The notes beneath the pieces were generated by a model. The model saw only the letters and a list, made by a program, of their open reading frames with translations, had not been told where the DNA came from and made no database searches. Shown one piece after another: positions 1 through 64,000 of a DNA stretch of 64,000 bases (positions within the stretch are counted from its first letter, which is position 1; each line of letters starts with the position of its first letter). Origin of the DNA: Sulfitobacter sp. HGT1 (GTDB lineage Bacteria; Pseudomonadota; Alphaproteobacteria; Rhodobacterales; Rhodobacteraceae); NCBI RefSeq assembly GCF_013282155.1, contig NZ_BLWI01000003.1, positions 1 to 64,000 on the forward strand, given 5' to 3'. The position numbers were made by a program, and so were the translations under genes.

Positions 1-261
1 CCAGCGCATCGCGAAGGCGCTTTTGTCGTGACGAAGTTCACGATGATGGACAGCTACCCCGAAAAACGGCTTCAAGCTGCGGGAATGGACGACCTCATCG
101 CGCAGGTCACCCATTTTGCGATGGAGCATGGCGAAGGCTGCCGTGCGTCCGTGCGGTGCCTCGCGGCCAGAAAGCCGCCGGGCTTCAAGAAGGCGACCGA
201 GGATCTCTATTTCAACCTCGAGGACCGCACCGCTGAGAAGTTCAGTCGTCCAGCCGCCTGA
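1..261 (+). CDS. 3' end of a hypothetical protein (partial)
   Basis: The reading frame is open from the first base and stops at TGA 259-261, so only the last 86 residues are visible and the start lies to the left of the window. A GTG at 28 could serve as a start but nothing resembling a ribosome site precedes it. The visible part is a small, charged soluble segment with no motif I recognise and no membrane helix. A good intrinsic terminator follows at 283-313, which supports this being the real end of a transcript. It sits just ahead of plasmid-type DNA-processing genes on the same strand. Function unknown. Confidence 0.5.
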   Translation, partial: PAHREGAFVVTKFTMMDSYPEKRLQAAGMDDLIAQVTHFAMEHGEGCRASVRCLAARKPPGFKKATEDLYFNLEDRTAEKFSRPAA

Positions 262-282
262 CATCCCCAAACCCACAAGTAC

Positions 283-313
283 AGGCGATCCGGATAAGCT
301 GGATCGCCTCCTT
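283..313 (+). terminator. Rho-independent terminator after the first gene
   Basis: A 9-bp perfect stem (AGGCGATCC at 283-291 with GGATCGCCT at 301-309), a 9-nt loop and a CCTTTT tail. It separates the partial gene from the next gene, which starts 30 bases later. Confidence 0.75.
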
Positions 314-342
314 TTCCTGCTTTCAGACATTGGAGACACGAC

Positions 343-3300
343 ATGAATGCACATCCCAAAACGGCTGCGCTTACCGACACTATTTACGCAAAACCGCCCT
401 CATCTGAGACGGCGCATCGCCTAGTTGCCGCGGCAAACAGCCTTCTGCAGCATTTCGAAACTGGCAAACCCATCGATGCCAAAACGCTTCGTACGACGAT
501 GGAGGATGCCTTCAGCGCAAGTGACACAAACGGCGCATGGGTCTGGAAGGACGCCTATGATGCCGTCGAGATCGCCCAGATCATGATGATTGCGCGCTAC
601 GGCGCATTGATGCGAAAGCAGGCCGCCTCCCCTGCCCAGTTTCTCAGCATGGTTGAACGCCTTTCCGCGCTTGCGCCCTCACACACGCGCCGTTCTGAAG
701 ACAGTGTCCGTCTGCAACAGTTCTCGACTCCCCTGCCCCTCGCAGCGATTGTTGCTGAGGCCGCAGGGTTTCGCGCAACTGACCTCGTTCTTGAGCCGTC
801 TGCGGGTACCGGCATGCTTGCCGTATTCGGGCAGATTGCTGGCGCAGTCATCGCCCTCAACGAACTGGCTGAGGTACGACGCGGTGTGCTGAGGTCGCTC
901 TTTGCTAATGCTCTGGTTTCTGGACACGATGCCGCGTCCATCGACGACAGGCTTAATCGTGCGATTACACCTTCTGTCATCGTCATGAACCCGCCCTTCT
1001 CTGCCGCCCAACATGTCGACGGCAAGTTCCGCAAAGCAACCAGTCAGCACGTTCTGTCAGCTTTGGCACGCCTTGCCCCCGCTGGACGCCTCGTTGTGAT
1101 CACAGGCGAAAGCTTCGCACCCAAAACCAAAAGCCATGAGTCGACCTTCAGAAGCATTGGCGAAGTCGCCGACGTTGTCTTTTCGGCAGCCATTGCTGGC
1201 AAGGTATTTGCGCGGCACGGGACGAGTATCGATACACGTCTTACGGTCATCGACAAACGATCCGCTGGCGAGGACGTGGCATTGACTGACGCAGAAGATG
1301 TCTATCATCCGCTCTGCGAAACCACAGGTGATCTGTTGGCCGCTGTTTTGGCCAATTGCCCGGAACGGCCCAGTGTGATGCCCCCCTGCCCCACTGGCGT
1401 GCGTCAGACCGCTGCAAAACCTGCGACACGGCTCAATCTGCACGCGCTGCGCGCTGCTGCTCGCCAGGAAACCCGTGATCTCGCTGCAGAGCGCGCCAAG
1501 CATCCGTTCGACAGCGTTGATGCGTGTCCGCTTGTGTATGAACCAAAGGACTGGACCGATCCCCAAGGCTCGTTGCAGGACACGGTGTACGAGGATTATA
1601 TACTACAAGCCTTCGAGATTGAGGGTGCTGCCACCCATCCAACGTCACTGGTGCAGTCCGCAGCTATGGCGTCTGTCCCGCCGCCGCTGCCTACCTATCA
1701 ACCCCTCCTTCCCACTTTATTGAAGCGTGATGGTGTTTTATCGGCGCCGCAGCTTGAGAGCGTCATTTATGCGGGCCACGCCCATGCTTGTCATCTGAAG
1801 GGTTGGTTCAAGCCAAGTGAGATTGCCGGTCAGCTGGTTGCCGCGGCTGAAACCGATGAAGGTGCCTTTCGCCTGCGCAAGGGCTGGTTCCTTGGGGATG
1901 GCACTGGCTGTGGCAAAGGACGGCAAGTCGCCGGCATCATCGTCGACAATTGGCTGAACGGCCGGAAGCGTGCGGTCTGGGTCTCAAAGAGCGATAAGCT
2001 CATTGAGGACGCCAAACGCGACTGGATGGCTCTGGGTGGGCGTGAGAGCGATATTGTCCCGCTGTCGAAGTTTCGCCAAGGCAGCGATATCCGACTAGCT
2101 GAGGGCATCTTGTTTGTCACCTATGCGACGTTGCGCTCCGCAGAGCGCGAAGGCAAAGCCTCTCGCCTTGATCAGGTGGTCACATGGCTCGGTGAAGGTT
2201 TTGACGGAGTCATCGCATTCGATGAAAGCCACGCCATGGCGAATGCCGCTGGTGAGAAATCAGCACGCGGTGACAAGAAGGCATCACAGCAAGGTCTTGC
2301 GGGGCTGGCATTGCAGAACGCCGTTCCTGACGCGCGCATCCTCTACGCTTCCGCCACTGGCGCGACCGTTGTCGGCAATCTCGCCTATGCATCCCGTCTT
2401 GGCCTGTGGGGCACAGGCGATTTTCCCTTTGTGACCCAAGCCGAATTCGTGTCCTCCATGGAAGCGGGTGGCATTGCGGCGATGGAGATGATTTCGCGCG
2501 ACCTCAAAGCCTTGGGGCTCTATCTCGCGCGGTCGCTGTCCTATGCTGGTGTGGAATACGACATGCTGGTTCATGATCTGACGCCAGCCCAGGTCGCAAT
2601 CTATGACAGCTATGCGGACGCGTTTCAGATCATTCACAACAATCTTGAAGCAGCGCTGGAAGCTTCAGGCATCTCGTCCGAGGGCGGCACATTGAACCCG
2701 CAAGCGAAATCCGCAGCGCGATCAGCGTTTGAAAGCAATAAGCAGCGCTTTTTCAATCACTTAATCACAGCCATGAAGTGCCCGTCTCTGATCAAAGCCA
2801 TTGAGGGAGACCTCGCAGCAGGTCATGCCGCTGTCGTGCAAGTCGTCTCAACCAGCGAAGCGCTGATGGAACGTCGTCTCGATGGCATCCCCCCTTCTGA
2901 GTGGCATGATCTACAGGTCGACATCACACCAAGGGAATACGTCATGGATTATCTGGCCCATTCCTTCCCGACACAGTTGTTTGAGCCCTACACCGATGAA
3001 AACGGGGATCTGCGATCCCGTCCCGCGGTGGATGCGAGGGGCACGCCAATCATATGCCGTGAGGCCGAACAGCGGCGGGATGATCTGATCGAGCATCTTG
3101 GCGCATTGGCACCTGTGCAAGGAGCGCTGGATCAGATCCTATGGCATTTCAGCGGGGATGTGGTGGCAGAAGTCACAGGACGCAAGCGCCGGATTGTGCG
3201 GACGTTTGAGGGGCGCCTGAAGGTCGAGAATAGACCTGCCTCCTCCAACCTCGGCGAAACCCAAGCCTTCATGGATGATACCAAGCGCATCCTGGTCTTT

Positions 3301-4734
3301 TCAGACGCAGGTGGCACCGGGCGCTCGTATCACGCGGATCTTGGTGCGAAGAACCAGCGGTTGCGCGTGCACTATCTGCTGGAGCCGGGCTGGAAGGCTG
3401 ACAACGCGATTCAAGGTCTAGGACGCACCAACAGGACCAATCAAGCGCTGCCGCCCTTGTTTCGCCCCGTTGCCACAAACGTCAAAGGCGAGAAGCGATT
3501 TTTGTCCACAATTGCCCGACGCCTCGACACGCTTGGTGCGATTACAAAGGGCCAACGTGAGACCGGCGGACAGAACATGTTCCGCGCCGAGGACAATCTT
3601 GAAAGCCCCTATGCGCGCGCGGCACTGCGCCAGTTCTTCTACAAACTGCGCGCAGGTAAGATCGATGCCTGCTCTTTCGCGCGGTTTCAGGAAGTGACGG
3701 GGCTAACCCTTGATGATGCCGACGGGTGCATGAGAGAGGTCCTTCCGCCCATCCAGCAGTTCCTCAATAGGTGTCTTGCGTTGAAGATTGGCATGCAGGA
3801 CGCAATCTTTGACGCCTTTGGCGAACTGCTCTCCGCGATCATCGAAGATGCGCGACAGGCGGGTACGCTAGATGTTGGTCTTGAAACCCTGCGCGCCGAA
3901 CGGTTTGTGATTGTCGATCGTAAGGTCATTTTTGAGCATGAAGCGACGGCCGCGACGGCAACAGCGCTTACGATTGAACGAACGGACCGCAACGAGCCGC
4001 TGACGCTCACCAAGGCGAAGTCCATTTGCGCCAGAACGCCAAATGCAAAGCTCTGTTGGAACGCCAATTCAAAGCGTGCGGGCCTGATGACGCAGGCGCC
4101 AGCATACATGGATGAGGATGGTGTTCCGATCCGTCGGATCAAACTGCTACGTCCAATGACCTATGATTTGTTCGAATTGGGTGAGTTCAACATGTCAAAC
4201 TGGCAGGAAGTCGATGATACGACGTTTGAACAGGTCTGGCAGGCCGAGGTCGATGCCGTACCGGAGTTCACGACTTCCAAAATCACGCTGATCTGCGGCC
4301 TTCTCCTGCCGATCTGGGATCGTCTGCCTGCCGAAAATATGCGGATTTACCGTCTGCAAACCGAGGACGGTGAACGCGCTATCGGGCGGTTGGTATCTCA
4401 GGAGCAGCTGATCAACGTTTATGCGAGACTTGGGCTCGACAATGACATCCAAATGGAGCCCGATGAAGTTCTGCGCGCCGTGATGGAGACCCGTGCCACA
4501 CTGAACCTCGTAAACGGCTTCCAACTGCGCCGCTCGCTTGTCATGGGCCAGCCCAGATTGGAAGTCATCGGTGCCACGGGCGCGATGCTCGCCGAATTGA
4601 AAACCATGGGCTGCTTTACCGAAGTGATCCAATGGAAAACGCGGGTATTTCTACCCTCAGAAAACACTGATGCATTGACTGCCCTCTTGGCGCGCTTTCC
4701 CGTTGGCATCGCTGTCGGTGACACGGCGCAATGA
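343..4734 (+). CDS. DNA methyltransferase / Strawberry-notch-type helicase fusion, DarB-like
   Basis: A 1463-residue protein. Near residues 150-220 it has an N6-adenine methyltransferase fold: a SAM-binding EPSAGTG motif (about 151-157) and a catalytic NPPF (about 216-219). From about residue 515 it continues as a superfamily-2 helicase of the Strawberry-notch family: GDGTGCGKG as Walker A (about 518), DESH as Walker B (about 626), and a C-terminal helicase half with SDAGGTGRSYH (about 985) and the arginine-finger motif LGRTNR (about 1026). Phage P1 DarB has the same methylase-plus-helicase make-up and protects incoming DNA from restriction. Related giants are common on alphaproteobacterial conjugative plasmids. 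A role in protecting or processing transferred DNA is inferred. The stop overlaps the next start (ATGA), so the two genes form one operon. Confidence 0.85.
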   Translation: MNAHPKTAALTDTIYAKPPSSETAHRLVAAANSLLQHFETGKPIDAKTLRTTMEDAFSASDTNGAWVWKDAYDAVEIAQIMMIARYGALMRKQAASPAQFLSMVERLSALAPSHTRRSEDSVRLQQFSTPLPLAAIVAEAAGFRATDLVLEPSAGTGMLAVFGQIAGAVIALNELAEVRRGVLRSLFANALVSGHDAASIDDRLNRAITPSVIVMNPPFSAAQHVDGKFRKATSQHVLSALARLAPAGRLVVITGESFAPKTKSHESTFRSIGEVADVVFSAAIAGKVFARHGTSIDTRLTVIDKRSAGEDVALTDAEDVYHPLCETTGDLLAAVLANCPERPSVMPPCPTGVRQTAAKPATRLNLHALRAAARQETRDLAAERAKHPFDSVDACPLVYEPKDWTDPQGSLQDTVYEDYILQAFEIEGAATHPTSLVQSAAMASVPPPLPTYQPLLPTLLKRDGVLSAPQLESVIYAGHAHACHLKGWFKPSEIAGQLVAAAETDEGAFRLRKGWFLGDGTGCGKGRQVAGIIVDNWLNGRKRAVWVSKSDKLIEDAKRDWMALGGRESDIVPLSKFRQGSDIRLAEGILFVTYATLRSAEREGKASRLDQVVTWLGEGFDGVIAFDESHAMANAAGEKSARGDKKASQQGLAGLALQNAVPDARILYASATGATVVGNLAYASRLGLWGTGDFPFVTQAEFVSSMEAGGIAAMEMISRDLKALGLYLARSLSYAGVEYDMLVHDLTPAQVAIYDSYADAFQIIHNNLEAALEASGISSEGGTLNPQAKSAARSAFESNKQRFFNHLITAMKCPSLIKAIEGDLAAGHAAVVQVVSTSEALMERRLDGIPPSEWHDLQVDITPREYVMDYLAHSFPTQLFEPYTDENGDLRSRPAVDARGTPIICREAEQRRDDLIEHLGALAPVQGALDQILWHFSGDVVAEVTGRKRRIVRTFEGRLKVENRPASSNLGETQAFMDDTKRILVFSDAGGTGRSYHADLGAKNQRLRVHYLLEPGWKADNAIQGLGRTNRTNQALPPLFRPVATNVKGEKRFLSTIARRLDTLGAITKGQRETGGQNMFRAEDNLESPYARAALRQFFYKLRAGKIDACSFARFQEVTGLTLDDADGCMREVLPPIQQFLNRCLALKIGMQDAIFDAFGELLSAIIEDARQAGTLDVGLETLRAERFVIVDRKVIFEHEATAATATALTIERTDRNEPLTLTKAKSICARTPNAKLCWNANSKRAGLMTQAPAYMDEDGVPIRRIKLLRPMTYDLFELGEFNMSNWQEVDDTTFEQVWQAEVDAVPEFTTSKITLICGLLLPIWDRLPAENMRIYRLQTEDGERAIGRLVSQEQLINVYARLGLDNDIQMEPDEVLRAVMETRATLNLVNGFQLRRSLVMGQPRLEVIGATGAMLAELKTMGCFTEVIQWKTRVFLPSENTDALTALLARFPVGIAVGDTAQ

Positions 4735-5753
4735 CGGGGCGCGTTTCGGTTGCTGAGATTGCAGCAGACCTTGGGGCGCGAGCAGAGAGTTTCTGCCGCG
4801 CCTATTTCGCGGAGGGACAGCGTCAGGGCAATTATTGGCAAGTTGGCGATACGTCAGGTGCCGCGGGCCGCAGCCTTGTTATCCGCTTGAACGCGGGAGA
4901 TGGGCGCAAGCCGGGTGGCTGGACGGACTACGCCACAGGTGAATTTGGTGACCTCATTGATCTGCTGCACGCCAAGCTTGGATCACGATCCCTGCATGAA
5001 ACCCTTCTTGAGGCTCAGCACTTCCTCGGAAACGCGCCGCTTCCCGAAAAACGGACGTCCAAGAGGAAGTTGAAAGATGATGGTGCGGCCGAAACCAAAC
5101 GCATTGCATCAGCACGCAAGCTCTTTGCTACTGGCAGGCCTGTCTTTGGAACTGCGGCAGCGGCCTATCTGCACCGACGCGCTCTCATGCGCTTCGGGCC
5201 TGCCTTGCTCTTTCACCCACGGGTCTACCTGCGAGGTGATGACTTAGACTCAAATCATCCGTGGCACTCCCCTGCCCTTCTGGCGAAGATCACGGACAAT
5301 CAAGGCAACATTACGGGATGTGCTCGGACATATCTCGATCCGACGATTGGCGGGATTGCAGATCTGCGCAATCCCAAACGGATACTGGGACAGCTTCATG
5401 GCTACGCAATTCGGTTTTGGGCAGGGTCTAATCTTGGCGATTTGATCGTCGGCGAAGGTCTTGAGAACACGCTGTCAGTTGGCACAGCCCTTCCTGAGTT
5501 CAACCTCGCCTCCTGTCTGACCGCAACGCATCTTGGCCTCTTCATTCCACCGTCAGGCATCAAGCGCATCTGGATCGCACGAGATAACGACGTGGCGGGA
5601 GAACGCGCTGCGCAAACTCTTGCATCCAATCTGGGATTATCGGGCATTGAGTGTAGGCACTTGGTCCCAGAGCTTGGTGATTTCAACGAAGATCTGTTGG
5701 CATTTGGCAGAGTCGGGCTTCGCAACACGCTTCTTGCAGCCATGAAGGGATAA
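4731..5753 (+). CDS. Toprim-domain plasmid primase-like protein
   Basis: A 340-residue soluble protein translationally coupled to the methylase-helicase gene by a 4-base overlap. The C-terminal third carries a Toprim fold: the glutamate motif VGEGLENT (about residue 239) and the paired acids in IARDNDVAGERAA (about 282-294). The N-terminal half has a conserved GGWTDYATGEFGDLIDLL segment typical of the DUF7146/Toprim proteins of alphaproteobacterial plasmids and phages. Such proteins are thought to act in DNA priming or nicking-closing. I see no zinc-finger primase domain, so true primase activity is not shown. Pairing with a DarB-like protein suggests that both act on newly arrived plasmid DNA (inference). 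Confidence 0.8.
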   Translation: MTGRVSVAEIAADLGARAESFCRAYFAEGQRQGNYWQVGDTSGAAGRSLVIRLNAGDGRKPGGWTDYATGEFGDLIDLLHAKLGSRSLHETLLEAQHFLGNAPLPEKRTSKRKLKDDGAAETKRIASARKLFATGRPVFGTAAAAYLHRRALMRFGPALLFHPRVYLRGDDLDSNHPWHSPALLAKITDNQGNITGCARTYLDPTIGGIADLRNPKRILGQLHGYAIRFWAGSNLGDLIVGEGLENTLSVGTALPEFNLASCLTATHLGLFIPPSGIKRIWIARDNDVAGERAAQTLASNLGLSGIECRHLVPELGDFNEDLLAFGRVGLRNTLLAAMKG

Positions 5754-5910
5754 GTGTCTGAGAATATGAGGTAAAGCGTAGTCTTTGGGGTGTATTTTGT
5801 CAGTGGCAGGCGTTCCAAAACGTTCAATCCGATCCCGTTTGGATAAGGGGAGCGATGGGCCTACGGGTCGGAGCTGAGTGCTCCTCGCTCAAACCGCAAT
5901 GCGCCCCCAT

Positions 5911-5973
5911 CAGAAAATTCCCCTGCCCCGCCAAAGAAAGAAGGCGGGCCATTCCTCGCGAAACAATTTTCTG
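5911..5973 (+). promoter_or_regulatory. Stem-loop leader element, copy 1
   Basis: A 9-bp perfect outer stem (CAGAAAATT 5911-5919 with AATTTTCTG 5965-5973) encloses a 45-nt loop. The loop starts CCCCTG, contains an inner hairpin (CCCGCC 5927-5932 with GGCGGG 5943-5948) and ends GCGGGCCATTC..TCGCG..AAC. The 13-mer TCTCCGCTGCGCT follows at 5986-5998. A second element with the same loop ends and the same 13-mer but an unrelated outer stem lies at 30879-30936. The element stands 111 bases ahead of the DUF2493 start. The rest of the 5754-6084 gap shows no gene. It could be a structured 5' leader or a single-strand DNA promoter; neither is proven. Confidence 0.55.
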
Positions 5974-6084
5974 CCGTGTGCGCATTCTCCGCTGCGCTGC
6001 GATCCAAAGGGATGCGGTCCGGTCGCCGCCGGCCCTGTTATCGCCCAATCCAAATCGGGTCAGATCAAACAGAGGAACAAGACC

Positions 6085-6999
6085 ATGCCCCTTCAAGACA
6101 AAACCAACCCCGAAGATCACGGCCTCACATCCGCAATCCTCGACCACCTCGCTCTTCATGGCGCAAAGCCCGGACCAGATGAGACCGATCATCGCCCCCT
6201 GCCCCAGCCGGATCAGGTCGAACTCGCCATGGCGACGCTCTTTGACACCACCATCAGCCTGCTCGACGACAGTCAGTTGGAAGACAACCTCGAAGAAATG
6301 CTCTGGTCCCTCACCTCGCTGTTTCATCGCCGCCTCACCCATCTGCAAAGGCGTCTTGATGACAATGAATGCGATGTCCGTGAAAGCATGAGCGCGCAAG
6401 ACGGCTCCGAGGTCGCCTCGGTCGAGCTGGAACGCCTGCAAATGATCGGGTTGAAGCTCTGGGACCACCGCGACGCCTTCGAGCAAATGCGCGATCTGGC
6501 TTGTGACCACTTCTCAGCTGCGACAGGTTCGCCTTGGATGCCCCGAACCGGATCAAAGGTTTCGCACAGAGGTCTGACATCCGCAGTCGTAGACAGTCGG
6601 GCCTTTCTGTCAGCCAAGCGCCGCAAAGAAACCGAAGTGCATTGCCCTGAAGGCACCCGCATCGCGTTCTCAGGCGGGGACTATCAAGCCTACGATCTCA
6701 TTTGGGCCGTTCTTGATGCGACGCATCAGAAATACCCTGACATGGTCTTGCTGCATGGTGGTACGCCCAAAGGAGCCGAGATGATCGCAGCGCGTTGGGC
6801 AGATGCACGGGGTGTAACGCAGGTGGTGTTCAAGCCCGACTGGAAAAGCCACGGCAAAGCAGCCCCCTTCAAGCGCAACGACAAGATGTTGGAAATCCTA
6901 CCTCAGGGTCTCATCGCAACGCCAGGGTCAGGGATCACCGAGAACATCGTCGACAAAGCACGCAAGCTCGGGATCCGCGTGAAGAGGATTGGGGTGTAG
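6085..6999 (+). CDS. DUF2493 (SLOG-superfamily, YspA-like) protein
   Basis: A 304-residue protein. I start it at the ATG at 6085, which has AGAGGA 8 bases upstream; the frame is open further upstream but runs through the stem-loop leader. The N-terminal 150 residues are acidic and helical with no known motif. The C-terminal third is a Rossmann-like SLOG domain: RIAFSGGDYQAYDLIWAVLD, then a glycine-rich LLHGGTPKGAE segment, and a late GLIATPGSG loop typical of nucleotide-sugar binding in this superfamily. DUF2493 proteins are frequent on alphaproteobacterial plasmids and their molecular job is unknown. SLOG domains in general bind NAD- or ADP-ribose-like ligands. Confidence 0.8.
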   Translation: MPLQDKTNPEDHGLTSAILDHLALHGAKPGPDETDHRPLPQPDQVELAMATLFDTTISLLDDSQLEDNLEEMLWSLTSLFHRRLTHLQRRLDDNECDVRESMSAQDGSEVASVELERLQMIGLKLWDHRDAFEQMRDLACDHFSAATGSPWMPRTGSKVSHRGLTSAVVDSRAFLSAKRRKETEVHCPEGTRIAFSGGDYQAYDLIWAVLDATHQKYPDMVLLHGGTPKGAEMIAARWADARGVTQVVFKPDWKSHGKAAPFKRNDKMLEILPQGLIATPGSGITENIVDKARKLGIRVKRIGV

Positions 7000-7201
7000 G
7001 GTTGTGTGGATTGACTGAGTTAGGCGTCTCGCTTCAGCGTCAGTCGCCTCCCCCGCCCTTTCAGGCTCGGTGATATTGATCCAGAGTCGCTATTGCGAAA
7101 TACCGTTCCGTCGTCGAAAAAACTTATGACGTTAGCCTCTTGGCCCAGCCAGATGGCCGCCAAATCCGATCGCCAGACAAATGAAGGACGCCCTCCAATG
7201 A

Positions 7202-7217
7202 GTTTACAGCTGTAAAC
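7202..7217. promoter_or_regulatory. parS: parS-like partition site 1
   Basis: The perfect 16-bp palindrome GTTTACAGCTGTAAAC fits the GTT-N4-GC-N4-AAC pattern known for RepB-binding centromere sites of repABC plasmids. It lies 158 bases upstream of repA. Identical copies occur at 8751 and 9492. Confidence 0.88.
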
Positions 7218-7242
7218 TTCGACTGATTTGGTGGATAGTCAA

Positions 7243-7281
7243 TAGTGTCTTATCTTGCGCGTTGCGCTATGATAGACACTA
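7243..7281. promoter_or_regulatory. Probable RepA operator / repABC promoter region
   Basis: An inverted repeat with 8-bp arms (TAGTGTCT 7243-7250 and AGACACTA 7274-7281) and a 23-base spacer. A TATGAT that could be the -10 box sits at 7268-7273, inside the repeat. RepA proteins repress their own operon by binding such a repeat in the promoter; that assignment here is by position only. The rest of 7000-7375 holds no gene. Confidence 0.5.
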
Positions 7282-7375
7282 AATGTAAGAAAACCGTTGA
7301 CTTAGAGAGGTGAATCGCACCTTTTATCCCCAAGTGGCGCGAAAAAAGCCACATTGAGCAAATTGGGGCAACCAG

Positions 7376-8560
7376 ATGATTCCCGCGACACCGAGCGTAA
7401 CAGACAGACCATCAGAGTTGGCAACGGATATATCCGAGCGGCTAAACCGTGCGATCAGTGAGCATCTGCTCTCTGCATTCGCGCCAGACAACACAAAATC
7501 CCTGCGCCTTTTTTCGGCCCCAGAGGCCGCCGAATTACTAGGCGTGTCGGGCCAGTTCATGCGTAAAGTCCACGGCGAAGGCACGATACCAGAGCCAAAA
7601 GACGTCCGCGCTGGCCGCCGATACTACAGTGCCCAAGAGCTGTGGGAAGCCCGCCAAATTCTTGAAAAAGCGTCTCGAACAAAGGGCAGATACGTCCCTG
7701 GCCGCAAAGAAGGCGAACGACTGCAAGTCTGGCAGCTGATGAACTTCAAAGGCGGCAGCAGCAAAAGTACATCGACAATTCACCTTGCGCACTACCTAGC
7801 CCTTCATGGCTACCGCGTGCTGGTGGTCGATTTGGATCCGCAAGGATCGCTGACGTCTATGTGCGGCATCAATCCAGAAATCGAATTCGATGGCCTCACC
7901 GTCTACGATGCGATCCGCTACGATGATCCGGTGCCATTTTCTGACGTCATTATGCCCACGTATTTTCCGGGACTGTCGCTTGCTCCAGCACGCCTGCTGC
8001 TCTCCGAATTCGAGACTGAATCAGCGGTAAACTCAAACCCTGACCAACCTTTCTTCCTGCGCATCCGCAATGCATTGGCCCAGGTAGAAGATCAGTACGA
8101 CATCGTCTTGATGGACAGCCCTCCACAGCTGGGCTTTCTGACGATCTCCGGCATGGCCGCCGCAACGTCCCTTATCGTCCCTTTCACGCCCTCAATGCTC
8201 GACGTGTCATCCACGGCCCAGTTTCTTGAGCTTGCCGGTGCCTATATGGGTGTCATCGAGGATGCGGGTGCCGAGCTTCAGTATGATCACTTTAAGTTTC
8301 TGATCACCCGCGACGAGCCAACAGATGTGCCGTCACAACAGTTGACCTCATTCATGCGCGCGCTCTTTTTGGACCGCGTGATGACAGCCACTGCGCTCAA
8401 AAGCACCGCAATCAGCGATGCCACGATGCTCAAACAATCAATCTACGAAGTCGTGCGCTCAGAGATGACACGGGCGACCTATGACCGCGCCAAGCAATCC
8501 ATGGATGCTATTGGCAGCGAGGTTGAAGCAATGATTCACCAAGCATGGGGGCGTAGCTGA
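7376..8560 (+). CDS. repA: RepA, ParA-type partition ATPase of repABC
   Basis: A 394-residue ParA-family ATPase. An N-terminal winged-helix/MerR-like segment (FSAPEAAELLGVSGQFMRK, about residues 45-63) is expected to bind the operator. It is followed by the deviant Walker A box FKGGSSKST (about 123-131), the A' motif VDLDPQGSL (about 150-158) and a Walker B-type IVLMDSPPQLG (about 242-252). RepA drives segregation together with RepB and represses the operon. The start ATG follows a GGGG stretch. The stop overlaps the repB start by one base (TGATG), so the pair is translated together. Confidence 0.95.
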   Translation: MIPATPSVTDRPSELATDISERLNRAISEHLLSAFAPDNTKSLRLFSAPEAAELLGVSGQFMRKVHGEGTIPEPKDVRAGRRYYSAQELWEARQILEKASRTKGRYVPGRKEGERLQVWQLMNFKGGSSKSTSTIHLAHYLALHGYRVLVVDLDPQGSLTSMCGINPEIEFDGLTVYDAIRYDDPVPFSDVIMPTYFPGLSLAPARLLLSEFETESAVNSNPDQPFFLRIRNALAQVEDQYDIVLMDSPPQLGFLTISGMAAATSLIVPFTPSMLDVSSTAQFLELAGAYMGVIEDAGAELQYDHFKFLITRDEPTDVPSQQLTSFMRALFLDRVMTATALKSTAISDATMLKQSIYEVVRSEMTRATYDRAKQSMDAIGSEVEAMIHQAWGRS

Positions 8561-9531
8561 TGGCACGTAAATCACTTCAGGATCTAAGCGGCATTGCCAA
8601 GACGATTGCCAATTCCAGCCCGCAACCCAAAGATCGAACCACCAAACCCACAGCACCCGCCTTGGGTGCCCTGCAGGGGTCGCTGTCAGCCATTCGCGAG
8701 CTTGACCCATCGCTCATTGATGACTGGGGACCCAAAGATCGCCTTGATGGGTTTACAGCTGTAAACTCTGAAGATGATGGCGACGGCTTTGAAACCCTTA
8801 GATCCAGCATCAAAGACGACGGCCAACAGGTTCCGATTTTGGTTCGCAGGGCAGGGACCGAGGGTAGGTTTGAAATCATCTATGGCCGCCGAAGATTGCA
8901 GGCCTGCCGAGAGCTCGGCCTGAAAGTCCGCGCCAATGTTCAGGACCTCGATGACGCAACAGCTCTTCTCGCCAAAGGCCTTGAGAATGCGGCACGTCGC
9001 AACCTGTCGTTTTACGAAAAGGCGCGGTTTGCCGCCGTCATACGGGCGGCTGGTCACGATACCAAAACCATCCGCCAAGTTCTCAGCCTTTCCGCGTCTG
9101 GGCTATCCCACCTGACCAAGGTCACGGACAATATTCCCGACGATGTTGGCGATCAAATTGGAGCCGCTCCAAAGTCGGGACGGCCGAAATGGACCGCCTT
9201 GGCAGAAGCCTTCGCATCCAAGAAGGTAAATGCAGCATCATCCTTCGCAATCCTGTCAAAGTTGAACGCCGAGCTATCGTCAGATGACCGCCTTGAGCAG
9301 CTTATGAGAGAGATTACGCAGCGCGGCGCACGTCCAAGCGAGGGCAGGGAGGCAACACCGGTCCCAGGCGTCACAATTAAGTCGGGGCGCGGATCAATCG
9401 CGATGTCCATCAAGAGGGCAGGGGAGAACGCAGCATTTGCTGAGTGGCTCGACCGTGAGCTCGAAGGCATCATCAAGAAATCCTACCAGGAGTTTACAGC
9501 TGTAAACCCTGCGGATGACACCAGAGGCTAG
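8560..9531 (+). CDS. repB: RepB, ParB-type centromere-binding protein
   Basis: A 323-residue ParB-family protein. The ParB/sulfiredoxin-like N-domain covers about residues 60-130 and includes IIYGRRRLQACRELG and the arginine-rich box ENAARRNLSFYEK that marks CTP-binding ParB proteins. A helix-turn-helix follows (about 165-190, IRQVLSLSASGLSHLTK). The gene holds two of the three parS-like palindromes, one near its start (8751) and one at its 3' end (9492). RepB binds parS, spreads, and recruits RepA for partition. Confidence 0.95.
   Translation: MARKSLQDLSGIAKTIANSSPQPKDRTTKPTAPALGALQGSLSAIRELDPSLIDDWGPKDRLDGFTAVNSEDDGDGFETLRSSIKDDGQQVPILVRRAGTEGRFEIIYGRRRLQACRELGLKVRANVQDLDDATALLAKGLENAARRNLSFYEKARFAAVIRAAGHDTKTIRQVLSLSASGLSHLTKVTDNIPDDVGDQIGAAPKSGRPKWTALAEAFASKKVNAASSFAILSKLNAELSSDDRLEQLMREITQRGARPSEGREATPVPGVTIKSGRGSIAMSIKRAGENAAFAEWLDRELEGIIKKSYQEFTAVNPADDTRG
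8751..8766. promoter_or_regulatory. parS: parS-like partition site 2 (inside repB)
   Basis: The same GTTTACAGCTGTAAAC palindrome as at 7202, here within the repB coding region. It encodes the residues FTAVN. Confidence 0.88.
9492..9507. promoter_or_regulatory. parS: parS-like partition site 3 (3' end of repB)
   Basis: The third exact copy of the 16-bp palindrome, 24 bases before the repB stop. It again encodes FTAVN, the same peptide as site 2, so site and reading frame are kept together. Confidence 0.88.
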
Positions 9532-9554
9532 AGCAACAAAGGAGGACGTAAGCA

Positions 9555-9618
9555 AAGAGAAACCCCCGAAACCGAAGCTTCGAGGGCTGAACGTATTTCT
9601 ACGCTTCTCAGATTAGAC
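9555..9618 (-). ncRNA. Counter-transcribed antisense RNA (ctRNA, incA-type) between repB and repC
   Basis: On the minus strand a promoter with TTGCTT (9653-9648), a 17-base spacer and TACGAT (9630-9625) points into the repB-repC gap. About 30 bases downstream is an 8-bp stem (9586-9579 with 9570-9563, one G-U pair) followed by TTTCTCTTT, an intrinsic terminator. This predicts an RNA of about 60 nt. All studied repABC plasmids encode such an RNA here; it lowers RepC synthesis by pairing with the repC leader and gives incompatibility. The exact transcript ends are estimates. Confidence 0.8.
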
Positions 9619-9701
9619 ACCTGAATCGTAGCAGTCACCGAATCGCTAAGCAATAAAAAACGCTCTTGGGCGAACGGGAAATCTTTGCCTGCAGGCAAAT
9701 C

Positions 9702-10754
9702 ATGAGAACAATTCAAGGAATGGCTCCTGCTGGAGCACACTCGTCGCACAAAGCGACGGGGCAGGGAGGTATTGCCCAAAACAAATGGCAACTCCTAAAG
9801 GTAATCGAAGACATCAGAGAGCCGCTTGGCTTAAAAGGCACATCCATCTCTCTCCTCAGAGCGATGATCTCGTTCCTGCGTGTAGATCAAGTCGATGCAA
9901 CACGCGACGACGGGCATATTTGCTTTGCTTCAAATGCCTCCCTCGCAAAACGCGCCCATGTCAGTATTCAAACCGTTGAGCGTCATATTGCGAAACTGGT
10001 GTCCTTGGGCCTGCTGACGCGGCGATCGAGCGGCAATGGCAAACGCTGGGCCCGCCGAGACCGTCAGGGCAGCATTGTCCTTGCTACAGGCCTGTCACTT
10101 CTGCCGCTCGCAGAGCGTTACCCTGAATTCCTGCGCATGGCGCAAGATCACCAGGATCATCAAAACGAACTGGGACGGCTCAGAGACATGTGCTCAGCCG
10201 CCCTGAGCAACCTCAAAGCACATCTCATGCACGTCAATTGGGATGAAGGCTTGCTCTCAAAAGCACGCAATCTATTGAGACGCCAGCCAGACAAGCAAGC
10301 TTTAAGCGATCTTCTGGATGAAATCACTGTGGAAATCTCGAAGATAAGCTCTGCAAAACCAGATGATTTGAGGGCCACTGACCCCGAAATTGAGGGGCAC
10401 AAAGAGACTTCCAAGACTCAGTATGTTAAAGAAGAAAATTCTTTTCAGATAGAAGTAGGCCAAGATGAGATGGAGCGCGCCTACCCAAGGCTCTGCGCAG
10501 AACTCAGGTTTGCTAAGAACCAAGAAGACTGCCGTCGCTTAATGGATGACATTGCTGGATATCTCAACCTTGGGAATACTTGGTTTTCGATTAAGGATCT
10601 TGGTCCAGCGCTCAGTTTCATGATCTTAGGATATCTTTTGGAACGCACAGAGACGATCAGCAATCACCGTGGTTACGCGTTCAAATTGTCCCAAGACCTT
10701 GCGAATAAGAGCCTTAATTGGCGTACGCTCCTGAAGAAACCGAGGTCAAAATAG
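9702..10754 (+). CDS. repC: RepC replication initiator
   Basis: A 350-residue protein of the RepC family. The conserved core runs from KWQLLKVIEDIREPLGL through a winged-helix DNA-binding segment (FASNASLAKRAHVSIQTVERH, then LVSLGLLTRRSSGNGKRWARR), the family's best-known signature. RepC starts replication and in this family the origin usually lies inside repC itself. I prefer the ATG at 9702; a TTG at 9666 in the same frame would add 12 residues but overlaps the ctRNA promoter zone. The C-terminal region, with a K/E-rich linker around residues 225-250, is more AT-rich, as expected for an origin. Confidence 0.93.
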   Translation: MRTIQGMAPAGAHSSHKATGQGGIAQNKWQLLKVIEDIREPLGLKGTSISLLRAMISFLRVDQVDATRDDGHICFASNASLAKRAHVSIQTVERHIAKLVSLGLLTRRSSGNGKRWARRDRQGSIVLATGLSLLPLAERYPEFLRMAQDHQDHQNELGRLRDMCSAALSNLKAHLMHVNWDEGLLSKARNLLRRQPDKQALSDLLDEITVEISKISSAKPDDLRATDPEIEGHKETSKTQYVKEENSFQIEVGQDEMERAYPRLCAELRFAKNQEDCRRLMDDIAGYLNLGNTWFSIKDLGPALSFMILGYLLERTETISNHRGYAFKLSQDLANKSLNWRTLLKKPRSK

Positions 10755-11383
10755 GACTGATAGCATGACTGCGTTCTGGTATTTTGTACTATTACCTTCG
10801 CAATGTGATGAATTTTGCGTTTCATTTCTGCTGGAACGATTTCAATGCCTTAATCGTTTCGCTTTCTCAGACTTTCGTTTCATGGTTCTCACAGACTAGG
10901 CTGTCATGGATTTCAATGCTGCGCACCCAAATGCGGCCGCGAGGTAATCCGCAAAGGCGTTGCTCAAAAAGCTGGGAGAACGACCAGTTCGCACTCTTTG
11001 AAAAGCCTTATCGAGGGCGAGCAATTGTAAATCTCGGAGAAGGGCGTACAACCAGTTATGGCATCACAGGAGCATCAGTGGACCGCGCGCATTTCGCCGC
11101 GCCCTACACTCAATGCCCTTCCATGTTTTACCACTAGAAAATTCTTGGTGATCTTCGAGAAATATCGCTCACGTGACCTGGCTAAGCCGAGAGAGCGAGT
11201 GAATGTGAACTTTACGAAATTCCCAGAAAACCTGTGTTCTAGGCAAACTGTAGATGCACTAATGAACAAATGGTGAGGCATCTAATAGACAAATGGTGGA
11301 GCCTCTAATATGCATTCTGTAACAAGGAAGCGGACCTCTTTTTCGGTTTGGGCTTCATCAGGCGAGAGAGAGACCAAAGGTTC
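10755..11383. other. Gene-free stretch downstream of repC
   Basis: About 630 bases in which the open frames are short and lack ribosome sites or recognisable protein features. The only structure I see is the tandem repeat at 11266-11310. Part of it may belong to the replication region, but nothing proves this. Confidence 0.5.
11266..11310. repeat. Two-copy 22-bp tandem repeat
   Basis: Copies at 11266-11287 and 11289-11310, period 23, 19 of 22 bases identical, both starting ACAAATGGTG and ending TCTAATA. They lie 74 bases ahead of the AAA ATPase start and could be an operator pair or a remnant of a mobile-element end. Confidence 0.6.
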
Positions 11384-12670
11384 ATGACTGATACAGAAAG
11401 ATATCTGCCAAGGCACCTCATCCCAGAGCTTGAAGATGCACTTGCATCAGCACGTGTGGTCAACCTCATTGGTCCAAGGCAAGTTGGCAAGACAACACTT
11501 GTACGAGACTTGTTTGGCAATGGCCGTTTCATCACATTGGATGACGCAGCTGTCTTGGCGGCCATTGAAGCGGACCCGGAGGGGCAGCTTACCAGCTTAA
11601 TGGAAAATTTGAACGGCGAGCCGCTTATCATTGACGAGGCCCAGCGATCCAAAAAACTAGCTCTCGCGATCAAGAGGGTCGTCGATACCAATCGGCGTAA
11701 GGGGCAATTTGTACTTACCGGCTCCTCCAACGTATTCACAACCACTGATGTGGCTGACTCGCTTGCGGGGAGAATGCGAACACTTAAGCTCTGGCCCCTA
11801 TCCGTCGCTGAAGTCAAAAAGGCACCCGTCAATCGCATCATGGATTGGGCGATGCAGGACGAACCGAAACTAGGGCAGGTGGGTGATCCAGAGCAGGTCA
11901 GTCGAGGAGACTACATAGATCTCATCCTAGAAGGTGGTTTTCCAGAGGTGAGAGAGTTGTCAATCAGATCCCGTCAGCGGCAATATCGGGATTACATTGA
12001 CGCAGTGGTGGAGCGCGATGTCGCTGATATCATGCCGGTTCGAAAACCGGATGCGTTGCGTATCCTGATAGATCAGATGGCGGCACGCTCCGCGCAGGAA
12101 ATCAGCACGTCCGAGCTTTCCAAACTGACGAAACTGCAACGGGTTACCGTCGATCAATACCTTGATATTCTGCTACGGCTGTCAATGTTGACCAAGCTGG
12201 GTGCCTGGACATCAGGCGAGGGCAAGCGGGAGATCAAGAACCCTAAATACCATTTTGCAGATACGGGCATCGCCTGTGCCCTTCGGCGTTTCACCCAAGA
12301 TACTTTTACTATCGACAACACACCGCAGGCGCTTGGCGGCCTGCTAGAAAGCTTTGTTCTGAACGAGATCCAGCGTGCCGTCCCAATGCAGGACGCTGAC
12401 TACCGGCTCTATCACTGGCGCAGTGCAGACCAGCGGGAAATTGACATCCTGATCGACGGTGGCAGCCACTTGGTCTGCGTTGAGATCAAGGCGTCTGCAT
12501 CAGTCACTGGAGATGATTTTAAACACCTCAAATGGTTTTCAAAAGACGGGCCTGGTCGTAGTAAAAAATGCACGGGGATCGTGTTCTACCTAGGCCAAGA
12601 AAAGCTCACCTTTGGCGACAGGAACTTCGCCCTTCCGGTGAGCGCGCTTTGGAGCACGATCAATTTTTGA
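11384..12670 (+). CDS. AAA ATPase with C-terminal DUF4143 (nuclease-like) domain
   Basis: A 428-residue protein of the AAA_14/DUF4143 family. Near the N-terminus it has the P-loop LIGPRQVGKTTLVR (about residues 28-41) and a Walker B PLIIDEAQR, then sensor-1 VLTGSSN. The C-terminal domain has a restriction-endonuclease-like core: HWRSADQREIDILID followed by LVCVEIKAS, the D...ExK pattern of PD-(D/E)XK nucleases. This domain order is the family norm and the proteins are of unknown function. I start at the ATG 11384; the frame is open 12 codons further up. The gene stands alone. It may be a defence or mobile accessory gene, but nothing here proves that. Confidence 0.85.
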   Translation: MTDTERYLPRHLIPELEDALASARVVNLIGPRQVGKTTLVRDLFGNGRFITLDDAAVLAAIEADPEGQLTSLMENLNGEPLIIDEAQRSKKLALAIKRVVDTNRRKGQFVLTGSSNVFTTTDVADSLAGRMRTLKLWPLSVAEVKKAPVNRIMDWAMQDEPKLGQVGDPEQVSRGDYIDLILEGGFPEVRELSIRSRQRQYRDYIDAVVERDVADIMPVRKPDALRILIDQMAARSAQEISTSELSKLTKLQRVTVDQYLDILLRLSMLTKLGAWTSGEGKREIKNPKYHFADTGIACALRRFTQDTFTIDNTPQALGGLLESFVLNEIQRAVPMQDADYRLYHWRSADQREIDILIDGGSHLVCVEIKASASVTGDDFKHLKWFSKDGPGRSKKCTGIVFYLGQEKLTFGDRNFALPVSALWSTINF

Positions 12671-12833
12671 TTATGTTTCAAATGCCCTGATCCCCGGCTT
12701 GATCTGTTTGCTTCGTGTCATCGAGATTGCAAATGATCACTGGTCTGCCGCAAAAATAGATGATGCGAAGACGCTTACGCAAAGCAAGGAGGGCAGGGGG
12801 CTCAATTTTGATGCCAACAGCTTGAGTGAAGCC

Positions 12834-13562
12834 TTAGTGGCGATGTGGTACGTCGACCATACCGTCGGTTTCCAGTTGCAGACACGCCCGCCACAATGGC
12901 GTTTTCCAGTAGGTGCGATCTGTTAGTCTCCCACCGTCGGATGTTTCCTCCAGAAAACCAATCCAGCTGAGTGGTTGCAGGACATGCGTGAAGATGAACC
13001 CGGCGTGGTCATAGTATTCCCGATCAATCACATGCGCACGTTTTTCGAGACCATAGAGTGTCTTGACGAGATGCGCTTCTGTGAGGCCTTGTTCGGCCTC
13101 GACGTTGATGATGTTGAGGAAGATGTCCCAGTTTCCGGGAGCTGTGAACTCTGATCGGGCATTTCGCGCGTGACTATATTCGAACAGGTAAGTTTCTGAG
13201 ATCTTCGCGAAGAACGCACCACGCTGGCTGGCAAGGTCTTGCGCCTTTTTTGAAACCTGGAACTTTCCCTTTGTATGACGCCCGAACTTGGCGACAGTCA
13301 TCAAATCGTGGACGACCATCGCGTGCGGCACGTCCCATTCGTTCAAGACTTTGTTGAGTCGCATCAGTTCATCAGTATGATATTGCGGCCAGGGCGAATG
13401 ATCTGCCATCCAATGGGCAAACTTGCGGTTGAAGGCCTTGATTTGCGTAAGCCCAATCCCGCCGTGCGCTGCGGCATATTCGAATGCGTTTTCCATCGCT
13501 TTCAGAAGGCGGGAGTGATCGAGTACTGGATCACCATCAGCAATGTCATGGAACTTAATCAT
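12834..13562 (-). CDS. Hypothetical protein with winged-helix-like features
   Basis: A 242-residue soluble protein starting at MIKFHD; a start five codons upstream is also open. I do not recognise a named family with confidence. A central stretch (AMVVHDLMTVAKFGRHTKGKF followed by VSKKAQDLA) resembles the helix-then-wing segment of plasmid and actinobacterial proteins in which a winged helix repeats twice. The second half contains another such unit ending FTHVLQPLSWIGFLEE. Codon use looks like its neighbours. It is flanked by a 163-base gap after the ATPase gene and an AT-rich 200-base gap upstream. No function is proposed. Confidence 0.6.
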   Translation of the reverse strand: MIKFHDIADGDPVLDHSRLLKAMENAFEYAAAHGGIGLTQIKAFNRKFAHWMADHSPWPQYHTDELMRLNKVLNEWDVPHAMVVHDLMTVAKFGRHTKGKFQVSKKAQDLASQRGAFFAKISETYLFEYSHARNARSEFTAPGNWDIFLNIINVEAEQGLTEAHLVKTLYGLEKRAHVIDREYYDHAGFIFTHVLQPLSWIGFLEETSDGGRLTDRTYWKTPLWRACLQLETDGMVDVPHRH

Positions 13563-13768
13563 CTGGTTGCCTACCACTTTGGCCGAGCCAATGTCGATTG
13601 AAGCAAAATTTGAAGGTTGCCTACTTCAATAATCAATCGTCTGACTCATGCAACCAATGATTGTTGCTTGCTGTAACCGTAGACCGGCCATTCGGCGCGG
13701 TCGCAACGAAGGGGAAAGAAGCGGACGAAGGGTGAATTCGCTGCGGGTGCGCTAATAGCCGCTATTGG

Positions 13769-14323
13769 TCAGACTTCGAAATTTGAAATAAAATCGGCTG
13801 ATCTGATGTGACCGAGATTCCGCGCCTCGTCTTCGGCGTTGGCATCGTCGTCACAAAGCGTCGTAACGGACCTGTCTGAACCAGCTTCAAGAAGCATGCG
13901 CATCGCCGTTTCGTCGTCCCGCATTGCCGCCAGATGCAGCGGCGTCCAACCGTTGATCCCACGTTGATTTAGATCGGCTCCCGCCTCAATCAGTAGTTCA
14001 AGGATCCGATGTCTGTTTTGAACCAAGTCGTCGAGGCATTCCATCAACGGTGGAAAGCCTCCCGTCTTTTTAGGGCTTAGATCTACGCCCTTTTCAATCA
14101 TCCATTTAACAGATGCTACAGACCCGCTTCCAACTGCGTGACAAATCCAGCTGCTGTTAAGCCAGCTATCCTCGCCGTGTGGAAAACTGTCGACCACTTC
14201 CAACGCAAATTCGAGGTTAGACAAATCTCCCTCTGCAAGCCAGGCTCCAACCTCCAACAGTTCTTTGTATGAAGGGTCATCCTCCTTCTTAAATCCGTAA
14301 TCTGCCCAACCTGTTCTGGCCAT
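13769..14323 (-). CDS. Ankyrin-repeat protein
   Basis: A 184-residue protein. It has about three ankyrin repeats in the middle and C-terminal half. The clearest is GINGWTPLHLAAMRDDETAM (about residues 120-139), with a preceding GGFPPLMECLDDL unit and the usual LLEAGADLN/LLIEAGA turns between units. No signal peptide or membrane helix is present, so it is probably a cytoplasmic protein-binding scaffold. The gene stands alone and ends 446 bases before the LysR gene's stop side. Partner unknown. Confidence 0.8.
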   Translation of the reverse strand: MARTGWADYGFKKEDDPSYKELLEVGAWLAEGDLSNLEFALEVVDSFPHGEDSWLNSSWICHAVGSGSVASVKWMIEKGVDLSPKKTGGFPPLMECLDDLVQNRHRILELLIEAGADLNQRGINGWTPLHLAAMRDDETAMRMLLEAGSDRSVTTLCDDDANAEDEARNLGHIRSADFISNFEV

Positions 14324-14842
14324 TTGTAGACTTGTCCCTACCGACGAATATGGTTCGATTTCAATTTATCTACTTTTGATAACAGACATTCGTGCGTAGC
14401 GCAGCATTGGTCAATTTGGGCTCTTCAGTAGCATTCGCTGCGCGAACCACGAGTGGCCGGTTGGAGAAACAGCGCCTTTCGCTGCGCGACCCACGAACTG
14501 GTAAGTTGCGGACAATGCGGCCAATCGTTTTTCGCACTTCGCTGGCGCAGCATTCGTTCAAAGACGCGGCACACTCAACGCTGCGGCGCAGTGTATGTCG
14601 CCAAACCGGTCGTTGACAGCCGCCAATATCACTCAATCGGAAACCCAGCTTTCGCCGCAGCTCGAACCTAAAACTCAGATGCGGACACAACTGACCTCGT
14701 CCGCCAGTTCTGGAATGATCGCTTGCGAGTCAAAACGCAAAACGTTCACTCCGATGCAGGCCGATTGCTGATACAATTCACAAGTATCGTTCACCGTGCC
14801 AGCTTCGATACCAATGCATCCATGCAGCTTCATCCTACACTT
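14324..14842. other. Gene-free stretch with a dispersed intergenic repeat
   Basis: No convincing gene. It contains GC-rich, partly self-similar sequence (several GCTGCGC and GCATTCG words). One 26-bp segment at 14418-14443 recurs at 28744-28769. Confidence 0.5.
14418..14443 (+). repeat. 26-bp intergenic repeat, copy 1
   Basis: It begins GGGCTCTTC and ends GCATTCGCTGCGC. 25 of 26 bases match the copy at 28744-28769, in the same orientation. Both lie in gene-free DNA with other degenerate GCTGCGC-rich sequence. Confidence 0.7.
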
Positions 14843-15796
14843 CTAGGCGAATTGAGTCGTGCGGATGCCGGCCTTGTTGGCAGCCTCGGAAACGACTGTG
14901 CGCAGCCATTGGTGTCCAAACTCTTTGGTCCGGGTTTTGTGCCAGACCTGAAAGATCTTGCGCAGCGGTGCCTCGAATGGCAATTCGGACATTTGCAGGC
15001 CAAAGGCTTGCTCGGCATGTGGTGCCAGGATCCGGGGCAACGTGTAGATAAGGTCCGTTTGCGCGGTTGCGCTGAGGGCTGCGGAATAGTGCGGGACTCG
15101 CAGTTGAATATTCCGTCGAATGCTCTTCTTTGCGAGGGCTTCGTCAATTCGGCCATATTCAGCGTCGAGCGTCGTGAACATGATGTGACCAAACTGGGTG
15201 TACTGTTCCAAGCTCACTTTGGGACCGAAACTTGGATGTGAGGCACGTGCTGCACAGACGAAATCACTGGCCCCGAGCAGCTCACGGTCGAACCGTGAAG
15301 GTGTGTCGAAATCCTGGATAATCGTCATGTCTATGGTACCGGAATCGAGGTCGGAATAGGCATCGCTCAGGCTCTTGTTGATCTCAAGCGTGTGCAGAAA
15401 CCTTAAGGATACGTTCGGGGCCTGATCTGCTGCCATGGCTGTCAAACCGGGCACCAGAAGTGTCGAGAACAAATCGTTCATGCCAATCCGATAGGTGGCC
15501 TGCAAGTTTGCCGGATCGTTTACCTCTTTCACCGTCAGAGCATCTTCGAGCATTTTCAGGCTGGCTTCGATGGCGGGGGCCAGCTCGCGGCAACGCTCGG
15601 TCGGCTGCATTCCGTCTGCCGCGCGAACAAACAGGTCATCGTCCATCAGATCTCGCAGTCGGCGAAGAGCGTGACTCACGGCGGGTTGGCTCAATCCGAC
15701 TGAGTCCGCAGCCTTGGTCACACTGCGTTCTTTCGCGAGGGCCGCGAAAACCTTTAGCAAATTCAGATCAATAGAGTTGATATTCTTTTGGTGCAT
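14843..15796 (-). CDS. LysR-family transcriptional regulator
   Basis: A 317-residue LysR-type regulator. The N-terminal winged helix reads IDLNLLKVFAALAKERSVTKAA...SQPAVSHALRRLRD, of the NodD/NahR-like subtype, followed by the two-lobed effector domain. I start at the ATG 15796 (MHQKNINSIDLN); one six codons earlier is possible. It is divergent from the peptide-transport operon, with about 85 bases between the two starts, the usual arrangement for a LysR activator of its neighbour. ATGAA-ACA-TTCAT (15806-15818), just upstream of this start, is a possible binding half-site. The effector is probably the transported peptide or amide (inference). Confidence 0.9.
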   Translation of the reverse strand: MHQKNINSIDLNLLKVFAALAKERSVTKAADSVGLSQPAVSHALRRLRDLMDDDLFVRAADGMQPTERCRELAPAIEASLKMLEDALTVKEVNDPANLQATYRIGMNDLFSTLLVPGLTAMAADQAPNVSLRFLHTLEINKSLSDAYSDLDSGTIDMTIIQDFDTPSRFDRELLGASDFVCAARASHPSFGPKVSLEQYTQFGHIMFTTLDAEYGRIDEALAKKSIRRNIQLRVPHYSAALSATAQTDLIYTLPRILAPHAEQAFGLQMSELPFEAPLRKIFQVWHKTRTKEFGHQWLRTVVSEAANKAGIRTTQFA

Positions 15797-15881
15797 GAGA
15801 GTGATATGAAACATTCATTTGGCTGATGTAATGCCCGACTCTTAAAGTCTTCGCAACCACACTCAACAAGGGAGATTCTGA

Positions 15882-17399
15882 ATGTCGATCAAATCCATAC
15901 TGCTAGCCTCGGCGCTTGCGTTCTCAACTGCATTGCCAGCCTTTGCGGACAAGGCGAATGATACGCTGGTCGCTGCGTTCAACAAAGAGGTGCAAACGCT
16001 TGACGGTCTGTATTCGACTTCCCGCGAGAACCTGATCCTGTCATACCTGACGTCTGACCAGCTGGTAGAGATCAATTTGGAGACCGGTGAATACGAAGGG
16101 GCCTTGGCCGAAAGCTATACCTGGGTCGACGATCGCACCATCGACTTTACCCTGCGCGAGGGGCTGACGTTCCATGATGGCGCGCCCGTGACGGTCGAAG
16201 ACATTGTCTATTCCTTCGACTGGATCGCAGATGAAAACTCGAAAACACGGCGCGGTGCATTCATTCGCGGTTGGTTTGATAGTGCTGTCGCCGTGGATGA
16301 CCGCACGGTCCGGATCACGGCAAAGAACCCTTATCCGCTGATGCTGCGCGATATCGCTGTTTTTGTCCTGACCCGCAAGGCTGGCAGCTATGCAGACGGC
16401 AACCCCGATGCTCTGACGCAGAATTTCAATGGAACTGGTCCTTACAAGGTGGTCAGCTTCGACATGGGCGCAGGCGTCACGCTAGAGCGTTTTGACGGCT
16501 ACTACAGTGGCGGGCCGAAGGCAGCCGGATCGATTGAGAATATCGTTGTACGCCCGATCCCCGATTGGGGCACTGTTACGGCAGAGCTGCTGTCCGGCGG
16601 CGTGAATTGGTCGTTCAATGTACCGGACGACACCGCGAAGGATCTGGGCAACCTGCCGATGGTGGATCACACAACCGGCGTTTCGACCCGTGTGTCTTTC
16701 TTTGTGTTGGATGCGGCTGGCGTGTCCGATCCCGAAGGCCCGCTGACAAACAAACTTGTCCGTCAGGCACTGAACCACGCGGTGAACCGCGAAGAGATCG
16801 TGGAATTCCTTGTGGGCGGCTCGGGCCGGGTGATCCATTCGACCTGCAATTTGGGCATGTTCGGCTGCGATGTCGATGTGACCGAATACGACTACGATCC
16901 CGAACGCGCCAAGGCCTTGCTGGCTGAAGCGGGCTATCCAGATGGGTTCGAATTTGAACTGACGACCTATCGCGAACGCCCAATTATGGAAGCGGTGGCT
17001 GCTGATCTGGCCGAAGTGGGCGTGACCGCCAAAATCAACCACGTTAAGTTGTCGGCATTGTCCAAGTCGCGGGCGGAGGGCCAGCTTGAAGCCTTCCAGA
17101 ACGCCTGGGGCTTCTATGCCACGCCGGATGTGGGGGCGATCTCGAACTACTATCTCGAAGGGTCGAACCGCAACCTGAACCATGATGCCGAGGTTCAGGG
17201 CTGGTTCAAGGCGGCACTGGAAACCGTGGATCAGGACGAGCGCGCGGCGCTCTATGCAAAGGCACTGAAGAAGGTTGCTGATGAGGCTTATCTTCTGCCG
17301 ATCTTCCAGTACTCGCAAAACTACGTGCACAGCGTGGATGTGACTTTCGATGCGCCGATGGACGGTCTGCCGCGCCTCAACGAAATGAGCTGGAAGTAA
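15882..17399 (+). CDS. Peptide/nickel ABC transporter substrate-binding protein (family 5)
   Basis: A 505-residue periplasmic binding protein of the DppA/OppA family. It has a Sec signal peptide (MSIKSILLASALAFSTALPAFA, cut before DKAND) and the family core: REGLTFHDGAPVTVEDIVYSF at about residues 98-118, NGTGPYKV at about 185 and the late DPERAKALLAEAGYPDGFEF. A GGGAGA ribosome site lies upstream. It leads an operon with two permeases, a fused ATPase, a deacylase and a CapA-like protein. The ligand is probably a di- or oligopeptide or an acylated amino acid, judging from the M20 enzyme that follows. Confidence 0.92.
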   Translation: MSIKSILLASALAFSTALPAFADKANDTLVAAFNKEVQTLDGLYSTSRENLILSYLTSDQLVEINLETGEYEGALAESYTWVDDRTIDFTLREGLTFHDGAPVTVEDIVYSFDWIADENSKTRRGAFIRGWFDSAVAVDDRTVRITAKNPYPLMLRDIAVFVLTRKAGSYADGNPDALTQNFNGTGPYKVVSFDMGAGVTLERFDGYYSGGPKAAGSIENIVVRPIPDWGTVTAELLSGGVNWSFNVPDDTAKDLGNLPMVDHTTGVSTRVSFFVLDAAGVSDPEGPLTNKLVRQALNHAVNREEIVEFLVGGSGRVIHSTCNLGMFGCDVDVTEYDYDPERAKALLAEAGYPDGFEFELTTYRERPIMEAVAADLAEVGVTAKINHVKLSALSKSRAEGQLEAFQNAWGFYATPDVGAISNYYLEGSNRNLNHDAEVQGWFKAALETVDQDERAALYAKALKKVADEAYLLPIFQYSQNYVHSVDVTFDAPMDGLPRLNEMSWK

Positions 17400-17411
17400 C
17401 CCCGCTCTCAT

Positions 17412-17440
17412 GATGGGGCGCGCGCGAGCCGCGCCCCATC
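17412..17440 (+). terminator. Intercistronic stem-loop after the binding-protein gene
   Basis: A 10-bp perfect stem (GATGGGGCGC 17412-17421 with GCGCCCCATC 17431-17440) without a clear U-tract, between the binding-protein gene and the first permease. Such hairpins usually protect or terminate part of the mRNA, so that the binding protein is made in excess of the membrane parts. Confidence 0.7.
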
Positions 17441-17468
17441 CTCCTTGCCTCCCACAGGAGCCTGTCCG

Positions 17469-18386
17469 ATGCTGAAATTCATTCTCAAACGTCTGGCGCT
17501 TGGTCTGGCGGTCGCCTTCACCGTGTCGCTTGCCACCTTCCTGATGCTCAACCTTGCTGCTGATCCGGCGTCCATGGTCGCAGGCGAAGATGCCACGCAA
17601 GAGGCCATCGAACAGATCCGTGTGCAGTATGGTTTTGACCGACCGCTGTACGTTCGGTTTTTCGAATGGATTGGGCAATTGGTCACCGGCGATTTCGGTG
17701 ACAGCTACTATTGGAAGCAGCCTGTGTTCGACCTGCTGATCGACCGGGCGCCCGTGACGCTGACCCTTGCCGCAGGCGCGCTGACAGTGACCGTCGTTCT
17801 TGGCCTGACGCTGGGCGTGCTCGCCGCGCTGAAGCCGAACGGCTGGCTTGATCGCTTCGCGCTCAGCTTTGGTACGGCGGCGCAGGCTGTCCCGAACTTC
17901 TGGTTCGGTCTGATCCTGATCATTCTGCTCGGGGTAACCTTCCCGATCTTCCCGGTTTCGGGCGACAGCACCTGGATGCATTTCGTGCTGCCCTGCTTCG
18001 TCCTTGGAACTTCTGCTGTGCCGCAGGTGCTGCGCCTGACGCGAACAGGCATGATCGAGGTGCTGGGATCGGATTATATCCGCACCGCGCGGGCCAAAGG
18101 GTTCCGGCCGCGCCAGATCCTGTTTCGCCACGCGTTGCGCAACGCGCTTTTGCCCATCGTCAGCGTGATCACCATCCAAATCGGTTACAAGCTGGGTGGT
18201 TCGGTCATCACCGAAAGCGTCTTTGCACTCAACGGTCTGGGGAGACTGGCTTACGAGTCGATCCTTGGGGCCGACATCCCGACCGTGCAAATGCTCGTCT
18301 TTTTCTTCGCCCTCGTCTTCATCATCCTGTCGATCCTGGGCGACATCCTGAACGCGTGGCTTGATCCGCGCATGCGCGTGGAGTGA
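17469..18386 (+). CDS. Peptide ABC transporter permease, DppB-like
   Basis: A 305-residue inner-membrane permease. The start ATG 17469 has AGGAG (17456-17460) 8 bases upstream. The order is a first helix at residues 9-30, a periplasmic segment, then about five more helices. The EAA loop that docks the ATPase reads DYIRTARAKGFRPRQILFRHALRNALLP (about residues 200-227 in two parts). It ends four codons before the next permease start. It is the DppB half of the channel, moving substrate inward with ATP from the fused ATPase. Confidence 0.92.
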   Translation: MLKFILKRLALGLAVAFTVSLATFLMLNLAADPASMVAGEDATQEAIEQIRVQYGFDRPLYVRFFEWIGQLVTGDFGDSYYWKQPVFDLLIDRAPVTLTLAAGALTVTVVLGLTLGVLAALKPNGWLDRFALSFGTAAQAVPNFWFGLILIILLGVTFPIFPVSGDSTWMHFVLPCFVLGTSAVPQVLRLTRTGMIEVLGSDYIRTARAKGFRPRQILFRHALRNALLPIVSVITIQIGYKLGGSVITESVFALNGLGRLAYESILGADIPTVQMLVFFFALVFIILSILGDILNAWLDPRMRVE

Positions 18387-18391
18387 AGCCA

Positions 18392-19300
18392 ATGCAGACG
18401 ACCGCCAACGCAGTGGCCGCCATGGCCGACGACATCATCGACCTGACGCCGAAAGAGCGGATGATCCGCAAGGCAAAATCCCATCTCGGATTTCAGTTCG
18501 GTGCTTTCATCGTCATCTCCTTCGCGCTTATCGCGATTTTCGCACCGCTCTTTGCCCCGCACGACCCCTACGTGCAGGACCTCGCCAAGCGGCTTGTGCC
18601 GCCGGTCTGGGCCGAGGGTGGTTCGTGGGAGCACATTCTGGGCACCGACCATCTAGGCCGAGACTATCTGAGCCGACTGATCTATGGCGCACGGGTGTCC
18701 ATGGGTGTGGGCTTTGGTGCAGCGACGTTGGGGTGTATCATCGGTGTCACCATCGGCCTTGTCGCGGGCTATCTGGGCGGGCGTGTCGATCAGGCAGCTT
18801 CGTTCCTGTTGACCTGCCAACTGGCGCTGCCGTCACTGCTGCTCGCTATGGCTCTGGTATTTTTCGTGGGCTCTTCCGTAACGACGCTGATCGTGGTTCT
18901 GGGAGTGTTGCATTGGCAATACTACATGGTCGTCACGCGCACATTGACCCGGCAGATCCGTTCGCTGGAATACGTGTCAGCCGCACGGTCCATCGGCTCC
19001 AATGATCGGCAGGTGCTGTTCTACGAAATCCTGCCGAACCTGTTCAACCAGATCATCGTGGTGTTCTCGCTGGAGATGGCCGTGGTCATCATCCACGAGG
19101 CCTCGCTGTCCTTCCTTGGCGTGGGCGTGCAACCTCCGACCGCGTCCTGGGGCCTGATGATCGCCGAGGCCAAGACCATGATGTATTTCAAACCCTATCT
19201 CGTCGTGATCCCCGGCGCTGCGCTCTTCCTGCTGGTCCTCGCAGTGAACCTGCTGGGCGACGGCATTCGCGACATCACCGCCCCCGAAAGCCGGAACTGA
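18392..19300 (+). CDS. Peptide ABC transporter permease, DppC-like
   Basis: A 302-residue inner-membrane permease and the DppC partner. The ATG 18392 is preceded by GGAGTGA; a GTG nine bases earlier overlaps the previous stop. After a hydrophilic N-terminus come a helix at about 35-58, the family motif GTDHLGRDYLSRLIYGAR (about residues 85-102) and five further helices. The EAA-type coupling loop is SLEYVSAARSIGSNDRQVLF (about 190-209). Co-transcribed with its neighbours. Confidence 0.92.
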   Translation: MQTTANAVAAMADDIIDLTPKERMIRKAKSHLGFQFGAFIVISFALIAIFAPLFAPHDPYVQDLAKRLVPPVWAEGGSWEHILGTDHLGRDYLSRLIYGARVSMGVGFGAATLGCIIGVTIGLVAGYLGGRVDQAASFLLTCQLALPSLLLAMALVFFVGSSVTTLIVVLGVLHWQYYMVVTRTLTRQIRSLEYVSAARSIGSNDRQVLFYEILPNLFNQIIVVFSLEMAVVIIHEASLSFLGVGVQPPTASWGLMIAEAKTMMYFKPYLVVIPGAALFLLVLAVNLLGDGIRDITAPESRN

Positions 19301-19311
19301 GGAGACAGACC

Positions 19312-21324
19312 ATGACAGCCCTTCTGGAAGTCCAAGATATGTCGGTCACGCTCAAGCTGGCCGAAGGCGAAATGACCGCCGTTCAGGACGTGTCCTTTAC
19401 GGTTGATCGAGGCGAAACACTGGGGATCGTCGGCGAAAGTGGATCAGGCAAGTCGGTCTCGTCCATGGCGATCATGGGGCTCTTGCCGCGTGGCACGCGG
19501 ACAGACGCCACCACGTTGCGTTTGGGCGATGTCGACCTGCTAAGCGCGTCCGAAGACGAAATGGCGCGGATGCGGGGCAACAAGATCGCGATGATTTTTC
19601 AGGAGCCGATGACCTCACTCAACCCTGTCTACACAATAGGGCGGCAGATGACCGAGCTGATGCAGTTGCACAAGGGCGTGTCGGGGGCGCAAGCGCGCGC
19701 CAGGGCTGTGGACCTTCTCGAGAAGGTCGGGATCACTGCTGCCGAAAGCCGATTGTCGCAATATCCGCACCAACTGTCGGGCGGCCTGCGTCAACGGGTG
19801 ATGATCGCGATGATGCTGATGAACGATCCCGAGTTGATCATCGCCGATGAACCGACAACGGCGCTGGACGTCACCATTCAGGCGCAAATCCTGAACCTGC
19901 TGAAGGACCTGCAGAAAGAGCTCAACATCGCGCTTATCATCATCAGCCATGACATGGGCGTTGTGGCGCGCGTGTCTGACAAGATCGCGGTGATGTACGC
20001 CGGACAAGTGATCGAGACCGGACCAGTGTCGGATGTGCTGCACGCACCGGTACATCCCTATACGCAAGGATTGCTGGAAAGCATCCCCGTGCCAGGCCAG
20101 ATCGAACCGGGCGGCGCACTGGGGTCGATCCCCGGTCTGGTGCCCTCGCTCAAGACCCGGTTCAAAGGCTGCCGTTTTGCCAATCGCTGCCAGCGCGTGC
20201 ATGACAATTGTCAGCAGGGGCCGGTTGCTCTGCAGGAGGCAGGCAGCGGCCAAGCTTATCGCTGCGTTCTGACGCCTGCGCAGTTGCGCGATGGCACCCC
20301 CAGTCTTTCGGCCCGCGACGCGGGTGATGGAAGCTATGGCAAAGGCATCAATATGGATGCGTCACCTGTGTTGCAGGCCATAGACGCCGGATGCACCTTC
20401 CAGGTCAAACAAGGGATGTTTTCTGCCGCCAAACCTCTGCGCGCGGTGGACAATATTTCGCTCGATCTACGGAAAGGCGAGGTCGTCGCCGTGGTTGGGG
20501 AATCCGGCTGTGGCAAGTCCACTCTGGCGCGGATGTTGCTGGGGCTGCAAGAACCCACGGCGGGCAAGATCATACTCGGGGGACAGGACATCGCGGGGCT
20601 GTCGGATATGGAACGCTCCCGCAAGCTTCAATCGATCTTCCAGGACCCCTATTCCTCGCTGAACCCACGCCGCACGATTGGCGAGATCATCCGCCGTCCC
20701 TTGCATCTGCACGGCGTCGGAAACGTGGCAGAGCAACGCGCCAAGGTCGACACGATCATGGAGCGCGTCGGGCTGCCGCGCAGCTTCTATTACAACTATC
20801 CCAACCAGCTTTCGGGTGGCCAAAGACAACGTGTGGCCATCGCCCGTGCCCTGATCCTCAATCCCGAAATCGTGGTTTGTGACGAACCCACCTCTGCGCT
20901 GGATGTATCTGTTCAGGCACAAATCCTGAACTTGCTTCTGGAACTGCGCGCCGAGATGGGCCTGACCTATCTGCTTATCACCCATGACATGGCAGTGGTC
21001 GAACATATCGCGACCCGTGTTGTGGTGATGTATCTGGGCCGCGTCGTCGAGGTGGCGGACACGCACACGCTGTTCTCGAATCCACGCCACCCCTACACAA
21101 AAGCACTGCTGAAATCCGTGCTGACCCCTGAACCCGGTGCAGGCGTGCCCAGCGTCGATCTGGGCACAGCCTATCCCAACCCGATCAACCCGCCCTCAGG
21201 CTGTACCTTCCACCCGCGCTGCGAATTCGCCTCGGACATCTGCAAGGCAAAAGCGCCCGTGTTGGAAAGCCTCTCAACGACACATCAGAGCGCATGTCAC
21301 ATGCTTGAAGAGGAAATGGCATGA
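19312..21324 (+). CDS. Fused dual ATPase of a peptide ABC transporter (DppD-DppF)
   Basis: A 670-residue protein with two complete ABC ATPase domains in one chain. The first has Walker A GESGSGKS (about 40), signature LSGGLRQRV (about 157) and Walker B LIIADEPT. The second has GESGCGKS (about 397), LSGGQRQRV (about 503) and IVVCDEPT. Each domain ends with the oligopeptide-transport tail, seen as [14 protein letters not shown] and [14 protein letters not shown], whose cysteines can bind an iron-sulfur cluster in this family. Many Rhodobacteraceae fuse DppD and DppF this way. Its stop overlaps the deacylase start (ATGA). Confidence 0.93.
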
Positions 21325-22505
21325 GACCGCTTTCTGCGCCCGTGATCGAGACAACGGTTGATCCGGTCAAACTGACGGCGGACCTCGTGCAGTGTCAAAC
21401 GGTGACGCCGGCCGAAGGTGGCGCTTTGCAACTGCTGGACAAGCTACTCAGCGCGCATGGCTTTGAGTGTCACCGTGTTGACCGGAGGGGCATTCCCAAC
21501 CTCGTGGCGATCTGGGGAGATGGCCGCAATGGGCAGACCTTTGGCTATAGCGGTCACACGGATGTGGTTCCGATCGGGGACCGCGATGATTGGTCTTGTG
21601 ATCCATTCGGTGCCGAAATCCGGGACGGCATGCTCTACGGGCGCGGCGCCACGGATATGAAGTCGAGCGTCGCCGCCTTTTGCGCCGCTGCTATCGAGTT
21701 TGTAGACAGCACGCCTCCTGACGGACGGTTGATCTTGGCGATCACCGGAGCCGAGGAAACCGGCTCGCCCGACGGCACCCGTGCGATTGTCGACTGGATG
21801 GAGGCCAAGGGCCTGCAGGCCGACCACTTCCTTGTCGGTGAGCCCACGAGCGTCAAGAAAATTGGCGACGCCATCAAGATCGGGCGGCGCGGTGCTGTGA
21901 CCGTCTACCTGACGGTAACCGGGGTTCAGGGCCATACAGGTTATCCGGAAAAAGCGGTGAATCCTTTGCCCGCTCTGGTCGATCTTTTGCATGTCTTTGA
22001 GGGCAGCACGCTGGATGAGGGAAGTGAGAACTTTGCTCCGTCCACACTGGCCATCACGACCGTCGATACGGGCAACCCGGCGCGCAACATCATTCCTGGG
22101 GCTTGCAAAGCCACGGTCAATATCCGCTTCAATGACAATTGGACATCAGACGCAGTGCTCGACTGGGTGGCGGAGCGCGTTGCACGGGTCGCCGATGAAC
22201 ACGGCGTCACAATTACGAGTGACCACCATGTGTCGGGCGAGTGTTTCTTTTCTCCGCCGGGTGAATTCTCCCACATGGTCCAGCGGGCGGTGCAGGCAGA
22301 AATTGGGCGCATTCCAGAACTAACGACCACAGGCGGCATCTCGGACGCGCGGCATCTTGTATCCCATTGCCCAGTCGTTGAGGCTGGCTTGACTGGCGAG
22401 ACCATGCATATGGTGGATGAGCGCGTGTCGGTCGCGGAGGTCAACATACTCAAGTCGATCTATTCCCGCATCCTGCGGGATTACTTTGACGGAGGCGCAT
22501 CATGA
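21321..22505 (+). CDS. M20 metallopeptidase, ArgE/DapE-type deacylase
   Basis: A 394-residue cytoplasmic M20-family amidohydrolase. All metal-site motifs are present: SGHTDVVP (His about 78), GRGATDMK (Asp about 111), the catalytic and metal pair in TGAEETGSP (about 143-144), SDARH (about 341) and the C-terminal His in ETMHMVDE (about 369). The family removes acyl groups from amino acids or cuts small peptides. Overlapping start and stop codons tie it to the importer before it and CapA-like gene after it, so it probably processes the imported compound. Exact substrate not deducible. Confidence 0.88.
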   Translation: MRPLSAPVIETTVDPVKLTADLVQCQTVTPAEGGALQLLDKLLSAHGFECHRVDRRGIPNLVAIWGDGRNGQTFGYSGHTDVVPIGDRDDWSCDPFGAEIRDGMLYGRGATDMKSSVAAFCAAAIEFVDSTPPDGRLILAITGAEETGSPDGTRAIVDWMEAKGLQADHFLVGEPTSVKKIGDAIKIGRRGAVTVYLTVTGVQGHTGYPEKAVNPLPALVDLLHVFEGSTLDEGSENFAPSTLAITTVDTGNPARNIIPGACKATVNIRFNDNWTSDAVLDWVAERVARVADEHGVTITSDHHVSGECFFSPPGEFSHMVQRAVQAEIGRIPELTTTGGISDARHLVSHCPVVEAGLTGETMHMVDERVSVAEVNILKSIYSRILRDYFDGGAS

Positions 22506-23797
22506 CCACATTGGCCCTGACCGGAGACAGCATTTTGCAACGCCGTCTCCTCAGCATGACAGATCCCGAGATCAAACCGCTGTTCGATCTGATCCGGGGT
22601 TGCGATGCGGCGTTCACCAACCTCGAAGTCTTGCCCAATGATTTTCACGGCGATCCGGCCTTTGACAGCGGCGGCTCACATTTCGGCGCGCCCTCCTGGG
22701 TGCTGGATGAGTTGATCGAGGCAGGTTTTGGCATGTTCTCCACAGCCACCAACCATACGCTCGACTATTCCATTTCCGGTCTTGAATACGCGCTTGATCA
22801 GCTCGACAGGCGCGGGCTCTGCCATGCCGGTGCTGGCAGGCACCTCGAAGAGGCCCGCCGCGCCGCCTATTTTACCACCCCCAAAGTGACGATTGGTATG
22901 GTGGCTTGCGGATCAACCTTCACCAAAGGGCAAGAAGCCGCGCGCCAGACCCACGCGATGCAGGGACGCCCCGGCCTCAATCCGCTTTGGCCCGATAGCA
23001 CATATGAAGTGACACCTGATCAAATGGCCGTGGTTCAGCAGATGGCCGAAGGCTTGGGGCTAGAGAAATTCCGCCAGTTTCGCATTGGCACAGGCTTTGC
23101 CTTCGAAGCGCCAGATGGGATATTCCCGTTCAACGGCATGAATTTCCGTGTTGGTGAGTGCACTCGACACGTCCGCCATCCCAATCCTAAAGACCTGGCT
23201 GCGATCATTCGTTGGGTCGAAGAAACGAAACTGGCCTCTGACATCGCTATGGTCAGCATCCATGCCCATGAACACGCCAACGAAAAAGATGAACCCGCCG
23301 ATTTCATCGTAGAGTTTGCCCATGCCGTGATTGACGCCGGCGCGGATATCGTCGTTGGCCACGGCCCGCATCTTTTGCGCGGGATGGAACTCTACAAGGG
23401 CAAGCCGATCTTTTACAGCCTCGGCAATTTCATCGGCCAGAACGAAATGGTTCGCCAGCTTCCAGGCGAGTCCTACGATCGCTTTCGCGCCGATGACCAG
23501 CTGACACCCACCAAACTTTACAAGCAACGCACGAAGGATGATCAAAAGGGGTTCCCGTCCGACATTCGCTATTGGCAAACAGTGGTCCCCATCTGCCGCT
23601 TCGAGGGCGACACCCTCGCAGAGGTCACGGTACATCCCGTTTCGCTTGGACTGGGAGAAAAGCGCCATCGCCGAGGACGACCACGGCTTGCAAGCGGACA
23701 AGAGGCCGAGAGCATACTGAAGAGCTACGCGATGCTTTCTGAAAGGTATCAGACCAACGTGAACGTAGAGCCGGACGTTGCCACTGTTTTGATCTGA
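22502..23797 (+). CDS. CapA-family metallophosphoesterase-like protein
   Basis: A 431-residue protein with the CapA (PGA_cap) fold. It has the first metal motif TGDSI near residue 8, TNLEV at about 40, the ATNHTLDYS block (about 82) and late VSIHAHEHANE and GHGPHLLRGME motifs followed by FYSLGNFIGQ. CapA proteins take part in poly-gamma-glutamate capsule export or, in other contexts, hydrolysis of phosphoesters. Unlike capsule CapA there is no N-terminal membrane anchor or signal peptide, so it is probably cytoplasmic. It is coupled by ATGA to the M20 gene. A role in catabolism of a gamma-glutamyl or peptide-like compound is an inference from this operon. Confidence 0.85.
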   Translation: MTTLALTGDSILQRRLLSMTDPEIKPLFDLIRGCDAAFTNLEVLPNDFHGDPAFDSGGSHFGAPSWVLDELIEAGFGMFSTATNHTLDYSISGLEYALDQLDRRGLCHAGAGRHLEEARRAAYFTTPKVTIGMVACGSTFTKGQEAARQTHAMQGRPGLNPLWPDSTYEVTPDQMAVVQQMAEGLGLEKFRQFRIGTGFAFEAPDGIFPFNGMNFRVGECTRHVRHPNPKDLAAIIRWVEETKLASDIAMVSIHAHEHANEKDEPADFIVEFAHAVIDAGADIVVGHGPHLLRGMELYKGKPIFYSLGNFIGQNEMVRQLPGESYDRFRADDQLTPTKLYKQRTKDDQKGFPSDIRYWQTVVPICRFEGDTLAEVTVHPVSLGLGEKRHRRGRPRLASGQEAESILKSYAMLSERYQTNVNVEPDVATVLI

Positions 23798-23859
23798 GGC
23801 CGCAGTGGAAAGAACCAAGTCGGACAACCTTATTCAATCGAACCAAAAGGAGACGAAAA

Positions 23860-24174
23860 ATGAGAAACATCTTTCTAATGGGAGCATCCGCAATTGCGGT
23901 CTTTGGTCTGGCAGGGTGTGTGGACATGACTGACGACGTCGCCCAAGAAACCAGCGCCTTGAGTGCATCAGAACAACAAGCCCGATCTGTCTGTGTCCGT
24001 GACGTTCGTGGCGTGACAGGCAACAATGATGTGGTGGCGCAAAGCTCTGCGTTCTCCGAAGCCGGCACCCAGGTGATCCTGCGGGTTGGGGGCACAGGAA
24101 CATGGAATTGCATCGCATATCGTGACGGAACGACAGCCGGCATTATGTCTGTGGCGAACGAGGGAACCTTGTAG
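23860..24174 (+). CDS. Small lipoprotein sharing a domain with the next gene
   Basis: A 104-residue lipoprotein. A signal sequence ends in the lipobox LAGC (Cys about 21). AAAAGGAG gives a strong ribosome site. The C-terminal 65 residues (from EQQARSVCVRDV to TAGIMS) closely match the C-terminal end of the next protein: both contain SSAFSEAGT, two cysteines and a WxCIAYxDGxT motif. The spaced cysteines suggest a disulfide in the periplasm. The family is unknown to me. The gene is 62 bases after the CapA-like gene and could be co-transcribed or start its own unit. Confidence 0.75.
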   Translation: MRNIFLMGASAIAVFGLAGCVDMTDDVAQETSALSASEQQARSVCVRDVRGVTGNNDVVAQSSAFSEAGTQVILRVGGTGTWNCIAYRDGTTAGIMSVANEGTL

Positions 24175-24257
24175 GGGCCAATCCTGACTGACACGGAATG
24201 GTTGAAACGATAGACGGCTATGTTCCAAGAAAAATTGCCCTATCAGGAGGAGATGAA

Positions 24258-25133
24258 ATGAAAAAATTTCAGTTTCTTGTGTGCGTCGTGACTCTTGCGT
24301 GGGGTCACATGGCCCTTGCTCAGGAGGCGGTTGTGAAAAGGGTTCAATTCCCAGCCGGACAAAGCGGCACCTCCATCAGTGAAAATCTGACAGGGTATCA
24401 GTCTGTCGAGTATCTGCTCGGCGCCCGTGCCGGACAGAGTATGGTTGTCGAATTGGCTGCGTCTAACCCCTCGACCTATTTCAACATCTTTGCTCCAGGG
24501 GATCGACCCGGGGAAAGCGCGGCGATGTATGTCGCGGCAACGAATGGGCTGCGCTACGACGGTGTTCTGCCGAGCGATGGCGACTACCGGATACAGGTCT
24601 TTATCAATCGCAATGCCGCCCGCCGGAACGAGAGCACAAAATACACGCTAAACGTCAGCATCGGAGGCAACGCACCACAGCAGGATTACGCTGACGGATT
24701 GTCTGGTGGGCCTGACTTCTGGGAAGTCGTCGGAGTGTCGCAAAGCCTCAACGTCCGCGCAGCGCCCTCCACCAGCGCCCCCGTGCGGATTGGTCTGTTG
24801 AAGGGCACGGTCGTTCGCAACTTGGGATGTCGCCGCAATGAGGGACGTGTTTGGTGCCAGGTCAGCCAGCTTGGTGGTGGTGTGACGGGCTGGACAGCAA
24901 GCCAGTATCTGCGCGAGGCAACGGCGCCAACGGCGACCGTATCACCTGCTGAGCAGGCCTGTCTGAGGGCTGTAACTGTCGAGACAAATAATCCCGATGT
25001 CGTTCTGCTCAGCTCCGCCTTTTCCGAGGCTGGCACGGAAGTCATGGTGGGGGTTGGCGCGCAGCGCGCGCCTTGGCAGTGCATCGCCTATAGCGACGGC
25101 TCGACGACGCGGCCCATGTCGATGCAAAACTGA
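24258..25133 (+). CDS. Exported SH3-domain protein
   Basis: A 291-residue periplasmic protein. The ATG 24258 has AGGAGG eight bases upstream and begins a Sec signal peptide ending HMALA. Domains in order: a beta-rich region (about 25-145) that resembles the pre-peptidase C-terminal or inhibitor-like domain, with GARAGQSMVVEL and SNPSTYFNIFAPG; a bacterial SH3 domain (about 160-225; VGVSQSLNVRAAPSTSAPV, then GLLKGTVVRNLGC); and the same 65-residue cysteine domain as the preceding lipoprotein (SSAFSEAGT, CIAYSDGST). SH3b domains usually bind peptidoglycan or peptides. Confidence 0.8.
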   Translation: MKKFQFLVCVVTLAWGHMALAQEAVVKRVQFPAGQSGTSISENLTGYQSVEYLLGARAGQSMVVELAASNPSTYFNIFAPGDRPGESAAMYVAATNGLRYDGVLPSDGDYRIQVFINRNAARRNESTKYTLNVSIGGNAPQQDYADGLSGGPDFWEVVGVSQSLNVRAAPSTSAPVRIGLLKGTVVRNLGCRRNEGRVWCQVSQLGGGVTGWTASQYLREATAPTATVSPAEQACLRAVTVETNNPDVVLLSSAFSEAGTEVMVGVGAQRAPWQCIAYSDGSTTRPMSMQN

Positions 25134-25148
25134 AGCACGCAAGGAATT

Positions 25149-25181
25149 GTGGCCTGGCGCGCCGTATTGCGCGTTGGCCAC
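25149..25181 (+). terminator. Stem-loop after the SH3-domain gene
   Basis: A hairpin with outer stem GTGGCC (25149-25154) / GGCCAC (25176-25181) and an inner GCGC-rich stem. There is no U-tract, so termination is uncertain; it may only mark the end of the transcript. Confidence 0.4.
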
Positions 25182-25215
25182 GCCCCAAATCAAGCGCCAA
25201 ACATAAGGACAGCGA

Positions 25216-27588
25216 TTGGAAAAGCGACGGCCCCACTTATTTAAAAGAAAACCTGCGCCGGGCACTCTCGCGGCACTGTTTTTCGGTATGCACTCTGCCA
25301 ATCGCGAGACATACACGGGGGCCTTACGCTGCTCTATCCTTCTCATTCTTGCATGCATCTGTCTGCCGATTACAGCGAGCGCTGTACTGGCACAGCCGTC
25401 GCCTGACTGGACGGGACGCTGGGATACATTCTGGCGCGACGGCGCGGCAGTTGTCGAGTTGGAGGTCGACGGCACCTCAGTCACCGGTACGTATGAGCCA
25501 GGCAGTGGCCGGATCGAGGGGCAGATCGAAGGGCAGGTTCTGCGCGGCCGTTGGTTCGAAGATGACGTCAGCGGAGGCCTGATCTTCGGGATATCGGACG
25601 ATGGGCAAAGTTTCACCGGGCGCTTCGACACCGGGGAGTGGTGGAATGGACGCCGATCCGACCCGGCAGGTGAGCGCCTGGTAACTGGCGATGGATCCCC
25701 GAGGCAGACGCTCCAATCGATCGTCGCATCGGTGAGTGATTTCCTGGTCGGCGGAGATGTGGATGCCTTGCGCTATACCCGGACTCTTCTCGAGTTCGAA
25801 GGAGGCGAAGCACCGGCGAATACGCTGCGCCATCGCCAAGCCCTGCTTTGGGATATCATCGATCTGTCGACCTTCCGGGTCTACGATGCGCCAGCGCGTC
25901 CCGAGACCGACACCGCCACATTCACAATTGCGCTCGATGGGACCGAAACAACCTATGATTTGCGGTTCGTCCAAGCGAGCGATGGCGGTTGGCGGCTCGT
26001 TGTAGAAGACGCCGAGACGCTATCCGCCACCGTCCGGCGCTATCTCAACGCACTTGGACAGCCTAATGTAGCATCAGCCAAGGCCGCCATGGCGCATTCC
26101 CCGCGTGGCGTCATGCAACGGTTCTTGTTCGGGGTACATGATTGGGAGGGACCGGGACGGGACGCCGTGTTGTCGACGCTGGACCTCTCCATGCTGCCGG
26201 ACCACCTACACAAGGCCGAGGGACCATTGCTGGCGGACTATCTGAAGAATGTTCTCGACCGCGCTGGCTTCATTTTTTTGCAAGAAGTTCCGAACAACCC
26301 AAACCGGACAACGCCCTACGTCCACTATGCGCATCCCGTTGGAGACATTGTCATCGCGCGCATGCCGACAGAAGGCGAAGATGCACCCGGTCAATGGGCC
26401 TTCGATGCAGAAACACTGCGCAACTTGCCTGCGCTCTATTCAGCCATGCAAAGCCTTCCGCTGGCCGAAGGTATCCCGCCGAGCGAACCTCTAACACAGT
26501 TTTTCTCGCTGCGAGAGCGTATCCGGGACGTCTCCCCGGGTCTGTTGAACCGAGCCGCGGTAATCGAAAACTGGCAATGGATCGCTATCGCGGCGATGGT
26601 TGGCGTGGTCATCGTTCTGGTTGCATTGCTGGGTCTTTTCATTTCAAAGGCACAGGTGGACGAAGACGCAGCCAAGACCGGCGCATCCCAGAAAAACGGG
26701 TTGGTTCTGGCGGCAAGGCTCACTATGTGGAGTCTGATCCTTGTTTGGGGTTTCAGCCTGGTTGGGATCATTGAGACGCCGCTCGCTGCGCTGCACACGC
26801 TCGTCTCTGCAGCGGCAGTCATTGGCGCGACTTGGTTCGCGGTTCTCGCGACCGGCATGATCGGAGCCTTTTTTCAGCGCAGAGCCGCCACCACAGTGAG
26901 TTATGCCGACGAAATCGTAACAGCGATGGCGATCGGCATCATCAAACTGGCCTTGATTACGGTCGGTCTGCTTCTGCTCGCAGAAATTGTCGATCTGCCC
27001 TACGAAGGCGTTCTGGCGGGTTTGGGTGTTGGCGGCCTGGCCCTGGCGTTTGCCGCCCGCGAGACGGTGTCCAACGTACTCGGCGGAATACTCCTCCTGA
27101 CCGACCGACCGTTCCGGCGTGGCGACCTGATCGAAACACATGGTCAACTCGCAACGGTCGAGACAGTTGGCGTACGATCCACGCGGCTGAAGCGGCTCGA
27201 TGACACCGTGATGATCATTCCAAACGCACAGTTGAGCGATCAGGTCATCGTGAATTGGGGATTGCGCGAACGCCGCCGTATCGACCTCTCGATTGGTTTG
27301 ACCTACGACACCCCGCGTCAGAAATTGGATCAGTTCATCGAAGAGCTGCGCGCCGCAATGTTGCGGCAACCAAGCGCTGATGCACAAGACTGCTTTGTCG
27401 GGCTAAAGGACTTTGGAGAGTCCGCTATTGAGATCGAGTGCCGTTGTTTTGTATTCGTCTCGAACTACGACGAGCAGGTGGCAGTGCGCTCTGGCCTCGT
27501 TGCCGACATCGTCGATCTGGCCAAGCAAGTTGGAGTGGGCTTCGCTTTCCCGACAAGGACGATCCATCTCGTCAACGAGAAGGCGTGA
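25216..27588 (+). CDS. MscS-family mechanosensitive channel with long periplasmic N-terminus
   Basis: A 790-residue inner-membrane protein. A signal/anchor helix at about 37-58 is followed by a beta-rich domain (DWTGRWDTFWRDG...GSVTGTYEP-like strands, about 65-145), then a long helical periplasmic part. Four hydrophobic segments follow (about 455-475, 505-525, 535-555, 575-600), and then the pore helix and MscS beta domain: GVGGLALAFAARETVSNVLGG (in two parts), then TDRPFRRGDLIE and VMIIPNAQLSDQVIVNW. MscS channels release solutes on hypo-osmotic shock. I use the TTG at 25216, which has AAGGA six bases before it; an ATG at 25288 is the alternative and would remove the positive N-terminus. Confidence 0.9.
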   Translation: MEKRRPHLFKRKPAPGTLAALFFGMHSANRETYTGALRCSILLILACICLPITASAVLAQPSPDWTGRWDTFWRDGAAVVELEVDGTSVTGTYEPGSGRIEGQIEGQVLRGRWFEDDVSGGLIFGISDDGQSFTGRFDTGEWWNGRRSDPAGERLVTGDGSPRQTLQSIVASVSDFLVGGDVDALRYTRTLLEFEGGEAPANTLRHRQALLWDIIDLSTFRVYDAPARPETDTATFTIALDGTETTYDLRFVQASDGGWRLVVEDAETLSATVRRYLNALGQPNVASAKAAMAHSPRGVMQRFLFGVHDWEGPGRDAVLSTLDLSMLPDHLHKAEGPLLADYLKNVLDRAGFIFLQEVPNNPNRTTPYVHYAHPVGDIVIARMPTEGEDAPGQWAFDAETLRNLPALYSAMQSLPLAEGIPPSEPLTQFFSLRERIRDVSPGLLNRAAVIENWQWIAIAAMVGVVIVLVALLGLFISKAQVDEDAAKTGASQKNGLVLAARLTMWSLILVWGFSLVGIIETPLAALHTLVSAAAVIGATWFAVLATGMIGAFFQRRAATTVSYADEIVTAMAIGIIKLALITVGLLLLAEIVDLPYEGVLAGLGVGGLALAFAARETVSNVLGGILLLTDRPFRRGDLIETHGQLATVETVGVRSTRLKRLDDTVMIIPNAQLSDQVIVNWGLRERRRIDLSIGLTYDTPRQKLDQFIEELRAAMLRQPSADAQDCFVGLKDFGESAIEIECRCFVFVSNYDEQVAVRSGLVADIVDLAKQVGVGFAFPTRTIHLVNEKA

Positions 27589-27935
27589 AGCAACTCGGGA
27601 GAGCTAAGTTTTATTGTTTCTACTTTGGTCTGTTATTTCCGCACAGGGTATCATCGGTAGGGAGCGATGGAACGCTGATCATCGAAGGCGGCTGTTTTAA
27701 ATCTGCGTTACAGACACGAACGGCGCGATTGCGAACCGTATGTCTCGGTCAACAACCTCAATGCGGATGGTCAGATTAGGACCGATCCATGTAAGGAAAT
27801 GTCCGCAAAGCGCACCTCGCCCCGTTCGAGCATTCCGCAGCATTTGTCGATTTGGGCTCTGCACCGACTAACGTTGCATGAGATACTGATATCCGCATTG
27901 AAATGGCGAACGGCAGGACCGCTCGCCAAGTTGCA
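27589..27935. other. Gene-free stretch after the MscS gene
   Basis: No gene or strong signal seen in these 347 bases. Near 27850 a short stretch resembles sequence in other gaps (GATTTGGGCTCT). Confidence 0.4.
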
Positions 27936-28568
27936 CTAGATGTGAATTCGTTCTGCGATGCTCAGGGCATCTTCGAGTTCCACGCCAAGATTCCGAACAG
28001 TACTGTCAACCTTGGTATGACCAAGCAGCAGCTGGATTGCGCGAAGGCTACCTGTTTTTCGACAAAATCTCCGCTGCCTTTGTCCGGCAGAGGGAGTGCG
28101 TGCCGTATCCGCTCGGCTCGAGGCCAATCGCAGTTACCAATCACGAACGTGCCGACCATACTGGCGGGTTGAGATGTGTGGCCGGTCATGGAAACGGCTT
28201 GGGAACATAAATGGGCACGCAAACATCTCAGGGGATTTGACCCAGGATATCACGGTTTCCCGCGTGTTTTCCGTCAGTTCGAACTGCACAGGTCGCTTGG
28301 TCTTGCTCTGGATCACGGAAACGCGTTCCCGAACGCGGTCGTCCTTTTCAAGGTCTGACACGGCCAGTTTCACAAGATCACAACCGCGCAGCTTGCTGTC
28401 GATGGCGAGGTTAAACAAAGCCAGATCGCGGAGATAACCCGCCAGTTCGAGCCGCGCTCGGATCGCCCAGACCTGTTTTGGTAGGAGGGGACGTTTCTGG
28501 CCGATGATACGTCCCTTGTTCCAGGCCCTGCGTTTTGGGGTGACGGCGGGTAGTTGGACTCTTGGCAT
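27936..28568 (-). pseudogene. Decayed tyrosine recombinase (homolog of the intact one at 45652-46284)
   Basis: Read on the minus strand from ATG 28568 this follows the intact integrase almost residue for residue (MPRVQLPAVTPKRR, LLPKQVWAIRARLEL, SKLRGCDLVKLAV). At 28136-28134 the loss of one base turns the codon after RDW into a TAA stop. A compensating one-base gain about 75 bases later restores the frame, and the end (LRAIQLLLGHTKVDSTVR, then NLGVELEDALSIAE) is again parallel. Total length is exactly the 633 bases of the intact gene. The catalytic tyrosine of TVRYLGVE is replaced by asparagine and the HxxR motif falls in the shifted part, so it cannot be active. It is inverted relative to the intact gene, about 17 kb away. 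Confidence 0.9.
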
Positions 28569-28743
28569 GATATGCCCTCCAATCCTCCCTCCATACCCAG
28601 ACATCAACACAGCGCTGACTCTGAGAACGTAGCATCTGTTTGGATGACCGCTTCGGCTGCTGCGGTGCCGCAAATGAACTTTCGCTTATGCCGCATATTT
28701 TGCGCTGCGTGCGCCCGCAGCAGGATTTAAAGACTTCCGCTGT

Positions 28744-28769
28744 GGGCTCTTCTGTAGCATTCGCTGCGC
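28744..28769 (+). repeat. 26-bp intergenic repeat, copy 2
   Basis: It matches 14418-14443 at 25 of 26 bases. It lies between the dead integrase and hipA, in a gap that otherwise holds no gene. Confidence 0.7.
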
Positions 28770-28831
28770 TATTTACGAACGGCTGCTTTCGCTTACCGTA
28801 AAGGCCAAATACCTATCGAAACGACCCCTGA

Positions 28832-30148
28832 CTAAGCTAGCAATTGCCCTCGCGACCCTTCAAATTGATCAGTCAGAGTATCATGATCCGAACTCAAGCC
28901 TTCGATACAGTACGGATTCAGGAATTGTCGCCCGCCAAACAGGGCTTTGTCTGTTGCGCTGAGGTCTGCGAGCTCACAGACCGCGTCCCATTTACGGGCA
29001 ATCGTGATAATCTGTTGCGTGATGACCTCGATTGCGTCGTCGTCGGTGAGTAGGAAATCTGGTGCGGCGGTTAGACAACTGGCCAAAGTGCTCATCCGAT
29101 TGTCGCCCTTGATTAGCATCGCCTGCGTCGCTTCATTCCCGGTGCGGCCTTGAGGGCAGATGTCATAAGCGGGGGAGAGCGTAAGCATTTCGCCGTCCCA
29201 AAAGGCTGCATGATTGCGGGCGTGATCGTCCGTATTGCCACACAGCACGTTAAAGCAGATTCGGCCAAACAGCTCTCGCAGCGTCTCCTTGGGCTTGGCG
29301 AAGCGGTGACGAATGATCTCGGCCAGATCCTCGTAGGAGGCATAGCGCGCCATCATCTCATCCAGCCCAAGGATTGTAAGTGCAGACACCATCGCTTTGC
29401 GATGCCAGTCCTCACCTGCGCGGGTCCGGTCAAAGCGCTCGATCAAGAGCACGTCTTTGCCGCCAGCTTCAATCATCGAGACGGGCGCGACGTCTAGGCC
29501 GCAGGCAGCCGCGAGCTTCATCGCGATGAATTCCGCTTTGACGACGCTATAGAGGTCGCCGCTTGCCGAGAATTTGGCGATCAACTTGCGATCTCCGCGA
29601 TCGATCAGCGCCTTGGGCCGCGCGCCACCGATTGATGTACCGTGATTGAGCGCCTGATCTAGGCCAAGCGTCAGGGGCGCGCCTTTTTCAATGAGACTGG
29701 CTGCCTCGATGAGTTCCTCATATGTGGCTTCGGATTTCCGGCGCGGCACATACTGCGTCGCCGACGCTTGGAAATCGAGGGCACCGATGCGGTCAGAACC
29801 GGATGCAAGCAGGTAGGATATTTCTGTGATGTTGCCGACTTCGGCTGTACTCGCCTTTGCGCCCACCAAACGATTGATGATGACACGCCGCCCCCATGCA
29901 TCCGGAGAGCCGTCGCGAATGCAGCTGGCCATCGAAAGACCGGCCTGAGGTTCGATGATGCCTCGACGCAGCGGGAGTTCGGGTGCGTATATCGGTATTG
30001 CATCGGTGCGCTCGAGGTAGCTTGCACCGTAATTGAATACGAACCGGTCCGCATCTTGCGTGATGCGCCCTGCAACGACAGGGGCGGTGCTTTCGGGCAG
30101 CCATATCCAGACAAAGGCCTCCGAGGCTTGGGCAAAATTAGAAGTCAT
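28832..30148 (-). CDS. hipA: HipA-family toxin kinase
   Basis: A 438-residue HipA. The N-terminal domain (ESTAPVVAGRI, FNYGASYLERTDAIPI) is followed by the serine/threonine-kinase-like core: SIGGARPKALI (P-loop type, about 170-180), LIERFDRT, then the catalytic GNTDDHARN (about 303-311) and the metal-binding SPAYDICP (about 325-332). All key residues look intact. HipA kinases phosphorylate aminoacyl-tRNA synthetases such as GltX and stall growth; HipB blocks them. It overlaps hipB by 11 bases and is read after it. On a plasmid the pair is expected to act as an addiction module (inference). Confidence 0.93.
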   Translation of the reverse strand: MTSNFAQASEAFVWIWLPESTAPVVAGRITQDADRFVFNYGASYLERTDAIPIYAPELPLRRGIIEPQAGLSMASCIRDGSPDAWGRRVIINRLVGAKASTAEVGNITEISYLLASGSDRIGALDFQASATQYVPRRKSEATYEELIEAASLIEKGAPLTLGLDQALNHGTSIGGARPKALIDRGDRKLIAKFSASGDLYSVVKAEFIAMKLAAACGLDVAPVSMIEAGGKDVLLIERFDRTRAGEDWHRKAMVSALTILGLDEMMARYASYEDLAEIIRHRFAKPKETLRELFGRICFNVLCGNTDDHARNHAAFWDGEMLTLSPAYDICPQGRTGNEATQAMLIKGDNRMSTLASCLTAAPDFLLTDDDAIEVITQQIITIARKWDAVCELADLSATDKALFGGRQFLNPYCIEGLSSDHDTLTDQFEGSRGQLLA

Positions 30149-30482
30149 CGTCGACCTCTTGCTTGGATGCCCGGACGCTCTTTGGCAGGAGTGTTAGTTT
30201 TTCATCAAGGCGGGCATTGTGCATTGCCAGCGTACTGTCATCGGCATCAAACAGACGCACGCCAACAAGCGCTGCGACCTCGAAGACCGTGCCGATCTCA
30301 GGGCCGGGTGCACCTTTTTCGATGTTATACAGTGTCGTGCGGCTAATGTTTGCACGGTCCGCAAGGTCTTGCGCTGTCATGCCGCGTTCCGTGCGCGCGA
30401 CGCGGATCAGCTTGCCGAAGGTAGACAAAGCTTGCTTCGTAACCCGTGAGTAACTTCTTTTGCGTTTCATGTGCGCTGCCAT
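30138..30482 (-). CDS. hipB: HipB-family antitoxin, XRE repressor
   Basis: Up to 114 residues. The start is either MAAHMKRK (ATG 30482) or MKRKRSY (ATG 30470); no clear ribosome site decides. A Cro/CI-type helix-turn-helix spans about residues 18-75 (GKLIRVARTERGMTAQDLADR, in two parts, and ISRTTLYNIEKGAPGPEIGT). The C-terminal tail (ALHNARLDEK..PKSVRASKQEVDDDF) is charged and flexible as in HipB. It neutralises HipA and represses the operon. Three matching inverted repeats lie just upstream at 30514-30609. Confidence 0.9.
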   Translation of the reverse strand: MAAHMKRKRSYSRVTKQALSTFGKLIRVARTERGMTAQDLADRANISRTTLYNIEKGAPGPEIGTVFEVAALVGVRLFDADDSTLAMHNARLDEKLTLLPKSVRASKQEVDDDF

Positions 30483-30513
30483 TGTCTGATTAGATGAACG
30501 TGAGATGTCTTAC

Positions 30514-30609
30514 GTCCAGTATATTGGACAAGTATTATCAATCTGGCGTCGAGTCAAGATGTTGTCCAGTATTCTGAACGTAATGAAGCGAATGTTCAGG
30601 TAAGTGAAC
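30514..30609. promoter_or_regulatory. Three HipB-type operators upstream of hipBA
   Basis: Three 16-bp inverted repeats of the form GTYCA-N6-TGRAC: GTCCAGTATATTGGAC (30514-30529), GTCCAGTATTCTGAAC (30564-30579) and GTTCAGGTAAGTGAAC (30594-30609). Centre distances are 50 and 30 bases, close to five and three DNA turns, so a repressor would sit on the same face of the helix. The hipBA promoter must lie among them. Confidence 0.8.
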
Positions 30610-30878
30610 GAAACTGGTCTTTGGTGCATCCATTCCAGCAAACCGGCCCCACCAGAGCTTGGGGGGAGATGGAAGAGAGCGAGATGTGTCGTTCCCAGGT
30701 CTGACGGAGGCAGGGTCTTTTGATCGGCGCGTTGTCAGTCAAATTGGAAATGAAGATGCCTTCCCGCAATTTCTTTTGTCAGTGTTCACTATCAGCGACG
30801 TGGCCATAGGCTTTCTCCTGATGTGTTGAGTTGCTCGATAATTCTGGTCGCAGCTGTCGCCCCGTCCACAAAGGTTGT

Positions 30879-30936
30879 CCCCGCTCTTTTTCCCCTGTCC
30901 CTGCGGGCCATTCTTCGCGGAACAAAAAGAGCGGGG
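30879..30936 (+). promoter_or_regulatory. Stem-loop leader element, copy 2
   Basis: A 13-bp perfect outer stem (CCCCGCTCTTTTT 30879-30891 with AAAAAGAGCGGGG 30924-30936) encloses a 32-nt loop that begins CCCCTG and ends GCGGGCCATTC..TCGCG..AAC, the same as the loop ends of copy 1 (5911-5973). The shared 13-mer TCTCCGCTGCGCT follows at 30945-30957. It is 94 bases ahead of the DUF736 start. The stem sequences of the two copies are unrelated although both pair perfectly, which points to selection on structure. The rest of 30610-31030 has no gene. Confidence 0.6.
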
Positions 30937-31030
30937 CCTGCCCCTCTCCGCTGCGCTTCGCCTTCGGTATGTCCGGGCCTTGGCCAGCTGCAAGGTGACC
31001 ATCATTGCAACGCAAACAAGGAGAAAAGCA

Positions 31031-31369
31031 ATGACCACGAACTGCATCAAATTCACCAGCGACGACATCGAAACAGCAAAAGGTATCGGCTCAATTTCAA
31101 CCCTGACATTCGACCTCGACATCACAGTCGAGCCCGTTGCCAGCAGCAACCCTATGGCACCAACGCATCGCGTCCTCGGCCGCTCCCCTCGCGGCAAACT
31201 GGTTGAATGCGGTGGCATCTGGAAGAAGCAGAACAAAGACACCGGTTCTGACTACTTCACCCTGACGGTCCGCGATCACGCCTTCAACGCCAACCTTGGC
31301 AAGGCCGCGAGCCAGGATGACATGTCTCTGCAAGCCATCATCCCCTGGGGCCCAAAAGAGGCCGCCTAA
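31031..31369 (+). CDS. DUF736 plasmid protein
   Basis: A 112-residue soluble protein starting at ATG 31031 with AAGGAG 9 bases upstream. It is recognised by the family pattern: GSISTLTFDLDITVEPV, a central RGKLVECGGIWKK, DYFTLTVRDHAFNANLG and the ending IIPWGP. DUF736 proteins are almost restricted to alphaproteobacterial plasmids and conjugative islands, where they usually lie close to transfer or antirestriction genes. Their function is unknown. A stem-loop element precedes the gene and a strong hairpin follows it, so it is transcribed alone. Confidence 0.88.
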   Translation: MTTNCIKFTSDDIETAKGIGSISTLTFDLDITVEPVASSNPMAPTHRVLGRSPRGKLVECGGIWKKQNKDTGSDYFTLTVRDHAFNANLGKAASQDDMSLQAIIPWGPKEAA

Positions 31370-31375
31370 CACACG

Positions 31376-31408
31376 GGCCAGACCGCTTCGGCGGTCTGGC
31401 CACTTTCC
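31376..31408 (+). terminator. Terminator hairpin after the DUF736 gene
   Basis: An 11-bp perfect stem (GGCCAGACCGC 31376-31386 with GCGGTCTGGCC 31391-31401) closed by a UUCG tetraloop and followed by ACTTTCCC. Very stable. The following 31409-31829 shows no gene. Confidence 0.8.
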
Positions 31409-31829
31409 CGCACGGCAGAGAGCATTGCTCATGTGGAATAAGCGGCTGATATGCGCAGTACATTTTCTGCAAAGCGCGCGGGGGTCGAATAGTTGAAGAG
31501 ATGTTTGATTATTGTTCTCGATCAAATTAACCAGGCAAAAGGCAGGAAACTGTCGGCGACCCGTAATGCTGTGTGCAGTGCGAGCGCTGCGGTGACCCAA
31601 GCCCCAAAGGCAAGGTTGCAAGCCGCAGTTACAAGCTTATCTCGGAGCAGCTCTTTTTTACTGAGTTATCTGCATGACCGAGTGTGCTGCGGTACGAACC
31701 AATTTTACCGATTGTGACAGCATCAAACCGATATGGATGATCTGGTTGCCAATTTGAAAGCCATCGTCGTTTAAGGCGGTACATCAGCTTGAACTCGCTT
31801 CTGTCCGAATTTTGCGGTATATTTCGGAC

Positions 31830-32495
31830 ATGATCGGATCTGCACAATTGAAAACTTTGCCAGACCGCCTACGCGCTCGTGTAGATGACGCGCCGCGACA
31901 AGTGTGGACGCCAGCTGATTTTGCCGACATCGGGGGTCGCGCAGCTGTCGATAAGGCACTGCAGCGCATGGTCACGTCCGGTCAGCTGCGCCGCATCCAG
32001 CGCGGGCTCTACGACAAACCATCCCAGAATGCGCTGACAGGCAAATCTACCGTACCAGACTACCGCGCCGTCATCGATGCAATCGCGCGTCGCGATCAGG
32101 TTCGCTGGTTGATCGATGGTATGACGGCTGCCAACACGCTCGGCCTCACCAACGCGGTGCCGGCCAAAATCGAAGTGCTTGTTGATGCGCGGTTAAAGCC
32201 TGTCACTCTAGACAATCAAAAGATCGTCTTCAAACAAGCGGCACCTAGTCGGCTGTATTGGGCAGGGCGCCCTGGCATGTATCTGGTGCAGGCCTTGCAC
32301 TGGCTTCATGACGTCATGTCGAGCGACGAAGAACAGGCGGCTGTTCAAAGCGCAGTGCGTCGCCTGCTAGCCAGCCACGAAACTGGCCCGGCACTGTTGG
32401 ACGATCTGAAAAGTGGTTTCGCTGCTACGCCAATTTGGATGCAGGACATTTTGCGTGGGCATCTGTTTGGTGCGGCTGCGGGTGATCGAGGCTGA
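31830..32495 (+). CDS. AbiEi-type antitoxin (DUF6088-like)
   Basis: A 221-residue protein beginning at ATG 31830 (MIGSAQLKTLPDRL). An N-terminal winged helix (about 20-70: VWTPADFADIGGRAAVDKALQRM..GQLRRIQRGLYDKP, in two parts) is followed by the AbiEi core (VIDAIARRDQVRWLIDGMTAANTLGLTNAVPAK in pieces, then IEVLVDARLKPVTLDNQKI). In type IV toxin-antitoxin systems AbiEi represses the operon and counters AbiEii, a nucleotidyltransferase toxin encoded directly downstream. Here only a 53-codon stub of the toxin remains. The protein itself looks complete, so it may persist as an orphan repressor or antitoxin (inference). Confidence 0.82.
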   Translation: MIGSAQLKTLPDRLRARVDDAPRQVWTPADFADIGGRAAVDKALQRMVTSGQLRRIQRGLYDKPSQNALTGKSTVPDYRAVIDAIARRDQVRWLIDGMTAANTLGLTNAVPAKIEVLVDARLKPVTLDNQKIVFKQAAPSRLYWAGRPGMYLVQALHWLHDVMSSDEEQAAVQSAVRRLLASHETGPALLDDLKSGFAATPIWMQDILRGHLFGAAAGDRG

Positions 32496-32497
32496 GC

Positions 32498-32659
32498 ATG
32501 GAAGGTTTGAACGCCTCGCTCTCTCCAGATGATGAAATGGCCGCTCGGATGATCGGTGATTACCAAAATGCTGAGGCCATGATCTTCGGTGAGGCTCCAT
32601 CCTTTGATGCAATCCTGGCGTCGACTGGGTCTCTCGAGGACCAATTGAACCAAGCTTGA
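32498..32659 (+). pseudogene. Truncated AbiEii nucleotidyltransferase toxin (C-terminal stub)
   Basis: A 53-codon frame starting two bases after the antitoxin stop. Its last 35 residues (GDYQNAEAMIFGEAPSFDAI and then LASTGSLEDQLN) match the usual C-terminal end of AbiEii/DUF1814 toxins. The nucleotidyltransferase core with its GSxxxD motif and the DxD acids is absent. The frame still opens with an ATG at the expected coupling distance, as if a deletion had joined the start of the toxin gene to its end. It cannot be catalytic. Family placement rests on this short tail only. Confidence 0.6.
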
Positions 32660-33044
32660 TCTTGTGGCTTTGAAGCTGTCGTTCGGTTTTTTGGAGCGGC
32701 TTGGTTGAGATCAGGTGAGCAGCAACTTCGTATCTGAGTGTGGGATACCGTCCTCTTTCGCCTGCAGGAAAACTGGTGAGAGACGGTTCAATTCTTCACC
32801 GTGTTGTGCTCTTCCCATTGACCTGTTGGCCCATCAGATCGCTAGCCCGGAGGCGAGCGGGCTGCAACGCTTGGGCAAGGTTTCTGGACGGCTGGCGCCT
32901 TGCGCGCTGCTTTGCATCGCCCACAACAAAAATCGCCCTTCACGTGCTCCATTTCATTGCGCCCCAAGTTGGGTGCAGCCCGCTCTGATGCCTCCGGTCT
33001 TTTCCACGATCCGTCCAACGACGATCAATGGAAAGGATCACAAC
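32660..33044. other. Long 5' leader of the small gene at 33045
   Basis: No gene seen. It has several hairpins (for example AGCCCG 32844-32849 with CGGGCT 32858-32863) and, as before the DUF2493 and DUF736 genes, a long GC-rich leader ahead of a small plus-strand plasmid gene. It lacks the conserved loop of the two stem-loop elements. Confidence 0.4.
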
Positions 33045-33221
33045 ATGACATTCGAACAATCTCTCGACCTCGCAGAACTGCAAGCTGACATGGCCTTTGA
33101 AACCTACCTCTCAGCCTTTGAGGAGGGTGACCATCCTGAAGTCATAGACAGCCTCGCAACCGAGGCTCTGATTGCCCAAGATCGCTGCGCAGATTTGCGC
33201 TCTCAGGATCTGGCTCATTGA
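33045..33221 (+). CDS. Small acidic plasmid protein, unknown
   Basis: A 58-residue protein from ATG 33045 with GGAAAGG 9 bases upstream. It is strongly acidic and helical (MTFEQSLDLAELQADMAFET and EEGDHPEVIDSLATEALIAQD). No family recognised. Two stem-loops follow the stop, the second a clear terminator, which supports expression as a single-gene unit. By position it lies about 350 bases from the candidate oriT on the side that would enter a recipient first. Small acidic leading-region proteins are often inhibitors of host systems, but nothing here shows that. Confidence 0.6.
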   Translation: MTFEQSLDLAELQADMAFETYLSAFEEGDHPEVIDSLATEALIAQDRCADLRSQDLAH

Positions 33222-33229
33222 GCCAGATA

Positions 33230-33334
33230 CCCCTGCGGATTGAGTGATCCGCAGGGGAGGGCGACCTCCTGTGGGAGGCCCCAGACAGGCAGTTGTAGAA
33301 GCTGACACCGACGCGGTCGGGCGTCAGCTTTTTT
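33230..33334 (+). terminator. Double terminator after the small acidic gene
   Basis: The first hairpin has an 11-bp perfect stem (CCCCTGCGGAT 33230-33240 with ATCCGCAGGGG 33247-33257). The second, 33299-33330, has outer stem AAGCTGAC/GTCAGCTT and inner stem CCGAC/GTCGG and runs into TTTT (33331-33334), a textbook intrinsic terminator. The remainder up to 33528 holds no gene. Confidence 0.85.
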
Positions 33335-33528
33335 GCTGTTTTCATGTTGATCACTCGATGCGCCTTGGGGGCGCATATCCTTGCGTATTGTTTTGTATGT
33401 GAAGGCCCGCGCTCGCTTTGTGCGAGCTGCCAACAGGGTCAGTCAGAATGTTTCTGATAGTTGGTGTGGCCTCTGGGAGGCGGCGTGAAGCGCATAGAAA
33501 TTGAACTCATGCAAAAAGATAAATTGCA

Positions 33529-33543
33529 CAATATGTATTATTG
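33529..33543. promoter_or_regulatory. 15-bp palindromic operator ahead of the oriT/relaxase genes
   Basis: CAATATGTATTATTG, an inverted repeat with 5-bp arms and AT-rich centre. CAATATGATATATTG at 58877-58891, in front of the virB operon, is nearly the same. It lies 28 bases from the candidate nick site and about 190 bases before the mobilisation gene. It may bind a transfer regulator or be part of oriT. Confidence 0.55.
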
Positions 33544-33570
33544 ATATATGAAGGAAGGAGAAGAAAAGGA

Positions 33571-33590
33571 CGTTGGCAGGATATGCCACT
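33571..33590 (-). other. oriT: Candidate oriT nick region (Ti-border-like)
   Basis: The plus strand reads TTGGCAGGATATGCC; the minus strand therefore reads GGCATATCCTG/CCAACG. TGGCAGGATAT is identical to the first 11 bases of the Ti-plasmid T-DNA border, and TATCCTG/C is the nick consensus of Ti and RP4-type MOBP relaxases. It lies about 150 bases upstream of the gene pair for a relaxosome protein and a VirD2-like relaxase. If cut here, transfer would run on the minus strand toward lower coordinates. Prediction only. Confidence 0.6.
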
Positions 33591-33660
33591 TGTCTGCGAC
33601 ATTTGTCCGAGGGGTCTGAGAGCGTGCCACGCAAGAAAGAATCCACCAACACGCGCGAAC

Positions 33661-33678
33661 GCGCTTGCAAGCAAGCGC
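33661..33678. promoter_or_regulatory. Perfect inverted repeat in the oriT region
   Basis: GCGCTTGC-AA-GCAAGCGC, 8-bp arms with a 2-base centre, between the candidate nick site and the mobilisation gene. It is a likely binding site for the relaxosome protein encoded 53 bases downstream. Confidence 0.5.
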
Positions 33679-33730
33679 TGCCTCGCACGCGCCGCCGGAT
33701 ATTTGATTTTGAATGTAGCGAGGTGCACTT

Positions 33731-34456
33731 GTGATGAAGACAGGAAGACCAAAACGCCTCAAGCTGGAGCAGCGCATTGAGCTGGCGCGGCGCTATCATG
33801 CAGGTGAAACCCCAAAGGTATTGGCGGAAGCCTATGGCGTCTCTCGCAGGCATGTGACGCGGCTTGCAAAGGAAGAGCAGGGCGAAGGACTGGCGGTGCG
33901 TGATCCCTCTGAACGGGTCAGTTTCCGCGCCTCAGCGTCAGAGCTCGCAGCCTTTGATGCAGAGTGGCAGACACGTGGTTTCGCCAACCGCTCCCAAGCC
34001 CTCAATGCAGTGCTGCGCGGACGGTGTGGGTTCCTTGATGTGCCGCGCGATCTAGTTGCTGAATTCTGTGCCAGTTGGCGACAAGCCAAGGACGTCAGTG
34101 ATGCTGGTTTGGCGCTCGCAAAGGCTGTGCATCGCGGCAAGATTTCCGTGTCGCTTGAGGACCGCGCATTGCTTGTAGACCTGCTTGATCTTGCGCAGTG
34201 CATGAGCCGTGAGCTCGGCCAGATGAAGTATGCAGCGCAGGTCCGACGCAAGCAGGATTGGCCGTTAAAGGAAGAAGGGGATGCCACCCTGCGGGCGCAT
34301 CCAGATGAGACTGCGCGCGTGGCATCGGGACTGAGATTGGTGGCAGGGGAGGGTGGCCGCGAAGGGGTGCGGGAATCGGCTGCTTTGGTTCCGAACGGCG
34401 GGTCTGCGCTGCAAGCGGGCGCGATCGTGATTGATCGGAACATCTCCAATGGCTGA
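33731..34456 (+). CDS. Relaxosome accessory DNA-binding protein (MobC-like)
   Basis: A 241-residue protein. Residues about 10-45 form a resolvase-type helix-turn-helix (ELARRYHAGETPKVLAEAYG, then VSRRHVTRLAKEE). Residues about 55-95 resemble a ribbon-helix-helix (RVSFRASASELAAFDAEW and FANRSQALNAVLRG). A helical middle follows and then a glycine-rich, poorly conserved tail. The place directly before, and 8 bases overlapping, the relaxase gene and the two DNA-binding folds fit a protein that binds oriT and loads the relaxase. MobC/TraJ-type proteins do this in other MOBP systems; identity by sequence is moderate. Confidence 0.7.
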   Translation: MMKTGRPKRLKLEQRIELARRYHAGETPKVLAEAYGVSRRHVTRLAKEEQGEGLAVRDPSERVSFRASASELAAFDAEWQTRGFANRSQALNAVLRGRCGFLDVPRDLVAEFCASWRQAKDVSDAGLALAKAVHRGKISVSLEDRALLVDLLDLAQCMSRELGQMKYAAQVRRKQDWPLKEEGDATLRAHPDETARVASGLRLVAGEGGREGVRESAALVPNGGSALQAGAIVIDRNISNG

Positions 34457-36377
34457 TCCGCTCGCTCTTTACAGTTCCGTCATGGGGAAGCTCTGGGAGG
34501 ATGAGCGGATCCGGGGCAAAGCCGCGGCGCGGATTGATGCGCGTATCGCGGGCCGGCGGCAAGGGCGCAGCTTTGGGCGCGTCGGATCCATGTCGGCGCG
34601 CAACGTCGCCAAGGCTGCCAGTGGCCAGAGCCAGGCGGCTGTGTTCAAGCGGATCAGGGCAGGGGGGTGCAAAACACAAGCCTCTCTTGGCAATCAGCTT
34701 GCCTATATCAATGACAAGGCCGTCTACACTTATTCGACCATGACCAATGCGCTGACGGATGACGCGGTGCTGTCTGAAGATCAGAAGTCAGATATCATCG
34801 AGGCTTGGTCGGAGACCTGGCGCGGATCGACCAAGCTCGGGTTCACCTCACACATGCTGCTGTCGTTCCCGACAGACGTCACCGTCGATCAGGTGCGCGA
34901 CATCGCGATGGACTGGACGGAGCATTTTTTCGAGAGCGGTGAGTACGGTGATCAGTGGGATTACGTTCTCGCCGTACATGACGACCGCGCCCACAAACAT
35001 GCGCACATCATTCTGAACAACCGTGGGCTCGATCAGGGCACATGGTTTTCTTGCTGGGCTGAGGGCGTGATGTCGCCGCAGCTAATGCGCGAAAAGCAGG
35101 CCGAGATCGCAGAAGGCTATGGCGTCATACTCGACGCGACGACCCGTCTCGAGCGGGGTATCTTTGAGAAGCCAGCGGGTCTTGCTGAAATCTACCGCGC
35201 CAAAGAAGAAGCGCGCTTGCCGCGCGAGATCATCATGACGGCCGAGGAATCCGCCGTCGCACAAGCGCAGGTCGTGGGCTTTGCCAAAGACTACACAGAG
35301 TTTGCCGAGCTGCTGGACCGCATGGACCAGCGCCATCTGGCCCGCGCCGTGCGCGGTATGGCCGCCAATCTGGGCACTGGCACCCCTTGGACATTCACCG
35401 AAGGAGAGATCGATATGAAAGACATCAAAACCGTTGGTGATGCCATCGACTATTCCGAGCGCACGATCGAAGCGTTGCGGCTGAAAGCCGAAGAGCTTGA
35501 TGTAACCGAGCGCGCCGCGTTTGAAGCCAAGGCCGCTCCCGTCATTGCGGACTTGTCACAGATGGTGCCCGATCCAGAACTGCGCGCGCGGTTTGGCAAG
35601 CAGCTTGAAGAGCCCTATCCGCCCGGTGCTGGAAACGAGGTGCTGACCGCAGCGCTGCAGTCTGGCAATGACGACGCTTTGAAAGATGTCCTAGCGCAAG
35701 CCGATGAGGCGGGCATGGATAGCAATGAGTTGGTGGCGCGGATTACAGCTGGCGGCACGAAGAATTACGGCATGGCGCAAGACTGGGTTGAGCGGGACAT
35801 GAATGCCGTCCTCAGCAAAGATGGACTGACGGTCGAGAGTGCGAATGATGAGCAACTCGATGGGGCGTTGGAACGTGTCGATGGGGTGATGGAAGCCCTG
35901 ACCGAGCGGGCCAAAGAACTCGGTGTCGCAATCGGGTTGAGCCTTGCAGAGGAAGAGGCGGCAGATCTGCCCTTGATCGATGAGGATGATCGCAGCCCCA
36001 ATACCTATCTGCAGGATCTGGCGGATATGTTGCGCGATGGGCAGTTGTCAGAAGTTCAGGAAGAAACTGTTGAGCGCACTCTGCAGGCTGAGCTGTTCAA
36101 AGAGCTGGGCGAGGAAGGCCTCGGCGAGCTGCGGCGCGGGAACTACGAAGTCCTCAACGACGTGCTGCCGGGCAAGATCGATCAGATCACCGTCACACAA
36201 GAATTCCTAGAAATGACCTTTGAAGAAACCGGCGACCAGGTCTTCACTGATCGTGCATCCAGTCTGCAGCAGGACAAGGCAACCGAAGTGGCGCAGCTCA
36301 AAGGGCAGCAAGAGGCGCAGACCTTAGGCAAAGACCTTGGGCGTGATCGTGGTCTCGACGACGAGATGGAATTCTAG
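34449..36377 (+). CDS. VirD2-like MOBP relaxase
   Basis: A 642-residue relaxase starting at ATG 34449 and overlapping the preceding gene by 8 bases. The N-terminal nuclease domain contains a candidate catalytic tyrosine in LGNQLAYINDKA (about residue 88) and the metal-binding histidine motif VHDDRAHKHAHIILNNRG (about 178-195), the HxDxxHxHxHxxxN-like signature of MOBP enzymes. An insert of basic and acidic helices follows. The C-terminal half (about 330-640) is acidic and helical, with no helicase or primase motifs, and may carry the secretion signal for VirD4. The enzyme would nick oriT and lead the strand through the T4SS. Confidence 0.88.
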   Translation: MADPLALYSSVMGKLWEDERIRGKAAARIDARIAGRRQGRSFGRVGSMSARNVAKAASGQSQAAVFKRIRAGGCKTQASLGNQLAYINDKAVYTYSTMTNALTDDAVLSEDQKSDIIEAWSETWRGSTKLGFTSHMLLSFPTDVTVDQVRDIAMDWTEHFFESGEYGDQWDYVLAVHDDRAHKHAHIILNNRGLDQGTWFSCWAEGVMSPQLMREKQAEIAEGYGVILDATTRLERGIFEKPAGLAEIYRAKEEARLPREIIMTAEESAVAQAQVVGFAKDYTEFAELLDRMDQRHLARAVRGMAANLGTGTPWTFTEGEIDMKDIKTVGDAIDYSERTIEALRLKAEELDVTERAAFEAKAAPVIADLSQMVPDPELRARFGKQLEEPYPPGAGNEVLTAALQSGNDDALKDVLAQADEAGMDSNELVARITAGGTKNYGMAQDWVERDMNAVLSKDGLTVESANDEQLDGALERVDGVMEALTERAKELGVAIGLSLAEEEAADLPLIDEDDRSPNTYLQDLADMLRDGQLSEVQEETVERTLQAELFKELGEEGLGELRRGNYEVLNDVLPGKIDQITVTQEFLEMTFEETGDQVFTDRASSLQQDKATEVAQLKGQQEAQTLGKDLGRDRGLDDEMEF

Positions 36378-36392
36378 AGCGAGGATGAACAC

Positions 36393-38306
36393 ATGAACAA
36401 AGCATTTCCTCTTTGGGCCGCACTGCCCTTTGGCGCAATCTGCGGTGCGATCCTCGGGACCATTGTCGCAAGCTTCTATTTGGCATTGGCGCTGCGAACG
36501 GGGTTTGGCAATTTCGACATGCTGGCTGTGTGGAACGCCAGTCCTGGATTGCGCGCGGCACACCCTGAAGCCTTCAAGGTGGCTTACGGTGCAGTTGGCT
36601 TTGGATCCATCGGGCTCGGTGGCCTTGCACTTGCTTGGACCTGGAAGAAAGAACGGGATGACTACGGTTCGGCCCATTGGCAGACCAAACCAGAGCTTAT
36701 GAAAAACGACATGCTGCATAAGCCGGGGAAGGGGTTTGTTTGCGGCAAGCTCGGACTGCCAAAGTCAAAGGGCGGATTTATTTCTTCTGCGGCAATCCCG
36801 CATGTGATGATGGTGGCGCCAACGCGGGCGGGTAAAGGTGTGGGCTTCGTGATCCCAAACCTGATGGCCTTCGCAGGATCTGTGGTGGTCCTCGATGTCA
36901 AAGGCGAGAACTTCGAGAAAACATCCCGCTTGCGTGCACTCAATGGCGATGAGGTTTATCGCTTCAGCCCGTTTGATTGGTCCAATGCCACGCACCGTTA
37001 CAACCCGCTGTCGCGCATCGCCAAAGCGCCAACCTTTGCGCAGCGGTTTACGGAAGTCAGCATCTTGGCTGATCTGTTCCTCGATAAGGACAACAAGACG
37101 CTGGATACGTTTTCAGAGGCAGGCAAGTCGATCTTTGTGGCAGCCTGTCTGCTGGCGATCCAGCGCGGCACAGCAAACCTTGGCGAGGTGAACAAGATCG
37201 TTGCGGGTGGTGAGTACAAGAACGCCCAATACAAGACTTATGCCGATGAGGCGGAGGAAGCTATTCTGCGCGAACTTTGGACCAACGCGGCCAGCGCGTC
37301 ATCGCGGTTGCTGACCTCAAATATTCAGGCGCTGATGACGGCGGGCTTGAAACAGTGGGACAATCCGGCGGTCCGCTCAGCCACTCAAGTCAGCGATTTC
37401 GATTTCGCGACGTTCCGCAAAACACCGCAGTCACTCTACATCGCGGTTTCAGAAGACCACATCGCGACGCTGGCACCACTATTGCGGCTGATGTTCGCGG
37501 ACTTGATTGCATCGATCCGTCTCAAAGAGCCAGAACAAGATGAGCCGTGGCCAGTCATGATGATGATTGATGAATTCCAGCAGATGGGCGCAATGCCGTA
37601 TTTGGAACGCGCGATCCATTCGCTGGCGAGCTATGGGGGCAGGGTAGCGATGATCGCGCAGTCGCTGGCATCGTTGGATCGCATCTATGGGTCCGAGGGC
37701 CGTGAAAGTTTGGAGAACGGTGCAGGGCTGAAGCTTTACATTACGCCGCGGGATCAGCGCACGGTAAAGGAGGTTTCGGTGGCTGTGGGCAGCACGACAC
37801 GGGAAGCGGTGACGCGGATGTACGGGCGGAACAAAGGGATACTTGGTGCGACGTCGACATCTGCCCGATTGGAGGAGCGGCCGCTGCTATCGGAGACAGA
37901 GGCGCGGCTGATGGATCCCGACGAGGTAATAATCTTGGCGTCGCCGCAGCATCCGATCAAAGCGCAGCGCATCAAGTACTACGATGATCCGCTTTTTAAG
38001 GCGATGGACGCCAAACAGAAGGACAAGCCGTTTCCTTATCCGCCAAGTGTGGAAGGTGTTGGGCCATGGGGTGTTGGGAGTGACGAGAACAGAGCGCAGG
38101 GGGCAAATGAAACCGGGGGCCATCCGCCGGCGCGAGATCGTGCGGAACGGCGCGAGGCGCGGGGGATGCGGGTGATGGGTGAAGGGGTTGAGATGGAACA
38201 GCAGCCTGCGCCAGAGGCGCTCGAGCGAGAGGCGGATGTGCCGAAGGCTTGGGAGCAGACGCTGGATATGCGGGAAGAGCTTATCGAGGAATTGTTAGGG
38301 TACTAG
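36393..38306 (+). CDS. virD4: VirD4/TraG type IV coupling protein
   Basis: A 637-residue inner-membrane ATPase. Two N-terminal membrane helices (about 8-32 and 60-80) anchor it. The motor domain has Walker A VAPTRAGKGVGFVIPN (about 145-160), the DVKGENFEKTS block, Walker B MMMIDEFQQMGA (about 388-399) and the FxxAQSLASLDRIYG sensor segment as IAQSLASLDRIYG. It hands the relaxase-DNA complex to the VirB channel. It follows the relaxase by 15 bases. The last 80 residues are low-complexity and acidic, as in many coupling proteins. Confidence 0.94.
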   Translation: MNKAFPLWAALPFGAICGAILGTIVASFYLALALRTGFGNFDMLAVWNASPGLRAAHPEAFKVAYGAVGFGSIGLGGLALAWTWKKERDDYGSAHWQTKPELMKNDMLHKPGKGFVCGKLGLPKSKGGFISSAAIPHVMMVAPTRAGKGVGFVIPNLMAFAGSVVVLDVKGENFEKTSRLRALNGDEVYRFSPFDWSNATHRYNPLSRIAKAPTFAQRFTEVSILADLFLDKDNKTLDTFSEAGKSIFVAACLLAIQRGTANLGEVNKIVAGGEYKNAQYKTYADEAEEAILRELWTNAASASSRLLTSNIQALMTAGLKQWDNPAVRSATQVSDFDFATFRKTPQSLYIAVSEDHIATLAPLLRLMFADLIASIRLKEPEQDEPWPVMMMIDEFQQMGAMPYLERAIHSLASYGGRVAMIAQSLASLDRIYGSEGRESLENGAGLKLYITPRDQRTVKEVSVAVGSTTREAVTRMYGRNKGILGATSTSARLEERPLLSETEARLMDPDEVIILASPQHPIKAQRIKYYDDPLFKAMDAKQKDKPFPYPPSVEGVGPWGVGSDENRAQGANETGGHPPARDRAERREARGMRVMGEGVEMEQQPAPEALEREADVPKAWEQTLDMREELIEELLGY

Positions 38307-38309
38307 AGG

Positions 38310-38328
38310 CTGTTGTCGCGAACAACAG
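38310..38328 (+). terminator. Stem-loop after virD4
   Basis: CTGTTGT (38310-38316) pairs with ACAACAG (38322-38328) around a CGCGA loop, just after the virD4 stop. No U-tract. The rest of 38329-38710 has GC-rich degenerate sequence (TTCTCGCTGCGCGCGCTC and similar) and no gene. Confidence 0.5.
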
Positions 38329-38710
38329 CGGACGTTGGAGCAAGCCGTAGCGGATTCACAATTCGAGCCCGAGGCGGTCATTGCTATTTCTCGCTGCGCG
38401 CGCTCGCAGCAAGAAAATCGCTGCATCAGCTTTGCTCATGGCGCTGCAAGGCGGCGGGAAAACCGGCCATTGGTGCAAGGCGCAGCAAAGATTGAGGCGG
38501 CAACTCACAGGTTGCGAACAAAGGGTGAATTCACTGCATGCGCGACAACGGCCGGTCGATGAGCATCGCGACTGCATTAGATGTAGGTCGGGCAGCGCTC
38601 CACGAGATCCCAACGTATTGGCCGCCCCTTCGTTTGTTAGGAGTGCTACTCGACAATTTCAGCCCATCTTAATAGACTCTACTCTCTAAGTCCTCAGGGT
38701 CCGGCGTCAA

Positions 38711-39697
38711 ATGCGTGACATAAACATCAGAGCAACCGAATACTTCGAATCCGTGGCGCGGCTCGGGACGGTTACGAAGGCCGCGCAGGAACTCGGCGTG
38801 TCGCCATCGGCCGTAAGCCAGCAACTACGAATCCTAGAAGAGCAATTTGGCGTCAAACTTTTTCGCCGCGAAAAGCGACGGCTTATTCTGACACTGGACG
38901 GAGATCGTCTGTTTCAAACCACGACCCAGGCCTTCAGTGCCATCCGAAACGCCCGAGGCGCGATCTCGCGCCAGCGGGATACACGCAATCTGACCCTTCG
39001 GGTCAGCCCCAGCTTCGGCGTTCGTTGGCTTGGTCCAAAAATCGCAAATTTTGCGACAGAAAATCCCGACTGGAACATCCGCATTGACGCAACGCCCGAC
39101 TTCACCGCATTCGATACCGAGGCGGTCGATTTTGACCTGCGCTACGGTTTGGGCGGTTGGACGGGCCTGACAGTCAACAACGTCATACATGATCTTGTGC
39201 TTCCGCTGTGCAGTCCGGATTACCTTGCTTCGTTGCAGGAACACTCCGACGATCCGCGCGAACAGATCAAGGCGGCGCGCCTGATCGACAGCGTGAAGAT
39301 GCTGTATCGTTGGGATCTATGGCTTGCTTCGAACAAGATCGAGATCGAGGGCCTGACATATCCTTTTCGCTTCGACCGATCCTCGATGTCGATTGAACTG
39401 GCAAAGCAGGGCGGCGGGCTTGCGCTTGACAGCGTGACGCTCTGCCTGCCGGAATTACAGCGCGGTGAGCTTGTACCGTTCTCGACGAATTTCGACGTTA
39501 TAGATTTCCCGGCCTATTGGTTCGTTTGTCCGCCACGCCACTTCAACCGCCGTATCGTGAGCCGATTTGCGAGCTGGCTTCAGTCCAGTGCAGACGAGCA
39601 CGAAGCCGGCGCGCGCAAGTTTCTGACCGGCTTGGGGTGCAGCTTTCGGCCCGAATCCGGGCCGGAACTGATCGATGTGAAACCTTGGGGTATTTAG
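38711..39697 (+). CDS. LysR-family regulator, GcvA-like
   Basis: A 328-residue LysR-type regulator. Its winged helix (EYFESVARLGTVTKAAQELG, then SPSAVSQQLRILEEQFG) and the effector part with RVSPSFGVRWLGPKIANF place it in the GcvA-like group. It converges on the TRAP operon: its TAG stop and the dctM stop overlap by 4 bases. It probably controls that operon, whose promoter is about 5.6 kb away beyond the transketolase genes. The ligand is likely the imported carboxylate or an intermediate of its breakdown (inference). Confidence 0.88.
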   Translation: MRDINIRATEYFESVARLGTVTKAAQELGVSPSAVSQQLRILEEQFGVKLFRREKRRLILTLDGDRLFQTTTQAFSAIRNARGAISRQRDTRNLTLRVSPSFGVRWLGPKIANFATENPDWNIRIDATPDFTAFDTEAVDFDLRYGLGGWTGLTVNNVIHDLVLPLCSPDYLASLQEHSDDPREQIKAARLIDSVKMLYRWDLWLASNKIEIEGLTYPFRFDRSSMSIELAKQGGGLALDSVTLCLPELQRGELVPFSTNFDVIDFPAYWFVCPPRHFNRRIVSRFASWLQSSADEHEAGARKFLTGLGCSFRPESGPELIDVKPWGI

Positions 39698-40950
39698 TAA
39701 ATCGTCAAGGCGGGTACGTAAGAGATGAGCAAAAGGACCACGATTGCCACACCGTAGAACGGCAGCAACCACTTCACGGTCTGGCCAATACTCGCACCCG
39801 AGATCGCCGAGGATATGAACAAAGTCGTGCCAACAGGCGGGGTGTAAAGACCGATCGCCAAGTTGACGACCATCATCAGACCAAGCTGCACAAGGTCCAG
39901 ACCGATCGCATTGCCGATCGTGACGAATAGTGGGCCGAGAAGAAGAACTGCGGCAGGCAGATCGAGAAACGCGCCAACGATCAGCATCACCACATTCAAG
40001 GCAAGGATAACCATCCAGGGTTCTGAGAAGGTCAGTTGTACCCATTCAGCAAGCTCCTGTGGGACTCGCTCGGCTGTCAGAACCCACTGGATCGTCGAGG
40101 ATGCCATGATGATGATCATGACTGCGCCGGTCATCAGCCCGGTGTCGACCGAAGCCTGCCAGATTCCGCGCCATGTGAGGTCGCGATAGACAAGACCGGA
40201 CACCAGAAGTGCGTAGGCCACCGCCATGACGCTGACCTCGGTCGGCGTGGCGACGCCGAAGCGCAGGGTGCCGATCACGAAGATAGGCATAAGCAGCGCG
40301 GGGATCGCTGCGAAAATCTGCGACTTAAACGCCCGGAATCCGCCTTCGAGCGGCGAGCGCGGCAGGTTCTTTATTCCCGACACCACGGCGACTGCCGCGA
40401 ACATACCAACGCCGAGCATGACACCCGGCAGGATACCGGCGATGAACAGGTCAACGATTGAGACATTGGACACGAGGCCAAACAGGATCAGCGGAATAGA
40501 CGGCGGGATCAGGACCGACACGGTTGACGAGGCCGAGTTGATCGCGGCCGAAAACCCGGCCGGATAACCTTCTTTCTTCTGCACCGGGATCAGCGCATTA
40601 CCAAGCGCGGAGGCATCGGCCACCGCCGAGCCAGAGACGCCGCCGAACATCACCGAACCGATGATCGAGACCTGGCCCAGACCCCCTTTGAAATTGCCGA
40701 CAATCAGTCGTGCGATATTGACGAGATAGACGCCGAACTTGCCCGACATCATCAGGTTGCCAGCGAGGATAAAAAACGGGATCGCCAGCATCGGGAAGCT
40801 TTGTGTCGGCGTATAGAGTCGCTGTGCGATCACCGCCATCGGCTTGCCGTCGAGCCAGAGCGCAGCAGCGACCCCGCCCAGCATGGCATGGGCGACAGGG
40901 ACCGAAATTGCCAGCAGAATGAAGAAAATCCAGACGAGGGGAGCGGTCAT
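39694..40950 (-). CDS. dctM: TRAP transporter large permease (DctM)
   Basis: A 418-residue inner-membrane protein of the DctM/SiaM family, with about 12 hydrophobic segments. Family motifs include HAMLGGVAAALWLDG near the N-terminus, SGSAVADASALGNALIP (about 108-124), the INSASSTVSVLIPPSIPLIL region and LYTPPVGTTLF near the C-terminus. It forms the sodium-driven channel with DctQ and takes substrate from DctP. Last gene of a six-gene minus-strand operon. Confidence 0.94.
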   Translation of the reverse strand: MTAPLVWIFFILLAISVPVAHAMLGGVAAALWLDGKPMAVIAQRLYTPTQSFPMLAIPFFILAGNLMMSGKFGVYLVNIARLIVGNFKGGLGQVSIIGSVMFGGVSGSAVADASALGNALIPVQKKEGYPAGFSAAINSASSTVSVLIPPSIPLILFGLVSNVSIVDLFIAGILPGVMLGVGMFAAVAVVSGIKNLPRSPLEGGFRAFKSQIFAAIPALLMPIFVIGTLRFGVATPTEVSVMAVAYALLVSGLVYRDLTWRGIWQASVDTGLMTGAVMIIIMASSTIQWVLTAERVPQELAEWVQLTFSEPWMVILALNVVMLIVGAFLDLPAAVLLLGPLFVTIGNAIGLDLVQLGLMMVVNLAIGLYTPPVGTTLFISSAISGASIGQTVKWLLPFYGVAIVVLLLISYVPALTIY

Positions 40951-40962
40951 GATGGTCTCCTT

Positions 40963-41538
40963 TCAGCTCAGGCTTGCGTGTTGGGGATCGTGATTGGCAA
41001 CATCTTCGCCGGACAGCGCCCTAAAGAGGTTAAGCGCGGCAATGAGCGCCATGGCCGCGAAAGCGTAGACAAGACTCGAATACCCCCACACCTGCTTTAT
41101 GCCGAGGGTCGACAGGGTCTGGAACTGCGAGGCCTTCAGGATTGGCTGGCTACTCCAGAGAACACTGATGGCAATGATCAGGATAATCGCTTGGATGATC
41201 AGATTGAGCCCGAGAAGCGCCCGGCCTTTCAGCAGATCAGAAAGCAGCGTGATCGCAATATTGCGCCCGCGCGCTGAAGCAATCACGAGCCCACCAGCCA
41301 CCAACCAAGGCAGCAGGATCGCATGTATTTCAGAAGCCCATGGGATGCCGGAGCCAAGAGCGTAGCGTAGGATCACATTGACGAGAAGTGCTACGAACAT
41401 TGACGCGAGACAGGCTGCCACGATGATCCGGCCGCTCCAGTCCAGTACGTTAGTAGCCCCGCGAGCCAGGCTGAGGAAGGGGCTGTTCTGCCCCTTCCCG
41501 CCATTCTCCGGGGACTTGCGGTCCCCGGCGGACATCAC
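40963..41538 (-). CDS. dctQ: TRAP transporter small permease (DctQ)
   Basis: A 191-residue protein with four membrane helices (about 35-55, 65-90, 110-130, 150-170), the DctQ topology. It includes the SGIPWASEIHAILLPWLVAGG stretch (in two parts) common to the family and GLNLIIQAIILIIAISVLWSS. It overlaps dctP by 4 bases and precedes dctM by 12 bases. It scaffolds DctM in the transporter. Confidence 0.9.
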   Translation of the reverse strand: MMSAGDRKSPENGGKGQNSPFLSLARGATNVLDWSGRIIVAACLASMFVALLVNVILRYALGSGIPWASEIHAILLPWLVAGGLVIASARGRNIAITLLSDLLKGRALLGLNLIIQAIILIIAISVLWSSQPILKASQFQTLSTLGIKQVWGYSSLVYAFAAMALIAALNLFRALSGEDVANHDPQHASLS

Positions 41539-42500
41539 AGGCCCGCCGCTTCGCGTAGTGCCGCAACGAGCTCAGGGTACTGCTCCGCGTACTGGTCGTA
41601 GACGGACTGCGTTGCTTCTTGATATGCCGCCTTGTCGGCTTCGGCGAAGATCGCGCCTTCGGCTTCCATCGTCGGCCGAAGCTCCTCGTCAGAGGCCAGT
41701 ACCAGATTTCGTTGAAGCTCGCCAGCTTCGGCCACGGCGTCGGTGACACAGGTTTGCGTCGCCTCGTCAAGGCCCGACCACCAAGCCAGACCCGCGACGA
41801 CCGGCGTGGATTCGTACTTGTGGCCGGTCAGCGTGACGTAGGGGGTAATTTCGTGCAGGTTGGCCGAGTAGATGTTCACAAGCGGGTTTTCCTGCCCGTC
41901 AAAGACGCCGGATTGCAGCGCGGTCGGCAGTTCTGACCATGCCAGAGGAGCTGGAGATGCACCCAGAGCCTCGAAGATGTCGACCGTCATCTGATCGGGG
42001 GGGGTGCGGATCTGCATGCCCGACAGATCAGCAGGGGTTGGAACGCCCTTCTCAGTATGAGTGACGTTCCGGATGCCGTTGTCCCAGAAACCCAAAACCT
42101 TGAGGCCTGCGTTGTTGGCGCGTGCGTCGATCATATCACCGACCTCCCCGTCAAGCACGGCCCAAGCGGTCGGCAGATCCTTGAACAGGAAGGGCAACCC
42201 CAAGAGGCCCACTTCAGGTACGATCTGGCTCATTGCGCCTTGGCTATTCGCAGTGATGTTGATGACACCTGCCGTGGCAGAGGTTAGCATCTCGGAGTCG
42301 TCACCCATCGTAGCAGAGGCTGCCACGTTCACGGTGTGCTCGCCGCCCGTGCACGCGGTGAAAAGTTCGGCGAACTTCTCTGCTGCGACATAGCGCGGAT
42401 TGCCTGGGTTGGAGCCGTGGGCGAAGATGATCTCGTCCGCTTGTGCGGTGCCCGCGATTATGGTCGTGGTGGCCAGAACGGCCATTAGTGTTGTCTTCAT
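41535..42500 (-). CDS. dctP: TRAP transporter substrate-binding protein (DctP)
   Basis: A 321-residue periplasmic protein with signal peptide MKTTLMAVLATTTIIAGTAQA. The DctP fold is recognised by EIIFAHGSNPGNPRYVAAEKFAEL near the start (two parts), the central helix motif KVLGFWDNGIRNVTH and the carboxylate-binding arginine in GMQIRTPPDQM (about 162-172), followed by ASPAPLAWSELPTALQSGVFDGQENP (in parts). TRAP proteins bind sugar acids and other carboxylates. The adjacent SDR and transketolase suggest a sugar-acid-type ligand (inference). Confidence 0.93.
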   Translation of the reverse strand: MKTTLMAVLATTTIIAGTAQADEIIFAHGSNPGNPRYVAAEKFAELFTACTGGEHTVNVAASATMGDDSEMLTSATAGVINITANSQGAMSQIVPEVGLLGLPFLFKDLPTAWAVLDGEVGDMIDARANNAGLKVLGFWDNGIRNVTHTEKGVPTPADLSGMQIRTPPDQMTVDIFEALGASPAPLAWSELPTALQSGVFDGQENPLVNIYSANLHEITPYVTLTGHKYESTPVVAGLAWWSGLDEATQTCVTDAVAEAGELQRNLVLASDEELRPTMEAEGAIFAEADKAAYQEATQSVYDQYAEQYPELVAALREAAGL

Positions 42501-42573
42501 TGTAGGTTCCTCCCTTTGAGAAGACTTCAGGTTTTGGCGCCATTCCTCATGACGCCGGCTTTTAGCTCGGGGA

Positions 42574-43326
42574 TCAGTGGATCAAAGAGCCTCCGTTGAC
42601 GTCGACCTCAGTGCCTGTGCAGTAGGCGGAAAGGTCGGACGCAAGAAACAAGGCGCAGCCGGCGACGTCTGACGCCGCTCCGGCTCGGCCCATGGGAATG
42701 CCGTCCAGCACCATCTGTTGCTGATCAGCGGTCAGCTTACCTGCTGTGATGTCAGTGGCGATGAAGCCGGGACAGATGGCATTCACGCGCACGTTGTCGG
42801 GGGCCAGCTCACGCGCCATTGCCTTGGTCAGACCAAGGACACCGGCTTTGGCTGCGGAATAATGCGGCCCGCCAAAAATACCGCCGCCGCGCTGCGCAGA
42901 GACGGACGACAGGTTGACGATGGAGCCGGATTTCTGCGCTATCATCCCGGGGATGACGGCCTGGCTCACATAAAGCGTGCCGCGCAGGTTCACGTCTGTC
43001 ACCGCGTCATAGTTCTGCGGCTCGATCTCCATGATCTTGAGTGGCTGGGTGATCCCGGCGTTGTTGACCAGAATGTCAATCCGGCCCCAGCTGTCCATCA
43101 GCGTCTGGATTGCCGCATTGCAGGCATCTTTGTCAGTGACGTTACAGGCGAGACCGACATGACCCTTACCGAGGTCCGCCGCTGCGGCCTTTGCCGCGTC
43201 AGCGTCGAGATCAAGAATGGCAATTGTTGCGCCGTGTTCGGCGAACATTTGCGCTGTCGCCTTGCCGAGACCTCGGGCCGAGGCCGCGCCGGTCACAATG
43301 GCGTACTTGTTCTTCAGAAGCCCCAT
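42574..43326 (-). CDS. SDR-family NAD(P)-dependent dehydrogenase
   Basis: A 250-residue classical short-chain dehydrogenase. The coenzyme motif is VTGAASARGLGKATA (about 11-25), NNAG is at about 88-91, and the catalytic set is Ser in LSSVSAQ (about 141), Tyr and Lys in HYSAAKAG (about 155-159). Asp in ILDLDAD after the second strand suggests a preference for NAD(H). It probably oxidises or reduces a hydroxyl of the imported compound before the split transketolase acts. It resembles FabG-like and sugar-alcohol dehydrogenases; the substrate cannot be read from sequence. Confidence 0.9.
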   Translation of the reverse strand: MGLLKNKYAIVTGAASARGLGKATAQMFAEHGATIAILDLDADAAKAAAADLGKGHVGLACNVTDKDACNAAIQTLMDSWGRIDILVNNAGITQPLKIMEIEPQNYDAVTDVNLRGTLYVSQAVIPGMIAQKSGSIVNLSSVSAQRGGGIFGGPHYSAAKAGVLGLTKAMARELAPDNVRVNAICPGFIATDITAGKLTADQQQMVLDGIPMGRAGAASDVAGCALFLASDLSAYCTGTEVDVNGGSLIH

Positions 43327-43375
43327 AGCCTCTCTCCTCCCTTAAATTGTGTTGGACTGACTAAACCCTAATTCG

Positions 43376-44419
43376 TCATAGCCAATCTTTGATCTTCGCC
43401 GCGATCTGGCTGACTGTCATGCCGTACATCTCGTGCAAAGTCGGCAAAGCGCCCGCTTCAAGGAACTCGTCTGGAAGACCAATCATTCGGAACGTCGGGG
43501 TTACTCCGTTCGTCAGCAGGGTCCGCGCAACCGCCTCACCAAGCCCGCCAACAACGGTGTGGTTTTCGGCCGTAACGACCAGACGACCGCCCTTCTGCGC
43601 TTCCGCAAGGATTGTCTGGGTATCCAGCGGCTTAATCGTCGGGACATGCAGCACGGCAGCCTCTACCCCATCCGCCTCAAGTTGGACGGCGGCGTCCAGC
43701 GCACGCATGGTCATGAAACCTGTCGAGATGATTAAGGCATCCTTCCCGTCGCGTATGATCTGCGCTTTGCCCAGCTCGAACTTGTAGTCTGGTTTGTGGC
43801 GAGTCAGAACGCTCGGAACCTTGCCCCGTGGCAGTCGCGAATAAACTGGACCGTTATGCGCAGCAATCTGCGGCACCATGCCTGCGATATCGTCAGCATC
43901 ACACGGGTCAATGATCGTCATGTTCGGCAGGCCCCGAAAAATCGCCAGGTCCTCTGTCGCCTGGTGGCTGGGACCGTAGCCAGTGGTGAGTCCTGGAAGG
44001 GCGCAAATGATCTTGACCGGCAGGTTTTCTTCGGCAATCGCCATTGCAATGAAGTCATAAGCGCGCCGCGAGGCGAAGACAGCATAAGTCGTGGCAAAGG
44101 GATTAAAACCTTCCCGTGCCAGCCCGGCGGCGGCCGACATCAACAACTGTTCCGCCATACCCATTTGGTAGAACCGGTCCGGCATCGCTTTGGCGAAGAT
44201 ATGCAGATCTGTGTATTTGGCGAGATCGGCGGACAGACCGACAATCTTGTCGTCTTTCCGGGCGGCCTCGACCAGGGCAAGGCCGAAAGGCGCCGCCACC
44301 GTGTCATAGCCCTCTGCCGCCAAGGAGGCGATCATCGCGGTCGTTGCAACCTTCTGACCGTCCGGGCCCAGCCGGACCGTGCGCGGCTCGTATTTGCGCT
44401 TCATCGAGGCGAGGGTCAT
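43376..44419 (-). CDS. Split transketolase, C-terminal subunit
   Basis: A 347-residue protein. I start it at ATG 44419, which overlaps the stop of the N-terminal subunit (ATGA); the frame is open further upstream only inside that gene. It holds the pyrimidine-binding domain (AAAGLAREGFNPFATTYAVF, about 115-134, and the activating Glu region MAEQLLMSAA) and the C-terminal transketolase domain (RLVVTAENHTVVGGLGEAV). With the N-terminal subunit it would form one thiamine-diphosphate enzyme moving two-carbon units. Split forms are typical of catabolic clusters rather than of the central pentose pathway. Confidence 0.9.
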   Translation of the reverse strand: MTLASMKRKYEPRTVRLGPDGQKVATTAMIASLAAEGYDTVAAPFGLALVEAARKDDKIVGLSADLAKYTDLHIFAKAMPDRFYQMGMAEQLLMSAAAGLAREGFNPFATTYAVFASRRAYDFIAMAIAEENLPVKIICALPGLTTGYGPSHQATEDLAIFRGLPNMTIIDPCDADDIAGMVPQIAAHNGPVYSRLPRGKVPSVLTRHKPDYKFELGKAQIIRDGKDALIISTGFMTMRALDAAVQLEADGVEAAVLHVPTIKPLDTQTILAEAQKGGRLVVTAENHTVVGGLGEAVARTLLTNGVTPTFRMIGLPDEFLEAGALPTLHEMYGMTVSQIAAKIKDWL

Positions 44420-45267
44420 TGCGGCTTTCCTTCTTCCAGCTTGGCCAGGGCTTTGGACCATTCGTCGGCTTCCACGCGCACGAAGTGGGTGATTTCGCGG
44501 CTTTCCAGGAAATCTACGCCCTTGCACATGCGTGTGTCGAAAATGATGACACGCGGTCCGGCATGGTCGGTGTTGCGTGCCTCATCGAATGCGGTCACGA
44601 CGGCATCAAGATCGTTTCCATCCACCCGCTGCGCGTGCCAGCCGAAGGCGGCCCATTTTTTCTCTTCATCCCCTTGCGCCAGCGCCGCGCGCGTCGGCCC
44701 GTCAGCCTGCTGATTGTTGAAATCGACCAGACAAATCAGGTTGTCGAGCTTCCACTGAACGGCAGACATGACCGCTTCCCAGGTCGATCCTTCACCCAGT
44801 TCGCCGTCCGACATGAGGTTGTAGACGAAGGCGGGGCTTTCCTTGCGCTTTAGGCCAAGAGCCGCGCCGACAGCGATGCCCAGACCGTGACCCAACGATC
44901 CACCGGTAATTTCCATACCGGGCGTGTAGGACGCCATGCCAGACATGGGCATCCGGCTATCGTCCATACCATAGGTTTCAAGCTCGTCCTCCGGCAAGAT
45001 TCCTGCCTCCATCAACACCGAATAAAGCGCGATGGCATAGTGACCGATAGAGAGGTAAAAGCGATCCCGACCTTCCCATTCAGGGTCTTCTGGCCGGTAT
45101 TCGAGTGCATGGAAATACGACGCGGCAAGTACGTCCGCCACGCCGAGAGCCTGGCCGATATAGCCTTGTCCCTGAACCTCGCCCATCAAGAGCGCTTTGC
45201 GCCGGATGTTCCACGCGCGTCGCTCGAGCGAGACGTTGGATTCAGAATGTCGACGGACTGTTTCCAT
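44416..45267 (-). CDS. Split transketolase, N-terminal (TPP-binding) subunit
   Basis: A 283-residue protein starting at ATG 45267 behind GGAGGAAAT. It has the TPP pyrophosphate domain: substrate-site HYAIALYSV (about 70), GSLGHGLGIAVGAALG (about 118-133) and the Mg-TPP motif SDGELGEGSTWEA...NNQQADG (about 152-185). First gene of the six-gene operon tktN-tktC-SDR-dctP-dctQ-dctM. Specificity is unknown; related split enzymes act on apulose phosphate or sulfo-sugars in other bacteria, but the other genes of those routes are not present here. Confidence 0.9.
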   Translation of the reverse strand: METVRRHSESNVSLERRAWNIRRKALLMGEVQGQGYIGQALGVADVLAASYFHALEYRPEDPEWEGRDRFYLSIGHYAIALYSVLMEAGILPEDELETYGMDDSRMPMSGMASYTPGMEITGGSLGHGLGIAVGAALGLKRKESPAFVYNLMSDGELGEGSTWEAVMSAVQWKLDNLICLVDFNNQQADGPTRAALAQGDEEKKWAAFGWHAQRVDGNDLDAVVTAFDEARNTDHAGPRVIIFDTRMCKGVDFLESREITHFVRVEADEWSKALAKLEEGKPQ

Positions 45268-45651
45268 GATTTCCTCCCTTTGCCCAGTTGGGCGTCGGAG
45301 GAATTGATAGCAGAGCACACTTCACCGGTCTTTTATCTAAATTTACAGACTTTGTTAGCTCAGCTTAAATGATTTTCATAATCTACGGAACGACTACAGC
45401 CAGACCGGCCGCTCTCAAATCAGGTCGTTGGCATCGGCCAAGTTTGGCCGCTGCAATGTCTGTCTGACACGGATTGTACCAGTTCGCGCCCGACGCAGCA
45501 TTGGTCAAAATGCGCTCTTTGCTGCCGAATGCGTCTGCGGCGTGTCCCAAAAAACAGGCGACCTGACAACGGCCATTCAAACTGCCTGTAAAATTTAGGT
45601 GTCAGCGCGGTGCTGATGTCTGGGTTTGGCGGGAGGATTGGAGGGCGTAAT
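45268..45651. other. Gap between the transketolase operon and the integrase
   Basis: No gene. It must hold the promoter of the minus-strand transketolase/TRAP operon. Around 45490 it contains a GCAGCATTGGTC word that also occurs at 14401. From about 45600 on the sequence is shared with the upstream part of the dead integrase copy. Confidence 0.4.
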
Positions 45652-46284
45652 ATGCCAAGAGTCCAACTTCCCGCTGTCACCCCGAAACGAAGACCCTGGA
45701 ACAAGGGCCGGATCATCGGCCAGAAACGACCACTGTTGCCGAAACAGGTCTGGGCGATCCGCGCGCGGCTCGAACTGTCGGGCAACCTGCGCGATCTTGC
45801 GCTTTTCAACGTGGCCATCGACAGCAAACTGCGAGGATGCGATCTGGTGAAACTGGCGGTTGCTGATCTGGTCAAAGATGACCGCGTGCGGGAGCGAGTC
45901 TCTGTGATCCAGAGCAAAACCAAGCGGCCCGTTCAATTCGAACTGACGGAAAACACGCGCCAAACTGTCCTGGCTTGGGTCAAGTCGCCCGAGATGTTTG
46001 CGTGCCGGTACATGTTCCCGAGTCGGTTCCATGACCGCCCACACATCTCGACGCGCCAGTACGGTCGGCTCGTCCGCGACTGGGTGACCGCGATTGGTTT
46101 AGAACCGAGCGGGTATGGCACCCATTCGCTTCGTCGGACGAAAGCGGCCGAAATTTACCGAAAGACTGGCAATCTTCGCGCAGTTCAGCTGCTCCTTGGT
46201 CACACCAAAGTGGACAGCACTGTGCGCTACCTTGGCGTTGAGCTGGAAGACGCTCTGAGCATCGCCGAGCAGATCGACATTTGA
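45652..46284 (+). CDS. Intact tyrosine recombinase (small integrase)
   Basis: A 210-residue tyrosine recombinase with ATG 45652 behind GGAGGG. It has the full catalytic set: Arg61 in SKLRGCDL, a beta-hairpin Lys about 89-91, H158 and R161 in GTHSLRRTKA, H184 in LLGHTKVDST and the nucleophile Y193 in TVRYLGVE. It lacks most of the usual N-terminal core-binding domain, as is normal for this short roseobacter family. A broken inverted homolog lies at 27936-28568. Whether it moves an element, resolves plasmid dimers or has another job is not clear; I found no attachment site. Confidence 0.9.
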   Translation: MPRVQLPAVTPKRRPWNKGRIIGQKRPLLPKQVWAIRARLELSGNLRDLALFNVAIDSKLRGCDLVKLAVADLVKDDRVRERVSVIQSKTKRPVQFELTENTRQTVLAWVKSPEMFACRYMFPSRFHDRPHISTRQYGRLVRDWVTAIGLEPSGYGTHSLRRTKAAEIYRKTGNLRAVQLLLGHTKVDSTVRYLGVELEDALSIAEQIDI

Positions 46285-46602
46285 GCCACGTTGGCGGACG
46301 GCATGTGCCGTTCGCCAATCCAGACCGGACTTGCGTACGCGGCGCAGCGGTGGTTCTGATTGAGCCCTCTTTGCCGAATTTCTGCGATGCAGCTAAAGTC
46401 TGCTATCCCGGTGGAGGCAAAAACGTTCAACAACCACTTGGGTTTTGAACGGGGTTTAAGGCAGCATCGAACGAGGAGTTTCGTGGTTGTGCCAAAAAGG
46501 AGGGTTTTTGGAACAAGGCAGAATTTAAATCTACTTGAAGAGAAACAGTGCATCGACCATCAGTGATCAGAGCACGTCAACGACATGGAAGTTTAAGGAA
46601 TG
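46285..46602. other. Gap before the oxidase-like gene
   Basis: No gene. A short AGCTAAAGTCTGC word at about 46391 recurs near 62857. Confidence 0.4.
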
Positions 46603-47418
46603 ATGAGCGCCGATGTCCGCAGGAATGCGAAGATCCCTGCAGCAATATTTACGGTAGTTGCCCTTTTTGTCGGGCTTGCACTTTTAGCGTTGCAGATGAT
46701 CCTACGGATGGAGTTGATGGCCCCTGGGCTTCAGTATATTTGCGCTGAGGGCCAGTTAACATTTTGCTTTGCAAATGTTGATCAAGCCAGCGCGATTTCG
46801 CGCGCCCCTTTGGCATTCCTAGTTTACTTGGCTCTGATTCCCGCATTCCTCGCAGTGCTTGTGATGCGCCTACAAAAAACCATGCCACTTCATTTCAAGG
46901 CATGGGTCGTTGCGGCGATGTGGCTAGCTCTTGCATGTTACCTCGCCGTTCCAATCACCAGTATAAATTTCCCCTCATCGTTATCGGGTCCTGTCGCGCC
47001 AGATGGCTGGACGCTTTATCCACCTTTGTCGTCATCCTCCTCGTCTTATCAAATTGATGCGATCCTTAATTCGCTACAAATGAACAAGGTGGTAGTTGCG
47101 ATACTCTTAGCCCTAAGCCTGTTCGGTTTTACAATTGCCGGATTTAATCGACTGCGCTCCACCTTTTCAAAGGTCGTGCGAATAGGTTTCGCCACTTTGA
47201 TGATCTGGATGACCTGGATGCTCATCTCACGGCTAAGCTATTTTCTGGGATTCATAAGTATGGATCGGAATTTTGGGACCGTATTTTTTGACCCCGCCTT
47301 GCAGCCGGACAAAGACTTTCCGACACGTTTTTTAGAACTTTTGGACGGCCCAGAAATATGGTACATAGCGCCGGCACTCTGTTGTTTGGTTCTTTGGTTT
47401 TTAGCTAGACGAACATAG
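46603..47418 (+). CDS. Cytochrome c oxidase subunit I-like membrane protein lacking the metal ligands
   Basis: A 271-residue membrane protein; AAGGA lies just upstream of two adjacent ATGs (46600, 46603). About six hydrophobic helices. Segments match heme-copper oxidase subunit I in the right order: RMELMAPGLQYICAEG (35-50; oxidase RMEL..PG.QY.C.EG), MPLH (94-97), GWTLYPPLSS (135-144) and MDRNFGTVFFDPA (220-232) followed by LDGPEIWY (248-254; oxidase FGHPEVY). It ends where oxidase helix VI would be. The heme-ligand YHG after helix I is replaced by SRA, the CuB-ligand His of HPEV is Gly, and the regions with the other ligands are absent. It cannot be an oxidase. Reading frame and start are intact, so it is not obviously a pseudogene. 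Function unknown. Confidence 0.75.
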   Translation: MSADVRRNAKIPAAIFTVVALFVGLALLALQMILRMELMAPGLQYICAEGQLTFCFANVDQASAISRAPLAFLVYLALIPAFLAVLVMRLQKTMPLHFKAWVVAAMWLALACYLAVPITSINFPSSLSGPVAPDGWTLYPPLSSSSSSYQIDAILNSLQMNKVVVAILLALSLFGFTIAGFNRLRSTFSKVVRIGFATLMIWMTWMLISRLSYFLGFISMDRNFGTVFFDPALQPDKDFPTRFLELLDGPEIWYIAPALCCLVLWFLARRT

Positions 47419-47557
47419 CCTTCCAAAAAGGACCGTTTGTTGAACGGTTCGCTGGACAGGACATTCGCGCACGTGCAGCGAAGGTCTGAAATGTCCCGCG
47501 TAGTGTAAGTTGATACGGTGCGCAGCGAATGGCCGCAATCGTCGCGCTTTATTGAGC

Positions 47558-48538
47558 CTAGTTGGGCAAATAGAACTCAGCGATTCCACGTTTCCCGTCC
47601 ATTCGACCCAATTGGACGATAACATCGATCGACTTCTGAATGTACTTCCGCACCTCAGCGAAGGTGAGCGGCGTGCCCGCTTGTAAGACCATTATGGCTA
47701 ACCGATCGATTGCCAGCTCAGCTGTTTCCGCATGGATGGTTGAGACTGACCCACCATGTCCGGTGTTGATCGCTTCGAGGTAAGTTAAGGCTTCGTCCCC
47801 GCGCAGTTCCCCAACGATGATACGGTCCGGGCGCATCCGCAAAGACGCCTGCAGAAGCGCGTGAGCGCTTCTCTGTGATCCAGTGCTGCGACTTGCCAGC
47901 AGGGCTACGGTGTTGGGTTGGCTAGGGAACAGTTCAAACGCATCTTCAATCGTGATCAGCCGTTCGCCATCATCGACATGAGTAAGAAGATGTCGGGCAA
48001 AGGTGGTCTTGCCAGTCGATGTGCCACCACTGATCAATATATTGAGCCTTTGATGTACCAAGGCCTCTAACGCGGCTTCGAGGTTTTCTTCAGCTTGGCT
48101 GGCAATGTCTTTCATCTTTTCAGCTCTCAGTTGGTCGAGCGAGACAGCTTTGCCAAAAAGATAGGATGGTTTGTACCCCTGCACGCCCGCTGTAGCGAAC
48201 AGACGGATAGTGATCGAGGCACCCTGTTCAATGGCAGGTGGAACCGCGACCTGAACTCTCAGAGGTCGGCCTGCATATTCAACTTTGCCAGACACCAGCG
48301 GGTTTTTCTCTGATACGCGGGCATTGGCATCACCGACGATTGTCTGCGCCATATTGAATGCCGTGCTACGGTCAACTGTCTGACCTTCATGACGCATTGC
48401 CGCGTCACCTGCGGCTTCGACCCAGACTTTTCCATCAGGGTTGATTGCGATTTCGACGACATCGTCGCGCAGCAGCAAATCGCGAAACGGCTCAAGATAT
48501 CGCTCTAAGTAGGACGCAGGCAGCGGGGGTTGGCTCAA
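47558..48538 (-). CDS. virB11: VirB11-family secretion ATPase
   Basis: A 326-residue hexameric ATPase with TTG start 48538 overlapping the virB10 stop (TTGA). Walker A is SGGTSTGKTTFARHL (about 153-167), followed by the Asp box (LITIEDAFELF), the His box and Walker B region LRMRPDRIIVGELRGDEAL (about 210-230). The N-terminal domain carries VVEIAINPDGKVWVE. It powers pilus building and substrate transfer at the inner face of the membrane. Last gene of the virB operon. Confidence 0.94.
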   Translation of the reverse strand: MSQPPLPASYLERYLEPFRDLLLRDDVVEIAINPDGKVWVEAAGDAAMRHEGQTVDRSTAFNMAQTIVGDANARVSEKNPLVSGKVEYAGRPLRVQVAVPPAIEQGASITIRLFATAGVQGYKPSYLFGKAVSLDQLRAEKMKDIASQAEENLEAALEALVHQRLNILISGGTSTGKTTFARHLLTHVDDGERLITIEDAFELFPSQPNTVALLASRSTGSQRSAHALLQASLRMRPDRIIVGELRGDEALTYLEAINTGHGGSVSTIHAETAELAIDRLAIMVLQAGTPLTFAEVRKYIQKSIDVIVQLGRMDGKRGIAEFYLPN

Positions 48539-49968
48539 TAGATCACCACATCGCGGTCGACGAGAACTGTCACGGATGCACCTTGATCAATATAAATAGT
48601 GGGTGAGATCGAAACCTGCTCGGCGATCACAGACCCCACAGCGTCTTCCAGATCTCCGGAAACCCCCTCAAGCACTTCGCTGGCTGTTTCATTGTCAGTA
48701 CTGTTTGCGGCAACTGCTGGTGCTGCGCCAATGAGGGAGATCAGCGCGGCCCCACCAAAACGTTCAGCAAACTTTGTGTCGACGATCCCAGTTAACCCAG
48801 AGCGCCCAAGCTGGTCGCCGCCAACAGAGGCAATTTCAATCGACGTCCCATCTGGGGTTAGAACGCGGGTCCATAGGATCAGGATACGTTTCTGGTTCAA
48901 CTCAATTCCAGACCGATATTGGCCAAAAAGACGCGAGCCGCGCGGGATTAGGATTTGATCGCCAGAAAAGGCAGGCACCGGTTCAGACACAACCGCCACA
49001 ACAGAGCCCGGCAAGTCGCTGTTGATAGCTGTTTGCAAGGCAGCTTGAATGACAGAGCCTTGGGAGAGCGTTCTCTCTGGAAAGGCCATCTGGGACGCTT
49101 CTTGAATTTCCAGTGGCCTTGCGCCTTGCCGGAGATACTGTTCGTTTTCGGTCAGGGTGGGTCCATCTGTTCCTGCCACAGCAGCATTTGGACTTGTTCC
49201 GTCAGCGGATGCGGTCCGTGGGCCATCTGCATAAACGACCGAAGGAGAAACGATCTGGGCGGTCAGCAATTCTTGCGCAACACGTTCGGCTTCACGCTGA
49301 CGCTGCTCTTCCTCCTGCCGCTGGCGTTCTTCAAGCAACCGTTGATCTGCAATCAGACCATCGCGCGCCATTTCTGCCTCAAGACCTTCGCGCTGCGCAC
49401 GTTCAGCGTCCAGCATGGCCTGCAGGCCGGCCAAACGTGCTTCGTTCTGCCGCTGCGCGTTTTCTATTTCGGTGTCTTTGGCGGCAATGGAGGCTTCAAG
49501 CGCATCGGTTTGGACTTGGAACGCCTCTCGCAGATCAGAGACGGCTTCCTGAATTTCGGCGTTGCGGGCAGATTGGCTCGCAGCAAGCGCTTCCCTCAGT
49601 TTCGCGATTTCCTCCAGCACCGCTGCACTGGGTTCTGCGGGTGCCGGCGCAGGGGCCGGCACATCGAGCGCCTCTTCAACTGCTATAAGTGCATCGTTGA
49701 CCCGTTGTTCCGCTTCATCCGGCGGAAATTCCAACCGCCCACCATTTCCGGTGCGTTGATCCTGAAAGGTCTCAACGTCAGACGTTTCTAAGCCTTTGGC
49801 TCTTTCTTGCAGATTTGTTGCCAGAAAGTAGGCAGCACCACCGCCGCCAAGCGCAAGCGCGATCGCCAATGCCCCGACACCTATATTACCGCCACGGCGT
49901 TTGGTCTTGTTCTTCTGGCTGAACGTGCTCAGGCGGTCCTGAAGGTCGGGTGTGTTCTCATCAGCCAT
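48535..49968 (-). CDS. virB10: VirB10 core-complex protein (TrbI family)
   Basis: A 477-residue protein spanning the envelope. A cytoplasmic N-terminus, one membrane helix (about 28-50, GVGALAIALALGGGGAAYFLA), a long coiled-coil-like region rich in Glu, Gln and Arg (about 110-230) instead of the usual proline-rich linker, then the TrbI domain (about 285-470; SVIQAALQTAINSDLPGSVVA, in two parts, PRGSRLFGQY, IQIASVGGDQ-like). It links inner and outer membrane parts of the T4SS. It follows virB9 by 2 bases. Confidence 0.93.
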   Translation of the reverse strand: MADENTPDLQDRLSTFSQKNKTKRRGGNIGVGALAIALALGGGGAAYFLATNLQERAKGLETSDVETFQDQRTGNGGRLEFPPDEAEQRVNDALIAVEEALDVPAPAPAPAEPSAAVLEEIAKLREALAASQSARNAEIQEAVSDLREAFQVQTDALEASIAAKDTEIENAQRQNEARLAGLQAMLDAERAQREGLEAEMARDGLIADQRLLEERQRQEEEQRQREAERVAQELLTAQIVSPSVVYADGPRTASADGTSPNAAVAGTDGPTLTENEQYLRQGARPLEIQEASQMAFPERTLSQGSVIQAALQTAINSDLPGSVVAVVSEPVPAFSGDQILIPRGSRLFGQYRSGIELNQKRILILWTRVLTPDGTSIEIASVGGDQLGRSGLTGIVDTKFAERFGGAALISLIGAAPAVAANSTDNETASEVLEGVSGDLEDAVGSVIAEQVSISPTIYIDQGASVTVLVDRDVVIY

Positions 49969-49970
49969 GA

Positions 49971-50702
49971 TCAGTTGCTCACATAAATTGCGCTGTCATC
50001 GCGCAAGGCGCAGATGGCCTCGTCGCCAATCCGCAAGGTCCAGAATTGGTTCACGCCAAGCACGCGCACGATGTTGCCTTGTTGAGTCCAGTTCACGGTG
50101 CGCTCCCGGCCTTGATCGTCGGCCTTAAAGACTGCGGGTTGGCGTCCGTTTTCGGGGAAGGTGAAGTATGTGTACCGCCCGTCATCGTAGATATGGGTTG
50201 GACGGAAATCCCCTTCGCCCGCGACGCGGTAGCTGTAGTTGCGCGGGGCCTCAAAGCCTTTGGGTTGGGTACTAGCAGCTGCCGCGCGACGCTCATCCTC
50301 TGGATAGAGAAACCGCACCTCAAAAAACATGCCCGAGCGACCCGGAATGGCCCCTTCGCGCAGATGGAAGGAATAGGTCCTGCGGTTGGTGATCACTGTC
50401 ATGTTGGTCGAGGCACCTTGCACATGCGGCTTGATGGTCAGCACGTTTCCGAGCTCGGGGATCGGATCGACTTGGAAACTCTCGGTGTCGCCAACAATGA
50501 CCGCATCAAACCGTTCGCCTGGCCCGAAGTGGATAGTTGTTGAGTGGCGCAGATCAGTCTCGATGACGAAGACTTGGTTTTCGAAGTAAGTGGCGATGCG
50601 CACACGATCGTCGAGCGCGCCGCTGCGCGGCACGGACTCTGACAGGGCAGGGGACGCCGAAAGCAATGCGGCAGCGCAGATCAAACGGGCAGCGATATTC
50701 AA
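49971..50702 (-). CDS. virB9: VirB9 outer-membrane core protein
   Basis: A 243-residue periplasmic protein. The most fitting start is TTG 50702, four bases past the virB8 stop, with GGAGA nine bases upstream and a signal peptide (NIAARLICAAALLSASPALS) directly after; the longer open frame has no signal peptide at its start. The TrbG/VirB9 domain shows DDRVRIATYFENQVFVIETD, VIVGDTESFQV, HVQGASTNMTVITNRRTYSF and the C-terminal YDDGRYTYFTFPENGRQPAVF (in parts), which binds VirB7. Confidence 0.92.
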   Translation of the reverse strand: MNIAARLICAAALLSASPALSESVPRSGALDDRVRIATYFENQVFVIETDLRHSTTIHFGPGERFDAVIVGDTESFQVDPIPELGNVLTIKPHVQGASTNMTVITNRRTYSFHLREGAIPGRSGMFFEVRFLYPEDERRAAAASTQPKGFEAPRNYSYRVAGEGDFRPTHIYDDGRYTYFTFPENGRQPAVFKADDQGRERTVNWTQQGNIVRVLGVNQFWTLRIGDEAICALRDDSAIYVSN

Positions 50703-50706
50703 GGGA

Positions 50707-51378
50707 TCAGTTCTCCAAAGTCTCGGCGTCGACGCGGTATGAGGTGACCACGAAGCCCAAGGGGTTGGCCCAGACATCCTGAAGGCGCTGGCGAGTTTCT
50801 GGTTCAAAGGCGTAGCCAGCAGTGGCCACATAGCTGCGCGTCACGGTGCGGGTATCGCGCGTGCGGCGCAGGGTGCGGGTAAAGCGGATCTGTGCGACGC
50901 CAGGTTCGATCTGGTTCACGGACTTGATCACAACTTCGATGACGGCATCGCGGCCATAAACAGCGATTGGGTAATCTTCGTTGGACGAGGTCCAAAGGTC
51001 GCGCAGGGTGCGTGCGGCATCTCCGTCGGATCGTTCAAGAACGGAATTGATCCGTTGTTCGCCGTCGGTCAGGTCATAGGTTTCTCGGTCATCCACATAA
51101 GCCACAAGGTTGGCCTGAATAATGGCATCGCTCTCGGACAGGGACAGTGCTTGGACTGCAGCCACTCGGTCCATTTGGCCGGTTTCCTTGTCCACGACGA
51201 CAACGAATGTCTCGATCGACTTGAGTGGAAACACACTCGCTCCAGCGACAATTCCTGCCAGCCCGACCAGAACGCCAGCGGCGGCCACAAAATAGGCAAA
51301 GCGTTCGCGTCTTCGCGGGCCGTAAATAAAATCCACTGCAAAAGCGTCACTTTGATCTTGGCTTGTTTGGCTTTTCAT
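50707..51378 (-). CDS. virB8: VirB8 inner-membrane assembly protein
   Basis: A 223-residue bitopic protein. A short cytoplasmic tail is followed by one membrane helix (about 25-47, YFVAAAGVLVGLAGIVAGASV) and the NTF2-like VirB8 domain with TGQMDRVAAV, LVAYVDDRETYDLTDGEQRI, and the late RDTRTVTRSYVATAGYAFEP. It acts as the nucleating scaffold of the T4SS. It is 19 bases after virB6. Confidence 0.93.
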   Translation of the reverse strand: MKSQTSQDQSDAFAVDFIYGPRRRERFAYFVAAAGVLVGLAGIVAGASVFPLKSIETFVVVVDKETGQMDRVAAVQALSLSESDAIIQANLVAYVDDRETYDLTDGEQRINSVLERSDGDAARTLRDLWTSSNEDYPIAVYGRDAVIEVVIKSVNQIEPGVAQIRFTRTLRRTRDTRTVTRSYVATAGYAFEPETRQRLQDVWANPLGFVVTSYRVDAETLEN

Positions 51379-51397
51379 TTTTGGTGTTGGTCTTTCA

Positions 51398-52411
51398 TCA
51401 TGAGGCGCGGAAGGATTTGACGGTGTTCAGGGCTGAGGCTGGTGTTCTGCGGATCGCTTCGCCGGTTTTGACAACGCCGCTGTTCACCGCTTGCTGGAGC
51501 TCTTGCGGTGATTTGCCTGTTGCGAGGCGCGTGGCACTGCCCGTGCCATAATCGCTCGTGTTGACGATGCCGCGACGTGCCAGCCCCGTCAGGCCGACAG
51601 CGTTGGAGGCGATGCCCATCACGCCGGTTAGGTTGGAGGCGATGTAAGGGACGGATGCCATAATCCCGGCGCTGAGGAGCAGAATGACCAAGAATGGCAA
51701 GATGAGACTGACGGTTTCGACATCGACGGGATCGGCGGACGCATCGCCAATGGCTTCTGCGATCGCAACGATAATGCCAGCAGCACCTGCAGCGGCGACG
51801 GGCATCAAGGCGTAGCCGATAGTTGCACGGCTCCAGGCCTCAAAGAGAGACTGGGTTGGCTTGAACAGCGATGTGATGATCATGAATGGGGCAATCACGA
51901 TCATCAGCGCAAAGACGATTTTGGCGAATGCAATGATCCCAGCAGTAACGGCTGCGAAGAGTGCGGAAAGAACGAAGAAAATTGCGCCAAGCACAGCCCC
52001 AAAGACCCAGCCGGCTTGATCGCCGATCGTGTCGCCGTAGGCCGTGATCCGGGCCACCATGTTGTCGAGACTTTCGTATACGCCGGCCTCATCGCCAGAT
52101 CCCGTGAGAGCGAGAATGGATGCGCCGACTGAGTCCGGTACTTGCGTTACAATGCCGTAGATAACGCTAAAATTATCCCAACTCTGGGCGAAAATGGCGA
52201 CCAGCGAGATTTTGATCCCAAATGCAAATGCGCTGCCAAAGGTCATGGGCTTGAGTTGCATCACAACATTGATGCCCAGCAGTATCAACAACAGGACAGC
52301 ACCTGCTGTGATGACATTGCCCACTGCTGCAGCCGACGAGATGAAGCCATCTTGTGCGACGCTGTCTACAGCTGCATCGACCTGGTCGAGGATATCGCTG
52401 ATAATCCCCAT
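51398..52411 (-). CDS. virB6: VirB6/TrbL polytopic inner-membrane protein
   Basis: A 337-residue protein with six or more membrane helices between about 25 and 260, and a central periplasmic loop around residues 90-120. The family pattern KIVFALMIVIAPFMI (about 165-180) and IGYALMPVAAAGAAGI is present. The C-terminal 75 residues are soluble. It is proposed to form part of the inner-membrane path for DNA. It starts directly after the stop of the preceding small gene. Confidence 0.9.
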   Translation of the reverse strand: MGIISDILDQVDAAVDSVAQDGFISSAAAVGNVITAGAVLLLILLGINVVMQLKPMTFGSAFAFGIKISLVAIFAQSWDNFSVIYGIVTQVPDSVGASILALTGSGDEAGVYESLDNMVARITAYGDTIGDQAGWVFGAVLGAIFFVLSALFAAVTAGIIAFAKIVFALMIVIAPFMIITSLFKPTQSLFEAWSRATIGYALMPVAAAGAAGIIVAIAEAIGDASADPVDVETVSLILPFLVILLLSAGIMASVPYIASNLTGVMGIASNAVGLTGLARRGIVNTSDYGTGSATRLATGKSPQELQQAVNSGVVKTGEAIRRTPASALNTVKSFRAS

Positions 52412-52834
52412 CTATTCGGCACAACCCTCGGCGTGCTCAGCCTCGAGCGCATCGGCCATGGCATAGAGGTCGAGGACTTTGAACGGCAGGCGCGGATTGT
52501 CGGACGTTCGAAAGCGCGGCAGCTCTGCGAGAGCAATGTCCCATGTGAATTCTCCCAAGAGGCAATCACAGGTTTCGGTTTCCAACTGCCGTTCGGCAAC
52601 GAGAATACGCAATATTGCGCGGTATCCGTTGCGTAGATAAGCCGTCTCCGCAAGATCTACCGGAGGACGCGGAATGCGGCAGGCCTCCCCAGCATCAGGG
52701 GTAATAGCCATCGAACTGAATGGCTTTGGCCCACCGGATGTTGAATCAGGTGTTTCAGCAAAAGCGGAGACAGGCAGCGCGATAAGCAGCGCTGCAACTG
52801 TAGACCGAATTGAACGCGGGAGGCGCATCATCAC
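52412..52834 (-). CDS. Small exported protein of the virB operon, unknown
   Basis: About 140 residues, starting at GTG 52834 (GTGA overlap with virB5) or the ATGs just inside. Signal peptide ending PVSAFA. The mature part has four cysteines (ACRIP, ETCDC, EGCAE), suggesting disulfides in the periplasm, and a conserved-looking middle (YLRNGYRAILRILVAERQLE). It sits between virB5 and virB6, the place where the entry-exclusion Eex lipoprotein lies in some systems; it has no lipobox, so that identity is not supported. No family recognised. Confidence 0.75.
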   Translation of the reverse strand: MMMRLPRSIRSTVAALLIALPVSAFAETPDSTSGGPKPFSSMAITPDAGEACRIPRPPVDLAETAYLRNGYRAILRILVAERQLETETCDCLLGEFTWDIALAELPRFRTSDNPRLPFKVLDLYAMADALEAEHAEGCAE

Positions 52835-53598
52835 GGATCCACCGCCATTGATCTGAACCGGCGCTCATCGGCCAGTGTCGCCGCATCAACCACACCGAGC
52901 TGTCCTGCGCTAACACCTTGTGCCGCTTCCAAGCGCCAGATTTGCGTCAGGATAATCCCGAGTTCGATAGTGACCCGCGTGTTCAAATCAACGGCCGCTT
53001 TCAAGCCGTCTTGATCGTCGATCAAGCCAACCATTGTTTCAAGGCGTTCCAGACTTTGGCCTGCTTCTGCATGGCTTTCTTGCGCGGCTACCGACAACAT
53101 AGCGCTGGCGCCTGCGGACGTCGCAATGCGGTTGTCAGCAGGTTGTGGCGATGACGAAAGAGTGCTGAGCGTCTCAGGCGTGAACCCACTGCCGGAGAGC
53201 ACACGCTCTACTGATGCTTCCAGTTCCGCGCCTGGATTAAAGCCACTCAGGAAATCTCCGCTCGCCAGTGAGCGCGCTGTATTTAACGGGCCAACAAGTT
53301 TGCCCCGCAAGGCGCGGAATTCTTCAACCGATGCAAAGAGACCGCTCAGCCCGCTGCCTTCGATAAGAGATGCCAACTGGGCGTCCAAGTTAAGAAGCTG
53401 GGAAAGCTGGGTCTCGAGCTCCAACCGCATGGTGGCCAGCTGTTGCAGCTGAACATTCAGGTCTTCGGCCATGTGCTCAAGCTGCGCGACCAACTGGCCA
53501 AGCTGTGAGCCGTCAAACGTTGGCACGCCTTGTGCGCGCGCTGGCGTCGAAAGGCCAAGGGCGGTTATCGCCGCGACCGAAAGAAGAAGCTGTTTCAA
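52831..53598 (-). CDS. virB5: VirB5-type minor pilus protein
   Basis: A 255-residue exported protein. TTG start 53598 overlaps the preceding stop (TTGA). Signal peptide ends TPARA. The mature part is helical, beginning QGVPTFDGSQLGQLVAQLEH, with a long coiled-coil helix (LQQLATMRLELETQLSQLL) and a C-terminal VDLNTRVTIELGIILTQIWRL typical of VirB5/TrbJ. It is expected at the pilus tip. Its start and end match the two ends of the neighbouring chimera (53595-54707). Confidence 0.85.
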   Translation of the reverse strand: MKQLLLSVAAITALGLSTPARAQGVPTFDGSQLGQLVAQLEHMAEDLNVQLQQLATMRLELETQLSQLLNLDAQLASLIEGSGLSGLFASVEEFRALRGKLVGPLNTARSLASGDFLSGFNPGAELEASVERVLSGSGFTPETLSTLSSSPQPADNRIATSAGASAMLSVAAQESHAEAGQSLERLETMVGLIDDQDGLKAAVDLNTRVTIELGIILTQIWRLEAAQGVSAGQLGVVDAATLADERRFRSMAVDP

Positions 53599-54707
53599 TT
53601 TGGCACTCCCATTTGCATGAATTCACGCTCGGATAGGCGGTCCGCGACCAGATGTTGGGCATGGGTCGCTTCGCGTTGTTGATTGGCTGCCATCAGCCTG
53701 ACGCGCAGATTTAGGATGCGGGCGATTTCAGCTTTGGCGTAGGTGTTGAGTTCCCACGCGGCTTTCGCATTTGGTTGGGCGTCGATTTGCAGAATGATCG
53801 CGCGCAGGCGGTTGATGACCTGCATCGTCGTGGCGTGGCTGCTTGCCGCATAATAGACGCCTGCATCCGAGATGTTGGCGTATTCAGCGAGGGCGAAATC
53901 TGAGGATGACAATGTGCCAAGCGCCTCCGCACCACCGACAACGGCAAGGTATTCGTTGTAGAATTTGGAGATATTGCGCACATAGCCTTGGGTCTCGGTA
54001 AAAGGCGGCACGCCGCCATACTCGATCACGCGTCCGGGGCCTGCGTTATAGGCTGCGAGCGCATGGGGGATGTTGCCAAAGCGGTTCAGCTGGGTCGTGA
54101 TGTAGCGCGCGCCACCACGCAGGTTGTCCATAGGATCGTAGCGATTGACGCCCATGTCCGATGCGGTGCCGGGCATGAGCTGTGTCAGTCCGTAAGCGCC
54201 AACATGGCTTTCGGCGGTGATATTGAAGCGGCTTTCCTGTTTGATCAGTGCCTGAAACAAGCAGCGCCATTGCGTGGCGGAAAGACCAGCCCGTGCGACG
54301 CCTGGTGCGCCAGCATATTCGCCTGCAACGCGCACAATCATCATTTCGACGGTTTCGCGGCCCTCGCCAAAGAGGCGGCTGTTCATCGGACTTGTATCGG
54401 TGTTGGGATAGACGGAAGCGACCCCAAAATCAGCGTTGCCTTCAAGGGCGCTGATATCAAAGCCCGGACCCGTCATAGCGGCAGAAATTGCCTCGAGCGT
54501 GCGCAGCTGATCTGCCTGCACCTCGGCGATGGAAGAACGCTCGGCTTCTTTGTCACCTTGGGTTCCCAAATCCTGAACCAATGCGGTCACACGCGCAATG
54601 GTTTGCCCGATTGCGGCGTTGTCTTGCGTTGGTACACCTTGGGCGAAGCCCGAGGTTGCATGCAGGCAAAGCCAAAGCCCAGCAGATATGATGACGGGGC
54701 GGATCAT
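53595..54707 (-). CDS. VirB5-like protein with an inserted lytic transglycosylase domain
   Basis: A 370-residue exported protein, start ATG 54707 overlapping the previous stop (ATGA), signal peptide ending TSGFA. Residues about 24-110 look like the start of VirB5 (AQGVPTQDNAAIGQTIARV). Residues about 140-270 form an SLT-type lytic transglycosylase with the catalytic Glu in LIKQESRFN, then GAYGLTQLMPGTASDMG and ALAAYNAGPGRV. Residues about 300-370 again look like VirB5 (IDAQPNAKAAWELNTYAKAE, like IDDQDGLKAAVDLNTR in virB5). This is a second peptidoglycan-cutting enzyme of the operon besides VirB1. Confidence 0.88.
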   Translation of the reverse strand: MIRPVIISAGLWLCLHATSGFAQGVPTQDNAAIGQTIARVTALVQDLGTQGDKEAERSSIAEVQADQLRTLEAISAAMTGPGFDISALEGNADFGVASVYPNTDTSPMNSRLFGEGRETVEMMIVRVAGEYAGAPGVARAGLSATQWRCLFQALIKQESRFNITAESHVGAYGLTQLMPGTASDMGVNRYDPMDNLRGGARYITTQLNRFGNIPHALAAYNAGPGRVIEYGGVPPFTETQGYVRNISKFYNEYLAVVGGAEALGTLSSSDFALAEYANISDAGVYYAASSHATTMQVINRLRAIILQIDAQPNAKAAWELNTYAKAEIARILNLRVRLMAANQQREATHAQHLVADRLSEREFMQMGVPN

Positions 54708-54910
54708 TCTGGGCGCGGCAGGGCTTCGAAAGTACAATCTTTGCCGCTCGCAGCTGAAACTGGTGCCGTGGCCGCGAAGGATAGCGTTGCGCGTGTCACC
54801 ACCGGGTCACCGCTTCGGTTAAAGCATGGGGACGTTTTCTCGGTGTATTGCGCGCAGGCCGATAGCAACAGCGCAGCCGAAAGCACAAGAATGGTTTGGG
54901 AATATCTCAT
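54704..54910 (-). CDS. VirB7-like small lipoprotein
   Basis: A 68-residue lipoprotein, start ATG 54910 overlapping the virB4 stop (ATGA). The signal sequence ends in the lipobox LLSAC (Cys about 19). Mature part of about 50 residues with two more cysteines. Size, lipobox and absence of any other candidate in the operon fit VirB7, which stabilises VirB9 at the outer membrane, although virB7 normally lies between virB6 and virB8. Assignment by size and context only. Confidence 0.65.
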   Translation of the reverse strand: MRYSQTILVLSAALLLSACAQYTEKTSPCFNRSGDPVVTRATLSFAATAPVSAASGKDCTFEALPRPE

Positions 54911-57297
54911 TGTGGTCTCCAAAAATCTGGGTTTGAACGCCAGTCGGCTGGCACGCGGGCCTCACCTGTGGCACCGCCGCCCAAGATTGGCAGCAAGTCG
55001 CCAAGGGCAGAGAGGTCAGCATCGACAAAGACGCTGTCACCCGCGGAGCGCACCAGCGCGATGCGTTGGCCAATGGTGGGTTGGACGAGCAAAGCAGCTT
55101 CCTTGGAGTTCACGCGCAGAAAATCGTAATCGGCCACCGTGGCGCGGTCGTTGGGAAACAGGATCTGCGTCGGGACGGTTTCAACAATGGTTTTGCCAAC
55201 GCGGCTGTCGCGCAACTGGCTGGGGTACTGCGTCATCATGATCACGACGCAGTTCATCTTGCGCAGGGTCACGAGCCAGTTTTCCAACCGTGCGCCGAAA
55301 TAAGGATCATCCAGTAGTTTCCACGCCTCGTCCAAGACGATGATGGTGGGTCGACGGTCTTCAACTACGCGTTCAATCTGGCGGAAAATGTATGAAAGCA
55401 CAGCCATGCGCTCCGTTGTCATGTCGAGGATCTCAGTCATATCAAACCCGACGATGTCGCCAGAGAGATCGAGGCGCTGCCCACGGTCGGGTTCATCAAA
55501 TACCCAGCCAAACCGACCGCCGGGGGCCCATTCTGCGACGCGGGACTGCAGCTCGCCATCATCATCCAAGGACTGGAACAAGGTTTCAAAGCTGGCAAAG
55601 CGCTGTAAGGCTGCGCCAGCATCTGCATTCTGTGTTACCGCACCCTGGATGTGGCGCGATTGTTCTCCGGATAAGGCACCGCTGCGCGTCAGCAAGGTGG
55701 CCAACCAATCGGATAACCAAGCGCGTCCGCGTTCATCGATTTCAGAGGCGAGCGGGTTGAGGCCTGTGGGCACGCCTGCGCGGATTTCATTGTAACGGCC
55801 ACCCAAAGCTCGGACTGCCATTTCCAAGCCGCGATCTTTGTCAAAGAAGAACAGGCGTGCGCCGATCCGTTGCGCTTGCGCGGTGAGGAAGGCAGTCGTC
55901 AATGTTTTGCCAGTTCCCGTGCGCCCTAAAACCAGTGTGTGGCCCACAGTAGGTTCTTTGCTTGCAGAACCCGCTTCGTGGAAGTTGAAACGGTAGCCTG
56001 ATGTACCCACTGTTGGCAGAACCGCAATGCTCTGACCCCACGGGCTCTCGTCATTGCTACGCCCTTCAACACTGCCGTGAAGGGCTGCAAAATCAGAAAA
56101 ATTGGTCGATGAGATTGGTGTCTTTCGGGCGCGATAGCCAAAGTTGCCCGGGCTCTGTGCAAAATAGGTGGCTTTCAGCGCCATGTTTTCGCGCACGATC
56201 ACAGCCATGATTTCTTGGCCGACCCGTTTGATCTGTGCGGCGGCGCGTTCAAGTGTGTCGCGGTCAGGCGCATAGACGGCGATGGAAAGGTGATGGTCGC
56301 CAAAGGCGATGCGTCCCGCCTCTTGATCGTCTGCAGCCAAGGCCAATTGGTCGCGCAATGACACGGCGGCATCATCTGACGCATGCATCTGTCTGATGAT
56401 GCGCTGGATGCGCTCGGCCATGATGTTGTTCGGGATTGGACTGAATGAATTGGTCAGTACGATATCGAGAGGCAGATCTAACGCATCGAGAAGCGTCACG
56501 TCTGTCAGTGCGGGATAGGATTTGATGCTAAAGAGCGCGCCATATTTGACGGCACCTGTTGTGGCACATGTAATCGTCGCCACATCTCCATCGAACGTCG
56601 CGCGGCAATCACTGATGGTATGAGACAGGGGCAGGGGGCTTTGACCAAATGCGATGGGTGAAAAGCTGCCTGCGTTGAGCGTGTTCAGATACCCGAGCCA
56701 TTCACCGCCCGTCTTTGTTAAGCGAACAGGGTTTGCCGAAGAGAGGGCCACCGCAAAGAAGCCCATAACCTCGTTGAGCTCTTGAACACGCGCTGCGCGG
56801 TCTTTGACCCAAGCTTTGCGGGCGAGTGCGCGCAAAAATGGGATGCGGGCTGCGAGATTGGGGCGGCGAATGACGCTGAGATACATCTGCCGCTTGGAAG
56901 GTCGCAGGCCTTTGATGTGAGCTGCCCAACGGGCATCGACTTGGGACGCGAAGGTATCACCCTCGACGGGCTTAAGGTCTAAGTTTTGTGGAACAGAGAC
57001 GCGGTGGATGTAAAAACCGAACGTATTCCCGGTTTGGGCCACGATTGCGGCAACCGCGCGCTTGAGCGCATCAAGGCGATCGTCCTCGGTAGTCATCGGG
57101 TTCAGACCATCAAGGCGTAGGGTTGCCAGAAGATCGCCTTCGCGCAGCACCATCACATCGTCCGTTGCCAAAGCAAAATAGGGCAGGTGCTCCGCAAGGT
57201 AGCTTTCACGGGCAAATCCTGTTCCCCCAGCTTCACGCACCGCAGGGCCGATGCCGCTCAAAGTTCCACCATCAAGCGCCAAAGCTGTCACCCCCAT
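54907..57297 (-). CDS. virB4: VirB4 secretion ATPase
   Basis: A 796-residue ATPase starting at ATG 57297, 26 bases inside virB3. The N-terminal CagE/TrbE domain (AGGTGFARESYLAEHLPYFA, then LNPMTTEDDRLDALKRAV) precedes the motor with Walker A VLGRTGTGKTLTTAFL (about 453-468), the FDKDRGLEMAVRALGGRY segment, Walker B TIIVLDEAWKLLDDP (about 660-674) and a late MMTQYPSQLRDS sensor. It energises T4SS assembly. An upstream extension of the frame lies inside virB3 and was discarded. Confidence 0.94.
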   Translation of the reverse strand: MGVTALALDGGTLSGIGPAVREAGGTGFARESYLAEHLPYFALATDDVMVLREGDLLATLRLDGLNPMTTEDDRLDALKRAVAAIVAQTGNTFGFYIHRVSVPQNLDLKPVEGDTFASQVDARWAAHIKGLRPSKRQMYLSVIRRPNLAARIPFLRALARKAWVKDRAARVQELNEVMGFFAVALSSANPVRLTKTGGEWLGYLNTLNAGSFSPIAFGQSPLPLSHTISDCRATFDGDVATITCATTGAVKYGALFSIKSYPALTDVTLLDALDLPLDIVLTNSFSPIPNNIMAERIQRIIRQMHASDDAAVSLRDQLALAADDQEAGRIAFGDHHLSIAVYAPDRDTLERAAAQIKRVGQEIMAVIVRENMALKATYFAQSPGNFGYRARKTPISSTNFSDFAALHGSVEGRSNDESPWGQSIAVLPTVGTSGYRFNFHEAGSASKEPTVGHTLVLGRTGTGKTLTTAFLTAQAQRIGARLFFFDKDRGLEMAVRALGGRYNEIRAGVPTGLNPLASEIDERGRAWLSDWLATLLTRSGALSGEQSRHIQGAVTQNADAGAALQRFASFETLFQSLDDDGELQSRVAEWAPGGRFGWVFDEPDRGQRLDLSGDIVGFDMTEILDMTTERMAVLSYIFRQIERVVEDRRPTIIVLDEAWKLLDDPYFGARLENWLVTLRKMNCVVIMMTQYPSQLRDSRVGKTIVETVPTQILFPNDRATVADYDFLRVNSKEAALLVQPTIGQRIALVRSAGDSVFVDADLSALGDLLPILGGGATGEARVPADWRSNPDFWRPQ

Positions 57298-57550
57298 GAT
57301 GTGCGCGGTTTTTGGTCGGGCGCACGGTGCCAAAGGAGATGCGCAGCACTTCAAAGAAATGAGGCTCTTTGTCCGCAACGAACCAAAGGACTGGATAGGC
57401 AATGATCCCGATCAGGAAAAAGATCAGAGATTTCGTCCAGATAAATGGCAGAACGACCCCCATGGCCAAGACCACCAGATATCCGACAGGGAGACCCAGA
57501 TACTTGGGTGGGCGTGCGAGGCCGAGGAAAAGTGGGGAACGTTCTGCCAT
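57272..57550 (-). CDS. virB3: VirB3 inner-membrane protein
   Basis: A 92-residue protein with two adjacent membrane helices (about 20-58), the family's LFLGLARPPKYLGLPVGYLV start and the DKEPHFFEVLR motif near the end. It overlaps virB4 by 26 bases and follows virB2 by 15. It works with VirB4 in pilus assembly. Confidence 0.92.
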   Translation of the reverse strand: MAERSPLFLGLARPPKYLGLPVGYLVVLAMGVVLPFIWTKSLIFFLIGIIAYPVLWFVADKEPHFFEVLRISFGTVRPTKNRAHHGGDSFGA

Positions 57551-57565
57551 CTGCTCTGCCTGCTC

Positions 57566-57847
57566 TTAGGTGAAGCCGTCGACGATGGTGCCCGCCGAGA
57601 AAATCAACACGATCCCGATGATCACGGAGGCGAACCATCCCCAGTTCAGCCGCCCCATCATGCACATGAAGCCTGTGCCAATGACCGCTAGAGTAGCCAC
57701 GGCAATGCCAATTGGTCCTGTGAGTGCGGCTTCGACCGTCTCCAACATTGTTTGAATGGGCGACAAGTCTTGCGCGAAGGCAGGGGAGGCAAGGAGCGCT
57801 AAGGTTGCGACCATGAGTGGCAAGTATCGTGAGTGGTGTCTTGGCAT
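57566..57847 (-). CDS. virB2: VirB2 major pilin
   Basis: A 93-residue pro-pilin: signal peptide (MPRHHSRYLPLMVATLALLA, ending SPAFA), a short linker and two hydrophobic helices (about 45-68 and 70-90) with the NWGW turn between them, the standard VirB2/TrbC plan. The mature pilin would be about 68 residues. Confidence 0.92.
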   Translation of the reverse strand: MPRHHSRYLPLMVATLALLASPAFAQDLSPIQTMLETVEAALTGPIGIAVATLAVIGTGFMCMMGRLNWGWFASVIIGIVLIFSAGTIVDGFT

Positions 57848-57861
57848 GAAAATGTCCTTGA

Positions 57862-58563
57862 TCAGTTCAGTTCAATAATGACGGGAGCGCGTGTGGGTGC
57901 TGTATTGGCGACGCGGATTGGTGCTGGCTGCGACGTTCCACCGGACAGCCGTTCACGAATGTCGTGGATGCGTGCAATGTAGGCGCGTGTTTCAGAAAAC
58001 GGCGGTACGCCTGAGTATTGCTCAACGCGATGGGGCCCAGCGTTATAGGCGGCTAAGGCAAGTTCGACGCTTCGGAATTCTGCCAGTTGGGTTAGCAGGT
58101 AGCGTGCTGCGCCGTCGAGGTTCTGAGAGATATCGCGGGGATCCACACCAAGCTCGCGTGCCGTAGCAGGCATCAATTGCCCTAAGCCATAGGCACCCTT
58201 GGGGCTGATGGCAGTCGGATTGTAACTGCTCTCCGCTTCAATCATCGCTTGAAACAGAACGTGCCAGTCTCGCGTCGAAAGGCCTGCTTGCGCGATGGCC
58301 CTGTTGTTTTGGTGCCGGCTGGCCGTCTGACGAATGAGTGAGAGAACTTGGGCAGAGGCTCCCGCCGCAGGCGCAATTGGTGCAACGGCAACAGGTTGCG
58401 CTTCCACAGCATCGTCGGACGTGGCCCAGCTCGGGCGTGTTCTGTGAAACGTCCACCCAGACGCCGTAGCCGTTCCGTCAGCGCGAAAGGCTAGAACGTC
58501 AGCCGTTGCCCTCGAGGGTAATGTTGTAGTCAGCACCAAAGCGCAAATCGCGCCCGTCGCCAA
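57862..58563 (-). CDS. virB1: VirB1 lytic transglycosylase
   Basis: About 233 residues if TTG 58563 is the start, which gives a signal peptide (ATGAICALVLTTTLPSRATA) and a 65-base overlap with the upstream gene; the longer open frame lacks a signal peptide at its start. The SLT domain (about 85-200) has the catalytic Glu in MIEAESSYN, GAYGLGQLMPATARELGV and ALAAYNAGPHRVEQYSG. A proline-rich tail follows. It opens the peptidoglycan for the channel. The start is uncertain. Confidence 0.85.
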   Translation of the reverse strand: MATGAICALVLTTTLPSRATADVLAFRADGTATASGWTFHRTRPSWATSDDAVEAQPVAVAPIAPAAGASAQVLSLIRQTASRHQNNRAIAQAGLSTRDWHVLFQAMIEAESSYNPTAISPKGAYGLGQLMPATARELGVDPRDISQNLDGAARYLLTQLAEFRSVELALAAYNAGPHRVEQYSGVPPFSETRAYIARIHDIRERLSGGTSQPAPIRVANTAPTRAPVIIELN

Positions 58564-58813
58564 ACTCGAGATGGTGTTTGAAAAGCCCCGGCCAGATATT
58601 GAAGTATCGCGCTTCTGGCCCGAGAGGCGTGATCCGCGTGGACACAAGAATGGCTTCGGGTTCGCCCTCACGCAGGTAGATGCACTGGTAGCGCGGCTTG
58701 CCATCGTCCGTGAACCCCACGAGTTCATACCGGCAGCGGAACGCAACTTCCCTCTTTTGAAGGTCTTTGACCCCATCGAGTGTGATCAAGATTTGATTGC
58801 GCGCTATCGGCAT
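58499..58813 (-). CDS. Unknown protein at the head of the virB operon
   Basis: A 104-residue soluble protein from ATG 58813 (MPIARNQILITLDGVKDLQK); the frame is open 22 codons upstream but without a ribosome site. No signal peptide or membrane helix. It has a beta-rich look with GKPRYQCIYLREGEPEAI and PEARYFNIWPGLFKHHLEFG. The stop lies inside the virB1 start region. As first gene of the operon it might be regulatory or structural. I do not recognise it. Confidence 0.7.
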   Translation of the reverse strand: MPIARNQILITLDGVKDLQKREVAFRCRYELVGFTDDGKPRYQCIYLREGEPEAILVSTRITPLGPEARYFNIWPGLFKHHLEFGDGRDLRFGADYNITLEGNG

Positions 58814-58876
58814 TTGGACTCTCCCCCTGAGAGCCCTTCTAGTCCGACCTAGTACAAGCGGAAAGACACATTGAGT

Positions 58877-58891
58877 CAATATGATATATTG
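58877..58891. promoter_or_regulatory. 15-bp palindromic operator between the virB operon and the divergent gene
   Basis: CAATATGATATATTG: perfect 6-bp arms around GAT. It is very similar to CAATATGTATTATTG at 33529-33543. It lies in the 132-base gap that must hold both the virB promoter and that of the plus-strand gene at 58946. Confidence 0.65.
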
Positions 58892-58945
58892 CAGAATTTA
58901 ACAAAATGCTAAACCATAGGACGAAACCAAACAAAGGAGTCTCCG

Positions 58946-59524
58946 ATGAAACGGCTTATTTTGTCAGCAATCTTTGGTGTTTTGATGACATTTGGCGCAC
59001 CTAAAAAGGCGCAGGCCTACGATATAGATTGCGCGATTATGCTCTGTATGGCGGGTGGATTTCCTCCGAGCGCGGTCTGCGCGCGGGCCTATCGCACAAT
59101 GATCCGCCGCATCACGCCGTGGCCGAGTAGGCCTCCGTTCGGGATTTGCACCTTCGCCGCAGTACCGATTGAATTGGGTGGCCCCGGCGGTGAGGGCGAG
59201 GTTGATACGGACCTTCCAGAATACGAATGGCTCAACCGCACACATGTGATCTGGTTCACAGGCCGCTCTTACACGCCGCGTGACGATCCAAGGCAGTGGG
59301 ACTGGAGTATTCGGTCTTGTGACCGTGAAAACCGAACCTGCCGATATATCGCACGTGTCTACGGCTCGCACACGCGTTGGCCGAGCTCATTTGTCTCCGA
59401 AAGCGGGCAAACTATTTTGTTGCCCGTTGGGCGTGGTTTTGGAAACTTCTACTCGCGCGATATCATGGTCGAATATGGCGACTACGGAGGCAATATGGGT
59501 CATTCAGACTGGTTTTCCTACTGA
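58946..59524 (+). CDS. Exported cysteine-containing protein next to the T4SS
   Basis: A 192-residue protein with ATG 58946 behind AAAGGAG and a signal peptide ending KKAQA. The mature N-terminus has a cysteine cluster (CAIMLCMAGGFPPSAVC) reminiscent of TrbM/KikA-type conjugation proteins, followed by ITPWPSRPPFGIC and a C-terminal half with CDRENRTC and many aromatic residues. Divergent from virB and sharing its operator region, so it is probably part of conjugation. The TrbM resemblance is limited to the cysteine pattern; I would not name it. Confidence 0.7.
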   Translation: MKRLILSAIFGVLMTFGAPKKAQAYDIDCAIMLCMAGGFPPSAVCARAYRTMIRRITPWPSRPPFGICTFAAVPIELGGPGGEGEVDTDLPEYEWLNRTHVIWFTGRSYTPRDDPRQWDWSIRSCDRENRTCRYIARVYGSHTRWPSSFVSESGQTILLPVGRGFGNFYSRDIMVEYGDYGGNMGHSDWFSY

Positions 59525-59541
59525 GCAGGTATCTGCCTTTG

Positions 59542-59994
59542 TCAAAGCAGTATGCAAGGTTTCACGACAATGGCCGATTGTTTGACCTTCTTCGGATCGA
59601 CAAGCCAGCGGCGAACAGTTGATCCGTCGTTCCATCTATAGTCGATCAATACGAGGGTAAGATCGTCTTGCCGCTTCTCAAATCCCTCTTGAAACGGCAC
59701 AGCAAGCAGCTGTGAGCCTCCAGACACCTTTTGATCATCTGAGGTTTCATGATCGGCGGTTCCTGACTTTTTACCGCGGGTTATCAGAACTGGCTCGATT
59801 AACTCGATGGGGTCAACTTCGAGAGCAAAAGCAAGCTTTTGCACGGTCGCCATTGAGGTATAATATTGTGAACGTTCCAGTCGGCCAACATAGCCTCGTT
59901 CAAGTCCTGCCTTAAGTGACAGGGCTTCTTGGCTAAGGGATTGAAGCCGCCTTAGTTTTCTTAAATTTGCACCAACGCGATCTCGTAAATCCAT
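59542..59994 (-). CDS. XRE-family transcriptional regulator
   Basis: A 150-residue protein. A Cro/CI-type helix-turn-helix covers about residues 7-65 (GANLRKLRRLQSLSQEALSL, GLERGYVGRLERSQYYTSMA). A C-terminal domain of about 75 residues (DDLTLVLIDYRWNDGSTVRR and WLVDPKK) is unknown to me. Convergent with the exported gene, close to virB. It is a candidate for the protein that binds the matching palindromes at 33529 and 58877 (inference). Confidence 0.85.
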   Translation of the reverse strand: MDLRDRVGANLRKLRRLQSLSQEALSLKAGLERGYVGRLERSQYYTSMATVQKLAFALEVDPIELIEPVLITRGKKSGTADHETSDDQKVSGGSQLLAVPFQEGFEKRQDDLTLVLIDYRWNDGSTVRRWLVDPKKVKQSAIVVKPCILL

Positions 59995-60112
59995 GCGAGA
60001 TCAATGGCTTGATTTTGGCTGATAGTGCGACGGAGTATACTACAGATTCTGTTGTTTTGACGTTTGGTGCGGCGCATCATGAGAAACCGGCACACACCCT
60101 AGTGAGCAACTT

Positions 60113-60131
60113 GCTTGCAATATATGCAAGC
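60113..60131. promoter_or_regulatory. HicAB operator
   Basis: GCTTGCA-ATATA-TGCAAGC, perfect 7-bp arms, ending 17 bases before the hicA start. Position fits autoregulation by the HicB ribbon-helix-helix. Confidence 0.75.
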
Positions 60132-60148
60132 ATGACCTATATAGACCC

Positions 60149-60403
60149 ATGAATAGCAAACACCGCAAGACTCTGGCCGTTGTCTTTGCCGACCCAGTGT
60201 CGGGAACAGTCGAATGGTCCGCTGTTGAGAGATTACTTGTCGCAGCTGGTGCGCAGGTCATCGAAGGACGCGGTTCACGAGTGCGGTTCGAAAAGGACGG
60301 CGAGGTCGAGACGTTTCATCGTCCGCATCCCGCCAAGGAAGCCAAACGCTATCAGGTGCGCGCCGCCCGCGCATTCTTGGAACGGATCGGAGTAACGCCA
60401 TGA
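60149..60403 (+). CDS. hicA: HicA-family toxin (mRNA interferase)
   Basis: An 84-residue protein with the HicA double-stranded-RNA-binding-like fold: WSAVERLLVAAGAQVIEGRG, SRVRFEKDG and the catalytic His in ETFHRPHPAKEAKRYQVRAA. HicA cuts mRNA and stops translation. It is coupled to hicB by an ATGA overlap. Confidence 0.92.
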   Translation: MNSKHRKTLAVVFADPVSGTVEWSAVERLLVAAGAQVIEGRGSRVRFEKDGEVETFHRPHPAKEAKRYQVRAARAFLERIGVTP

Positions 60404-60732
60404 CCAATACCATGACCTACAAAGGCTACTCAGCCCGCATCGAGTATGATGATGAAGATGGCATTTTCACTGGCCGCCTTGCCGGTATCAGCGATGGTGT
60501 CGGATTTCATGCTGACACGGTTGAAGCGTTGCGGGATGCCTTTCATGAAGCGGTTGAAGACTACGTTGAGACTTGCGCAAAGGTCGGCAAGGAGCCGCAA
60601 AAAGCATTCTCGGGTCAAGTCATGTTTCGCGTCGATCCCGAGGTACACCGCAAGGCGGCACTCGCGGCGGAGCTGTCTGGCAAAAGCCTGAACCAATGGG
60701 CCGAAGAAGTTCTTGGTCGCGCGGCGGAGTAA
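60400..60732 (+). CDS. hicB: HicB-family antitoxin
   Basis: A 110-residue protein. The N-terminal RNase-H-like HicB domain reads YKGYSARIEYDDEDGIFTGR and VEALRDAFHEAVEDYVETC. The C-terminal ribbon-helix-helix is SGQVMFRVDPEVHRKAALAA followed by ELSGKSLNQWAEEVL. It neutralises HicA and represses the pair through the operator at 60113. The pair probably stabilises the plasmid. Confidence 0.93.
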   Translation: MTNTMTYKGYSARIEYDDEDGIFTGRLAGISDGVGFHADTVEALRDAFHEAVEDYVETCAKVGKEPQKAFSGQVMFRVDPEVHRKAALAAELSGKSLNQWAEEVLGRAAE

Positions 60733-60835
60733 ACGAAGACACTGAACATCGAAGCGTCGGGATTGTGGGTAACGCGCTGCCCGCCCAACAGGGCGGGGCA
60801 TTGGCAACCAAACTTACTGCTGGGTATGCTTAGAT

Positions 60836-61168
60836 TTAAGTATCCAGCGGTAGTCTCACGGTGTCGCCCTCAATCACGGGGAAGGAAATTTTGGTGAAAC
60901 CGCAGTCGGTCAGAAAAGACACGATTCCCGTCACGGTTTTGAACTCACGAATGGAAATTTCACCTGCCATCCTAGAGCGCGCCGTGACCAACATTTGCGT
61001 AGTCCCATCGGCATGTTCTGCGTGCATCGTCCAAACTCCAAACCATGATGATGCTTTGCGCGTTGGCGATACGTTGCATGTAATGATGAGTTTCGAACCC
61101 GTCTCAAGGCGCTGTTTCAATGCGACCTCTGTTAATACATTGGGTGTTTCTGGTGGGTTCAACGGCAA
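60836..61168 (-). CDS. Hypothetical protein
   Basis: A 110-residue soluble protein (MPLNPPETPNVLTEVALKQR). It is mixed alpha/beta by eye, with one tryptophan-rich strand (SSWFGVWTMHAE) and no known motif. Read toward hicB. No clear ribosome site was found, but the frame has a normal codon look. Function unknown. Confidence 0.5.
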   Translation of the reverse strand: MPLNPPETPNVLTEVALKQRLETGSKLIITCNVSPTRKASSWFGVWTMHAEHADGTTQMLVTARSRMAGEISIREFKTVTGIVSFLTDCGFTKISFPVIEGDTVRLPLDT

Positions 61169-61309
61169 GATTCAATCCACTCTCAATCGGTCAATAATGC
61201 TTTATTGTACCAACACCGGTCCCTAAGACAAGCTACGAAGGGGGCTATCTGCCCCCGCGCCAGTGGCGCTCCCCCGAGGATTATTTCGGGGAAGATAAAG
61301 GTAGGTGTC

Positions 61310-62584
61310 CTATCCTTCTGCGTCGTCCGAAGTAAATTCGATTTCGATTGTGCTGAACGGCTCTATACGGGTCAGACCATCGTTTCCGATTGACGCTTGG
61401 ATAACATCAAGGGCTTTGCTTGCTTCGGTGTGAAAGTCTCTGCCATCACCCGATTGGGAAAGAACGTCGCGTAGATCAAGCGTGATGGTGAACACCATTT
61501 CGCCCATGTCGATCACAACAACTTCGTGATCCATGCTGCGTATCGACGGTTCCGACTTGGCGAGTATCGAGCATAGTTCAACCATAGCTTCGGGGTGCAA
61601 CGTCAAGCCGGTCTGTTTTTGGGTTTCAAAAAACAGGGCTGCGATAAAGTTGTGAGAAACAAAGCGAGTGTCTTTCACGTCCCAATCGTTCATAAAATCG
61701 GCTGTGTAGCCCTCGTCAGCACCGACCAATGCCGCATATCGGTCGCGGCACGCTTCACGCATAGCGCCTTTGGTTGGGTAGGATGTTGCGAGGGCCGCAA
61801 AAAGTGTCTCCGCTAATGTATGCGGATCAACGGTGTCATCGTCATGGCCGGACGCAAAACCGACAGGGATTTTGGCCTTGTTTGGTCCTTCGATGTATGG
61901 GGCACCTTCGCCAAATGAATCGCAATATCGTAGTGGTTCACCAGCGAAACGTTCTACAAGTTCCGAACCTCGACCAGCGCGAACAGCTCTGATCCAAATA
62001 TGGCGTGTAACTTTGGACACTGACTTTGTTCGGAATCCAATCAAATAGTAGTTTTCGTCTGGGTCAAAATCCACTTGCCAAAAGTTACCTTCAACAGCTT
62101 TTGCAAGTTCATTCGCGAACAATGCTTCGTCCTGGATGGTGAAAAATTCTGTTGGCTTCTTTACTGGCTCAAGGCCCCAATACTCATACCAATGATAGTC
62201 GGGGTCATGATGCTCTGGCAGCGTATCCGCGCCGTAGACGTGGATGGAAGCAAGACGACCGATAATTGCACCAATGACTTGATCTTGCCAACCAAGGGAG
62301 GGCGGCAAGCCTTGCTCGGCAAGACCTTCAACTGTGAAGGTGCGCAGGTAGATTTCGTCGATCCCCTCGTCTTCATCTTCCGCTTGGCGCTCGTCGCAAA
62401 ACTCGACAACCATATCATTTGTGAACCGTATATAATCATAAAGTTCTTCCAAAACCGGACCCGGCACTAGCAGTTTGCCGCTGTCCCATTTCTTGATCGT
62501 ATCGAGCCGAGTGGAAAAAATGTTGGATGCATCCTTTTGGGAAAACCCAAGGTATTTGCGCATGTAAGCGAACCGATTATCCAT
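61310..62584 (-). CDS. HTH-domain protein of unknown function
   Basis: A 424-residue protein starting at ATG 62584 behind GGAGGA; the frame is open further but without a start signal. Residues about 1-50 form an XRE/YdiL-type helix-turn-helix (AYMRKYLGFSQKDASNIFST and RLDTIKKWDSGKLLVPGPVL) of the sort that ties repressor to operon in phage and plasmid genes. The remaining 370 residues are acidic, with no motif I know (for example DFDPDENYYLIGFRTKSVSK and IWIRAVRAGRGSELVERF). It could be a regulator with a large sensing domain. Nothing around it points to one function. Confidence 0.7.
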   Translation of the reverse strand: MDNRFAYMRKYLGFSQKDASNIFSTRLDTIKKWDSGKLLVPGPVLEELYDYIRFTNDMVVEFCDERQAEDEDEGIDEIYLRTFTVEGLAEQGLPPSLGWQDQVIGAIIGRLASIHVYGADTLPEHHDPDYHWYEYWGLEPVKKPTEFFTIQDEALFANELAKAVEGNFWQVDFDPDENYYLIGFRTKSVSKVTRHIWIRAVRAGRGSELVERFAGEPLRYCDSFGEGAPYIEGPNKAKIPVGFASGHDDDTVDPHTLAETLFAALATSYPTKGAMREACRDRYAALVGADEGYTADFMNDWDVKDTRFVSHNFIAALFFETQKQTGLTLHPEAMVELCSILAKSEPSIRSMDHEVVVIDMGEMVFTITLDLRDVLSQSGDGRDFHTEASKALDVIQASIGNDGLTRIEPFSTIEIEFTSDDAEG

Positions 62585-63048
62585 AGCGATAATCCTCCAT
62601 TTGTTGTTGAAACTGGACTTGAAACCAAAAGCCAGTGGACCAATCCTCCGGCTGTGTTGAATCGTAGTTATCTTCTGCGAACCGAGCAAGCGGTTAAAGG
62701 GCCATCTGCATTCGGCCTTTAGGGCAAACAGGCTGGCCTAGCCTCGCGCGGTAGTCAGCAAGGGCGTAATTAACTCACCCAAAACTGAAACCGGACCTTC
62801 GTGCACAATGCAGCGAAACAGGAACAAGAGCCCAGAGCGCACGGTTTTCTTCAGTAGAGCTAAAGTCTGCAGTCTGGGGAAGGCGGAATTGCCTCAAAAA
62901 CGGCAGCCCAAATCTGGCATTGGGAGAACGTTGCGACACCTTGGTGCAGCACCTCCACTGCATAACTGTCTCGTCTCTGTTGTCTCTCTTCGTTGATTTG
63001 CGATGTCGAGCCTAGGGTGCAAATCATTCTGGCCACCAGAAGCATATG
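62585..63048. other. Gene-free stretch
   Basis: I see no supported gene. It includes the promoter of the HTH gene on its left side and a short AGCTAAAGTCTGC word (about 62857) also present near 46391. Confidence 0.4.
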
Positions 63049-63077
63049 AAAAAGGGTGCTCCAAACATGGAACACCC
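63049..63077 (-). terminator. Rho-independent terminator of the binding-protein gene
   Basis: On the minus strand GGGTGTTCC (63077-63069) pairs with GGAGCACCC (63062-63054, one G-U pair) around ATGTTT, then TTTTT (63053-63049). It begins 26 bases after the stop of the binding-protein gene. Confidence 0.85.
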
Positions 63078-63102
63078 GCATTGTTTTGCATCCAGAGCCG
63101 GC

Positions 63103-64000
63103 TTACTTCAGCAGCACGTCCAGCGGCACAGGTTCGCTGATTGTAAAGCTGCCGATGACACCTGGTTTGCCATCTGTAATCTCGACAATCTGCATTTCAG
63201 CAGAGTTCTGGTGGTGGATCTGATCAGAGAAGCTGCGCGGACCAAAGACTGTTGGTTCGCCATCCATCTTCTCAAGTTCGGCTGTTACGGCTGATGCTTC
63301 GACAGTTCCGGCCCGTTCGACCGCTTTGGCCCATAGATCAATCAGCAGATAACCCGGATACGCGTATGTGCTGGACGGACCAGCGCCTGTAGCCGCCTCA
63401 AACGCATCACGGAGTTCGTTTACGGCAGGACGCGTATCATCGCCGTAGATAGACCCTTGAACCGGCACAATGAAGTTGGACAAATCAGGTGCGGCGTCCA
63501 GCCAGTAGGAGCCATCAACCGCAGAGCCGTTCAGGATGGTCGAGTTGATGCCCGCTGCCCGAATTTGGCGCACAGCAGACGCAGCCCCCGGAATGTAGGA
63601 GCACAGCATGATCACGTCTGGTTCGCTCTCAAGGCCTTTGATCCGGGTGATCTGGCTGGCGATGGAGGCATCGCCATTGAGGAAGGTATCACGACCGACA
63701 ATCTCGCCACCCGCTTTGGGGAACATCCAGTCGAATCCGGTGCAGATACCTTTGTTGTATTCGATTGTCGTATCAAGCAGCACATAGCCGGTTTTTGCTG
63801 AACGCTCCTTAACGGACCATTCCGCCATCGTCGCCCCTTGAACAGCCGCCAGAACAGAGGCGGAGAAACTGTTCGGGCCAACCCCTTGGATACCTGCCTT
63901 GATGTCTTCTGCGCAGAGGAAGAAGGAGTTCAGGCCCGCCGCCTCAGCCGCCAAGGCTGCAGGTGCGCCAAAGTCGTAGTCACAGGTCACGATCAGCATT
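63103..64000 (-). CDS. Liv-type ABC transporter substrate-binding protein (partial)
   Basis: The last 299 residues of a periplasmic binding protein of the branched-chain amino acid / amide family; the start lies beyond the right edge. Recognised by YVLLDTTIEYNKGICTGFDW, EIVGRDTFLNGDASIASQIT, DVIMLCSYIPGAASAVRQIR, then AYPGYLLIDLWAKAVERAGT and the ending VIGSFTISEPVPLDVLLK. It binds a small amide, amino acid or similar for an importer that must be encoded elsewhere. A strong terminator follows, so this is the last gene of its unit. Confidence 0.9.
   Translation of the reverse strand, partial: MLIVTCDYDFGAPAALAAEAAGLNSFFLCAEDIKAGIQGVGPNSFSASVLAAVQGATMAEWSVKERSAKTGYVLLDTTIEYNKGICTGFDWMFPKAGGEIVGRDTFLNGDASIASQITRIKGLESEPDVIMLCSYIPGAASAVRQIRAAGINSTILNGSAVDGSYWLDAAPDLSNFIVPVQGSIYGDDTRPAVNELRDAFEAATGAGPSSTYAYPGYLLIDLWAKAVERAGTVEASAVTAELEKMDGEPTVFGPRSFSDQIHHQNSAEMQIVEITDGKPGVIGSFTISEPVPLDVLLK

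Follow-up and report, generated by a model that had tools for sequence, protein, structure and literature searches.

What does half of a respiratory enzyme subunit do on a plasmid? The question is raised by a gene at 46600..47418 on the forward strand of the window (the whole stretch of 64,000 nucleotides analysed here, which is part of contig 3 in a 34-contig genome). Its reading frame, a phmmer search of the PDB and a CtaD profile identify it as a half-length CtaD-like gene. The product, a protein of 272 aa referred to here as P0001, has the RefSeq accession WP_007121049.1 and carries no annotation beyond 'hypothetical protein' on the plasmid pDSM14862_e.

Homology to subunit I of the aa3 oxidase

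In the phmmer search of the PDB, P0001 matches subunit I of the aa3 oxidase from Paracoccus denitrificans (1qle_A) with an E-value of 3e-16. Residues 14-256 of P0001 align with residues 16-266 of the chain, a region that spans helices I-VI, and all 17 distinct PDB sequences obtained with this query at E<=10 are COX1. A profile made from 34 rhodobacterial CtaD rows gives P0001 67.2 bits, against 9.4 bits for the best of 2,000 shuffled sequences. The phmmer E-value and this difference in bits rule out a chance resemblance to COX1. None of the other window frames (stop-to-stop, at least 100 aa) is found among the best 8 rows of the CtaD-profile scan.

The preliminary description of this locus had proposed a COX1 profile search as a check, and the result depends on the profile used. 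The NCBIfam CtaD model TIGR02891 recognizes P0001 with an E-value of 1.3e-8, although its 33.9 bits are far from the curated cut-off of 670.75, which applies to full-length proteins, and the CtaD profile described above agrees with it. Pfam COX1, on the other hand, does not report P0001 at E-values up to 10, nor at E<=0.01 in a scan of its own genome. The AlphaFold models of P0001 are of low confidence (mean pLDDT of 52.3 for the protein alone and 57.5 with the 34 CtaD rows), and Foldseek searches with these low-confidence models returned no significant match and no COX1 structure.

The identity of P0001 to the CtaD rows is 26-30% in the two alignments used (A1 and A2). Among the matches listed, the best one reaches 70.4 bits in other genera of the family and 52.8 bits outside the family. 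Two cysteines in the loop between helices I and II are common to P0001 and the 34 rhodobacterial CtaD rows, and are absent from three CtaD of other alphaproteobacteria (L149-L151). The scores inside and outside the family, together with the shared cysteines, suggest that a rhodobacterial CtaD is probably the source of P0001. The branch of P0001 in the tree has a length of about 10 changes per column, and the tree gives it no finer placement. By these comparisons, P0001 is a true but distant homologue of rhodobacterial aa3 subunit I over helices I-VI, and it is almost certainly a non-catalytic descendant of CtaD.

Reading frame and layout of the protein

The frame of P0001 is open from the ATG at 46600 to the stop codon ending at 47418, and an AAGGA sequence directly abuts this first ATG. 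The intact frame with a start codon and a ribosome site that had been described earlier is therefore confirmed, except for the position of the start: the ATG at 46603 is the second one, and the protein has 272 residues when counted from the first. The five COX1 motifs reported for this gene (RMELxxPGxQYxC, MPLH, GWTLYPPLS, MDRNFGTxFFDP, and GPEIWY) are all found, in that order, and the protein terminates after helix VI, as had been noted.

The individual segments all lie on the forward strand. The periplasmic loop I-II, with limits set by hand (residues 36-67, 46705..46800), reads RMELMAPGLQYICAEG...C and keeps R36 together with the loop cysteines C48 and C56. It is followed by helix II (residues 68-90, 46801..46869), where P70 stands at the column of the conserved helix II histidine of CtaD. 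The periplasmic loop III-IV (residues 123-160, 46966..47079) holds GWTLYPPLS, and the periplasmic loop V-VI (residues 219-250, 47254..47349), with the sequence MDRNFGTVFFDP, ends in G250, which occupies the position of the histidine of the CtaD motif GHPEVY. Helix VI (residues 251-272, 47350..47415) keeps the PE of this motif and finishes with ARRT before the stop codon. With RR following helix VI, this end resembles a natural terminus.

Loss of ligands and conservation of the periplasmic face

The conserved histidine of CtaD helix II, a heme a ligand, is replaced by P70 in the alignments, and the histidine of GHPEVY in helix VI, a CuB ligand, is replaced by G250 in the P0001 sequence DGPEIWY. 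The replacement of the heme and CuB histidines claimed previously thus holds at both columns. P0001 has a single histidine, H98, which falls in a loop predicted to be cytoplasmic, and this shortage of histidines is independent of the alignment. A role as a heme-related sensor, one of those suggested earlier, is unsupported, since P0001 retains neither ligand histidine of this half and H98 is predicted to lie on the cytoplasmic side. P0001 has no counterpart of CtaD helices VII-XII and of the heme and CuB histidines in them. The possibility that the oxidase is split and its other half encoded elsewhere in the genome was rejected: the C-terminal half of the CtaD from the same genome matches nothing in the window at E<=1, and no partial COX1 was found in that genome, where PF00115 (E<=0.01) gives three matches, each covering almost the full length, with frames of 565, 551, and 457 aa. 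Of the proton-channel residues of helices II-III and VI, P0001 has lost both Asn of NNLS and the Asp of GAPDM, and it has kept the Glu of PE.

The distribution of what remains is uneven. Columns at least 97% fixed in the 34 rhodobacterial CtaD rows were regarded as invariant, and they were divided by hand into periplasmic loops, helices, and cytoplasmic loops on the basis of the known COX1 topology, the alignment, and hydrophobicity. P0001 keeps 33 of 71 invariant columns in the periplasmic loops, 19 of 84 in the helices, and 4 of 19 in the cytoplasmic loops, which corresponds to a periplasmic bias with an odds ratio of 3.0 (p 0.001). This bias is possibly inflated, because conserved loops anchor the alignment and helix columns may be misaligned. 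CyoB from E. coli, used as a control, leans in the opposite direction (26/71, 44/84, and 15/19; odds ratio 0.43, p 0.009), and the four remaining controls, CtaD of other alphaproteobacteria, have odds ratios of 0.73-0.81, none of them significant. At the 74 columns that are fixed also in all five controls, P0001 keeps 15 of 22 periplasmic, 7 of 38 helix, and 2 of 14 cytoplasmic positions. The conservation of P0001, as read from the alignment, is inverted relative to the controls and favours the periplasmic face. Outside the helices, 12 Lys and Arg residues fall on the cytoplasmic side and 4 on the periplasmic side, a distribution that fits a CtaD-like orientation.

Codon-position evidence of selection

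The identity between P0001 and the 34 CtaD rows is 0.415, 0.535, and 0.276 at codon positions 1, 2, and 3, compared with 0.251, 0.293, and 0.253 in a shuffled-codon control and with 0.864, 0.931, and 0.583 for the CtaD rows among themselves. The third positions of P0001 are thus nearly saturated and the first and second far less so, with the caveat that the second-position signal arises partly from the hydrophobic pattern of the helices. When a neutral simulation was halted at a third-position identity of 0.45, a generous setting, it had accumulated a mean of 9.8 stop codons, and about 1 of 5,000 runs remained stop-free; at that shallow depth, its second-position identity reached a maximum of 0.58. 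Second-position identity alone therefore leaves drift possible, and it is the open frame and the contrast between codon positions that carry the case. These features suggest that P0001 evolved for a long time as a protein and was probably under protein-level selection in the past, and they disfavour a recent pseudogene. The earlier view of an intact, non-catalytic homologue of subunit I is borne out by the homology, the lost ligands, the open frame, and the codon-position pattern.

Plasmid context and distribution

The window contains RepA/ParA- and RepC-type replication genes and a virB operon. A stretch of 30,816 bases (31600-62415) matches pDSM14862_e, a plasmid of the marine bacterium Sulfitobacter indolifex, with 100% identity; this plasmid is typed as RepABC-4 with a T4SS in a paper whose main text lacks the word 'cytochrome' (PMC9025767). 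The P0001 gene is known from five identical records, namely four PLSDB plasmids found by tblastn and the window, with no substitutions between them from which a dN/dS ratio could be calculated. Judged from these identities, the plasmid bearing P0001 is one that has recently spread. Its description as a conjugative plasmid agrees with the presence of the virB operon and with one of the four PLSDB carriers, but MOB-suite classifies the other three only as mobilizable.

The P0001 gene is adjoined by a gene for a tyrosine recombinase (Pfam Phage_integrase; 45610..46284, forward strand), so the integrase noted next to it is indeed there; close relatives of this recombinase occur elsewhere with other neighbours. 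On the other side, virB11 (47558..48538, reverse strand) is convergent with the P0001 gene, and its 3' flank forms a cargo slot; virB10 (48535..49968, reverse strand) lies next to virB11. A break point can be placed at 46297..46301, as the sequences to either side of it border on the same TniB/TniQ transposon genes on two plasmids (L034, L152) of strain THAF37. The island containing the integrase and a transketolase is located there on another plasmid, and the P0001 gene remains with the T4SS. Three of the plasmids with P0001 have the integrase and the transketolase/TRAP island in their slot as well. No oxidase or assembly gene is listed for 9.9-123 kb of pDSM14862_e in the PLSDB gene table, which is incomplete. 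A full-length aa3 CtaD is encoded in the genome studied here and in both other genomes of the genus with the P0001 gene.

Several further features of these replicons were observed. The contig of the window also carries a gene for a HipA-like kinase (Pfam HipA_C; 28835-30148), and long stretches of the window recur at 99.9-100% identity in isolates obtained from the plume of an Atlantic vent, from an aquarium, and from kelp in California. The plasmid pDSM14862_e has two virB operons (NZ_CP084956.1, 25857-37112 and 61634-72627; L032, L160), the second of which has HamA/HamB (Hachiman) beside its virB11, and a block of ABC-transporter and hydantoinase genes is present twice with the same protein accessions (L160:2614-10102 and L161:3079-10567). 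This plasmid may be a fusion of two plasmids.

Searches for diverged relatives of P0001 in overlapping draws of genomes from the family, genus, order, relatives, and class found none, at thresholds below which weaker short relatives would escape. In the family (394 genomes, E<=1e-15), 147 genomes had a match, with the short frame only in the window and frames of at least 399 aa in the other 146. The gene was present in 3 of 62 genomes of the genus (E<=1e-10), two of them probably the already known carriers of pDSM14862_e and pTHAF37_a; in the same 3 among 387 relatives (E<=1e-22); and in 1 of 292 genomes of the order (E<=1e-21). The matches listed for the class (385 genomes, E<=1e-6) include at least three other frames shorter than 400 aa (G811, G842, and G945), which proved to be ordinary CtaD genes cut by contig ends. 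First scans of genome contigs and of viral contigs revealed no relative of P0001, and in a second scan of genome contigs all 79 frames read from the best 80 of 414 candidates had at least 399 aa. A phage origin of the gene was also discarded, as P0001 has no match in 50,697 phage records and the two matches in IMG/VR contigs (L147 and L148, of 134 kb and 38 kb) are one and the same ordinary full-length CtaD. Those contigs may be host DNA or an oxidase-carrying virus.

The virB11 flank as a cargo slot

A search with VirB10 yielded 42 plasmids at 60% identity or more, including the 4 carriers of P0001. The 3' flank of virB11 was inspected in 18 of the 38 others, eight chosen for diversity and ten added after a pattern had emerged, with their cargo unseen at the time of choice. 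The second virB operon of pDSM14862_e brings the number of slots to 19. PADLOC models were applied at E<=1e-3 or 1e-5 to 27 proteins from 17 of these slots, a subset of the slot genes; the scan left out one slot without an insert (L062) and one with an integrase and an IS91 transposase (L060).

Matches of at least 100 bits were obtained in 11 of the 19 slots and for 16 of the 27 proteins, and they belong to six kinds by PADLOC name. These are RTasSbcB with capP (L056), ThsB (L061, L163, and L164), LmuA or LmuA/LmuB (L162 and L169), Hachiman in the form of HamA/HamB (L165 and L160) or HamA (L170), a CBASS cyclase with a SAVED effector (L166), and Aga_Nuclease (L168). Weaker matches were found for PD-T4-5 (58-60 bits; L058 and L059), an ankyrin protein (67 bits; L055), and QueC (55 bits; L171), and the slots L057 and L167 have no defence match in PADLOC. 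As related plasmids share systems, the 11 positive slots are not independent. In comparison, none of 20 genes away from virB11 reaches 100 bits and two have matches below 30 bits, these being soft controls from one plasmid type and mostly with housekeeping or metabolic functions. Two slots (L171:5233-8275 and L057:7491-8552) hold genes for a VUT (queuosine) protein, a 7-cyano-7-deazaguanine synthase (the QueC match of 55 bits), and PfkB kinases, a cargo that is perhaps of a DNA-modification type.

In this Rhodobacterales T4SS family, the region flanking virB11 resembles a hot spot for defence genes. A literature search for such a hot spot gave a single paper, PMC13386836, which treats anti-phage defence generally and does not mention virB. 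P0001 itself matches no known defence family, its only PADLOC match being a homing-endonuclease model at 16.7 bits, and the integrase and the LysR gene of its own slot have no PADLOC match. None of the 19 other slots beside a related virB11 has a gene annotated as COX1-like. Whatever the role of P0001, this flank is a place to seek unknown defence genes.

Proposed role and alternative explanations

The reading preferred here is that a plasmid captured a rhodobacterial ctaD, giving rise to a half-length product with six helices that would share the fold and orientation of CtaD. After its capture by a conjugative plasmid, P0001 would have been freed from redox and proton chemistry, and its periplasmic face, as the pattern of conservation suggests, would have stayed under selection. 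This face may dock on the partners of subunit I, such as CtaC (subunit II), CtaG/Cox11, or Surf1, in which case P0001 would be a non-productive stand-in for subunit I, by which the assembly of the host aa3 oxidase is restrained or adjusted. For an assembly factor or a decoy subunit, two of the roles suggested earlier, the conserved periplasmic face is the one relevant observation, and both roles are tentative. The position in the slot points, less strongly, to a benefit for the plasmid against phages or rival elements. That subunit I has partners of this kind is indicated by Paracoccus, where an association of CtaG is described with each of the subunits I and II, and one of Surf1c with the oxidase (PMC5249081); partners of this type would presumably use the kept periplasmic face.

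The individual parts of this proposal differ in strength. On the preferred reading, P0001 would probably be cargo directed against rival elements or used to adjust host respiration. Docking on oxidase partners is a tentative suggestion drawn from the conserved loops, and the stand-in explanation as a whole is likewise offered as a possibility held with low confidence. A use in defence or exclusion is doubtful: it is suggested by guilt by association with the slot, which in the case of P0001 contains an integrase and a metabolic island as well. In the most complete version, half of subunit I, devoid of cofactors and carried in a defence slot linked to the T4SS, would seize oxidase partners with its kept periplasmic face, tamper with host respiration, and thereby block phages or rival plasmids; this version is unlikely. 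No relevant literature was found on truncated or ligand-less subunit I, or on ctaD carried by conjugative plasmids.

Another explanation, which we regard as unlikely, is that P0001 has taken on a new function in the membrane that has nothing to do with the oxidase, such as entry or surface exclusion or an accessory function in the T4SS, and that the subunit I scaffold reflects its origin only. The strong divergence of the helices and cytoplasmic loops would agree with this, as would the failure of Pfam COX1 to recognize the protein and the case of THAF37, where the gene stays with the T4SS operon and the other flank is lost. However, the residues kept in the YPPLS, DRNFGT, and RMEL loops fit the surface of subunit I better than a free scaffold, and the lack of COX1-like annotations in the other slots indicates that P0001 is not a fixed part of the T4SS.

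It is rather unlikely that P0001 acts as a stand-alone anti-phage membrane protein, by abortive infection and with no oxidase partner. Such a function would leave the conservation of the loops unexplained, and the homing-endonuclease match is the only one P0001 has to a defence model. Its appeal comes from the frequency of defence genes in the related slots compared with the non-slot genes, tempered by the two slots with no defence match, and from the existence of abortive-infection membrane proteins encoded by single genes, with PdpSau as an example in the available text of PMC10127798.

The gene could finally be a relic: a 5' fragment of a divergent ctaD, once captured and now drifting, which hitch-hikes on a recently spread plasmid. 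Its GC content of 0.484 is below that of four neighbouring genes (0.540-0.592), a scan of 46200-47650 found no sigma-70-like promoter around it, and the only copies are the five identical records, with no diverged relative found. These properties would be expected of a relic, and yet the open frame of 272 codons despite nearly saturated third positions, the codon-position pattern, the inverted and face-specific conservation, and the apparently natural RR end after helix VI make it improbable.

If P0001 does keep the outer face of CtaD without its chemistry, as the stand-in explanation holds, it would separate the docking surface of subunit I from catalysis and could serve as a natural tool for finding what binds nascent subunit I. 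If its position in the slot reflects its function, it would be an example of mobile elements drawing a protein of respiration into their conflicts.

Comparison with known systems

The closest known system is aa3 subunit I itself (CtaD/COX1, TIGR02891; Paracoccus 1qle/1ar1). P0001 resembles it in the homology over helices I-VI, the order of the loops, and the predicted orientation, and keeps the equivalent of R54, the YPPLS and DRNFGT sequences, and the PE of helix VI. Unlike subunit I, it has half the length, replaced ligand histidines, and no helices VII-XII, and is encoded by an orphan plasmid gene. P0001 falls outside subunit I in the ligand and length features tested, with one channel residue kept.

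The defence systems of the related slots (Hachiman HamA/HamB, CBASS, LmuA/LmuB, ThsB, RTasSbcB, and Aga_Nuclease) share with P0001 their location beside virB11. This likeness is only positional, as P0001 matches none of their models. Abortive-infection proteins of the PdpSau type are similar in that one accessory gene of a mobile element suffices to encode the membrane protein, but PdpSau has a single membrane-binding helix, and the two are likened with no claim of homology (PMC10127798, available text).

A last parallel comes from plants. Some open reading frames responsible for CMS contain pieces of cox1. The mitochondrial CMS proteins WA352c and ORF312 have regions of interaction with COX11, and ORF312 is toxic to E. 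coli, as stated in the available part of PMC8073397. Like P0001, these are products of non-enzymatic ORFs on a non-nuclear replicon, and they are tied to an oxidase assembly factor (PMC8073397); they differ in belonging to plant mitochondria, and they are likened to P0001 with no claim of a sequence relation. They show that an unrelated organellar ORF can act via an oxidase assembly factor (PMC8073397), which for P0001 is no more than an analogy.
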